NCBI GenBank assembly: GCA_946186455.1
Contig: CAMHNK010000007.1
Coordinates: 1-34,516 of the forward strand
Length of the DNA: 34,516 bases
Reading direction: 5' to 3'
Source of the DNA: an uncultured Candidatus Saccharibacteria bacterium
GTDB taxonomy: Bacteria; Patescibacteriota; Saccharimonadia; Saccharimonadales; Saccharimonadaceae
A program made the translations under genes and the position numbers. Below the pieces are notes generated by a model that was not told the origin of the DNA, searched no databases, and was given only the letters and a program-made list of their open reading frames with translations. Position 1 is the stretch's first letter. Each line of letters opens with the position of its first letter. Shown in pieces: positions 1 to 34,516 of this stretch.

Positions 1-314
1 TCCCGGATATCAGTTACATGCCGATGCCTGGAGATGAGGTTTTGCCACCTCCGCCCACGCCACCAATTAGTCTATCTGATTCTAGTAGTCCAGTCCTCCC
101 GCCGCCCCCATCCTCGGCCCCTACTAAGGTCACAGGAGCAAATATAGCACCCGACACCACGGACCTTCCGCTACCATCGTCCGGGCCTTCTTCCTCGTCG
201 ATGGATGAATCTAAAACAACACTTCCTAGTGGCCAGTCGTCCACCCAAAATCAAGCTTATCCTCCTCAGGCACCCGATCCAGGCGCGTTCAAGATCCCAG
301 GGATTCATAGCTAA
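1..314 (+). CDS. C-terminal fragment of a DHH-like/proline-rich tail protein (left-truncated)
   Basis: The reading frame is open from the left edge (codons from base 3) to TAA at 312-314, so the gene starts upstream of the window; the ATG at 18 in the ORF track is internal. The visible part is a low-complexity Pro/Ser/Asp-rich tail. It starts with PDISYMPMPGDEVLPPPPT and ends with DPGAFKIPGIHS. Both blocks match the C-terminal tail of the convergent gene at 627-2369 (PDINYMPLPGDEVLPPPPT and NPGAFQIPGM) although the DNA has diverged. The two genes are therefore inverted paralogs with a conserved tail peptide. The function of the missing N-terminal part is inferred only from the paralog. Confidence 0.8.
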   Translation, partial: PDISYMPMPGDEVLPPPPTPPISLSDSSSPVLPPPPSSAPTKVTGANIAPDTTDLPLPSSGPSSSSMDESKTTLPSGQSSTQNQAYPPQAPDPGAFKIPGIHS

Positions 315-328
315 ACTCTATAATTAGT

Positions 329-363
329 CCAAAATAACCTCATATCAAATGAGGTTATTTTGG
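329..363. terminator. Bidirectional hairpin terminator
   Basis: A perfect 15-bp inverted repeat (CCAAAATAACCTCAT and its complement) with a 5-nt loop begins 15 bases after the stop of the left-edge gene. The A/T ends of the stem supply a T-run on both strands, so it could end that gene and transcripts arriving from tRNA-Asp on the other strand. Confidence 0.75.
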
Positions 364-409
364 CATGGATCGGGCAACAAAAAAGGGCCTAAAGCCGTCT
401 ATCAAATCG

Positions 410-445
410 TTTGTGAAACAAAAATGGCGGATCCGACGAGACTCG
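410..445 (-). repeat. Partial duplicate of the tRNA-Asp 3' end plus flank
   Basis: These 36 bases are identical to 491-526. On the minus strand they contain the last 20 bases of tRNA-Asp (part of the T arm, the acceptor strand and encoded CCA) plus 16 bases of downstream flank. The copies are 81 bp apart. The 45 bp between them include a small GGTC-GAA-GACC hairpin. This is either the footprint of a lost insertion at the tRNA 3' end or a local tandem duplication. No integrase is visible. Confidence 0.75.
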
Positions 446-505
446 CACCGAAGGTCGAAGACCGAGATACGAGTTTCGCTTTTTGAAGTTTTTGTGAAAC
501 AAAAA

Positions 506-582
506 TGGCGGATCCGACGAGACTCGAACTCGCGACCTCTGCCGTGACAGGGCAGCGCTCTAACCAACTGAGCTACGATTCC
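506..582 (-). tRNA. tRNA-Asp (GTC)
   Basis: The minus strand folds as a 77-nt cloverleaf beginning GGAATCGTAGCTCAG. It has anticodon stem CTGCC/GGCAG, loop CTGTCAC (anticodon GTC), T loop TTCGAGT and encoded CCA. The acceptor stem has one A-A mismatch at pair 4. Confidence 0.93.
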
Positions 583-594
583 ACTGTATTCGTA

Positions 595-623
595 ATTATA
601 GCGTACTTTTAATCAAATTGCAA
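595..623 (-). promoter_or_regulatory. tRNA-Asp promoter
   Basis: Minus strand TTGCAA, 17-bp spacer, TATAAT, ending 12 bases before the tRNA-Asp 5' end. The -35 lies immediately past the stop codon of the upstream gene. Confidence 0.75.
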
Positions 624-626
624 GTT

Positions 627-2369
627 TTACATGCCTGGGATCTGGAAAGCACCCGGATTAGAGGCCTGGGCGCCGTAGATTTGGTCTTGCATGGCCGGTT
701 GTGGGCCAAGTTGAGCTGGAGCTGGAGCAGCATTCATATCAATTGGTGGAGTTGGTGGTGGTGGCAAGACTTCATCGCCTGGAAGTGGCATATAATTGAT
801 GTCTGGCACACCATTAATCTCTGGGGCAGTAGCAGCAGCTGGAGCGGCCGCAGTGGCTGGATTCGGGAAATCAGATGGGCTAGCAATAATCGTATTTGGA
901 TCAGAGAGTTCGGCTTGTGCTTCGGCGAGGGCATCTTCAAGCATTTGACCGTATTTATTAGTTCCCTCTCCCAATGTTTCTGGAGTGAAATCAGTTGGAA
1001 CGCCAATAACTTTTTCTGGTTTAACGGCTGCTTCGAAATTATTCGCAGCAGATTGTTCTTCAACGCTTTGCTCGTGCTCTGGGACACTAGAAGTGTTGGC
1101 AGCATATTCAGTACCAGTAGCAGTTGGCTCTTCGACTGGGGCCGGAGCGGCTTCGGTTTTGATTTCTGATGGTGTGGCTGGAGCTTCGGTGGCTGGAGCT
1201 TCGGCTGGAGCTGGGCCTTTGTCGAGATCGACTGGTTTGTTACTATCATCTGGAGTAACTTCGGCGGCAGCACCAGAAAGGCTGGCTTCGGCCGCTTTAA
1301 GGTCGTTTAGAAGTGTAGATTCTTTTTCATTAACAGATGCATCGATTTCGACAGATTCGTCGACGTCTTCTTCGTTGCCATGCTTTATATCAAGTTTAGT
1401 TTGGTCGCGGTCGGATTTTTCAAAGCCCACACCACCAAGGCCGAACAATTGGTTGTCGACATCAGAGGTGATGTTCTTGGAAACGAGTTGCTGATTGGCG
1501 CCGGAGTCGATGAGACGGGCGGACAATTTCATCGTGCGGGAAGTGGTAGAAGCGGTAGCAAAACGGTTGGTCGAGGCAACGATACCAGTAAGAAAGGCGG
1601 TAGCTTCTTCCTTTTGGAGGCCTTCCTTACCAAGCCCGTAAAGAAGCTCGGCGAGCATTTCGGAGACGGAGCTGGCAGTTTTGTCGCTCCATTCGATTTC
1701 ACCAAGTTTGCCTGGCTTACCGGTAGTGACATTAACAACCACGGCATCGTGCATAATGCGGCCGTGCTCGCGAAGTGCATCATCGAGGTCGACACCGTTC
1801 GCAACATCGAGCGCGATGACGAGGTCGACGTTGAAATCGCCATAAGAAAATTCGAGGTCGTCGGCAGTAATACGAGAACGGTATGGAGTAATGAAAATCT
1901 TGACGTAGTCACCATCGAGTTTATAACGAAGGTGATCGGCTTTCTCTTTGTTCAAAGCAATCACGAAATCTTGAAGAATATCAGCGGAAGTTTCGAAGGT
2001 TTCTTCTGGCTTTAAGAATTTCAAAACATTTGGAGTGCTGCCAGAGTAAATTGCAGTGACACGCTTGCCAATGCGGTCCAGATAGAGCGAAAGACCAATG
2101 GCGGCAGCAAGTTCATCAATGGATGGATCAGAAGATAACGCAACCAAAATGTTATGCGATTCGCCAATTTTAGAAGCTACAGCAGCGATAGTTTCAGAGT
2201 TGTCGACTGGGTCAGCCTTCTTCCCTTCTTCAGCTGGAGCATCAGTTGTCGCGGTGTCATCAGAAATAGCATCACTCGGGATGATTGGAGTCGGATTATC
2301 TGCTCCTGGATCGGTTACAGGAGTCGGCGAGTCAACTGGCTGTGTTTTTGTGTTATCCTGATCAGGCAT
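627..2369 (-). CDS. Degenerate DHH-phosphoesterase-like protein with long disordered tail
   Basis: A 580-aa protein. The start at 2369 (MPDQDN) is preferred over the track's 2390 because AGAAAGG lies 6 bases upstream and the upstream ATG falls inside the predicted -10. Residues about 60-310 resemble the DHH family (NrnA/RecJ-like): ILVALSSDPSIDELAAAIGL corresponds to the first metal motif, and the segment around HDAVVVNVTTGKPG sits where DHH would be. The metal-binding Asp/His residues are largely absent, so catalysis is doubtful. The rest is an Ala/Pro/Glu-rich, probably disordered tail ending with GDEVLPPPPTPPI and NPGAFQIPGM, shared with the left-edge gene. A scaffold or nucleotide-sensing role is possible but unproven. 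It is monocistronic and converges on its paralog. Confidence 0.75.
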   Translation of the reverse strand: MPDQDNTKTQPVDSPTPVTDPGADNPTPIIPSDAISDDTATTDAPAEEGKKADPVDNSETIAAVASKIGESHNILVALSSDPSIDELAAAIGLSLYLDRIGKRVTAIYSGSTPNVLKFLKPEETFETSADILQDFVIALNKEKADHLRYKLDGDYVKIFITPYRSRITADDLEFSYGDFNVDLVIALDVANGVDLDDALREHGRIMHDAVVVNVTTGKPGKLGEIEWSDKTASSVSEMLAELLYGLGKEGLQKEEATAFLTGIVASTNRFATASTTSRTMKLSARLIDSGANQQLVSKNITSDVDNQLFGLGGVGFEKSDRDQTKLDIKHGNEEDVDESVEIDASVNEKESTLLNDLKAAEASLSGAAAEVTPDDSNKPVDLDKGPAPAEAPATEAPATPSEIKTEAAPAPVEEPTATGTEYAANTSSVPEHEQSVEEQSAANNFEAAVKPEKVIGVPTDFTPETLGEGTNKYGQMLEDALAEAQAELSDPNTIIASPSDFPNPATAAAPAAATAPEINGVPDINYMPLPGDEVLPPPPTPPIDMNAAPAPAQLGPQPAMQDQIYGAQASNPGAFQIPGM

Positions 2370-2388
2370 TTTTACCTTTCTAATCATC

Positions 2389-2417
2389 ATATTACCATAA
2401 GCTCAACTTAAGTGCAA
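2389..2417 (-). promoter_or_regulatory. Promoter of the DHH-like gene
   Basis: Minus strand TTGCAC, 17 bp, TAATAT. The expected transcription start leaves a short leader of about a dozen bases carrying AGAAAGG before the ATG at 2369. This decides the start codon. Confidence 0.7.
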
Positions 2418-2449
2418 GCGTTTTAAGATTTTTGCCAAATTTTCTACTC

Positions 2450-2478
2450 TTTACTTTTAGAGAGAAAAGAGTTATAAT
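2450..2478 (+). promoter_or_regulatory. rpsT promoter
   Basis: TTTACT, 17 bp, TATAAT about 40 bases before the rpsT ATG. A Shine-Dalgarno-like AGGA lies just before the start, so this is a leadered transcript. Confidence 0.7.
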
Positions 2479-2517
2479 GTGAAGAAGCAATTAATTTTTA
2501 ATCTATATAGGAAAAAA

Positions 2518-2772
2518 ATGCCGATTATTAAATCTGCCAAGAAGGCTGCTCGTCAAGCTGATAAGCGTACGAAGCATAATGTAGAAATCAAGAAGGATAT
2601 CAAAGCCGCGGTAAAGGCTTTTAAAGCCAAGCCAAGCGCTAAGACTCTTGCTGCTGCTCAATCTGAATATGATAAAGCCGTCAAGAAAGATCTTCTCAAG
2701 AAGAATACTGCTTCACGTCGCAAAGCCAACCTTCATGAGTTCGCTAAAAAAGCTGGTGTGAAATTAGCTTAA
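2518..2772 (+). CDS. rpsT: 30S ribosomal protein S20
   Basis: An 84-aa basic protein beginning MPIIKSAKKAARQADKRT and ending EFAKKAGVKLA, typical of S20, which binds 16S rRNA in the small subunit. The track's start at 2479 is a GTG inside the leader. The ATG at 2518 follows ATAGGAAAAAA and matches the family N-terminus and length. Its 3' end overlaps the convergent holA stop region by 9 bases. The holA-rpsT neighbourhood is widely conserved in bacteria, although there the genes are often not tail-to-tail like this. Confidence 0.95.
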   Translation: MPIIKSAKKAARQADKRTKHNVEIKKDIKAAVKAFKAKPSAKTLAAAQSEYDKAVKKDLLKKNTASRRKANLHEFAKKAGVKLA

Positions 2773-3372
2773 AGACGAAAGCCTCAGCAAAAAAGATTCG
2801 ATAAGCAGCCAAGGTTCAACCTTGGCTGATTTCATATCTAGATCTAGTTTCGCGAGTTCTTTTAGAACTCGTTTTTCCTTTGTTCCCTGGTTAAAGCTAA
2901 AATCTTTAATGGCCTGCGAAGCGAGGAGGCCGAAAAACATGATTGGATCTTCGTCTTGTTTAATTTTACTAAGTTGGCTGATGGCTTTTTTGCCGTCTCG
3001 TTTGGCGGTTTTATAAATATCAAAAACGAGGCGGAAGTTCGGGTCTTCAGGGAGTTCGAACTTGGCGACTTCGACTTTATCTTTGAGTTCTTTGAAAGTG
3101 GTAGTGCGGGTGTCGAGTTTAGATTCGAGCAAGATGATGTTATGCGGAGTGTTTAGGTAATTTGTGAGTTGCTCGAAGGCGGGTTTATTCTGAGCGAGGT
3201 CACGAATTAAGATGTTTCTCGTGTCGGAGAGAAGCGAGGCGCCTAGGAATATGTTCGGAAGGTCAGTAAGGTCAAGGTTTTCGCCATCGACAACCTCGTA
3301 ATTCTCGCCGAGGAGGCTTTTAATCTTAGCATTGGCTTTCACGCGGTCGTCGCCGTAGAAGATTCTAATCAT
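2764..3372 (-). CDS. holA: DNA polymerase III delta subunit (short form)
   Basis: A 202-aa protein starting MIRIFYGDDRVKANAKIKSLL, which matches the family's N-terminal (I/L)xYGxD pattern. The track start at 3423 lies in the mutM 3' end. The ATG at 3372 has AGGAGG four bases upstream and overlaps the mutM stop by 8 bases, implying translational coupling. Delta opens the beta clamp within the clamp loader. The Walker-like site is degenerate, as usual for delta. Usual length is about 340 aa, so domain III appears reduced. Identification rests on the N-terminus, helical C-terminal part (LLASQAIKDFS) and rpsT neighbourhood rather than a strong motif. Confidence 0.75.
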   Translation of the reverse strand: MIRIFYGDDRVKANAKIKSLLGENYEVVDGENLDLTDLPNIFLGASLLSDTRNILIRDLAQNKPAFEQLTNYLNTPHNIILLESKLDTRTTTFKELKDKVEVAKFELPEDPNFRLVFDIYKTAKRDGKKAISQLSKIKQDEDPIMFFGLLASQAIKDFSFNQGTKEKRVLKELAKLDLDMKSAKVEPWLLIESFLLRLSSLS

Positions 3373-4213
3373 CTTTCCTCCTCTGGCAGTTTGGACAAAT
3401 GTGGGTGCCACGACCGGCGACACGAATTTTCTCGATCTTGGTGCCGCAAACTAGGCATGGTTTACCAGTGCGGTTAAAGATTTGAGCGAATTTATCAAGG
3501 TAGTCACCTTTGGTGCCGTCGGCTTTGACGTAGTCCTTCATGGTGGAGCCCCCAGAGGCAATGGCGGTATCCATGGCTTTTGCGGCCATACTAAGCAGGG
3601 TTGAGGCTTCTTTTTTCGTGAGGGCGCCGGCTTTCGTGGCGGGATGAATCTTAGACATAAAGAGACTCTCGTCGGCATAGATGTTACCGAGGCCGCAGAT
3701 GATAGTTTGATCTAGTATAACGGCTTTAATCGGAGAGTTTTTGTGCTTCTGTAATTTTTCGTAGAATTCATCGCTAGGCATTTGCCAAGGTTCTTTAGCG
3801 AGTTTTTTGATGAAAGCGTCCTGCTCAACCTGATTAGTGTCGATAGCTTTTATGAAGCCGAATTTGCGCTGGTCGTTAAAGAAGAGCGGCTCATAGTCGA
3901 ATTCAAGGACGACGCGGGTCTGTTTGTTTGGGAGCTCGTCGATGAAATTATCGCTCGGATGGCCGGCGGCGAAGCGTTCTTTACCATCGTAAATCAGTTG
4001 GCCGGTCATACGAAGATGAATCATCAAGGATTTACCGTTATCGAGGTCGATGATGAGAGCCTTACCGAAGCGGCGAATGGCTTTTACGGTGCCGGTAACG
4101 GGGGTACCAACAAAAGATTTAGCACACAAAATCGTGGTCTTCGTAAGCTTCTTCTTAATGATAAACTTACTTAGACCACGTTTAATTGTCTCAACCTCGG
4201 GTAGCTCTGGCAT
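3365..4213 (-). CDS. mutM: Formamidopyrimidine-DNA glycosylase
   Basis: A 282-aa full-length MutM/Fpg. It removes oxidised purines such as 8-oxoguanine and cleaves the abasic site. Visible features are the N-terminal MPELPEVETIKRGL with catalytic Pro2 and Glu3, the central LMIHLRMTGQL strand, the helix-two-turn-helix GLGNIYADESL, and a C-terminal zinc finger CLVCGTKIEKIRVAGRGTHICPNC with four cysteines. It is the first gene of a two-gene operon with holA. Transcription is predicted to be leaderless: TGATATAAT ends 6 bases before the ATG. Confidence 0.97.
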   Translation of the reverse strand: MPELPEVETIKRGLSKFIIKKKLTKTTILCAKSFVGTPVTGTVKAIRRFGKALIIDLDNGKSLMIHLRMTGQLIYDGKERFAAGHPSDNFIDELPNKQTRVVLEFDYEPLFFNDQRKFGFIKAIDTNQVEQDAFIKKLAKEPWQMPSDEFYEKLQKHKNSPIKAVILDQTIICGLGNIYADESLFMSKIHPATKAGALTKKEASTLLSMAAKAMDTAIASGGSTMKDYVKADGTKGDYLDKFAQIFNRTGKPCLVCGTKIEKIRVAGRGTHICPNCQRRKDD

Positions 4214-4228
4214 ACCCGTATTATATCA
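4211..4228 (-). promoter_or_regulatory. Leaderless promoter of mutM
   Basis: Minus strand TGA-TATAAT-ACGGGT-ATG, an extended -10 with a 6-base gap to the start codon and no room for a Shine-Dalgarno sequence. Confidence 0.75.
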
Positions 4229-4232
4229 CACC

Positions 4233-4670
4233 TCAGTGAGCGTAGGCGATGTTCTGCTCCATCGCTTGAGTTTCGAGAGCGGCAAGGCGCTCGGCATCAT
4301 CGATGGCGGAGTTTACAGAGTGCTTAACACGTGCACGTTCTTCGGCTTTTTTAGCATCGTTCCAGCGATCAAGCGTACCGACGAGATAGCCGGTGATGCG
4401 GCGAAGGCGTTCAAATTTGCCTTCATCGAAGTATTCGGCGTACTCTTCGAAATACTCTTTAGCAGCTGCTTCGCCCTTTTTCTCGGCGATGAGTCTCATG
4501 CCAACTTCAACAAGGCAGGAGACGTGCATGGTTTCATATTGTTCGAAATCTTCGAGTGCAGCAGCGACTTCTTTTTCGCTGACTTTGGCATACCTTTCGA
4601 GCGATTTCACGAAACGCTTGATGTCGAAAGTGCAGGCATCATTCGGATTTCGGTAAATGATTTTCTTCAT
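4233..4670 (-). CDS. Small ATP-cone/NrdD-tail-like protein, candidate ribonucleotide reductase accessory
   Basis: A 145-aa protein, not a recognised named family. Residues about 14-85 (TFDIKRFVKSLERYAKVSEK through LVEVGMRLIAEK and AAAKEYFEEY) have the spacing of an ATP-cone, the allosteric nucleotide-binding domain of ribonucleotide reductases and NrdR. Residues about 88-115 (RRITGYLVGTLDRWNDAKKA, then ERARVKH) resemble the extreme C-terminus of class III reductase NrdD (RRVCGYL...Rx N..K..E...RVKH). The radical Gly motif and zinc cysteines are absent. The promoter contains a near-consensus NrdR box, which independently points to deoxynucleotide metabolism. The function is inferred. Alternatively it is an unrelated helical protein. 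Confidence 0.5.
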   Translation of the reverse strand: MKKIIYRNPNDACTFDIKRFVKSLERYAKVSEKEVAAALEDFEQYETMHVSCLVEVGMRLIAEKKGEAAAKEYFEEYAEYFDEGKFERLRRITGYLVGTLDRWNDAKKAEERARVKHSVNSAIDDAERLAALETQAMEQNIAYAH

Positions 4671-4725
4671 GGTTTTCTTTCTGTCATTTAGACTTTTAAT
4701 TTATTATAAGCATTACCTGAAATCC

Positions 4726-4754
4726 ATTATATACACTATATATGGTGGTGTCAA
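4726..4754 (-). promoter_or_regulatory. Consensus promoter with embedded NrdR-like box
   Basis: Minus strand TTGACA, 17 bp, TATAAT, a perfect consensus. The spacer (4733-4748; plus strand ACACTATATATGGTGG) matches the published NrdR box pattern acaCwAtATaTwGwgt at about 14 of 16 positions. A repressor bound there would block RNA polymerase. No clear second box was seen, although NrdR sites usually occur in pairs. Confidence 0.65.
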
Positions 4755-4790
4755 GGGCTTTTTAACACTAAATGTGGAGTTTTTCCACAA

Positions 4791-7157
4791 TTAGAGTTCG
4801 CCCCAATTTTTCCCAATAGTGACTTCTACGGCTAGTTTAATTGCGAGTTCTGGCGCGACAGATTCCATTTCTTTTTGAAGGATTTTAGCGACATTTTCGG
4901 CTTCGTTTTCGTCGCATTCGACGATGAGTGAGTCGTGGACTTGCATGACGAGTTCGGCGGTTTCTGGCAAGGCTTTATCGACATTAATCATGGCCCGTTT
5001 CATGAGATCGGCTTCGGTGCCCTGGATTGGCATGTTGGCGGCAGCGCGCTCAGCGGCTTGGCGGATCACCCAGTTGCTGGATTTTACATCTGGAGTTGGG
5101 CGACGGCGACCGTAGAAGGTTTCAACATAGCCAGCCTCTCTCGCCTGAGTCAGGATGGCTTCGAGTTTTTGCTTAATTGGAGCACGGAGTTTGAAATAAT
5201 CGTCGATGAATTGCTTGGCTTCGCCGATTGGCATGCCGGTAGCATCGGAAAGACCCTTGACGCTCATACCATAGATAATACCGAAATTGATAACCTTAGC
5301 GGCACGGCGTTGATTCTTGGTAACCTCATCAAATGGCACATGGAAGGCCTCAGAAGCGGTCTTAGTATGGATATCGATGCCGGAGTTAAAGTCGTCAATT
5401 AGTTTAGTGTCGCCAGAGAGAATGGCGGCAAGACGAAGCTCGAACTGAGAGTAATCGGCAGAGACAAGGACTTTACCCGCTGGTGCGACAAAGCCGGTAC
5501 GGATGCGCTTCCCTTCTTCGGTACGAACTGGGATGTTTTGGAGATTCGGATTTAAGCTGGAGAGACGCCCGGTGGCGGTCACATTTTGAGTAAAGGTCGT
5601 GTGGATACGGTCGTTTTTGTCAGCGAGCTCCGGAATCGGAATGATGTAGGTCGAAAGGAGTTTGGCGGCCTCGCGATACTCGGTGATTTTAGCGATGACT
5701 GGATGGAGATCTTTTAGTTTTTCGAGTTCTTTAGCACCGGTGGAGTAGCCACGCGAAGTCTTTTTAATACCCTTGGTCGGAAGCTGGAGAAAGTCAAAGA
5801 GGACCTCGGAGAGCTGAATCGGTGAATTGACATTAAATTCTTTGCCAGCGAGTGAATAGACTTCTTGTTCAAGCTTCCTCACCTCGGCTTCGTACTCGGT
5901 TTTTAGACTATCGAAGTAGGCGCGGTCGATGAGCATGCCCTTATCTTCCATCTTGTAGAGGACTGGGATGAGTGGCAAATCGAGCTCAGTTAAAACGTTA
6001 TATAGTTTCGGCGTCTTTTTGAAGAATTCAAGCTGAGTTTGGTATTCAGCGACAAGATTAGGATTTCGCTCTTCTTCCTCCGGACGAGCGAGTGGATTAA
6101 TGAGGAAGGCCGCTTGGGATAAATCCCAGAATTTCTCGCCACTTAGAATTCTCTTGGCAGTATCTTTTGACTGATGCATTTCACCTTTGATATCGTAACT
6201 TAGGAACGGAAGGTCCTTTGGAACTTCGACTGGTTTAGCTGGGGATTCCGGGAAAACTGGGGCGACTTTTGGCGCTTCTGGAGTTGGTGCAGATGGATGT
6301 TCCTTTTCAATTTTGCGAATCAGAGAATTAAATTGAAGTTTCTTGAGGCCGGCAACGACTTTTTCTTTGCTAAAGACAAAATCGTCGATATCTTCTAGTT
6401 TAACAGGGGCATCAAACATGATTTTGGCGAGTTTTTTAGACATGTAGGCGGAGTCACGCCCGGCGCTTAACTTTTCTTTTAAAGAGCCAGAAATCTTATC
6501 CAAATTCTCGTAAACACCATCGAGCGAGCCGTAGTCGTTTAGGAGTTTCACAGCGGTTTTTTCGCCGATACCAGGGACACCTGGGATGTTGTCAGAGGAA
6601 TCGCCTTTAAGAGATTTAAGATCTAAGAATTGAGATTTCTTGATGCCATATTTCTCTTCGACTTCTTTCACATTAATCTGTTCGATGTTCGAAAAGCCTT
6701 TCAAGATGCGCCACATGTGGGTATTTTCGTCGACAATTTGGAGCATATCGAGGTCGGAAGAAATGATGTAGGTTTCCCAATCGCCAGCGTTGTCGGCATG
6801 GAGACTAAGAGTACCGATGATATCATCGGCTTCGTAATCGTCGATTTCGACAAAGTTCCAGCCAAGGTTTAGGATTAATTCTTTTAAATAAGGGATTTGA
6901 GCATAAAAATCGTCGCCCGGTTTGACGCGACCGGCTTTGTAATCTGGATAGATAGCGCGACGCTTCGAGACGGAGGTCTTGGAATCCCAAGCCACGACGA
7001 CTTTGTCTGGGTGAAGCTTTTTAACAATTTCCATGGCGATGGCGGCAAAACCATAAATGCCACCGGTTGGCGTACCGTCGGAAAGGCTGAGGGCGCCCAT
7101 TGCGAAATAACCTCGATAGAAAACCGACTTTCCATCGATTAAAACTAGTCTTTTCAT
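4791..7157 (-). CDS. polA: DNA polymerase I (no functional proofreading domain)
   Basis: A 788-aa family A polymerase for Okazaki fragment processing and repair. Residues 1-290 are the 5'-3' flap nuclease: LIDGKSVFYRGYFAM, YEADDIIGTLS, DLDMLQI and GDSSDNIPGVPGIGEKTA. A short proline-rich linker follows, then a vestigial 60-70 aa remnant (LPFLSYDIKGEMH) where the 3'-5' exonuclease would be; its acidic motifs are missing. The polymerase domain shows motif A DYSQFELRLAA (about 568), O-helix RRAAKVINFGIIYG (about 617) and motif C MQVHDSLIVE (about 738). It is the last gene of an operon, 2 bases after the preceding membrane protein gene. Confidence 0.97.
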   Translation of the reverse strand: MKRLVLIDGKSVFYRGYFAMGALSLSDGTPTGGIYGFAAIAMEIVKKLHPDKVVVAWDSKTSVSKRRAIYPDYKAGRVKPGDDFYAQIPYLKELILNLGWNFVEIDDYEADDIIGTLSLHADNAGDWETYIISSDLDMLQIVDENTHMWRILKGFSNIEQINVKEVEEKYGIKKSQFLDLKSLKGDSSDNIPGVPGIGEKTAVKLLNDYGSLDGVYENLDKISGSLKEKLSAGRDSAYMSKKLAKIMFDAPVKLEDIDDFVFSKEKVVAGLKKLQFNSLIRKIEKEHPSAPTPEAPKVAPVFPESPAKPVEVPKDLPFLSYDIKGEMHQSKDTAKRILSGEKFWDLSQAAFLINPLARPEEEERNPNLVAEYQTQLEFFKKTPKLYNVLTELDLPLIPVLYKMEDKGMLIDRAYFDSLKTEYEAEVRKLEQEVYSLAGKEFNVNSPIQLSEVLFDFLQLPTKGIKKTSRGYSTGAKELEKLKDLHPVIAKITEYREAAKLLSTYIIPIPELADKNDRIHTTFTQNVTATGRLSSLNPNLQNIPVRTEEGKRIRTGFVAPAGKVLVSADYSQFELRLAAILSGDTKLIDDFNSGIDIHTKTASEAFHVPFDEVTKNQRRAAKVINFGIIYGMSVKGLSDATGMPIGEAKQFIDDYFKLRAPIKQKLEAILTQAREAGYVETFYGRRRPTPDVKSSNWVIRQAAERAAANMPIQGTEADLMKRAMINVDKALPETAELVMQVHDSLIVECDENEAENVAKILQKEMESVAPELAIKLAVEVTIGKNWGEL

Positions 7158-7159
7158 AG

Positions 7160-7603
7160 TTATAATCCTATATACTCGCGGCCAACCCTACGCGAAATTA
7201 ATCTTTTTATCACGGCGAGAACCTTTGGACGCTGGTAGCATGCCCCAAGTTCGCAGATTTCCGTCGTGTCGTTTTCGTTGTACTCCAGAGTTGAAGTAGA
7301 AATATTATCATAGATTAAGAGAGTTCGGTTAACTTCGTCATTATTAAAGCTTTCATCTTCGACAATAATGTGATCTTTATAGACATAATAGGTGGAACGG
7401 ATGCTACTTTTCTCGGCATAGTTGTCTGTCACGGAAAAACGGTAGCCTTCTGGAACTGCGGCTGAGATGTCACCACTTATCATTGTATTAAAGAAAAAAG
7501 AAAACAGGATAATTAAAGAAACAGCAGCGATGCCCCAAAATGAATAGCGGAGCCAGTTCCCTTTTTTATAGGCTACATTTGATAGTTTTTCGATATCGCT
7601 CAA
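7160..7603 (-). CDS. Single-pass membrane protein, unknown
   Basis: A 147-aa protein with one hydrophobic helix at about residues 21-40 (YSFWGIAAVSLIILFSFFF) and a polar, probably extracytoplasmic C-terminal domain containing two Cys in CELGAC. The start codon is TTG, overlapping the TGA stop of the upstream kinase gene. AAAGGAG about 8 bases upstream supports this start. It lies between the kinase and polA in one operon. No family recognised. Confidence 0.7.
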   Translation of the reverse strand: MSDIEKLSNVAYKKGNWLRYSFWGIAAVSLIILFSFFFNTMISGDISAAVPEGYRFSVTDNYAEKSSIRSTYYVYKDHIIVEDESFNNDEVNRTLLIYDNISTSTLEYNENDTTEICELGACYQRPKVLAVIKRLISRRVGREYIGL

Positions 7604-8166
7604 AACTCAATCTCCTTTAAGATTTCGTCTATACGTTTTTCGACATCTTCGACGGAACCATTGTTCAAAATATAATAGTCAGCAGCGGCAATTGGGCCGC
7701 CTTTTTCGAGATTTTCGATTTCGGAACGATCGCGCTCGCGAATGGCGGCAGTATCAAAGGAACGATTTGGACGAACTGCGACACGCTTGTAGCGAATTTT
7801 TTTGTCAACAACAATGGCGATAAAAGTGAGGCATTGTGGGAATTCATGCTTCAAAGTCTTGTATTCGGTCCAGGAGTAGACGCCATCTAAGACGATACGC
7901 TTTTGTCCGGCAGCGATTAAATCTTTGGTCTCGGCAATCACTTGGCGCACAACCCAGTCTTTGCCTTCGGTCTCGCGGATCATTTCGCGGAAATTTTTCT
8001 CAGATTCACCATCTTCAGTGCGCTCAATGCCACGTTTTTCCATTTCTTTATAAATCATGCCACCAAAATAGACTTTTGGATAACCTTTTCCGGTCAGATA
8101 ATCAACAGCGACGGACTTCCCACTGCCACTCATGCCCACAATAGCAAGAATTTTCACATTTTCCAT
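7600..8166 (-). CDS. P-loop kinase, dephospho-CoA-kinase/UPF0200-like
   Basis: A 188-aa protein with Walker A GMSGSGKS at about residues 11-18, RIVLDGVYSW as the probable Walker B region, and a C-terminal RSEIENLEKGGPIAAADYYI followed by NNGS. These resemble CoaE and the archaeal UPF0200 kinase-like family (substrate-domain Arg plus AD.xIxN.gs). The substrate cannot be fixed from sequence: dephospho-CoA or a nucleotide are the options. It is first in the operon with the TTG-start membrane protein and polA. The predicted transcript is leaderless. Confidence 0.75.
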   Translation of the reverse strand: MENVKILAIVGMSGSGKSVAVDYLTGKGYPKVYFGGMIYKEMEKRGIERTEDGESEKNFREMIRETEGKDWVVRQVIAETKDLIAAGQKRIVLDGVYSWTEYKTLKHEFPQCLTFIAIVVDKKIRYKRVAVRPNRSFDTAAIRERDRSEIENLEKGGPIAAADYYILNNGSVEDVEKRIDEILKEIEF

Positions 8167-8199
8167 ATCTAAAGTATAACATGATATAATATATATATG
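8164..8199. promoter_or_regulatory. 30-bp symmetric divergent leaderless promoter pair
   Basis: Between the two start codons lie exactly 30 bases. The minus gene has TGT-TATACT-N6-ATG and the plus gene TGA-TATAAT-N6-ATG, with the two extended -10 elements abutting at 8181/8182. No Shine-Dalgarno is possible on either side. The same geometry recurs at tpiA (21353-21388). Confidence 0.75.
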
Positions 8200-9009
8200 G
8201 TGAGTTTTTTTACTACCGAGGATCCATTAGATAAGATTATTTCGGAGACTTTTCCAGAGAAAGAAATCCTACAAACCGAACATATCTTGACCGGATGGAC
8301 AAATATAGTAATTGAGGTCACGACAAATGAAGGGTCGTATTTTTTTAGGTTCCCGAGAAACCCATTTTGGTCGAGGATGATTGTAAAAGATGCAGCGGTC
8401 TGCAATTTTGTCGATGGAAAGACTAGTTTTTACACGCCACAGATGAAACTTTATTACGATAAAAAGCACCGTCCGTATTCAGTACATGAGAAAATCGAGG
8501 GGTATACGCTGGGAGATAGGATTTATCATCTGTCACACACGGCACTCACGGGAGCGGCTTACGATGTGGCGAAGTTTATTAAGGAGCTATCTGGTATTGA
8601 TCTAAGAAGTGCGCCGAAAGAGGTACAGTTCCCGCTTTCGGAATTCCTGAAGGAACTCGATTACGAGCACTATAAAGAACATATTGATAAGGATCATGAG
8701 TTCATTAAGTTGACCGAACAGGATAAATTGGTGCATGGCGATTTGAACCTTGGTAATATCTTGCTCGATGAGAATGACAAGGTAATTGGCGTGATTGATT
8801 TCTGCTTTGCTGGAACTGGCAATCCGCAGATGGACGAGGCGAGAATCTTGTCGAGACCGGTGCCAAAAGAATTTGAAGAAGCATTCCTTGCGCAGTTTGC
8901 TGATACGTCAGATATCGACCGGATGAAAGAGGCATGGAAAAATATCGATGCCGGATATGCGGACCACATCCGCACAAATTTCCCGGAAATCAATTTGCCG
9001 GAATTATAG
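8197..9009 (+). CDS. APH-family phosphotransferase
   Basis: A 270-aa aminoglycoside phosphotransferase/choline-kinase-type enzyme. The catalytic loop KLVHGDLNLGNILLD (about 180-195) and the DFG-like VIGVIDFCFAGTGNPQMDEA (about 198-218) carry the expected catalytic Asp, Asn and metal-binding Asp. The N-lobe is visible around SYFFRFPRN. Substrates in this superfamily range from antibiotics to choline and sugars. Nothing in the context indicates drug resistance, so a metabolic small-molecule kinase is equally likely. It is monocistronic and converges on the zeta-like gene. Confidence 0.85.
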   Translation: MVSFFTTEDPLDKIISETFPEKEILQTEHILTGWTNIVIEVTTNEGSYFFRFPRNPFWSRMIVKDAAVCNFVDGKTSFYTPQMKLYYDKKHRPYSVHEKIEGYTLGDRIYHLSHTALTGAAYDVAKFIKELSGIDLRSAPKEVQFPLSEFLKELDYEHYKEHIDKDHEFIKLTEQDKLVHGDLNLGNILLDENDKVIGVIDFCFAGTGNPQMDEARILSRPVPKEFEEAFLAQFADTSDIDRMKEAWKNIDAGYADHIRTNFPEINLPEL

Positions 9010-9804
9010 AGATTTTAGATAATTGATCTTAGCTTCGCGACGTTCGTCGTCGTCTTTTTTCGGGAGTTCGGTGCGATTCGAATAATCTTCGAAAATATCG
9101 AGACAGTCTTTAATCTTGCCGTCAAAGATTGGCGGTTTATCGTAAACGCTCCAGAGAATAATGTGAGTGTCTGGGTGATTTTCGGCATAATAGACGATGG
9201 ATTTTTTAGTGGCGCGGATGAATTCGGCTTCAGTTTCTTTGGTGTGGCGCCAGGCGCGGCCGCTCAAGAACTTTTCGGTTACAGTTGGGGAGATGGCGAT
9301 CATTAAGATGATCTGATTATAATTAGCGGCGGTGAGCATTTCTTGAAGAATGTGTTCCATGGCTGGATCGAGAAGAGTGACGTCTAAAATAATGTCATAG
9401 CCGTTTTTAATCAGTTCGGTGATGGCTAAGAATAACATAATGGTTGAGAACTCATCGGTCATTTTGCGGAGGTTTTCTTCGCCATAGAATTCTTTGATTT
9501 CGTTGTGATGCGGGTGGTATTTGACAAATTCGCGAGCCGCGACGAGGACCGGTTTTAATTCCCTATTTTTAAAGAAAGCTTCGGTGGCTGGGAGAAGTTG
9601 CGTGGTTTTACCGGAACCAGAAAGGCCGGCGATACGAATAAGATTTCTGCCTTTAGTCTTATCAGCGGTGAAGTCTTTTAAAACCTGCGGGAGAATAGCC
9701 GGGTAATCACTAATTTCAACTTGCCATTCAGGTTTCACTTGGCTTGGCCAGTGGGACTTCATGTAGGCAATGATTTGTTCTAGTTCAGAATGACTTTCAG
9801 ACAT
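9004..9804 (-). CDS. Zeta-toxin-like P-loop kinase
   Basis: A 266-aa protein with Walker A GLSGSGKTTQ at about residues 60-69, a Walker B-like YDIILDVTLLD and the lid-like segment FLSGRAWRHTKETEAEFIRA, in the order seen in zeta toxin/chloramphenicol phosphotransferase-type kinases. Zeta toxins phosphorylate UDP-N-acetylglucosamine and are held by an epsilon antitoxin, but no small antitoxin gene lies next to it. It is the last gene of the dnaG-rpoD operon and overlaps the lipid kinase gene by 25 bases. A housekeeping small-molecule kinase is as likely as a toxin. Confidence 0.7.
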   Translation of the reverse strand: MSESHSELEQIIAYMKSHWPSQVKPEWQVEISDYPAILPQVLKDFTADKTKGRNLIRIAGLSGSGKTTQLLPATEAFFKNRELKPVLVAAREFVKYHPHHNEIKEFYGEENLRKMTDEFSTIMLFLAITELIKNGYDIILDVTLLDPAMEHILQEMLTAANYNQIILMIAISPTVTEKFLSGRAWRHTKETEAEFIRATKKSIVYYAENHPDTHIILWSVYDKPPIFDGKIKDCLDIFEDYSNRTELPKKDDDERREAKINYLKSL

Positions 9805-10691
9805 TTTTTCGGTTTCCTAACTTCAATGATTTTAATATTCTCGAAGGTTTTGTATTCACCCTCAGCTTGGAGTGAGACGGTAGATGGTTCAATAAATTCA
9901 AGGATGTCGCCTTTAGTTTCTTTGCCTGGAACGCGGGAAAGGATACTTTTTGTCATCAGTTTAGTGAGACGCCAAAAGTTCGTGGCGAGGCGGTCGGCGT
10001 AGCTACGAAAAACGTCTGGTTTTAAGAAATCTTTTCCGCCTTTCATGACGCGACACATAGAGCTACCACTAACGGCGGCATAATCAGAAGTTTTCTTGTG
10101 TTGAAGTTCACCGTTTATCTTGAATTCCGGAATGAAAGTTTTTTTGTGGCGATTTTTAAAATACCACTTCATGAGGTAAATATAGGAACGCCAGGAACTC
10201 TTGTGGCCTTTTTGGAGTTTTTTGCGAATCTTTTTATCATCGAAGAGCGCAACGGATTCGGCGGTCATACCAATCGTGACGTAGCAACAGGCGTAGCGCC
10301 AATGTTTGCCATCGACAATGACATCAAGCGGATAGAAGTTGGTGGATTTGAAGCCAGAGTTCAAAATGTCGTCGAACTTAAAGGTTCTGAGCGTGCGGGC
10401 GAGATCGTTGAAATTGCCGTATGGAAGAACAGAAAGAGTGACATCCTTGCCACTTTCCAAAATAGCGTTGGCAGAAACGGCAGCTGTAGCATCACCACCG
10501 GCAGACAAAACGACATCGCCGTCTTCTAGCACCTTTTTAAGGCGCTTGACGTTGTCCTCAAAGGGGGCTTTTTCAATGACAAATTTACCAATCATAAAGC
10601 CACTTATATTCGGGAGTCTTTCTAGGACTTCATTCCTAACTCGAACATAATTCGAGGAGTTGGGATTATAGACAACGAGGAGACGGCGCAT
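9780..10691 (-). CDS. Diacylglycerol kinase-family lipid kinase (YegS/DgkB-like)
   Basis: A 303-aa protein with the DAGK catalytic fold. The N-terminal VVYNPNSS and the nucleotide-binding VVLSAGGDATAAVSANAIL correspond to the family's GGDGTxxxxxN motif with G replaced by A, followed by LPYGNFNDLART in place of PxGxxNDxA. The C-terminal domain contains the IEFIEPSTVSLQAEGE-like region (D/E-G-E). Members phosphorylate membrane diacylglycerol or related lipids. The start ATG overlaps the TAA stop of the pilin-like gene by one base (TAATG). Confidence 0.85.
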   Translation of the reverse strand: MRRLLVVYNPNSSNYVRVRNEVLERLPNISGFMIGKFVIEKAPFEDNVKRLKKVLEDGDVVLSAGGDATAAVSANAILESGKDVTLSVLPYGNFNDLARTLRTFKFDDILNSGFKSTNFYPLDVIVDGKHWRYACCYVTIGMTAESVALFDDKKIRKKLQKGHKSSWRSYIYLMKWYFKNRHKKTFIPEFKINGELQHKKTSDYAAVSGSSMCRVMKGGKDFLKPDVFRSYADRLATNFWRLTKLMTKSILSRVPGKETKGDILEFIEPSTVSLQAEGEYKTFENIKIIEVRKPKKCLKVILN

Positions 10692-11164
10692 TAGCTGTTG
10701 CCACCACTACTACTTTGCTGCTCAGAACTACCACCATTATTAGAACCGCTATTATTAGCATTTGGATCAGTGCCAGTGAGCCACTGAACAATCACATTAG
10801 CTAGGAGGAAGAGCGCGACGCCAATCACGATTTCAACGATACGGCGTTTGGCTTTTTTGATCTGCTCTTCGTTATCGCCGGCAGTGAGATATTGGAAACC
10901 GACAAAGACTAAGGCAGCAAAACCAAGAGCACCAACAATCCACGAAAGAATATCAAGACCTTGCCTTAAAAGACACAAAATTCCGCCACCCTTACCGTCA
11001 TCCTTAGCACAGGATTTAAGAATTGCGGTTTTAGCAGTACCGTCGGTGTGAGTCGTTTCGCTGTGCTGGCTAGGACCATTGCTAGCCATGGCTGGAGCTG
11101 GCGTAGCAATAGTCGCGACTCCGAGTACGAGTGCGGTGAGAGCTAGAGCAATTTTTCTAATCAT
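10691..11164 (-). CDS. VirB2/TrbC-like pilin-type membrane protein
   Basis: A 157-aa protein with a signal peptide ending near ATPAPAMAS, then two hydrophobic helices (ILSWIVGALGFAALVFVGFQ and VEIVIGVALFLLANVIVQWL) separated by the short polar loop YLTAGDNEEQIKKAKRR, and a Gly/Ser/Asn/Gln-rich tail. This layout is that of VirB2/TrbC-type pilins common in Candidate Phyla Radiation genomes. Two Cys in the periplasmic part (KSCAKDDGKGGGILCL) could form a disulfide. AGGAGG precedes the start, and rpoD ends 7 bases upstream, so it is co-transcribed with the primase and sigma factor. No other type IV secretion genes are in the window. Confidence 0.75.
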   Translation of the reverse strand: MIRKIALALTALVLGVATIATPAPAMASNGPSQHSETTHTDGTAKTAILKSCAKDDGKGGGILCLLRQGLDILSWIVGALGFAALVFVGFQYLTAGDNEEQIKKAKRRIVEIVIGVALFLLANVIVQWLTGTDPNANNSGSNNGGSSEQQSSSGGNS

Positions 11165-11171
11165 ATACCTC

Positions 11172-12146
11172 CTATTTTAGATATTCGTGTAGTTTTTTGG
11201 TGTCTTTGTTCTTGCGAAGTTTTGACAAAGCTTTAGCTTCGATTTGACGAATACGCTCACGGGTAACATCAAATTCGTTACCAACTTCTTCGAGGGTGTG
11301 CGGACGACCGCCACCAATGCCAAAGCGGAGACGGATAATCTTTTGTTCACGATCGGTAAGAGTGGCAATGATTTCAGAAAGTTGTTCCTTTAAGATTTGG
11401 TTAGCGGCGGAATCTTCTGGCGAATCACGTTCTTCATCTTCAACAAAATCACCAAGGACAGAATCTTCGTCGTCGCCTTCACGGCCGACGGAAGCATCGA
11501 GCGAAGCGATGTCTTGCTTAATGCGCATGACGTAGTCGACTTTTTCTGGCTCCATATCTAATTCTTTAGCAATTTCTTCGTTAGTCGGTTCGCGATTTAG
11601 TTCGGAAGTAAGTTTTCTAGTAGTGCGGAGAACTTTGTTAATGGTTTCAACCATGTGAACTGGAATACGAATGGTACGGGCTTGGTCAGCGATAGCACGG
11701 GTAATGGCTTGGCGTACCCACCAAGTGGCGTAGGTGGAGAATTTGAAACCTTTTTCTGGATCGAATTTTTCGACGGCACGAAGTAGGCCAGTGTTTCCCT
11801 CTTGGATTAAATCGAGAAAATCGAGGCCACGGCCACCATAACGCTTGGCAATCGAGACGACAAGACGCATGTTGGATTCGACCATCTTGTCTTTGGCTTT
11901 TTTATCACCTTTGACGATGCGCTGAGCAAGGTCGGCTTCTTCTTCTGGAGTGAGAAGTGGAATTTTACCAATCTCACGAAGATAAAGACGCACGGAGTCG
12001 TCGGCAAAGGCGTCGACGTTTTCAGCGGTAATGGCGAGGTCTTCGTCGGAAAACTCTTCTTCACCTTCAAGGTCAGAAGTTTCGGGCTCGTCAAAGTCGA
12101 GTGATAAATCACTCGGATTCAAAATATCATCACTATTAGAATTCAT
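11172..12146 (-). CDS. rpoD: Primary RNA polymerase sigma factor (sigma-70/SigA)
   Basis: A 324-aa sigma-70. It has an acidic N-terminus instead of a full region 1.1, region 1.2 [20 protein letters not shown], region 2 ([36 protein letters not shown] for 2.3/2.4), region 3 ([12 protein letters not shown]) and region 4 with helix-turn-helix [20 protein letters not shown]. It directs housekeeping transcription and is presumably the factor reading the extended -10 promoters seen here. The dnaG-rpoD order is the classic macromolecular synthesis operon; rpsU is absent from the left position here. Confidence 0.97.
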
Positions 12147-12182
12147 TGAATAAAGTATAGACTAGTTTGATGATTTTTGCAA
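12144..12182 (-). promoter_or_regulatory. Internal leaderless rpoD promoter
   Basis: Minus strand TTGCAA, 17 bp, TATACT, 7 bases, ATG. The -35 lies in the 3' end of dnaG, so rpoD can be expressed independently of dnaG. Confidence 0.65.
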
Positions 12183-13796
12183 GTCAGTAATCTCTTGCAG
12201 GATCTTCAAATATTCATCGGAAGAATCGTCTAATCCGGCGAGTTTTTCGTTTAATTCTTTGATGCGATCTTTCCTTATTTCAGTGTTGTAGCGTGCCATT
12301 AAATCAGCGGCTTCCTGCTCGTAATTCGGGGATTTGACGTTTTCGTGGCTAGTGTTAAAAATGAATTCGAGTTCGTTGATTCTGGTTTCATCCTCAGGTA
12401 CATCAAGAGGAATGTTGGTCTTTGTGATGCCACCGAAGAGTTTTAAGGCGAGCAGGCTATCTTCAAGTTTTTTGATGTGGTCTGGGGTGACAGTGGTTTT
12501 TGGTTTCTTTAAGTATTTGGTGGTTTGACTTAGTTTATCGTCTAAGCGCTTCCCTTTTTCGCGTAGAATGGTGACTTCAACGCCAAGTTTTTTGGCGACT
12601 TTTTCTTCGTAAGTGGCGCGTTCGATTTCGTCTTTGACGTAGCTTAAGAGTTTCAGGGCGATGTCAGAATACTTTTTCTTGTCTGGAGCGAGGCGGAGAT
12701 TCAAATTCTCCTCGTATTTGTTCAGGAGCCAGTCGACGGCTGGGACGCGTTCTTCGACGGCCTTTTGCCAGAGAGTTGGGTCTTTTTGAATGAGTTCGTC
12801 AGGGTCTTTGGCACCGTGGTAGTTTGAAATCACAGTGAGGTCAATGCCGAGGTCACCGGCAATCATAATGGCGCGTTCGGTGGCCTTTACACCGGCTTCA
12901 TCACCATCGTAAGCGAGACGGATATCGGAAGTGAGATTCGAAAGAGCTTTTAATTGCTGCTCGGTCATGGCGGTACCGGAAGTTGCCACGGCTTCTTTGA
13001 CGCCGGCTTGGTGCGACGAGATTACATCCATGTTGCCTTCGACGATGACGACAAAACCATTATGACGAATGGCCTCTTTGGCATTAGAAAGACCGAAGAT
13101 AAAACGAGATTTATTAAAGAGAATAGTATCTTGGGTGTTCAAATATTTTGGTTCGCCTTTGCCGACGATGCGAGCGGTGAAGCCAATGATGTTGCCGGTG
13201 GTGTCGATGAATGGGATCATCATGCGATCTCTAAACATGTCTTTACCATATTGATTGAGAAGGCCGGCATCTTTTAATTCTTGGTCGGTAAAGCCACGTT
13301 TTTTTAGAGCGTCGTAAAGAGCTTTGCCACTCGCGGGCGAGTAACCGATTTTAAATTCTTTCACGGTGTTACGGTTTAAGTTTCGTTTATAAAAAACGTA
13401 TTCACAGACTTCACGATTGCGAGCAAGGCAGGCCTGGTAAAACCGGGTAGCGAGGACGAGAGCTTCTTTGGCGCGGACTTTACGCTTGGTGACGTTCGGG
13501 TCACCGCCACGATATTTGGACAAATCAACACCGGCTTCAGCGGCAAGTTTTTCCATGGCCTCTTTGAAGCTAATACCTTCAACTTCCATGACGAAGGTAA
13601 AAATATCGCCACCCTTGTTGGCGGAAAAATCATGCCAAATACCTTTTTCTGGTGAAACCATAAAGCTTGGAGTCTTGTCTACTCCCCAAGGTGAATGGCC
13701 TTTTAAGTTCCGGCCGGCCCGTTTCAGCTCCACATAGCGCCCAACCACATCTTCAATGCTAAGCCGAGATTTAATTTCCTCCTTCGCATCGTTCAT
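12162..13796 (-). CDS. dnaG: DNA primase with zinc-ligand-free N-terminal domain
   Basis: A 544-aa primase making RNA primers for replication. The N-terminal CHC2-type domain aligns well (LKGHSPWGVDKTPSF and SPEKGIWHDFSANKGGD), but all four zinc ligands are replaced: Ser35, Gly38, Asp56 and Ala59 stand where Cys, His, Cys and Cys are expected. The RNA polymerase core follows, with the Toprim motifs IVEGNMDVI (about 251-259), SGTAMT and AYDGDEAG (about 295-302) intact. The C-terminal helicase-interaction region is short and helical. It is first in the operon with rpoD. The predicted mRNA is leaderless. Confidence 0.95.
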   Translation of the reverse strand: MNDAKEEIKSRLSIEDVVGRYVELKRAGRNLKGHSPWGVDKTPSFMVSPEKGIWHDFSANKGGDIFTFVMEVEGISFKEAMEKLAAEAGVDLSKYRGGDPNVTKRKVRAKEALVLATRFYQACLARNREVCEYVFYKRNLNRNTVKEFKIGYSPASGKALYDALKKRGFTDQELKDAGLLNQYGKDMFRDRMMIPFIDTTGNIIGFTARIVGKGEPKYLNTQDTILFNKSRFIFGLSNAKEAIRHNGFVVIVEGNMDVISSHQAGVKEAVATSGTAMTEQQLKALSNLTSDIRLAYDGDEAGVKATERAIMIAGDLGIDLTVISNYHGAKDPDELIQKDPTLWQKAVEERVPAVDWLLNKYEENLNLRLAPDKKKYSDIALKLLSYVKDEIERATYEEKVAKKLGVEVTILREKGKRLDDKLSQTTKYLKKPKTTVTPDHIKKLEDSLLALKLFGGITKTNIPLDVPEDETRINELEFIFNTSHENVKSPNYEQEAADLMARYNTEIRKDRIKELNEKLAGLDDSSDEYLKILQEITDLQKSSN

Positions 13797-13813
13797 GCTA
13801 TAATTATAGCATG
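13794..13813. promoter_or_regulatory. Palindromic shared promoter of dnaG and its divergent neighbour
   Basis: CATGCTATAATTATAGCATG is a perfect 20-bp palindrome whose ends are the two start codons. Each strand reads TGC-TATAAT-TATAGC-ATG, and the two -10 hexamers overlap by two bases. Only one polymerase could occupy the site at a time, so dnaG and the plus-strand gene should compete. Confidence 0.75.
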
Positions 13814-14425
13814 AACCAACAAGAGTATCTCTCGCAAATCTCTAATAATGTTAGGCCACCAAAAGCACCAAAACCAAGTTTATTTTCTTCTGCAATTTTC
13901 AAGTGGGGGCTAATTGTGGTAGCAGCTATCATCGGTATTGCGATTTTTGGTGCAGTGATTTCTGGGAATAAAAAGAGCGTAAAAGATATGGCAATCGCTC
14001 TGAAACTGCACACTGATGGCACGATGGCTGAAGTGAAGAATTTTCAACCTTACATTAAGAATTCTTCCCTTAGAGCGAATGCAGCATCTTTAAACTCGGT
14101 ACTCTCAAATTTTGATAGTAGTTTAGTTGATTATATGAGCGCTAAGTACTCTTATAAGAAGGGTTCCGAAGCGAAGAAGGCGAAGACGAAAGCCGAAACT
14201 GCACAGCAGGCTTTACATGATGAATTATTCGAAGCAAAAATCAACGGCATGCTCGATGATATTTTTGCTCACAAAATGGCGTACGAGATTTCCCTATTTC
14301 AAGCTGAGATGGTAGCCATCGACAAAGCTACTTCAGATAACAATCTGAAGGAGATACTGGGCTCGCCATACGAAAGCTTGGGAAATCTTTACGAACTATT
14401 AAATAATTTTTCAGAAGCAAAGTAG
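13811..14425 (+). CDS. Single-pass membrane protein with helical outer domain, unknown
   Basis: A 204-aa protein with a short cytoplasmic proline-rich N-terminus (RPPKAPKP), one membrane helix at about residues 31-50 (WGLIVVAAIIGIAIFGAVIS) and a Lys/Ala-rich, mostly helical C-terminal domain. No catalytic motif is seen. It starts at one end of the palindromic promoter shared with dnaG, and mscL follows 12 bases downstream, so both are likely co-transcribed. No family recognised. Confidence 0.75.
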   Translation: MNQQEYLSQISNNVRPPKAPKPSLFSSAIFKWGLIVVAAIIGIAIFGAVISGNKKSVKDMAIALKLHTDGTMAEVKNFQPYIKNSSLRANAASLNSVLSNFDSSLVDYMSAKYSYKKGSEAKKAKTKAETAQQALHDELFEAKINGMLDDIFAHKMAYEISLFQAEMVAIDKATSDNNLKEILGSPYESLGNLYELLNNFSEAK

Positions 14426-14437
14426 AAAGGAGCCAAA

Positions 14438-14863
14438 ATGGCAGAAAAAAAATCTGAAAAGGCAAAAGAAAAATTGCACGAAGTTCACGAGAAAAGTTCC
14501 GGCTTCAAAAAAGAATTTATTGAGTTTATCAACCGTGGTTCAGTTGTCGATCTCGCTGTAGGTGTCGCTGTAGGTGGTGCATTTACGGCAATCGTTAATT
14601 CCCTGGTGAATGACATCGTGATGCCAATCGTAGGTTTGATTGCTGGTGGCGTTGATTTTACCAACCTTGCAATTACCATCCCAAATTTCTTTGGTACGGG
14701 TGATGCAGCCGTGATTAAATATGGTAACTTCTTACAGAATGTGATTCAATTCCTCGTTATTGCTTGGGTGATTTTCATGATTGTAAAAGCGATGAACCGT
14801 TTGAATCGTCACCGTGACGCGAAGGCCGCTAAAGAAGAAGCCAAAAAAGAAGAAAAGAAATAA
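14438..14863 (+). CDS. mscL: Large-conductance mechanosensitive channel
   Basis: A 141-aa MscL. It has an amphipathic N-terminus then [20 protein letters not shown] (TM1 start) with [19 protein letters not shown], a periplasmic loop, and TM2 [20 protein letters not shown] followed by a charged helical tail ending KKEEKK. It opens under membrane tension to release solutes in hypo-osmotic shock. AGAAAGGAG upstream gives a good ribosome site. It lies within an operon between a membrane protein and an acyltransferase. Confidence 0.96.
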
Positions 14864-14866
14864 ACT

Positions 14867-15919
14867 ATGAAAAATTCGCTGCAGACGAGAACCCACTATT
14901 TTGATTATTTAAGACTTTCGGCGATGTTTGCAGTGATGGTGCTCCACGTGGCAGCACAGAATTGGTATCACACGCCAGTAGATACATTTGAATGGCAGGC
15001 ATTTAATGTATTTGATAGTTTAATGCGTTGGGGTGTACCGGTTTTTGTGATGATTAGTGGGGCACTTTTCTTGGGTAAAGAGCATTCGATTAAAAAGATC
15101 TACAAGAAGAATATCCTAAGACTAGTAGTGGCACTGCTCTTTTGGTCCATTATCTATGCATTATGGCAGAGATTTGTGACCAATGAGATTACTTCTCCGA
15201 CAGATTTCTTGATTGCGGTCGTGAATGGACATGCACATCTGTGGTTTATTTATATGATTATCGGACTATATATGATTAGCCCGCTACTTAGAAAGATTGT
15301 GGAAGATAGAAAGCTCGCGTGGTATTTTGCGATACTATCAATCGTGTTTTCGTGTTTAATCCCGGAACTTATTAATATCATCAGTCTTAAGGCGGAGCTT
15401 CCGGCAAGTTTACTGGAAAGCGTGTCGGCGGCGCTCAAAATTAACTTCGTGATTGGGTTCTCGGGGTATTTTGTGCTCGGGCATCTACTCAATACAGCGA
15501 AGATTCAGAAAAAGAATGAAAGGTGGATTTATATCTTAGGTGCGGTGAGTTTGCTATTCACAATCTTCTTTACTTTGTTCGTGTCGCTAAGAGGCGGGAA
15601 ACCAACGGCCGATTATTATAGCAATATGACAGTGAACGTGATGCTGATGAGTGTCGCAGTGTTTACGTTCTTTAAGCAACACCTGAATAAGCCAATGAAG
15701 AAGCAGGCGCTCGTGGTGTTCTTATCAAAGTGTAGCTTTGGTGCATATTTGATTCATCTTTTGATTTTATACATGCTGGATTATTTCTGCCATTTTAATT
15801 CGCTGACAATTAATCCAGTGGTGACAGTGCCACTGATTTCGGTAATCATATTTGCCTTGTCGATGGGAATATCGGCAGCATTAAACAAAATACCAGTCGT
15901 AAAAGATTATTTAGTTTAG
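14867..15919 (+). CDS. Integral membrane acyltransferase (acyltransferase family 3)
   Basis: A 350-aa polytopic protein with roughly ten membrane helices. The N-terminal HYFDYLRLSAMFAVMVLHVA contains the family's conserved Arg and His, followed by WGVPVFVMISGALFL, typical of acyltransferase_3 proteins (OatA/WecH-like) that move acyl groups onto cell-surface sugars. The acceptor is unknown. It starts 3 bases after the mscL stop with no clear Shine-Dalgarno, so it depends on upstream translation. The 3' end carries tandem TTTAG repeats overlapping the stop, next to the convergent gene. Confidence 0.88.
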   Translation: MKNSLQTRTHYFDYLRLSAMFAVMVLHVAAQNWYHTPVDTFEWQAFNVFDSLMRWGVPVFVMISGALFLGKEHSIKKIYKKNILRLVVALLFWSIIYALWQRFVTNEITSPTDFLIAVVNGHAHLWFIYMIIGLYMISPLLRKIVEDRKLAWYFAILSIVFSCLIPELINIISLKAELPASLLESVSAALKINFVIGFSGYFVLGHLLNTAKIQKKNERWIYILGAVSLLFTIFFTLFVSLRGGKPTADYYSNMTVNVMLMSVAVFTFFKQHLNKPMKKQALVVFLSKCSFGAYLIHLLILYMLDYFCHFNSLTINPVVTVPLISVIIFALSMGISAALNKIPVVKDYLV

Positions 15920-15925
15920 TTTAGT

Positions 15926-16204
15926 TTAGCTTAGGTTGTAACTTAAACGGACGAGATCTTCGAGTTCTTTTTCGTCGAGTTGGCCGGCGAGGACTATTTC
16001 AATACCACCACGGCCAAAGTAACGCGATTCCATGACGGATTCATACTTCTCTTCGAGGAGTTTGGCGAGTTCGCGGTCGGTGCGAACCTCGATGGTATTC
16101 TTGTTTTTGACAAGAAAAACTTTGTCATCTTTCAAGTATAATTCGCGATGTTCTTCAGTTTTCTGTTCATATGGGCCAATGCCGGTGACGTTTTTAATAT
16201 CCAT
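15926..16204 (-). CDS. MmcQ/YjbR-like small protein
   Basis: A 92-aa protein. The ATG at 16204 (MDIKNVTGIG) is preferred to the track's 16237 because it lies 5 bases after the orn stop and has GGGA upstream. The pattern of FLVKNKNTIEVRTDRELAKL, an ESRYF segment and the C-terminal LDEKELEDLVRLSYNLS resembles the MmcQ/YjbR (CyaY-like fold) family, whose members often end with a DELxxLIxxSYxLV segment. Biochemical role unknown. It is last in the GT2-argS-orn operon. Confidence 0.65.
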   Translation of the reverse strand: MDIKNVTGIGPYEQKTEEHRELYLKDDKVFLVKNKNTIEVRTDRELAKLLEEKYESVMESRYFGRGGIEIVLAGQLDEKELEDLVRLSYNLS

Positions 16205-16209
16205 GTTCC

Positions 16210-16737
16210 CTACTTTTTGATGAATGATAAATACCATTTAAATTCTTCGATAGAGCCTTTAATGTCGTCAAGAGCGCGATGATGATCGGCTTTAGTGAAT
16301 TTCTTATCAAGGGCGTTTTCGAAATAAATCTTCCAGGCGGAAACGTCGAGCATGCGGTAATGGAGCCTCTTATTTAATTCTGGCATTTCACGCTCGATGA
16401 ATTTACGATCTTGGTGAATGGAGTTGCCGGCAAGGTAGATTTCGGTGCCGAAGTTCTGATCGAGGAAATCTAGGAGTTTCTTCTCTACTGCCTTAACTGG
16501 TTCGCCAGAAGCGTTCTGAGCGAAGAGCGCGTCGTGACTCGTTTTATTCTTTTCCCAAAATTCGCCAACCATGCGAGATTTCATAAGGTCTTCATCGACT
16601 TTAACAACTGCTTCGAGATTTGCGATTTCGTTTAGTTCGAAATCAGTGGCGATAGCGGCGACTTCTAAAATCTTATCTTTTTCTGGTTCGAGGCCAGTCA
16701 TTTCAAGATCAATCCATAAAAGTTTTGCTTTTTTCAT
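16210..16737 (-). CDS. orn: Oligoribonuclease
   Basis: A 175-aa DEDDh 3'-5' exoribonuclease that degrades 2-5 nt RNAs and linear dinucleotides such as pGpG. Motifs: LLWIDLEMTGLEPEKDKILE (Exo I), LAGNSIHQDRKFI (Exo II) and HHRALDDIKGSIEE (Exo III with the catalytic His). Length is close to the usual 180 aa. The start codon overlaps the argS stop (TAATG) and is preceded by GGAGGAA. Confidence 0.95.
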   Translation of the reverse strand: MKKAKLLWIDLEMTGLEPEKDKILEVAAIATDFELNEIANLEAVVKVDEDLMKSRMVGEFWEKNKTSHDALFAQNASGEPVKAVEKKLLDFLDQNFGTEIYLAGNSIHQDRKFIEREMPELNKRLHYRMLDVSAWKIYFENALDKKFTKADHHRALDDIKGSIEEFKWYLSFIKK

Positions 16738-18377
16738 TACATTTCCTCCGGGATGTTAATGCCAAGAATGTTTAGGCCATGCGTCATCGTAGCGAGATAG
16801 ACACGGACGAGTGTTAAGCGCTCGGATTCTTTCTCGTAACCGTTCACTTGGCAATTTTCGTAGAAACGAGAGAAGTCTTGGGCGAGTTCGTATAAGTAAT
16901 TTGCAACTTTGTGTGGAGCCATTTCGGCAGTAGCTTCGGCTAGGATGAATTTGTATTCAAGGATTTTCTTAATGAGCTTCTTTTCAGCTGGCTCAAAATC
17001 GGTTGACTCGATTGGGGTAATTTTGCTAGAAGATTTGTTCAGAATCTTCTTGGCGCGGACGGCCGAATAGAGGAGATATGGGCCGGAGTTTCCGGTCATT
17101 CTGACGGATTCTTTTGGATCGAAGATGATGTCGCCACCCATTTTATACTTCAGGAAGGCGTATTTTGTGGCGGCTAGAATCACGTTTTCGTCTTCGGAAT
17201 CATATTCGGTTTTTAGTTCGTCTTTAATCATGTCGAGGACGTCGACAGCTTTCAAAAAGTTCCCTTTTCTCGAGGACATTTTGACGTTGCCCGGGAGTTT
17301 GACGAGACCATGGGTCAAATGGCTAGTTTTTTCGACGAGTTCTGGAGCGAATTGTTCGATAGATTTAAGAACGACTTTCATGTAATCAAGTTGTTCGCTA
17401 CCGGTAATCACGACGGATCTATCAAAATGATAGTCTTGCCACTTGGTGAGGATAAGACCAACGTCTTTGGCTTCATAAGTCGGGACACCTTCTTTATTAA
17501 TGAAAACACGGGTGTGAAGACCGAATTTTTCGCCGTTAAAAATGGTGGCGCCATCGCTTAATTCGTAGACACCTTTTTCGAGTTGCTCTTTCACGGTCTT
17601 TAGACCAAGGCCGGCGACGGTGGATTCTGGGTAGTAGCGGTCAAATTTGACACCGATTTTATTATAAAAATCATTGAAATAATCGTAGGAAAGTTCACGA
17701 CCACGCCAGTAGAGTTTGGCGGTGTCGGTATCGTGGAGATCTTCGGCGTTAATCTTATAAATCTCTTTGTTTATCTCGGTGATTTCGGCGTGAGCGGCTT
17801 CGTCTTCGTCATAAACAGCAGTGCCTTCAACATAGCATCTTGCGATATCGTCGATGGTGAGTTCTTCGAGAGATTTTTGCTTTAAAACATACATCGTTTT
17901 CGCGACGTGAAGACCAACATCGCCACCGAAATTGGCGCGGATGACCTTGGCGCCGGCATTTTCGAAGAGGCGTGAAATCGAATCGCCAACGATCGAAGTA
18001 TAGAGGTGACCAACATGTAAAACTTTAAACGGATTTGGATCGCTAAACTCGCAAATCACGGTTTTCCCGGCGTATTCACCGGAGGAAACGTGGGCGCTGA
18101 AATCTTGATCTAAAGCGTTAATCTTCTCGGCTAATTCGGAACCCATGACAGTGAAATTGAGAAAGCCTGGAGCTGAAACTTCGGCGTTATTGAACTTCCC
18201 TTTTAGCTCTTCGGCGATGGCCATGGGGGCTTTGTGCAAGTCTTTAGCAAGTTTTAACGGAGCGTTCGTGGAATAGTCGGCTGGAATGTTCTCTGGCGCA
18301 GGAGTTAAATCAACATCAAAATCAAGGTGATATAGTTCTTTAATAGTTTGTTCGAGCTGAGATTTGATGCTTTCCAT
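16737..18377 (-). CDS. argS: Arginyl-tRNA synthetase
   Basis: A 546-aa class I synthetase charging tRNA-Arg. Start at 18377 (MESIKSQLEQ), one base after the GT2 stop; the track's 39 extra N-terminal residues are read from the GT2 3' end in another frame. It shows the ArgRS N-terminal add-on domain, the HIGH motif in DPNPFKVLHVGHLYTS (HVGH at about 121-124), the KMSK-type loop VKMSSRKGNF and the C-terminal DALR anticodon domain (ending LNILGINIPEEM). Confidence 0.96.
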   Translation of the reverse strand: MESIKSQLEQTIKELYHLDFDVDLTPAPENIPADYSTNAPLKLAKDLHKAPMAIAEELKGKFNNAEVSAPGFLNFTVMGSELAEKINALDQDFSAHVSSGEYAGKTVICEFSDPNPFKVLHVGHLYTSIVGDSISRLFENAGAKVIRANFGGDVGLHVAKTMYVLKQKSLEELTIDDIARCYVEGTAVYDEDEAAHAEITEINKEIYKINAEDLHDTDTAKLYWRGRELSYDYFNDFYNKIGVKFDRYYPESTVAGLGLKTVKEQLEKGVYELSDGATIFNGEKFGLHTRVFINKEGVPTYEAKDVGLILTKWQDYHFDRSVVITGSEQLDYMKVVLKSIEQFAPELVEKTSHLTHGLVKLPGNVKMSSRKGNFLKAVDVLDMIKDELKTEYDSEDENVILAATKYAFLKYKMGGDIIFDPKESVRMTGNSGPYLLYSAVRAKKILNKSSSKITPIESTDFEPAEKKLIKKILEYKFILAEATAEMAPHKVANYLYELAQDFSRFYENCQVNGYEKESERLTLVRVYLATMTHGLNILGINIPEEM

Positions 18378-18378
18378 A

Positions 18379-19341
18379 TTATTTACTTTCTTTTTCGTTG
18401 GTTTCTTTCTTGCCGTTATATTCATCGACGAAATAAAGCGGGCGCGATTTGGACTCTTTGAAGATGCGACCGAGATACTCGCCGACAATACCAAAGAGCA
18501 TGATGTTTACAGCGGCAAAGAAGAGGATGAGTAGGATGATAGCCTGGTAGGCTTGGACCGGAATCTGGGTGATAATAGCCTTCACGATGGCATAAATGAA
18601 GTAACCGATAAACATGATGGTGGTTGGGATGGCGATGTAGGTCGCAACTTTAAGAGGTGAAGTCGTGAAGGAAGTGATGCCGTCGATGGCGAGGTCGATG
18701 AGGCGACCATATTTCCATTTGGTCTTCCCGGCGACACGTGGGTCACGGTCATAGAGAACTTCTTTTTTCTTGTAACCAATCCAGCTGAACATCGATTTGG
18801 AATTGCGGGAGGTTTCGCGCATCTGTTTCAAGGCGTTAACGCAACGGCAGTCTAGCAAGCGGAAGTCGCCGGTGTCTTTTTGGATTTCGACGCTGGACAT
18901 CTTTTGGAGGACGCGGTAGTACATCTTGGAAGTCCACTTTTTTAGCCATGATTCGCCTTTGCGCGAGCGACGCTTGGCATAGACATCGTCGTAGCCTTGT
19001 TCCCAATACTTAATTAACTCTGGGATGACTTCAGGTGGATCTTGGAGATCGGCGTCGATAAAAATCACCGCATCGCCTTTGGCATAGTCGAGACCGGCCA
19101 TGATGGCAATTTCTTTACCGAAGTTACGTGAAAAAGCGACATAACTGAAGCGCTTGTCTTCTTGGCGCTTTTTCTTGATGATTTCGACGGTTTTATCCTT
19201 CGAACCATCGTCGACTAAAAGAACCTCAAAATCGTGACTGGTCTCTTTGTCAATCAACTTAGTGATGCGCTGAAGGCACTTTGGGAGTGCTTCTTCCTCG
19301 TTGTAAGCTGGAATAATAATTGTGATTAGTTTTTTCGCCAT
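18379..19341 (-). CDS. GT2 polyprenyl-phosphate glycosyltransferase (DPM1/GtrB-like)
   Basis: A 320-aa protein. The N-terminal GT-A domain shows ITIIIPAYNEEEALPKCLQ, LLVDDGSKDKT, SRNFGKEIAIMAGLDYAKGD and the metal-binding FIDADLQDPPE, then the family's acceptor loop TGDFRLLD. Two C-terminal membrane helices (TYIAIPTTIMFIGYFIYAIV and AIILLILFFAAVNIMLFGIV) are followed by GEYLGRIFKESKSRPLYF. This layout fits enzymes that load a sugar onto undecaprenyl phosphate for surface glycosylation. The sugar cannot be assigned. It is first in an operon with argS, orn and an MmcQ-like gene. Confidence 0.93.
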   Translation of the reverse strand: MAKKLITIIIPAYNEEEALPKCLQRITKLIDKETSHDFEVLLVDDGSKDKTVEIIKKKRQEDKRFSYVAFSRNFGKEIAIMAGLDYAKGDAVIFIDADLQDPPEVIPELIKYWEQGYDDVYAKRRSRKGESWLKKWTSKMYYRVLQKMSSVEIQKDTGDFRLLDCRCVNALKQMRETSRNSKSMFSWIGYKKKEVLYDRDPRVAGKTKWKYGRLIDLAIDGITSFTTSPLKVATYIAIPTTIMFIGYFIYAIVKAIITQIPVQAYQAIILLILFFAAVNIMLFGIVGEYLGRIFKESKSRPLYFVDEYNGKKETNEKESK

Positions 19342-19406
19342 CTCTAATAAAAATCTTGTTTATAAGATATATTTTACTACATTTTTAGGTAAAAAGAAAA
19401 TGGTAG

Positions 19407-19448
19407 AGGTGCGGGTGTTGGTGCGGGTAAGCGCTTCGCGCTTTCCCG
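19407..19448 (-). repeat. tRNA-Gly acceptor-end remnants with a GC-rich hairpin
   Basis: The plus strand repeats GGTGCGGGT at 19409-19417 and 19421-19428, matching the 3' acceptor end with CCA of tRNA-Gly (start at 19500). On the minus strand one remnant follows a hairpin (CGGG..AAGCGC-TTC-GCGC..CCCG, 19424-19448) so that the sequence reads as a stem ending in CACCA, like a tRNA acceptor minihelix. Confidence 0.5.
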
Positions 19449-19465
19449 TACAGGCAATAAAAAAT

Positions 19466-19489
19466 AAGATAAGAGTAAACTCTTATCTT
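19466..19489. terminator. Bidirectional hairpin terminator
   Basis: AAGATAAGAGT and its exact complement around a tiny loop, with a T-run following on each strand. It lies downstream of the tRNA-Gly gene on the minus strand. Confidence 0.75.
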
Positions 19490-19499
19490 CTTTTTTATT

Positions 19500-19574
19500 T
19501 GGTGCGGGTAGAGAGAATCGAACTCTCATCTCAAGTTTGGAAAACTTGCATACTAACCACTGTACTATACCCGC
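19500..19574 (-). tRNA. tRNA-Gly (TCC)
   Basis: A minus-strand cloverleaf beginning GCGGGTATAGTACAGTGG, anticodon stem CAAGT/ACTTG with loop TTTCCAA (anticodon TCC), T loop TTCGATT and encoded CCA. Acceptor GCGGGTA pairs with TACCCGC. Confidence 0.93.
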
Positions 19575-19581
19575 TTGTTAA

Positions 19582-19659
19582 TGGGGTGGGATATCGGGAT
19601 CGAACCGACGACCTTCTGGACCACAATCAGACGCTCTAACCATCTGAGCTAATCCCACC
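19582..19659 (-). tRNA. tRNA-His (GTG)
   Basis: A minus-strand cloverleaf with the histidine-specific extra G at -1 opposite C73, acceptor GTGGGAT/ATCCCAC, anticodon loop TTGTGGT (GTG) and encoded CCA. The anticodon stem has an A-C mismatch at its loop-closing position. It lies 7 bases upstream of tRNA-Gly and is probably co-transcribed. Confidence 0.92.
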
Positions 19660-19668
19660 ATGTGAGTA

Positions 19669-19677
19669 ATTATAGCA
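19669..19677 (-). promoter_or_regulatory. -10 element of the tRNA-His/tRNA-Gly unit
   Basis: Minus strand TGC-TATAAT ends 9 bases before the tRNA-His 5' end. No convincing -35, so it is an extended -10 promoter. Confidence 0.6.
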
Positions 19678-19699
19678 TTTTTTCTCTTGAATTACTAGT

Positions 19700-19969
19700 C
19701 TATTTTGGTGGGCGAGAAGGGCCCATTGGCTTAGGCGGAGTGTAGGTCTTTGGCTTTGGGGCGCCTTGAACAATATTTTTACCCATGATGCTAGACTGAT
19801 GATAGCCACCGATGTGTTGGCGATTTTGTTCGATTGCTTGACGAGCGGCGAAAGATTGGGCCGAAGCAGAACCCATGTTGCCACCATTTTGGGCTTTGCT
19901 GTATGCCGAAGAATGAAAAACATCCTCTTTTTTGTCCTTGATGATGTATTTCGAAAATAGGCTAGTCAT
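19700..19969 (-). CDS. Small proline-rich protein, unknown
   Basis: An 89-aa protein starting at the ATG at 19969 (MTSLFSKYIIKDKKED), which lies one base after the stop of the preceding gene; the track start at 20044 is inside that gene. A charged N-terminus is followed by a Gln/Ala-rich middle (SFAARQAIEQNRQ) and a C-terminal APKPKTYTPPKPMGPSRPPK tail likely to be disordered. Third gene of the tpiA operon. No family recognised; the alternative frame 19636-19923 was rejected. Confidence 0.6.
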   Translation of the reverse strand: MTSLFSKYIIKDKKEDVFHSSAYSKAQNGGNMGSASAQSFAARQAIEQNRQHIGGYHQSSIMGKNIVQGAPKPKTYTPPKPMGPSRPPK

Positions 19970-19970
19970 A

Positions 19971-20588
19971 TTATTTTGGTAAGAGTAAGAATGCGACGGT
20001 ACCAGCAGCAGCACCGAGAATAATGGTGATGATGATTGTAACAACTAAACCAATGCGGGAATCTTTTTCTGGCTTGTCGATGATGGTAACTGGTGTAGTT
20101 TCCTTCTCGACTGGAGCGACAACCTTTTTCTGGTAGACATTCTTAGAAAGCGGACGCTTGGTGACTTTCTCAGTGTTAACGAAGTTCGCTTTTGGAACTT
20201 TCAAAGTCTCGGTCTTTTTCGGCTCTGGCTTTGGCACCGGAGTAGCTTTTGCGACTGGCTTAGGAGCCGGCTTAGTAGCAGGCTTCTTCCCCATGATTGG
20301 CATTCTCGAGGCGGTGATTTTGCGGGCTTTGGCCGCTTTAATCTCAGAATCATCACCAATTGGACGCTTAGCAACTGGGGCAGTTTTTACAAATTTCTTG
20401 TTGTAGTCAACCTTTGGTGCAGGATGATTAGAAATGGTAACACCGGCACGTGGTTTGCGCACGGCAAACATATCATTGATATCAATTTCATCGATCCCTT
20501 TGGTATGAGAATCATTTGCCTGAGTCGGTGTATCGTCAGGCTGATCTACTTTATGCGTTGGCACGAAATCGATGTATTTTCTGTTCAT
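19971..20588 (-). CDS. C-terminally anchored, Pro/Lys-rich protein, unknown
   Basis: A 205-aa protein. About 175 residues are low-complexity and basic (KPATKPAPKPVAKATPVPKP), followed by one C-terminal membrane helix (IGLVVTIIITIILGAAAGTV AFLLL) and a short LPK end, i.e. a tail-anchored or single-pass topology with a long cytoplasmic disordered arm. The start ATG overlaps the tpiA stop (ATGA), so the two are translationally coupled. No enzymatic motif. Confidence 0.75.
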   Translation of the reverse strand: MNRKYIDFVPTHKVDQPDDTPTQANDSHTKGIDEIDINDMFAVRKPRAGVTISNHPAPKVDYNKKFVKTAPVAKRPIGDDSEIKAAKARKITASRMPIMGKKPATKPAPKPVAKATPVPKPEPKKTETLKVPKANFVNTEKVTKRPLSKNVYQKKVVAPVEKETTPVTIIDKPEKDSRIGLVVTIIITIILGAAAGTVAFLLLPK

Positions 20589-21355
20589 GACTTCACTCTT
20601 TTAGCTGTCTCGATTATATCAGCAAACTCACTGAGAATCAAGGAAGAGCCACCGATGAGGAGGCCGTTCACGCCTGGAACGGTGAGGTAGGCACCGGCAT
20701 TGGATGGGTTGACGCTACCACCAAAGAGGATTGGCACGGCTTCGGCAACTTTGGCACTATAGGTGTCAGTGAGAATTTTGCGAATGAGTTTAACAACTTC
20801 GGCAATCTCGTCTGGGGAGGCGAGCTTGGCGGATTTAGTACTGGAAATAGCCCAGACTGGTTCGTAGGCAATGATAACTTTATCGAGATCCTCTTCGGAG
20901 ATTTCGGAAAGACCACCAACAACTTGGTCGCGAATAACATCGGCAGTTTCGCCAAAGGCACGTTCGGATTCGGTTTCACCAACGCAAAGAATTGGGGTGA
21001 TTTTGTTACGAACGGCAGCTTCGACTTTTTTCTGAATCATTTTGTCATCTTCGCGGAAGATGTAACGGCGCTCGGAATGACCAATAATACAATAATCGGC
21101 AAGACCACGGAGCTGGTTAAATGAGACTTCACCAGTATAAGCACCATAATCGCGGTAATAGGCGTTTTGGGCGGCAAGTTTCATCTTGTGACGGTCGATT
21201 TGAAGTGACAGAGATTGTAAAGCGAGCGCACCAGGTGCGACGACAACTTCAACATCACGATAATTTGGTACCCTCTTTAAGAGTTTATGAAGATAGATGG
21301 AGGCTTCACCGACCGAGAAGTTCAACTTCCAGTTGCCCACGATATAAGTTTTCAT
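20585..21355 (-). CDS. tpiA: Triosephosphate isomerase
   Basis: A 256-aa TIM barrel interconverting dihydroxyacetone phosphate and glyceraldehyde 3-phosphate. Catalytic residues are present: Lys10 in VGNWKLN, His93 in IIGHSERR, Glu165 in AYEPVWAI. Flexible loop 6 is unusual: the normal AIGTGK is replaced by AISSTKSAKLAS, with different glycines and about two extra residues. The C-terminal phosphate-binding GGSVN and LIGGSSL are kept. Transcribed leaderless from the symmetric divergent promoter. Across the promoter lie a phosphomannomutase-like gene and the aldolase fusion. Confidence 0.96.
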   Translation of the reverse strand: MKTYIVGNWKLNFSVGEASIYLHKLLKRVPNYRDVEVVVAPGALALQSLSLQIDRHKMKLAAQNAYYRDYGAYTGEVSFNQLRGLADYCIIGHSERRYIFREDDKMIQKKVEAAVRNKITPILCVGETESERAFGETADVIRDQVVGGLSEISEEDLDKVIIAYEPVWAISSTKSAKLASPDEIAEVVKLIRKILTDTYSAKVAEAVPILFGGSVNPSNAGAYLTVPGVNGLLIGGSSLILSEFADIIETAKRVKS

Positions 21356-21388
21356 ACCTTAATTATAGCATGCTATAATGGAATTATG
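21353..21388. promoter_or_regulatory. 30-bp symmetric divergent leaderless promoter pair (tpiA / HAD gene)
   Basis: The 30 bases between the start codons read ATG-N6-ATTATA-GCA / TGC-TATAAT-N6-ATG, with an 18-bp perfect palindrome ATTATAGCATGCTATAAT at the centre. Geometry is identical to the pair at 8164-8199. Confidence 0.75.
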
Positions 21389-22150
21389 AAAAAAGTTCTA
21401 GCATTTGATATTGACCAAACTCTAAATGTCGCAAAGACGCCAATTACGGACGAAATTGCTGAATTACTGACAAAATGTCTGGATAAATTTGAGGTCTGTC
21501 CGATTTCGGGGCAGAAGTTTGACCAGTTTTTGATTCAGATTGTGAATCGTTTGCCGAACCCGACGCCAGAACAACTTTCGCATCTGCATTTGTTCGTGGC
21601 ACAGGGTACACAGTACTATCGTTTTAACACCTTGAAGAAGGATTGGGAACAAGTTTACAACTATCCTTTAACTAATGAACAGGTTGCGAAGATTTCTGCG
21701 ACGATTGAGCAAGCAGCGAAGGAACTGGGTTACTGGGAAGAGGATAAGTTGAAGCCAGGCGATGAGATTATTGAAAATAGATTATCGCAAGTCACATTCT
21801 CGGCGCTCGGACAAGAGGCCGGAACCGAAGAAAAGTACGCCTGGGATCCGGATCACAAGAAGCGCGAGCAAATTGTAAAGCGCTGTAAAGAACTCGCGCC
21901 GGAGTTTGATTACGAAATCGGCGGGACAACTTCCATCAATGCGATTACACCGGGAATGAACAAAACGTTTGGGATGACGCATTTACTCGAAGAATTAAAA
22001 GTAGAGAAGTCTGATATTCTCTATTTTGGCGATATGACCCAGCCTGGCGGTAACGACTATCCGGTAGTCGCGATGGGTATCGATACGATTACGGTGCGCA
22101 ATCACGAAGATACCGCATTTGCTCTGCGTGGTATTCTAGGTGTGATATAA
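21386..22150 (+). CDS. HAD-IIB family protein resembling eukaryotic-type phosphomannomutase
   Basis: A 254-aa protein. The ATG at 21386 is chosen (track start 21287 lies inside tpiA) because it follows TGCTATAATGGAATT and gives the HAD motif I FDIDQTLN at residues 6-13. Further motifs: CPISGQKFDQF (motif II-like), QVTFSALGQEA, GGTTSINAITPGMNKTFG and motif IV FGDMTQPGGNDYPV. The last two match the cap and GDKTxxGGNDxE segments of PMM1/PMM2-type phosphomannomutases. Such enzymes interconvert mannose 6- and 1-phosphate, but a phosphatase activity is also possible. The next gene, the aldolase fusion, has its -10 overlapping this gene's stop codon. Confidence 0.8.
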   Translation: MKKVLAFDIDQTLNVAKTPITDEIAELLTKCLDKFEVCPISGQKFDQFLIQIVNRLPNPTPEQLSHLHLFVAQGTQYYRFNTLKKDWEQVYNYPLTNEQVAKISATIEQAAKELGYWEEDKLKPGDEIIENRLSQVTFSALGQEAGTEEKYAWDPDHKKREQIVKRCKELAPEFDYEIGGTTSINAITPGMNKTFGMTHLLEELKVEKSDILYFGDMTQPGGNDYPVVAMGIDTITVRNHEDTAFALRGILGVI

Positions 22151-22160
22151 TAAAAGCATG
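22143..22160 (+). promoter_or_regulatory. Leaderless promoter of the PfkB-aldolase fusion
   Basis: TGA-TATAAT-AAAAGC-ATG. The TAA stop of the preceding HAD gene (22148-22150) is inside the -10 hexamer. Confidence 0.7.
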
Positions 22161-23951
22161 AATATTTTGATAGTGGGCAATGTCTTAAAGGACGTTTATC
22201 TTAATTTTGATAGCCGAACGGCTGACTTTGAAATTGACAGACATAATGTTAAGTGGTTAAACGTCGGGTTTAATGCATCTGAACACTTTTTTTACAGCCG
22301 ACATTCGAGCCTCGGTGGCGCCGCGGTAACGCTCGATGTGCTCAAGAAAATGGGGATTGAAGCGAGGATTTCGGCATCGAAACTGAAACTTGAAGAAGAT
22401 GATAAAGGGATTGAGGCGGCGTTTTACCGCTATATCTTAGTGTCCGATGAAGGAGTGTCATATCTCGCGCCGATTCAAACGACCGATTCCCTGTTTGCTT
22501 CGCCGATTAATCCGGTGGACTACATTTTTGTGGATCGCTCGGCACATTTGTCACAGAAGGTGGCTGAGAAAATTGCCTCATTTCTAGATGAACATAGAGA
22601 AACCAAATTCGTGGCTTACGTAAAGAAGAATAATAAAGATCCATATCTAAAGGAACTAACTAACCGGGCGGATTTGTTGTTTGTGGAATCGATGGATGGA
22701 ATCGAACATGAGAATGTGATTTTGATTTCTGATAGTGAGATTTCGTACAAAGATATTAAAGAGACGGTTTCGATTGAGCGCGTGGATAAACTTACGCACC
22801 TGTCTGCTTATTCGATTATGGCAGCAACGATTCTTGGTGGTTTTGTACTCGGTGAAACCGTGGAGGAGAGCTTAAGAATGGCTAAGGCAAATGTTGAGAA
22901 TTCGAATCTAGATTCAGTGCTAACGCTTGAGGAAATGAAGAATCTCGCGACGATGCCAGCTGAAAGCATTGAACTGATTGCAGCGAGCCTAGTAGCACCA
23001 AAGAAAGGAATTCTCGCGGCAGATGAATCGGGTGGCTCAATTAAGAAGAAGTTCGCGGAACTGGAGATTGAAGATACGTTTGAGAACAGGCATGATTATC
23101 GCAATATCTTTCTTACGACGCCAGACCTTGAGCAGTATGTGAATGGCGTGATTCTCTTTGACGAGACAGCGCGCGACAAGACTGACAACGGTATGCCGAA
23201 CGTAGACTATCTGATTTCGAGAAGGATTATTCCAGGAATTAAGGTTGATCAGGGGCTCGAGAAGTTTGAGAATTCGGAAGAGACTTGGACGAAGGGCTTA
23301 AATGATTTACCGGAGAGACTCCGCGAATACTATGGTATGGGGCTCCGATTTGCGAAGTGGCGCGCAGCATTTAATCTAACACTTGATGAAAATGGCGAGG
23401 TTTTGACACCAACGGAGCATGCGATTAGTGAGAACTGTAAGATTCTCGCTGAATATGCGAAGGACTGCCAATCGGCCGGGCTGGTGCCAATTGTGGAGCC
23501 AGAGGTGGTTTATGATGGGTATTATCCGATTGAGAGAAATATCGAAGTGACGAGTAGGATTCTCGATTGCCTCTTTGACGAGCTCGAAAATTTCGAAGTG
23601 AAACTCGAGGCGTGTGTCTTAAAGGTCAACATGGTGCTCGCCGGAAAGAAGTTTGAAACACAGTCGACACCGGAAGAAGTCGGCAAGGCGACGGCAGATG
23701 TGTTAAAGAATCACGTGCCAGAGAAACTGGCTGGCGTAGTATTCTTGTCGGGTGGACAAACGGTCGAACAAGCCACGGCCAACCTCGGTGAAGTGATTAA
23801 AAATGGTCCGTTCCCGTGGCCAGTGACGTTCTCGTTTGCAAGAGCTTTGCAGGACCCAGCGCTCTATGCCTGGCATGGTGATATCAATAACGCTGAAGAG
23901 GCGAAGCAGGCCTTCAAAGAGCGTCTAATCGAGAACACGAAGGTTTTGTAA
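22158..23951 (+). CDS. Fusion: PfkB-like (ribokinase-fold) domain + class I fructose-bisphosphate aldolase
   Basis: A 597-aa protein. Residues 1-260 have the PfkB/ribokinase layout (MNILIVGNVLKDVYL; SLGGAAVTLDVLKKMG), but where the catalytic DTxGAGD motif should be the sequence is VDKLTHLSAYSIMAATILGG; the catalytic Asp and Gly are missing, so this half is probably not a kinase. Residues 275-597 are a full class I aldolase: ILAADESGGSIKKKF, KWRAAF (Lys400), IVEPEV (Glu448), Schiff-base Lys489 in VLKVNMV, and LSGGQ near 530. It cleaves fructose 1,6-bisphosphate to the substrates of TpiA, encoded close by. The PfkB half may regulate or oligomerise the aldolase. No frameshift between halves. Confidence 0.88.
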   Translation: MNILIVGNVLKDVYLNFDSRTADFEIDRHNVKWLNVGFNASEHFFYSRHSSLGGAAVTLDVLKKMGIEARISASKLKLEEDDKGIEAAFYRYILVSDEGVSYLAPIQTTDSLFASPINPVDYIFVDRSAHLSQKVAEKIASFLDEHRETKFVAYVKKNNKDPYLKELTNRADLLFVESMDGIEHENVILISDSEISYKDIKETVSIERVDKLTHLSAYSIMAATILGGFVLGETVEESLRMAKANVENSNLDSVLTLEEMKNLATMPAESIELIAASLVAPKKGILAADESGGSIKKKFAELEIEDTFENRHDYRNIFLTTPDLEQYVNGVILFDETARDKTDNGMPNVDYLISRRIIPGIKVDQGLEKFENSEETWTKGLNDLPERLREYYGMGLRFAKWRAAFNLTLDENGEVLTPTEHAISENCKILAEYAKDCQSAGLVPIVEPEVVYDGYYPIERNIEVTSRILDCLFDELENFEVKLEACVLKVNMVLAGKKFETQSTPEEVGKATADVLKNHVPEKLAGVVFLSGGQTVEQATANLGEVIKNGPFPWPVTFSFARALQDPALYAWHGDINNAEEAKQAFKERLIENTKVL

Positions 23952-23971
23952 TTCCCTTTTAGATAAAAAAT

Positions 23972-23999
23972 AACCCCCGTGACGGGGGTTAATTTTTTA
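23972..23999. terminator. Strong bidirectional Rho-independent terminator
   Basis: TAACCCCCG-TGA-CGGGGGTTA stem-loop, followed by ATTTTTT on the plus strand and TTTTTT on the minus strand. It separates the convergent aldolase fusion and rplY, whose stop codon sits at the edge. Confidence 0.93.
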
Positions 24000-24662
24000 T
24001 TCAGCTGGAGTTTCTTCTGGCTTCGAACCATTATCGGATGGAACATCAGCGGCGTCGACTGGAGCTTCGGCTTCGGCTTCACGAGCGGCAGCTTCGGCAG
24101 CTGGATCGAAGAGCGAGGCAATAACTTGGTCGCCCTCGAGCTCTTTGTTGGCGAGTTCAACACCAGCTGGGAGCTTAAGATCAGCGATAGTTAACTTGTC
24201 GTCAACTTCTTTGAGGTTCGTAGCATCAACGATAAGCTCGCTTGGAAGGTCGGCAGGCTTAGCCTTAATGTCGATTTCCTCCATAGCTTGGTTCATTTCG
24301 AAGTGGAAGATCTTAGAGGCATCAGATGCTTCGAAGTTTGCAATCACGATTGGGGTGGTTGCTTCAACGACTTCGTTGGCCTTAATTGCCTGGAACTCAA
24401 TGTTGATAATCTTACGAGAAACTGGGTCGATGTGAACATCCTTTATGATAGCAAGTTGTTTCTTGCCAGCGATGTCGAGATCAACTGGGGAGTGGTAGCC
24501 GGCTTTTTCGAGAACTTTTTCGGTCGGAACGTATTCAGACGAAGCAAGAACTGGCTCTTTGCCACCGTAAACAACGGATGGGATAAAACCCTTAGAGCGA
24601 AGAGCTTTAAGCTTTTTACCAGTAATTTCACGTTTTTCTAATGCTAATTTGTATTCAGCCAT
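23997..24662 (-). CDS. rplY: 50S ribosomal protein L25 (CTC form)
   Basis: A 221-aa protein. The N-terminal L25 domain (residues about 4-90: LALEKREITGKKLKALRSKG FIPSVVYGG) binds 5S rRNA. A C-terminal TL5/CTC beta domain follows (about 95-180), then a Glu/Ala/Asp-rich tail. The ATG is preceded by AAAAGGA. It has its own promoter overlapping the end of grpE, so it can be expressed apart from the heat-shock genes. Confidence 0.93.
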   Translation of the reverse strand: MAEYKLALEKREITGKKLKALRSKGFIPSVVYGGKEPVLASSEYVPTEKVLEKAGYHSPVDLDIAGKKQLAIIKDVHIDPVSRKIINIEFQAIKANEVVEATTPIVIANFEASDASKIFHFEMNQAMEEIDIKAKPADLPSELIVDATNLKEVDDKLTIADLKLPAGVELANKELEGDQVIASLFDPAAEAAAREAEAEAPVDAADVPSDNGSKPEETPAE

Positions 24663-24689
24663 ATAAATCCTTTTTCTACTGTTTGATAT

Positions 24690-24718
24690 ATTTTATCACT
24701 TTTGGGGTGATTTTTCAA
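24690..24718 (-). promoter_or_regulatory. rplY promoter
   Basis: Minus strand TTGAAA (overlapping the grpE TGA stop), 17 bp, TAAAAT, then a leader of about 20 bases with an AAAAGGA ribosome site. Confidence 0.65.
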
Positions 24719-25164
24719 GATTCTCTCTTGACTTTGACCATCGCCGGACGCAGAACCTCCGATTCGTAGTAATAGCCCGGGCGGAGAGTTTCTTCGATGA
24801 TTTCCTTCTCGCCTTCGCCTTCGACCATGACGGCGTCGTGGAGGTCTGGGTTAAACTCGGTGCCTGGGTTTGAATTAATCTTAATGAGGCTCAGGTCTTT
24901 TAATGATTTCTCAAGGGATTTTGAAAGTGGCGCGAGTTCGCTATAGGTCGCGATGGCGCGGTCGAGGTCGTCTAAGAGTGGCAGAAGTTTAAAGACGGTG
25001 GAGAGGCGGGCGGATTTCTTTTCGTTCTCTTTTTGAACTTCGGTTTGCTTGCGATAGTTCTCAAAATCGGCACGGGTGCGCTGAAGGTCGCTAATCAGCT
25101 CGTTCATCTTGGTTTCGAGCTCAAGCTCCTTAGGGTTCTCAGTTTGTTCTACTTTTTTATGCAT
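24715..25164 (-). CDS. grpE: Nucleotide exchange factor GrpE
   Basis: A 149-aa GrpE, the ADP-release factor for DnaK. It shows the long N-terminal helix (MNELISDLQRTRADFENYRK), the four-helix-bundle core (LLPLLDDLDRAI) and the beta-domain with FNPDLHDAVM and LRPGYYYESEVLRPAMVKV. GGAGG immediately precedes the start, which lies 9 bases after the hrcA stop. It shares CIRCE control with hrcA. dnaK and dnaJ are not adjacent. Confidence 0.95.
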   Translation of the reverse strand: MHKKVEQTENPKELELETKMNELISDLQRTRADFENYRKQTEVQKENEKKSARLSTVFKLLPLLDDLDRAIATYSELAPLSKSLEKSLKDLSLIKINSNPGTEFNPDLHDAVMVEGEGEKEIIEETLRPGYYYESEVLRPAMVKVKRES

Positions 25165-25173
25165 GTTCCTCCT

Positions 25174-25902
25174 TTATAAAATTTCTTCGAGCATTTGACC
25201 GGCGTGACGGACGAGGGCCATGACGCGAGAGTAGTTCTGACGAGTCGGGCCGAGGACGCCGATGTAGCTACGATCCGAAAACGGCGAACGGAACTTGGAA
25301 ATAATTAGAGAGACTTCGGAGTTCTTGCCGATGGGGTTTTCGTGGCCGATAAAAATGTTTAATGCTTCGCCTGGGGCAGCTTCGCGGAGCCACGGCTCGA
25401 GGTTATCGAGGAGTTTCGCGACGGCTTGGACGCGACGGGTATCGCCGAATTCCGGCTGAGTAAAGAGACGGGAGATGCCGGATAGATAGAGTTGACCACC
25501 GATGGTAGCGAGACCGAGGTTACCGGTAAGTTCAACGAGTGTGTCGACAGCGCCACGAATGGCAGCATCAGCACGAGATTGTGAAGAGACGCGGACCTCA
25601 AGAGCATGAGTGCTGCGCTCGATGGAGTTACGGGCGGATTCAGATTCGATTTGATCGTTCCCTGCGCCATCAAGATGATTGACGTAGAAGCGGTAGCCGG
25701 CATCAGTCGGAACACGGCCAGCCGAGGTGTGAGGCTGGGCGATGAGGCCGAGGCCTTCGAGACGGGCCATTTCGGCGCGGATGGTAGCCGGCGAGACACC
25801 AAAAAGTTTAGCCAGAGTTACGCTACCGACTGGAGAGGCGGTTTCGGCGTATTCCTCGATGATTTGGCATAAAATCTGTTTTTGGCGTTCAGTTATATCC
25901 AT
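25174..25902 (-). CDS. hrcA: Heat-inducible transcription repressor HrcA (short form)
   Basis: A 242-aa repressor. The N-terminal winged helix is clear: [37 protein letters not shown] and [19 protein letters not shown]. The rest is a reduced GAF-like domain ending [11 protein letters not shown]; typical HrcA is about 340 aa, so roughly 100 residues of the core/insertion are missing. It represses its own operon via CIRCE. The promoter is leaderless. Confidence 0.95.
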
Positions 25903-25937
25903 GCTTTAATTATAGTAAATTAGCACTCGATAGTCAA
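25900..25937 (-). promoter_or_regulatory. Leaderless hrcA promoter
   Basis: Minus strand TTGACT, 17 bp, TATAAT, TTAAAG-C region of 6 bases, ATG. The only strong -35 among the leaderless promoters with a TATAAT; it lies within the CIRCE spacer. Confidence 0.8.
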
Positions 25938-25946
25938 GAGTGCTAT
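25920..25946. promoter_or_regulatory. CIRCE operator (HrcA binding site)
   Basis: TAGCACTC-N9-GAGTGCTA inverted repeat with the canonical 9-base spacer. The -35 hexamer of hrcA (minus TTGACT) lies exactly in the spacer, so HrcA binding excludes RNA polymerase. Confidence 0.95.
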
Positions 25947-25981
25947 TACAACCATTTTCCGCTGTTTATTTACCATTAGTA

Positions 25982-26010
25982 TTTACTTTTTTGGTGTTTT
26001 GTGCTATAAT
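25982..26010 (+). promoter_or_regulatory. Strong promoter of the 69-aa orphan gene
   Basis: TTTACT, 17 bp, TATAAT, with an extended TGC in front of the -10. It predicts a leader of roughly 75 bases. Confidence 0.8.
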
Positions 26011-26016
26011 TAGAAG

Positions 26017-26090
26017 ATACCCCCTAAAAAATTGCATAGGGGAAACACAGCTGCCCTTGGGGTAGTGCACATTTTAAGGAGGATAGTATC
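26017..26090 (+). promoter_or_regulatory. Structured 5' leader, possible RNA regulatory element
   Basis: Two hairpins can form: CCCCTA/TAGGGG (26021-26042) and CTGCCC/GGGTAG (26051-26065). The CCCCC at 26020-26024 could alternatively pair with GGGG at 26059-26062, which would give mutually exclusive folds. A near-perfect AAGGAGG follows, 8 bases before the ATG. It matches no riboswitch class that I recognise. Confidence 0.45.
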
Positions 26091-26300
26091 ATGGCGAAGA
26101 ATTCCAAGCAGAAGACCATCGAGTACAAGGGGGCCCGTTATATGGGTATTCTGAAAGAGGGTAAGGTTCACGTCCGCGTGAAGCGTACTGCGCGTGGCCA
26201 GAATATGCTGGTAGGTGTTTTCGACCCCGCTGAGGGGTTTTGGCACAATGACACACTTCCCCTCTTCGTGAGGCATCAAATCGAAGATTGCTTCGGCTAA
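26091..26300 (+). CDS. 69-aa basic orphan protein, probably highly expressed
   Basis: MAKNSKQKTIEYKGARYMGI... is rich in Lys/Arg in the first half (VHVRVKRTARGQN), with a more hydrophobic C-terminus (FWHNDTLPLFVRHQIEDCFG). The single Cys is near the end. It has the best Shine-Dalgarno sequence in the window (AAGGAGG), a strong promoter, a structured leader and its own Rho-independent terminator, all signs of a single, strongly expressed unit. Codon choice (CCC, GGG, CGC) is more GC-rich than its neighbours, from either high expression or recent acquisition. A nucleic-acid-binding role is conceivable from charge alone. No family recognised. Confidence 0.75.
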   Translation: MAKNSKQKTIEYKGARYMGILKEGKVHVRVKRTARGQNMLVGVFDPAEGFWHNDTLPLFVRHQIEDCFG

Positions 26301-26313
26301 TCTTTCTCCTTTA

Positions 26314-26339
26314 CCCCGACCTAGTGTCGGGGATTTTTT
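26314..26339 (+). terminator. Rho-independent terminator
   Basis: CCCCGAC-CTAGT-GTCGGGG followed by ATTTTTT, 14 bases after the stop of the 69-aa gene. Confidence 0.93.
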
Positions 26340-26341
26340 AT

Positions 26342-26358
26342 GGTATGATAAAGGTATG
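26342..26358 (+). promoter_or_regulatory. Leaderless promoter of the adenylate-kinase-like gene
   Basis: A TATGAT -10 at 26344-26349, preceded by GG, 6 bases before the ATG. It overlaps the end of the terminator region of the previous gene. Confidence 0.6.
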
Positions 26359-26979
26359 GAAGAAAAAATTGCAAAGATTAAAGACTGGCTCGGATCGGGC
26401 TCGATTAATATTTTTGGTTTGCCGATGTCCGGTAAGGATACACAAGGCGTGATGCTGGCGCAAGCGCTCGGGGCGAAACTGTTGTCATCCGGAATGATTA
26501 TCCGCGCCAAAGAGGCTGAAACGAGGCAGAATTTGACGGACAATGGGAATTTGCTTCCAACGAACATGTTCTATGATTGGGTATTACCATATTTTGAGAG
26601 ACCAGATTTGTTTAGACAACCTTTAATTCTCTCTTCGATTGGCAGGTGGTATGGCGAAGAAAATGCCGTGATGTCTGCAGCGGCAGGAGCTGGGCACGAG
26701 ATTATGGCAGTGATTCTCTTAAATGTCTCGGAAAAAGACGTTGAATCAAGATTTGAATCGGCAAAAATCCTAAACGACCGGGGCGACCGGAAGGATGATG
26801 ATAATATCGAGGTGTTTAGGAACCGGATGAAGGAGTTCCGTGAAAAAACTTTGCCGGTACTCTATCATTACCGCGATTTGGACTTATTAATAGAGGTGAA
26901 TGGTAACCAGGAGCGCGACAAAGTATTTAACGAGATCGTCGAAAAACTTTACGAAAAAGCTTCGCAATCTCCTGCCTAA
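26356..26979 (+). CDS. Adenylate-kinase-like nucleotide kinase
   Basis: A 207-aa protein. The P-loop NIFGLPMSGKDTQG (residues about 18-31) resembles the GxPGSGKGTQ of adenylate kinases, followed by an AMP-site-like LLSSGMIIR. The C-terminal LNDRGDRKDDDNIEVFRNRM and TLPVLYHYRDLDLLIEVNG match the R-DD...R...P...Y pattern of the Adk family. The two P-loop changes (M and D for G) suggest an Adk paralog with another substrate rather than the main Adk. The last 53 bases overlap the convergent lamin-tail gene. Confidence 0.8.
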   Translation: MEEKIAKIKDWLGSGSINIFGLPMSGKDTQGVMLAQALGAKLLSSGMIIRAKEAETRQNLTDNGNLLPTNMFYDWVLPYFERPDLFRQPLILSSIGRWYGEENAVMSAAAGAGHEIMAVILLNVSEKDVESRFESAKILNDRGDRKDDDNIEVFRNRMKEFREKTLPVLYHYRDLDLLIEVNGNQERDKVFNEIVEKLYEKASQSPA

Positions 26980-28303
26980 ATTCATAAATCACATAGATTA
27001 AACCGAGAACCACGACACCCAGCACCGCATAGAGAGCGATGAAGGAGGTATTTTCTTCGAAGGTGGAGGTGGCGAGGCTGTAGTCGGCGCCGTTATTGAC
27101 TTTGATTTTCTTGCATTTACCGGTTTCGGGGTTTAATTCGTAGCCTTCTTTGCAGGTGGTGACCTTTTCTTCTTCGACTTTTTTGCAACGGTTAGTGAGG
27201 GGATTTAGATACTGGCCGGTGGGGCAGGTTTTTTCTTCGATAATAGTGGCTTTGACGCAGTTGCCGGTTTCTTCGTTGATGATTTTTCCCTCTCCGCAAG
27301 TGCGGTACTCCTGATAGATATTGGGCTCTGACGGGGTGGGGAGAAAGGTGGTCTCATAGAGGCGAGCGCCGTTTTCTTGGTAGCCAATCCAGGCGTAGGA
27401 AGTGGCGCGTTTTTGGCCGTGGGGGAGCTCAAGTCGATCGAGCGATTCACCGGTAGTATCAATGAGCGAAATAGCAACGAAATTGGTAGGGTTTTTGGTG
27501 ATAGTAAAGTCGGTTCGATATTCGGCTTTGTAGGCGTCTGGTTTCATGATGCCGGATAAGGGGTAGAGTTTGTTTTTGTACTCGAGCGAACAACCGTCTA
27601 AAAGGATTTGTTCGGAGGATGAATTATAGAGTTCAATGAACTGTTCTTCCCTCGATTCGTCGTAGTAGCTGAGTACTTCTGAGATAAGAAGGCCTTTACA
27701 CTGGCTCAAAATCTCGGGTTTTTCCTCCTCCTCGACAAAATAACTATTCTCGTCGTAGACGGGCTCGTAGGAATCGACCTGAATGAAGGTCGCAAGAGAA
27801 TCACGGAGCAAAATCTTGGGATTTGCGGATTTAAAGGCCGGGTAGCAATCGTTTTTACCGGTCCAACAGATCGAATCGAGAATAGTGCCATCCCGTTTAA
27901 GATCAAGAGCAGCGGAAAAGGCGAGGCCACGAAAAGTACGCGTGGATTTATAGTTCACGGCTGCCAGCTCGCTCCCGGGCGAGCTGGCTAAGCGAAGGAG
28001 GATGCTCTCGCCGACCAACCAACTGTTCTCGGGGAATTCCATCAGCACAAAGGATTCCCCGCTAGAATTAGTATAGCCTATGGACAGGCCAGCGAGCGAA
28101 AGAGGGTCACCGGGTGTGGACCGAGCAAGCTCGATCATTTCGCCGGTGTTAGCGACGCCATCAATAGTGTAGCCAGGATTGATGGCACGAATGTAGATTT
28201 CGGGATATTCGGTGGCAGTATCGGCAAAGACGGATGGGGAGATAAATATGGAAATGATTAATAACCCGAAAACACATTTTAAAATGAATAAAACATTTTT
28301 CAT
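26927..28303 (-). CDS. Membrane-anchored surface protein with two lamin-tail-like domains and Cys repeats
   Basis: A 458-aa protein from the ATG at 28303 (MKNVLFILKC); the track's GTG lies two codons earlier. The signal peptide ends near SPSVFA-DTA. Two lamin-tail-like beta domains follow (about 33-150, YPEIYIRAINPG...GEMIELAR; and about 208-340, GLLISEVLSYYDESREEQFI ELYNSS). Next come three Cys-Cys repeats of the form C-x-G-x-x-(I/L)-N-x-x-T-(G/N)-x-C-x-K, then one membrane helix (FIALYAVLGVVVLGLIYVIY) and a basic tail, so the bulk is outside the cell. An adhesion or host-contact role is plausible but inferred. Confidence 0.8.
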   Translation of the reverse strand: MKNVLFILKCVFGLLIISIFISPSVFADTATEYPEIYIRAINPGYTIDGVANTGEMIELARSTPGDPLSLAGLSIGYTNSSGESFVLMEFPENSWLVGESILLRLASSPGSELAAVNYKSTRTFRGLAFSAALDLKRDGTILDSICWTGKNDCYPAFKSANPKILLRDSLATFIQVDSYEPVYDENSYFVEEEEKPEILSQCKGLLISEVLSYYDESREEQFIELYNSSSEQILLDGCSLEYKNKLYPLSGIMKPDAYKAEYRTDFTITKNPTNFVAISLIDTTGESLDRLELPHGQKRATSYAWIGYQENGARLYETTFLPTPSEPNIYQEYRTCGEGKIINEETGNCVKATIIEEKTCPTGQYLNPLTNRCKKVEEEKVTTCKEGYELNPETGKCKKIKVNNGADYSLATSTFEENTSFIALYAVLGVVVLGLIYVIYEFRQEIAKLFRKVFRRSR

Positions 28304-28348
28304 GCCCACGACGCTAACAAAACATCTCTAGAATTGCAACCCCCCACA

Positions 28349-28366
28349 TGATATAATGTAAGCATG
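28349..28366 (+). promoter_or_regulatory. Leaderless promoter of the membrane protein/flavoprotein operon
   Basis: TGA-TATAAT-GTAAGC-ATG, an extended -10 with the standard 6-base gap. Confidence 0.75.
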
Positions 28367-29068
28367 GGCATCTTCATCTCTGTGATTATTCTTGTACTCG
28401 TTATGCTAATTCAGTTAATGCTTCAGCTAAATACGGGTGTTTTTGCGCTTTTCTATCATTACGCTCTTGGTAAACTATCCCGCAAAAAGACGGATGATTT
28501 ATGCCTTTATTACATTCTCGGTACGGAAATGTTTATCGGTGGAATTTGGCTGATTATCTATATTTTTCTGTTTAATATGGTGGGCGAGTCTGGCGAAGCC
28601 GTATTTAGAATTATGCCGTGGGTACTCGTAGGGGTATGCATGGCAGAGGCGCTCGCGAGCCCATTCTTCTATTATCGTAAGGGTAAAATGACCGAATTAT
28701 TTGTGCCGCGTAGGATTACAAGTGGGATTTCGGGTAAGGTAAAGAGCGTGAAGACGCGGCTCGATGCCTTTATTTTAGGATTTGTGGTAGGGGCGTTTGA
28801 ACTCATCTTTACATTGCCACTCTATCTGGTAGCACTCACGGTTTTGATGGATGCGACGGAGATTCCAAGGGCGCCAGTAATTATTGTTTACATTATTCTC
28901 GCGACCGTACCGCTATTTGCAACAAGGATTATGTTTAGAACCGATCATAATTTGGCCGAAATTGAGCGAAAAAGAGTGAAGGCGAAGCCGTTTGTGAAGA
29001 TTTCGCTTTGTGTTCTATATCTAATCGTAGCAGGATTAATGGCATACATCGGGGTACAACATGGATAG
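28364..29068 (+). CDS. Polytopic membrane protein, unknown
   Basis: A 234-aa protein with about six hydrophobic segments, for example VIILVLVMLIQLMLQLN, FIGGIWLIIYIFLFNMV, AFILGFVVGAFELIFTLPLY and ISLCVLYLIVAGLMAYIGV. The central basic loop is cytoplasmic (KVKSVKTRLDAF). The arrangement vaguely recalls CcdA/DsbD-like transporters, but it lacks the paired Cys that define them (only three isolated Cys). It overlaps the next gene by 8 bases, and the flavoprotein gene follows, so the three products may act together. Confidence 0.75.
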   Translation: MGIFISVIILVLVMLIQLMLQLNTGVFALFYHYALGKLSRKKTDDLCLYYILGTEMFIGGIWLIIYIFLFNMVGESGEAVFRIMPWVLVGVCMAEALASPFFYYRKGKMTELFVPRRITSGISGKVKSVKTRLDAFILGFVVGAFELIFTLPLYLVALTVLMDATEIPRAPVIIVYIILATVPLFATRIMFRTDHNLAEIERKRVKAKPFVKISLCVLYLIVAGLMAYIGVQHG

Positions 29069-29300
29069 TAGCACAGAAAAAGATTTAAGAAGAGAGTTAA
29101 AGATCCATGCGAAAGCGCTCGGAATCCCATCAGGGGCAGCGGATTCGTTTATCGACGAGACAATTAAGACTGTAAAGAAGAATTTGAAGAAGAAAACGGT
29201 GATTACAAAGGCGGATTTTGAGCGAATGGTAGCTAGAGAACTAAAGAAGTATAATGCCGATTTTGCTTATGTATATCAAAATCGTGATAAGATAATATAA
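29061..29300 (+). CDS. 79-aa charged protein, unknown
   Basis: A helical, Lys-rich protein (ETIKTVKKNLKKKTVITKAD FERMVARELKKYNADF). It starts within the 3' end of the membrane protein gene (ATG 8 bases before that gene's stop ends) and is followed 8 bases later by the flavoprotein gene, so coupling in one operon is expected. No domain or localisation signal is visible. Confidence 0.65.
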   Translation: MDSSTEKDLRRELKIHAKALGIPSGAADSFIDETIKTVKKNLKKKTVITKADFERMVARELKKYNADFAYVYQNRDKII

Positions 29301-29308
29301 GAGGTACT

Positions 29309-30667
29309 ATGGGAAAGAAATACAATTTTGACTACGTCGTAATCGGTAGTGGTCCTGCCGGTACCACGGCGGCATTAACTTTAGCCAGAAAAGCCAAAAA
29401 CAAGGTCGCGATTGTTGAGGACCATGCTTTTGGTGGCAATAATTTGAATTCCCGTGATGTTCCCTATCTGGTAAGCCTCGGCTTTTCCCACACATTCTCA
29501 AAACTCACGAATTATCCAGAGATTAATGCACAAGAGATGCATTTTAATTTCCCTTCTGTAGTAATGCACCAAAACCAGACGATTCAAGCACTCGGGGGTG
29601 GCTCGACAGACGTATTTGATACGGCTGGGATTATTTCGATGTTTGGGCATGCGCATTTTATTGATGCACATACGCTCGCGGTGGGCCACGAACAGATTAC
29701 TTCGGAACACTTTATTATCGCAACTGGCGCGAAGTTAAATACGGGTGATATCGTGGGGCTTGATAATGTGCCTTGTCTCACACCGGAGACGGCGATTAAG
29801 CTGAGAAAACTGCCAAAATACGCTCTTGTAGTCGGCGGTGGCTCGACCGGATGCGAAATTGCTTCGTATTTTGCCGAACTCGGTACGTCGGTCTTTATGG
29901 CAGAGGCGAGTGAAAGAATTCTACCAAAGGAAGATCCAGAAGCGAGTAATGCGGTGATGGATTATTCCACGACGAAGCTTGGAATTAAGATTGCAACCGA
30001 GACGAAAGTAGTCGCGGTAGAGCGCGATGCGGTGAGTAAAAAAGTGATTATCTCTTCGAACGGACGCGAGAAATCAGTTAGAATTGATTGTATTATCCTC
30101 GCAACGGGTTCGAAGCCGGTGCTCGATATCGGGCTTGAGAATGCCGAAGTGAAATATAGCGAAAATGGTATTCAGGTGAATAAGATGTTCCAGACATCCA
30201 CCAAGAATATCTATGCGATTGGCGACGCGCTCGGGGGTGATTCATCGACCGAAAGAGCGGTATATCAGGGCAAAACTTTGGCACTTAATCTCCTTGATAA
30301 GGCGAGGGTTTATCCGGATTACAGAGGATTCGTTAGAGTAACCTCGACGAACCCAGAGGTCGCGGCGATTGGTAAAACTGAGGCGGAACTCAAAAAAGAA
30401 GGTATTAAATTCCGTAAAGCAGTAGTCTATATCAAGGATCTACCAATCAGTAAGATTGATCGTTTTAGTGATGGTTTAGTAAAGATGATTATCGGTGGGA
30501 ACCGGAGGATTCTCGGCGCGACAATTGTAGCACCGAATGCTTCCCTGATGGCCTCGGAGATATCGCTCGCAGTGCGTCATAATATGACAATTGATCAACT
30601 GAGAGAGACGCCACACATTGCAAATAGTTTTGCAGCCGTAATTGGCGAAATTAGTGATAGTCTTTAA
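29309..30667 (+). CDS. Flavoprotein disulfide-reductase-family oxidoreductase lacking redox cysteines
   Basis: A 452-aa protein with the FAD motif VIGSGPAGTTAALTLA (residues 11-26), the NAD(P) motif ALVVGGGSTGCEIASYFAELG, the second FAD-contact motif IYAIGDALGG and a dimerisation domain. It aligns with dihydrolipoamide dehydrogenase/mercuric reductase, but the CxxxxC disulfide (GGTCLNxGC) is replaced by GGNNLNSRD: Asn45 and Asp50. The C-terminal HPT-like motif is RETPHIANSF. Thiol-disulfide chemistry is therefore unlikely; a quinone, flavin or transhydrogenase-like role is possible. Preceded by GAGG. Third gene of an operon with a membrane protein, ended by a strong terminator. Confidence 0.85.
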   Translation: MGKKYNFDYVVIGSGPAGTTAALTLARKAKNKVAIVEDHAFGGNNLNSRDVPYLVSLGFSHTFSKLTNYPEINAQEMHFNFPSVVMHQNQTIQALGGGSTDVFDTAGIISMFGHAHFIDAHTLAVGHEQITSEHFIIATGAKLNTGDIVGLDNVPCLTPETAIKLRKLPKYALVVGGGSTGCEIASYFAELGTSVFMAEASERILPKEDPEASNAVMDYSTTKLGIKIATETKVVAVERDAVSKKVIISSNGREKSVRIDCIILATGSKPVLDIGLENAEVKYSENGIQVNKMFQTSTKNIYAIGDALGGDSSTERAVYQGKTLALNLLDKARVYPDYRGFVRVTSTNPEVAAIGKTEAELKKEGIKFRKAVVYIKDLPISKIDRFSDGLVKMIIGGNRRILGATIVAPNASLMASEISLAVRHNMTIDQLRETPHIANSFAAVIGEISDSL

Positions 30668-30670
30668 AAC

Positions 30671-30712
30671 AAAAATCGACCTGGGTTAGGGGGGTAACCT
30701 AGGTCGATTTTT
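30671..30712. terminator. Long bidirectional hairpin terminator
   Basis: 18-bp stem AAAAATCGACCTGGGTTA with its complement (one G-T pair), a six-G loop, and T-runs on both strands. It ends the flavoprotein operon and also faces the tRNA-fMet transcript. Confidence 0.9.
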
Positions 30713-30731
30713 ATCCTGAACAATTTAAACT

Positions 30732-30808
30732 TGGTGGCGGGGGTTGGATTTGAACCAACGACCTTTTGGTTATGAGCCAAACGAGCTACCAGGCTGCTCT
30801 ACCCCGCG
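30732..30808 (-). tRNA. Initiator tRNA-fMet (CAT)
   Basis: The minus strand matches the bacterial initiator closely: CGCGGGGTAGAGCAGCCTGG start, anticodon loop CTCATAA, T loop TTCAAAT and encoded CCA. The first pair is a C1 x C72 mismatch, the initiator hallmark (C1 x A72 in E. coli). The anticodon stem has G30-C40 and G31-C39 but T29-A41 in place of the third G-C pair. Confidence 0.85.
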
Positions 30809-30827
30809 ATATTTAAGGTACCTGTAT

Positions 30828-30856
30828 ATTATACACCAAATTTTGTTTTTTGTAAA
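30828..30856 (-). promoter_or_regulatory. tRNA-fMet promoter
   Basis: Minus strand TTTACA, 17 bp, TATAAT, ending about 20 bases before the tRNA 5' end. It lies entirely in the gap after the pilX-like gene stop. Confidence 0.75.
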
Positions 30857-30866
30857 GAATTATAGG

Positions 30867-32162
30867 TTAGTCGAGGAAATCCCACTCTGAAGTGACGGTA
30901 AGGTCTTTCTCGAGGGCTTCGCCAACTTGAACAGCGTAGAACGGATAGGCAAAGGCATTGTCGGCTGGCTCGAGACGGACTTCAACACGGCGGTAGAGGT
31001 CGTTAGCACGGCCAGTGGAATCGATGAGAACCTGAACGCCGTTAAGAGATGCGAGAGAGGTATCGCCCATTGCGCCACCACCAGCGACGGCAGAGCCACC
31101 GCAATCGACGCCATCTTTACAGATGAATTCAAGCGAGAAGTCGGTTTCTGGTTGACCATAAGGGAGTGAAACGACAAACATGAAGGTGTCGTTGCTGCGA
31201 GCGCCACCAAGTGGGTCTGGGAGGTTTAAAGTGGTGGAACAGACATATTCATCGGAAACGTTGTTCCCTGGGCAGTAGACGAGGAATGGGAGATCCTTTC
31301 TAAGATCGTTCGTTGCGGCCATTTGGGCGGCGGAAATTTGGTTGATACCATCTTTGTAGGCGCCCATGTAGGTGGAATTTGAGGTTCTACCAGCGGCGCT
31401 AGCGTTAGCGGTTGGGACCATATAAACCGTAGCGCGGTCAGTCCTACCACCGGAGGTTTGGCCATTGAGCTGATCAAGGGTAAAGTTGGCAGCGGTTTGA
31501 ATCATTTCGACGCCGAGAGTCGGTGGAGTGGAAGCGTTCACGAGGTTAAGTGGCTGGAAAACGACTTGATCGGAAATGTAATTTGAGTAATCAAGCACCA
31601 TGGTGCCACCGTTCAAATACCAGTTAACTTTGACGGCTTTGATGTCGGCCGCTTTGGCTTTTTCGAGGTCAACTTTGATGATACGATATGGATTCATCGA
31701 GGAGAGACTAGCACGATAGTCGCTAAGTTTAGTCTTAATAGTGACACAGGTGTAGGCTTGGTTCATTTCGTTGCTACTTGAAGTAGATTCTTCAACTGAA
31801 ACTTCGCCACTTTCGCCATCTTTGATGCGACCAAGGATATGGCCAACCATGTCACAGTTTGGATGATTCATCCAATAGACGATGTCTTGGCAGGTGATTT
31901 CAGCACCGTGAAGGAGTTCGTCTGGATAAGTTGTACCGGAATTGACACAGTTTTGGTAGTTCATGAAGGTGAGTTTAGCATCTTCAACACCAGCAAGAGC
32001 AGCGTCGTAAGCAGATTGGGAAAGGTCGTCGTTTGACGAACGCGTCACTTCTGCCATAATCGCGATGGCAAAGCTCGTAGCGATGACAATTAGAATCAAG
32101 GTTGACAATGCGACAATGTAAAACGACGCAGCACCTTGTTTAAATTTTCTTTTTAGCCTCAT
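30867..32162 (-). CDS. Type IV pilus-associated protein, PilX-like
   Basis: A 431-aa protein with a basic N-terminus (MRLKRKFKQGAAS) and a single N-terminal hydrophobic helix (FYIVALSTLILIVIATSFAI) followed by a mostly beta, Asn/Ser/Gly-rich extracellular region with several Cys (for example CKDGVDC). The layout (short basic lead, helix with AAS, then a large outer domain) is that of PilX-like minor pilus proteins. The start immediately follows the stop of the pseudopilin gene and has GGAGG upstream. Last gene of the pilin cluster. Confidence 0.7.
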   Translation of the reverse strand: MRLKRKFKQGAASFYIVALSTLILIVIATSFAIAIMAEVTRSSNDDLSQSAYDAALAGVEDAKLTFMNYQNCVNSGTTYPDELLHGAEITCQDIVYWMNHPNCDMVGHILGRIKDGESGEVSVEESTSSSNEMNQAYTCVTIKTKLSDYRASLSSMNPYRIIKVDLEKAKAADIKAVKVNWYLNGGTMVLDYSNYISDQVVFQPLNLVNASTPPTLGVEMIQTAANFTLDQLNGQTSGGRTDRATVYMVPTANASAAGRTSNSTYMGAYKDGINQISAAQMAATNDLRKDLPFLVYCPGNNVSDEYVCSTTLNLPDPLGGARSNDTFMFVVSLPYGQPETDFSLEFICKDGVDCGGSAVAGGGAMGDTSLASLNGVQVLIDSTGRANDLYRRVEVRLEPADNAFAYPFYAVQVGEALEKDLTVTSEWDFLD

Positions 32163-33095
32163 CTATCCTCCATTTACCTGAACGGCAAAATTAAATTTAT
32201 TAATCGCACAATAACTATAATTCCCTGATACGATGCCATTTGGAGCGGCGCAGGCATTGCCTTGAGCAACGATGTTAACGCCACCAGAAACGGTACCAAG
32301 GATGAACGAAATTGAATAGAAGGCGTTGTCGCCGTTTTCGGAAACAGCTGGGCGGGCGACGGAAATATCATAGACAGCAAGATCATTGCCATTGTCCGGT
32401 GGAAGCAAGTCGACGATGTCACTTCTTAAGGTACCGTAGCTCACTTCGCTTACATCAAAGACGTTGCTGATGCCACCTTCCGGTAATTCGTAGGATTGTC
32501 CGGTTTTATCGACGGCGGCGAGACAGAAGATGCGAGACTCATCTTGGATACGGAGCAGACGAAATGGCTTTTGACCTGGTTCTGGGTATTCCTTAACAGT
32601 ACCGTTAATAAGATAACGAATCTTAGCCCAGTCGCGATTGGTTTTAGCTGGGAAAACGGCGTTGTCGGCTTCGAAATAACCACTGTTCCAGATGTAAGTG
32701 TAGGAACCAGTACAGAAGGCGCCAAGAATTGGGACTTCTTGTTCGACACCGCTTAAGCGGATTTTAGCGGTTTTGGTGACGGCGACGTAATTTTTAGCAT
32801 TGTCTTCTTCACATTTTTGACGCTCAATTGCGTCGAGTGAAAGACCGGAAGAATAGATATTAGCGTAGCAGCTAGAGATAAGGCCTCTTGCGGATGAGCT
32901 TTGAATCGAGGCACGCATATCATCAACAAGATCAGTACCAGTGGAATTTACACGGCTGAGTTTCATACCACGTTGGAAGGCGGTGACGGTATTAGAGATG
33001 ATAAGGACGATGGAAATAGAGAGCAAACCAATAAAAAGCATGGCTAAAGTTAGCTCAACCAAAGTAAACCCATCCCGGTAAGTCTTCCTAGACAT
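32163..33095 (-). CDS. Type IV pseudopilin (PilW-like)
   Basis: A 310-aa protein with a class III signal and prepilin N-terminus: MSRKTYRDG-FTLVELTLAM, with the conserved Glu5 after the cleavage site, then a hydrophobic helix LFIGLLSISIVLIISNTVT. The large C-terminal domain has pairs of Cys and aromatic/Gly-rich strands. Cleavage/methylation would be by PilD, not in this window. Has its own leaderless promoter; the PilX-like gene follows directly. Confidence 0.88.
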   Translation of the reverse strand: MSRKTYRDGFTLVELTLAMLFIGLLSISIVLIISNTVTAFQRGMKLSRVNSTGTDLVDDMRASIQSSSARGLISSCYANIYSSGLSLDAIERQKCEEDNAKNYVAVTKTAKIRLSGVEQEVPILGAFCTGSYTYIWNSGYFEADNAVFPAKTNRDWAKIRYLINGTVKEYPEPGQKPFRLLRIQDESRIFCLAAVDKTGQSYELPEGGISNVFDVSEVSYGTLRSDIVDLLPPDNGNDLAVYDISVARPAVSENGDNAFYSISFILGTVSGGVNIVAQGNACAAPNGIVSGNYSYCAINKFNFAVQVNGG

Positions 33096-33110
33096 ACTTA
33101 AATTATATCA
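33093..33110 (-). promoter_or_regulatory. Leaderless promoter of the PilW-like gene
   Basis: Minus strand TGA-TATAAT-TTAAGT-ATG. Confidence 0.75.
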
Positions 33111-33133
33111 TAATGCTTATGATTTTTTATAGA

Positions 33134-33949
33134 TTATTTGCAGTGATTTTCGGAGCTGTCTTGGTCAACGATTTCGACGCCGGACGAGTTACGAGCGTTT
33201 CTCACGATGCGAATATCACGACGGAAGGAACCTCTGACGCCCATGCCATATGGATTGACACAGAAGTTGATTTCACCTACATCAAAATAGTCAAGCCGAT
33301 CGGTGAGAAGTTTGCGCGTGCCATCGTAGTTGCCATCGAGACGGGCATTTCTGATAGTTTCATTAACTGGGATGATACGATCCGAAAAGAGCGTATTGAT
33401 GATGCCGGAGCGAGGATGGCGAACGATGAGAATGGAACCTCTGAAATTATTGTTTTCCCCATTTACGAGTGTTGTCCTTTCGATAACAGAACCCCAGGTT
33501 GGCATGTAACTATTGGCATAGCCAGCTGTAGAAACATTGGTAATAACACCACCGGTGACCTCTTCAACGAGGACATTGATATTTAAGGCTTTAAAAGTCC
33601 GAATGATTGAGCCGGTGCCGATGGCATTAGCGTCACCAATCACATCGTAAGTAAAGAAGCGTTGCTCGTCATCTGGAATTCTTTCGCCTTTTAAGTCATA
33701 TTCTTGGCCGAAGACAATGAGCTTGCCATAAATGGCGCGTTCACTACGGCCATCGCTAATTCCCTGTGGGTTGGCAACTTGAGCATAAACGTCACGCAAA
33801 AAGTTCGTGAAGCTTTGGACGGAATCATTATATTTTTGTTGCCAAAGGGAGTTTTGAGTGCCAGCCACAATGCCGACAAACAAAGCACCAGTGAGTGCCA
33901 AAAAGAATGAGATTTCAATCAAAGTAAAACCACGTCGGGCCTTTTTCAT
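33134..33949 (-). CDS. Type IV pseudopilin (PilV-like/GspH-like)
   Basis: A 271-aa protein starting at the ATG at 33949 (MKKARRGFTLIEISFFLALT). The track start at 34003 is rejected because TATAAT lies 6 bases upstream of 33949. The prepilin signal MKKARRG-FTLIE with Glu5 is clear, followed by a hydrophobic helix to about residue 30 and a beta-rich domain with two Cys near the C-terminus (NFC; NHC). Together with the next two genes it forms a minor-pseudopilin set, presumably priming a type IV pilus or competence-type system. Confidence 0.88.
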   Translation of the reverse strand: MKKARRGFTLIEISFFLALTGALFVGIVAGTQNSLWQQKYNDSVQSFTNFLRDVYAQVANPQGISDGRSERAIYGKLIVFGQEYDLKGERIPDDEQRFFTYDVIGDANAIGTGSIIRTFKALNINVLVEEVTGGVITNVSTAGYANSYMPTWGSVIERTTLVNGENNNFRGSILIVRHPRSGIINTLFSDRIIPVNETIRNARLDGNYDGTRKLLTDRLDYFDVGEINFCVNPYGMGVRGSFRRDIRIVRNARNSSGVEIVDQDSSENHCK

Positions 33950-33964
33950 ACTTTTATTATAGCA
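33947..33964 (-). promoter_or_regulatory. Leaderless promoter of the first pseudopilin gene
   Basis: Minus strand TGC-TATAAT-AAAAGT-ATG. Confidence 0.75.
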
Positions 33965-33972
33965 TAAGTTTT

Positions 33973-34401
33973 TTATACATTTGGAAATAGGAACATCATC
34001 CATTTTTCAAAATTGGAATAGTTCTTCTCTACCTTCGTAATGGTGGCGACTTGATGCTTGTTTTTGGCGGTTTCGGAGTTTGGTTCAAGATAAACCATGT
34101 GCTCACCCGGGAGTTGCTTGTTGGCGAGACGGCGAGCGGCGAGCTCTTTATATTCGTCGGTTTTGTAGTATTCGTTCTCGAGTTCAGCGGTTTCGACTTC
34201 GATTTTTAAGAGTTCAAGGGATTTCTTGTCAGCAGAGAGGCGCTCGGTTAATTCCCAGTTTCTAGACATGGCCTGGATAGATTGGTAGGTCCAGGTCAAA
34301 CAGAGAGCAATCGCAATAATTAAGACCACATTTTCGATCGTAAAAAAACCGTGCTTAAGAATATACCGGAGTTGTCGCAACTTGGTCCTAAACGCGTTCA
34401 C
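33973..34401 (-). CDS. FtsB/DivIC-like cell division protein
   Basis: A 142-aa protein with a short cytoplasmic N-terminus, one membrane helix (TIENVVLIIAIALCLTWTYQ), then a coiled coil (LTERLSADKKSLELLKIEVETAELENEYYK) and a short C-terminal region KTDEYKELAARRLANKQLPGEHM. The KxDxYxExxARxxL..xPGE pattern is the hallmark of the FtsB/DivIC family, which links division proteins FtsL and FtsQ/DivIB at the septum. The start is GTG, 7 bases after TGT-TATAAT, again leaderless. Confidence 0.8.
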   Translation of the reverse strand: MNAFRTKLRQLRYILKHGFFTIENVVLIIAIALCLTWTYQSIQAMSRNWELTERLSADKKSLELLKIEVETAELENEYYKTDEYKELAARRLANKQLPGEHMVYLEPNSETAKNKHQVATITKVEKNYSNFEKWMMFLFPNV

Positions 34402-34417
34402 GCTTACTATTATAACA
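34399..34417 (-). promoter_or_regulatory. Leaderless promoter of the FtsB-like gene
   Basis: Minus strand TGT-TATAAT-N7-GTG. The divergent tRNA-Ile promoter lies next to it. Confidence 0.65.
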
Positions 34418-34425
34418 TTTTATGG

Positions 34426-34431
34426 TAAAAT
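34426..34431 (+). promoter_or_regulatory. -10 element of tRNA-Ile(TAT)
   Basis: TAAAAT 9 bases before the tRNA 5' end. The -35 would overlap the start region of the divergent FtsB-like gene and is weak. Confidence 0.5.
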
Positions 34432-34440
34432 AGAGAAGCT

Positions 34441-34516
34441 GGGGGTATAGCTCAGTTGGTTAGAGCATGCGTCTTATACACGCAGTGTCCTTGGTTCGAG
34501 TCCAAGTACCCCCACC
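34441..34516 (+). tRNA. tRNA-Ile (TAT), 3' end cut by the window
   Basis: GGGGGTA acceptor pairs with TACCCCC, anticodon stem TGCGT/ACGCA, loop CTTATAC with T33 and anticodon TAT, variable loop GTGTC, T stem-loop CTTGG-TTCGAGT-CCAAG. The final A of CCA is outside the window. Anticodon UAU would read the AUA isoleucine codon directly. Confidence 0.88.

Follow-up and report, generated by a model that had tools for sequence, protein, structure and literature searches.

The window (the whole stretch analysed here, 34,516 nucleotides) comes from an uncultured Candidatus Saccharibacteria bacterium, whose own genome was 706,831 bases long and 83% complete. An open reading frame with an ATG start (positions 22158 to 23951, forward strand; 597 amino acids) joins an N-terminal degenerate domain of the PfkB/ribokinase fold (the N-domain; residues 1 to 270, about 1 to 265; 22158 to 22967, forward) to a class I fructose-bisphosphate (FBP) aldolase domain (residues 271 to 597 and the stop codon; 22968 to 23951, forward). 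The former was recognized by profile alignment with intact PfkBs and by structure matches from a low-confidence model, the latter by PF00274 and NF033379. A HAD-IIB/eukaryotic-phosphomannomutase (PMM)-like gene (likely start 21386, end 22150, forward; PF03332, E 4.5e-12; TIGR01484, 86.1 bits) stops 7 bases upstream of the fusion, with which it is probably co-transcribed, and adjoins the N-domain in many relatives. The divergent neighbour is TpiA (20585 to 21355, reverse; PF00121, E 2.3e-76), which adjoins stand-alone N-domains too; an earlier note on this DNA had named both genes correctly. The convergent neighbour (23997 to 24662, reverse), which we take to encode a ribosomal protein L25/Ctc-like product, served as synteny anchor, its homologue lying beside N-domains with and without an aldolase.

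PF00274 matched residues 274 to 593 (E 3.3e-100; 335.7 bits against a Pfam cut-off of 22.2) and NF033379 residues 271 to 593 (372.8 bits against an NCBIfam cut-off of 250), which places residues 271 to 593 among the class I FBP aldolases. Eight positions that we take to be the aldolase catalytic residues (D289, K362, K400, E447, E449, K489, S531, and R562) were each kept in 72/72 degenerate fusions; Lys489 (23622 to 23624, forward) is presumably the Schiff-base lysine, as assigned via rabbit aldolase numbering. The C-terminal half is thus like an ordinary class I FBP aldolase in all catalytic residues; the protein differs in its putative pseudokinase extension at the N terminus, and its aldolase is lost or truncated in some relatives. 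Because most genomes of the genus, and several further genera of the same family, have the fusion at full length, it is not a product of chance. The nearest named relatives were two Saccharibacteria MAGs (99% and 79% identity), and nearly all compared sequences come from MAGs.

As a single sequence, residues 1 to 270 matched no Pfam or NCBIfam family above cut-off, and PF00294 reached its Pfam cut-off neither in the window’s N-domain nor in any of 31 N-domains of relatives. An hhalign comparison of a 31-domain profile with 10 intact Saccharibacterial PfkBs covered 254 columns at a probability of 98.9 (E 1.7e-17); a control comparison of this profile with five aldolases gave a probability of 0.2 and an E value of 0.29. 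AlphaFold2 models built from three sequences had a mean pLDDT of 46 for the N-domain and 42 for the full protein. With the N-domain model at that confidence, ribokinase-fold kinases made up nearly all of the top Foldseek matches (best E 4.8e-4) and 50/50 of the VIA-align matches listed (Z up to 9.2). PDB sequences searched with a profile from the 31-row alignment yielded nothing relevant. Profile similarity and fold both indicate descent from PfkB, which agrees with the earlier description of a PfkB-fold domain fused to a class I aldolase and contradicts an unrelated fold. The structure prediction that the earlier note had proposed bore fruit for the fold and not for the comparison of the pocket with PfkB: the matches support a ribokinase fold but do not prove a pocket, which is not visible because the model is poor.

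The kinase motifs were compared in a joint alignment of 114 rows (87 degenerate domains and 27 intact kinases), in which single loop positions may be slightly misaligned (by a few residues) since the two sets share only about 20% identity. The catalytic Asp of GxGD was found in 26/26 intact kinases with a letter at that column and in 0/86 degenerate rows, 78 of which carry Ser (Ser219 in the window). At the place of the DTxGAGD loop stands T213-x-L215-x3-S219 (22794 to 22814, forward; T in 82, L in 77, and S in 78 of 87), and the Asn of GGxxxN (26/27 intact kinases, one gap) is replaced by Val57 (22326 to 22328, forward; V, I, or L in 87/87). The earlier note had reported both absences and had located THLSA at the right site. 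The GxG (anion-hole) glycines are also lost, and the NxxE positions are E/D and variable. No GxGD-like string (GAGD, GCGD, GSGD, GVGD, or GTGD) occurs in the 87 domains, and the motif of PPi-dependent kinases, RXGRGD, is missing, with no Asp at the site. By GxGD Asp, by GGxxxN Asn and NxxE, and by Pfam score, the N-domain therefore falls outside the active PfkB/ribokinase family (PF00294).

Other positions are fixed. Asp12 (22191 to 22193, forward), the equivalent of the substrate-binding Asp of PfkB, was kept in 87/87 degenerate domains, and Arg91 (22428 to 22430, forward) is new, being Arg in 87/87 degenerate domains and in 0/27 intact kinases. Lys11 (81 of 87), Arg48 (78), Asp126 (83), Arg127 (76), and Glu247 (80) are also largely fixed; at about 20% identity, the location of most of these residues relative to the pocket is uncertain. 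Residues 1 to 130 were more conserved than residues 131 to 262 (mean entropy, 1.86 versus 2.30 bits). With Asp12 and Arg91 invariant and a new T-x-L-x3-S motif, the change looks like replacement rather than decay.

Elsewhere in the phylum, intact PfkB genes adjoin a class I or DhnA-like aldolase gene (L013, L017, L020, L021, and L049), and genera g196 and g199 carry intact PfkB-aldolase fusions (L036 and L038, with PF00294 E 6.4e-29 and 1.2e-34, and also L039 and L041). The open frames of the latter (L036:388-2514, L038:478-2487, L039:871-2907, and L041; about 670 to 710 codons) encode a PfkB with GAGD and a class I FBP aldolase, and are candidate bifunctional kinase-aldolases. In two genomes (G218 and G221), a class II FBP aldolase gene also has a second PfkB nearby. 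On an aldolase tree of 96 rows, all fused rows, intact and degenerate, grouped together with G239, whose aldolase now stands alone (support 100/98). In a 51-row kinase-domain tree with long branches, 22 degenerate rows and 29 intact kinases were split by one branch (support 100/100). Loss of the kinase motifs required two changes on the aldolase tree. The phylogeny called for in the earlier note thus fits a single fusion; the simplest history would add to it a single loss of the kinase site, and a second loss would be compatible with the aldolase tree. A search of 379 phylum genomes gave nine strong N-domain matches (E < 1e-80), all in family f1; outside this family, it gave weak matches to ordinary PfkBs only.

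Many genomes of the family also encode a PfkB (about 500 codons; L182 and L183, for example) that is extended at its N terminus by about 180 amino acids lacking a Pfam match; it stands in tandem with a second PfkB, followed by a gene that we take to be LOG-like. One genome (G278, C7:99729-100697) has a second class I aldolase copy broken by six stop codons, its intact fused copy lying elsewhere.

Most genomes of the family that have the N-domain carry the fused form. Among the 173 genomes of genus g1 seen in both the N-domain and the aldolase searches, 162 have the N-domain and 11 lack both halves, so that it is dispensable in some. The N-domain occurs without a PF00274 match in 14 of the 173 and with a partial aldolase only in 6 more; an aldolase without the N-domain occurs in 0/173. 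For 13 g1 genomes, absence was judged from the locus itself; for the rest, among them G521, G524, and G574 (N-domain, no aldolase match), it was judged by search alone. Fifteen loci were inspected (L097 to L104, L105, L106, and L107 to L111). Eight g1 loci (L097 to L104) hold a clean stand-alone gene at the same site (open frames of 271 to 280 codons); all adjoin the L25-like gene, five adjoin TpiA as well, and the 1,500 bases downstream lack an aldolase motif in every case. At five further g1 loci (L107 to L111), the N-domain is followed by an aldolase remnant whose catalytic set is broken in 5/5. L106 and G454 are cut by a contig end.

The remaining locus (L105; G350, genus g177) holds a stand-alone N-domain and then, in the same direction, a class II FBP aldolase gene, as though this gene had taken over the position of the class I domain. 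The open frames recorded for G350 at L142 span 594 to 1481 (N-domain) and 1456 to 2436 (class II FBP aldolase). On an 87-row N-domain tree, the state fused versus not fused takes nine changes, a count that takes in five truncated loci and L043/L044 (for which either polarity is possible); well-supported branches force at least seven. The N-domain set excludes G137/L137, which duplicates G426.

The stand-alone domain was under strong purifying selection. Fused N-domains gave dN/dS values of 0.009 to 0.122, and in the fused pairs tested the aldolase was mostly more conserved than the N-domain. Stand-alone g1 pairs gave 0.072, 0.096, 0.081, and 0.033, and the stand-alone pair L043/L044 gave 0.074; a further stand-alone pair, L101/L102, had no usable dS. 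Over all pairs, the better ones by dS were L103/L104 (0.86), L098/L099 (1.19), and L107/L108 (1.14), and several higher dS values were near or beyond saturation. Because the N-domain is kept under strong selection after loss of the aldolase, the stand-alone form probably has a function of its own. Simple decay to a pseudogene was ruled out by dN/dS, the fixed new residues, and long retention. The broken aldolase remnant of L107/L108 (G436/G380) had a dN/dS of 0.121 and, being itself under purifying selection, may have its own use.

Replacement enzymes were sought in 38 genomes (30 of genus g1), which were tested for class II FBP aldolase, DeoC-type aldolase, intact PfkB, and PGI. Class II FBP aldolase (PF01116) was found in 0/30 g1 genomes, aldolase-free ones included, and in 3/38 overall, all outside g1. 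A DeoC/DhnA-type FBP aldolase was found in 0/38 genomes (30/30 of g1 without it), whereas 13/14 control genomes gave a match in this search. A separate intact PfkB was present in 25/30 g1 genomes tested, and PGI was patchy among the 38. This bears on how upper glycolysis may run in these symbionts: several relatives retain the N-domain without any of the three FBP aldolase families searched.

On the observed fusion, motif loss, conservation, retention without aldolase, and purifying selection, we base a reading in which we place about even confidence: the N-domain would be a neofunctionalised, non-catalytic PfkB (a pseudokinase) serving as a sugar-phosphate-binding regulator or scaffold. In a single event, an active PfkB-type sugar kinase would have become joined to a class I FBP aldolase; on one branch, the donor site would have been dismantled (Asp to Ser, with the anion hole, NxxE, and two stretches lost), the substrate-side Asp12 retained, and new basic residues (Lys11, Arg48, Arg91, and Arg127) and the T-x-L-x3-S loop fixed. 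The former acceptor pocket would take up a sugar phosphate or triose phosphate, and through protein contact the domain would influence enzymes of the FBP-aldolase/TPI segment. The aldolase fused to it would be the commonest partner and not the sole one, TPI or another glycolytic enzyme being possible, and for that reason the domain could persist without the aldolase. The class II arrangement in G350 argues for a functional, not an accidental, connection with the aldolase step, and the aldolase-free genomes that keep the N-domain argue for another partner.

The suggestion of the earlier note that the domain is a regulatory sensor for the aldolase holds by half at best, as the N-domain is kept without aldolase and such a role can be at most part of the story. 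In its strict form, an allosteric sensor dedicated to the fused aldolase with stand-alone copies as late relics, it would account for the prevalence of the fusion in the family and for the operon-like link to the class II gene in G350. We consider this form unlikely: the stand-alone copies are full length with clean ends, evolve at dN/dS 0.03 to 0.10, and in some lineages are shared by several species; the N-domain occurs without an intact aldolase in 20/173 g1 genomes and the reverse in none; and in the g1 genomes tested no class II or DeoC-type aldolase stands in for the missing one.

A structural part, in which the domain would bind no ligand and would hold glycolytic enzymes by oligomerisation or as a scaffold (for instance as a lid-mediated dimer), seems to us just as doubtful as the dedicated sensor. 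The greater conservation of residues 1 to 130, which include the lid strands, is in its favour, as are the plastid proteins FLN1 and FLN2, non-catalytic PfkB proteins that are subunits of a large complex according to the portion of PMC3409070 available; the invariant Asp12 and Arg91 and the near-invariant Lys11 and Arg48, however, would resemble a binding site rather than an interface. That the N-domain has stayed a kinase by rebuilding its active site or by using a different phosphate donor (the divergent kinase of the earlier note) is very improbable and was rejected on motif counts, for although the T-x-L-x3-S loop and Arg91 are conserved like an active site and the acceptor-side Asp12 is invariant, the catalytic Asp is missing in 86/86, the Asn, NxxE, and anion-hole glycines are gone, most g1 genomes tested have a separate intact PfkB, and the GXGD Asp is described as catalytic throughout the ribokinase family, PPi-dependent members with RXGRGD included, in the accessible part of PMC5931981.

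The pseudokinase reading bears on the phosphofructokinase gap of this group. The available text of PMC8386444 describes glycolysis without phosphofructokinase in oral clades, and that of PMC7304191 describes the enzyme as rare across the radiation. The lack reported for related lineages, which the earlier note cited, was confirmed here for PF00365, which is absent from the own genome and from 97/101 genomes of the family (present in 4/101). In Nanosynbacter lyticus TM7x, a PfkB gene beside an FBP aldolase gene (TM7x_02415/TM7x_02420) is presented as the putative missing phosphofructokinase in the part of PMC12815258 available to us; that operon likewise pairs a PfkB-type kinase with an FBP aldolase, but as separate genes and with a kinase described there as a functional replacement. 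The idea of a fusion covering the missing step is favoured by the history (intact fusions and adjacent PfkB and aldolase genes), whereas the window’s own domain is unfit for it by the known mechanism; as a caution, the N-domain should not be used to fill the missing phosphofructokinase of Saccharibacteria. The only intact PfkB of the own genome lies elsewhere (L024; G000 C10), among genes that, judged by eye, resemble those for ribulose-phosphate epimerase, ribose-5-phosphate isomerase B, enolase, and a LOG family protein. With such neighbours, it could be a ribokinase and not a phosphofructokinase.

To our knowledge, very few PfkB/ribokinase family proteins without catalysis have been described, FLN1/FLN2 of plastids being the example. 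FLN1 and FLN2 are described, in the portion of PMC3409070 at hand, as PfkB-type subunits of the plastid RNA polymerase complex for which no sugar substrate was found. They share the PfkB fold with the N-domain, and chains of the plastid RNA polymerase were among the Foldseek matches; they differ in being plant proteins with a role in transcription and no aldolase fusion, and are likened here without close sequence relation. The IolC-type kinase/aldolase (NF047869) and the KHG/KDPG aldolase-sugar kinase (NF041633) also combine a PfkB kinase and an aldolase in a single chain, but with other aldolase families and intact kinase active-site motifs. Both models gave weak, sub-threshold matches to the intact Saccharibacterial fusions and none to the window protein, which matched only two aldolase models in NCBIfam. 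Searches of the open-licence PMC literature brought up no report of a pseudo-PfkB or of such an aldolase fusion in Saccharibacteria or Patescibacteria.

Adjacent kinase and aldolase genes, intact fusion, putative pseudokinase fusion, and stand-alone putative pseudokinase form a bacterial series, along which the origin of a pseudoenzyme and its later release can be traced and put to the test. More tentatively, and as something possible rather than probable, the N-domain may represent a new free-living pseudokinase family: born by fusion, stripped of catalysis, turned into a sugar-phosphate receptor, and released repeatedly as an autonomous regulator on deletion of the aldolase, in bacteria without FBP aldolase. 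If true, this would be a metabolite sensor invisible to all current annotation, since no family model detects the N-domain.

Two further genes of the window were recorded. A lamin-tail (LTD) domain protein (26927 to 28309, reverse) of this symbiotic bacterium scored 33.6 bits, just under the Pfam cut-off of 34.3, and a MerA/dihydrolipoamide-dehydrogenase-like flavoprotein (29309 to 30667, forward) scored under every equivalog cut-off displayed.
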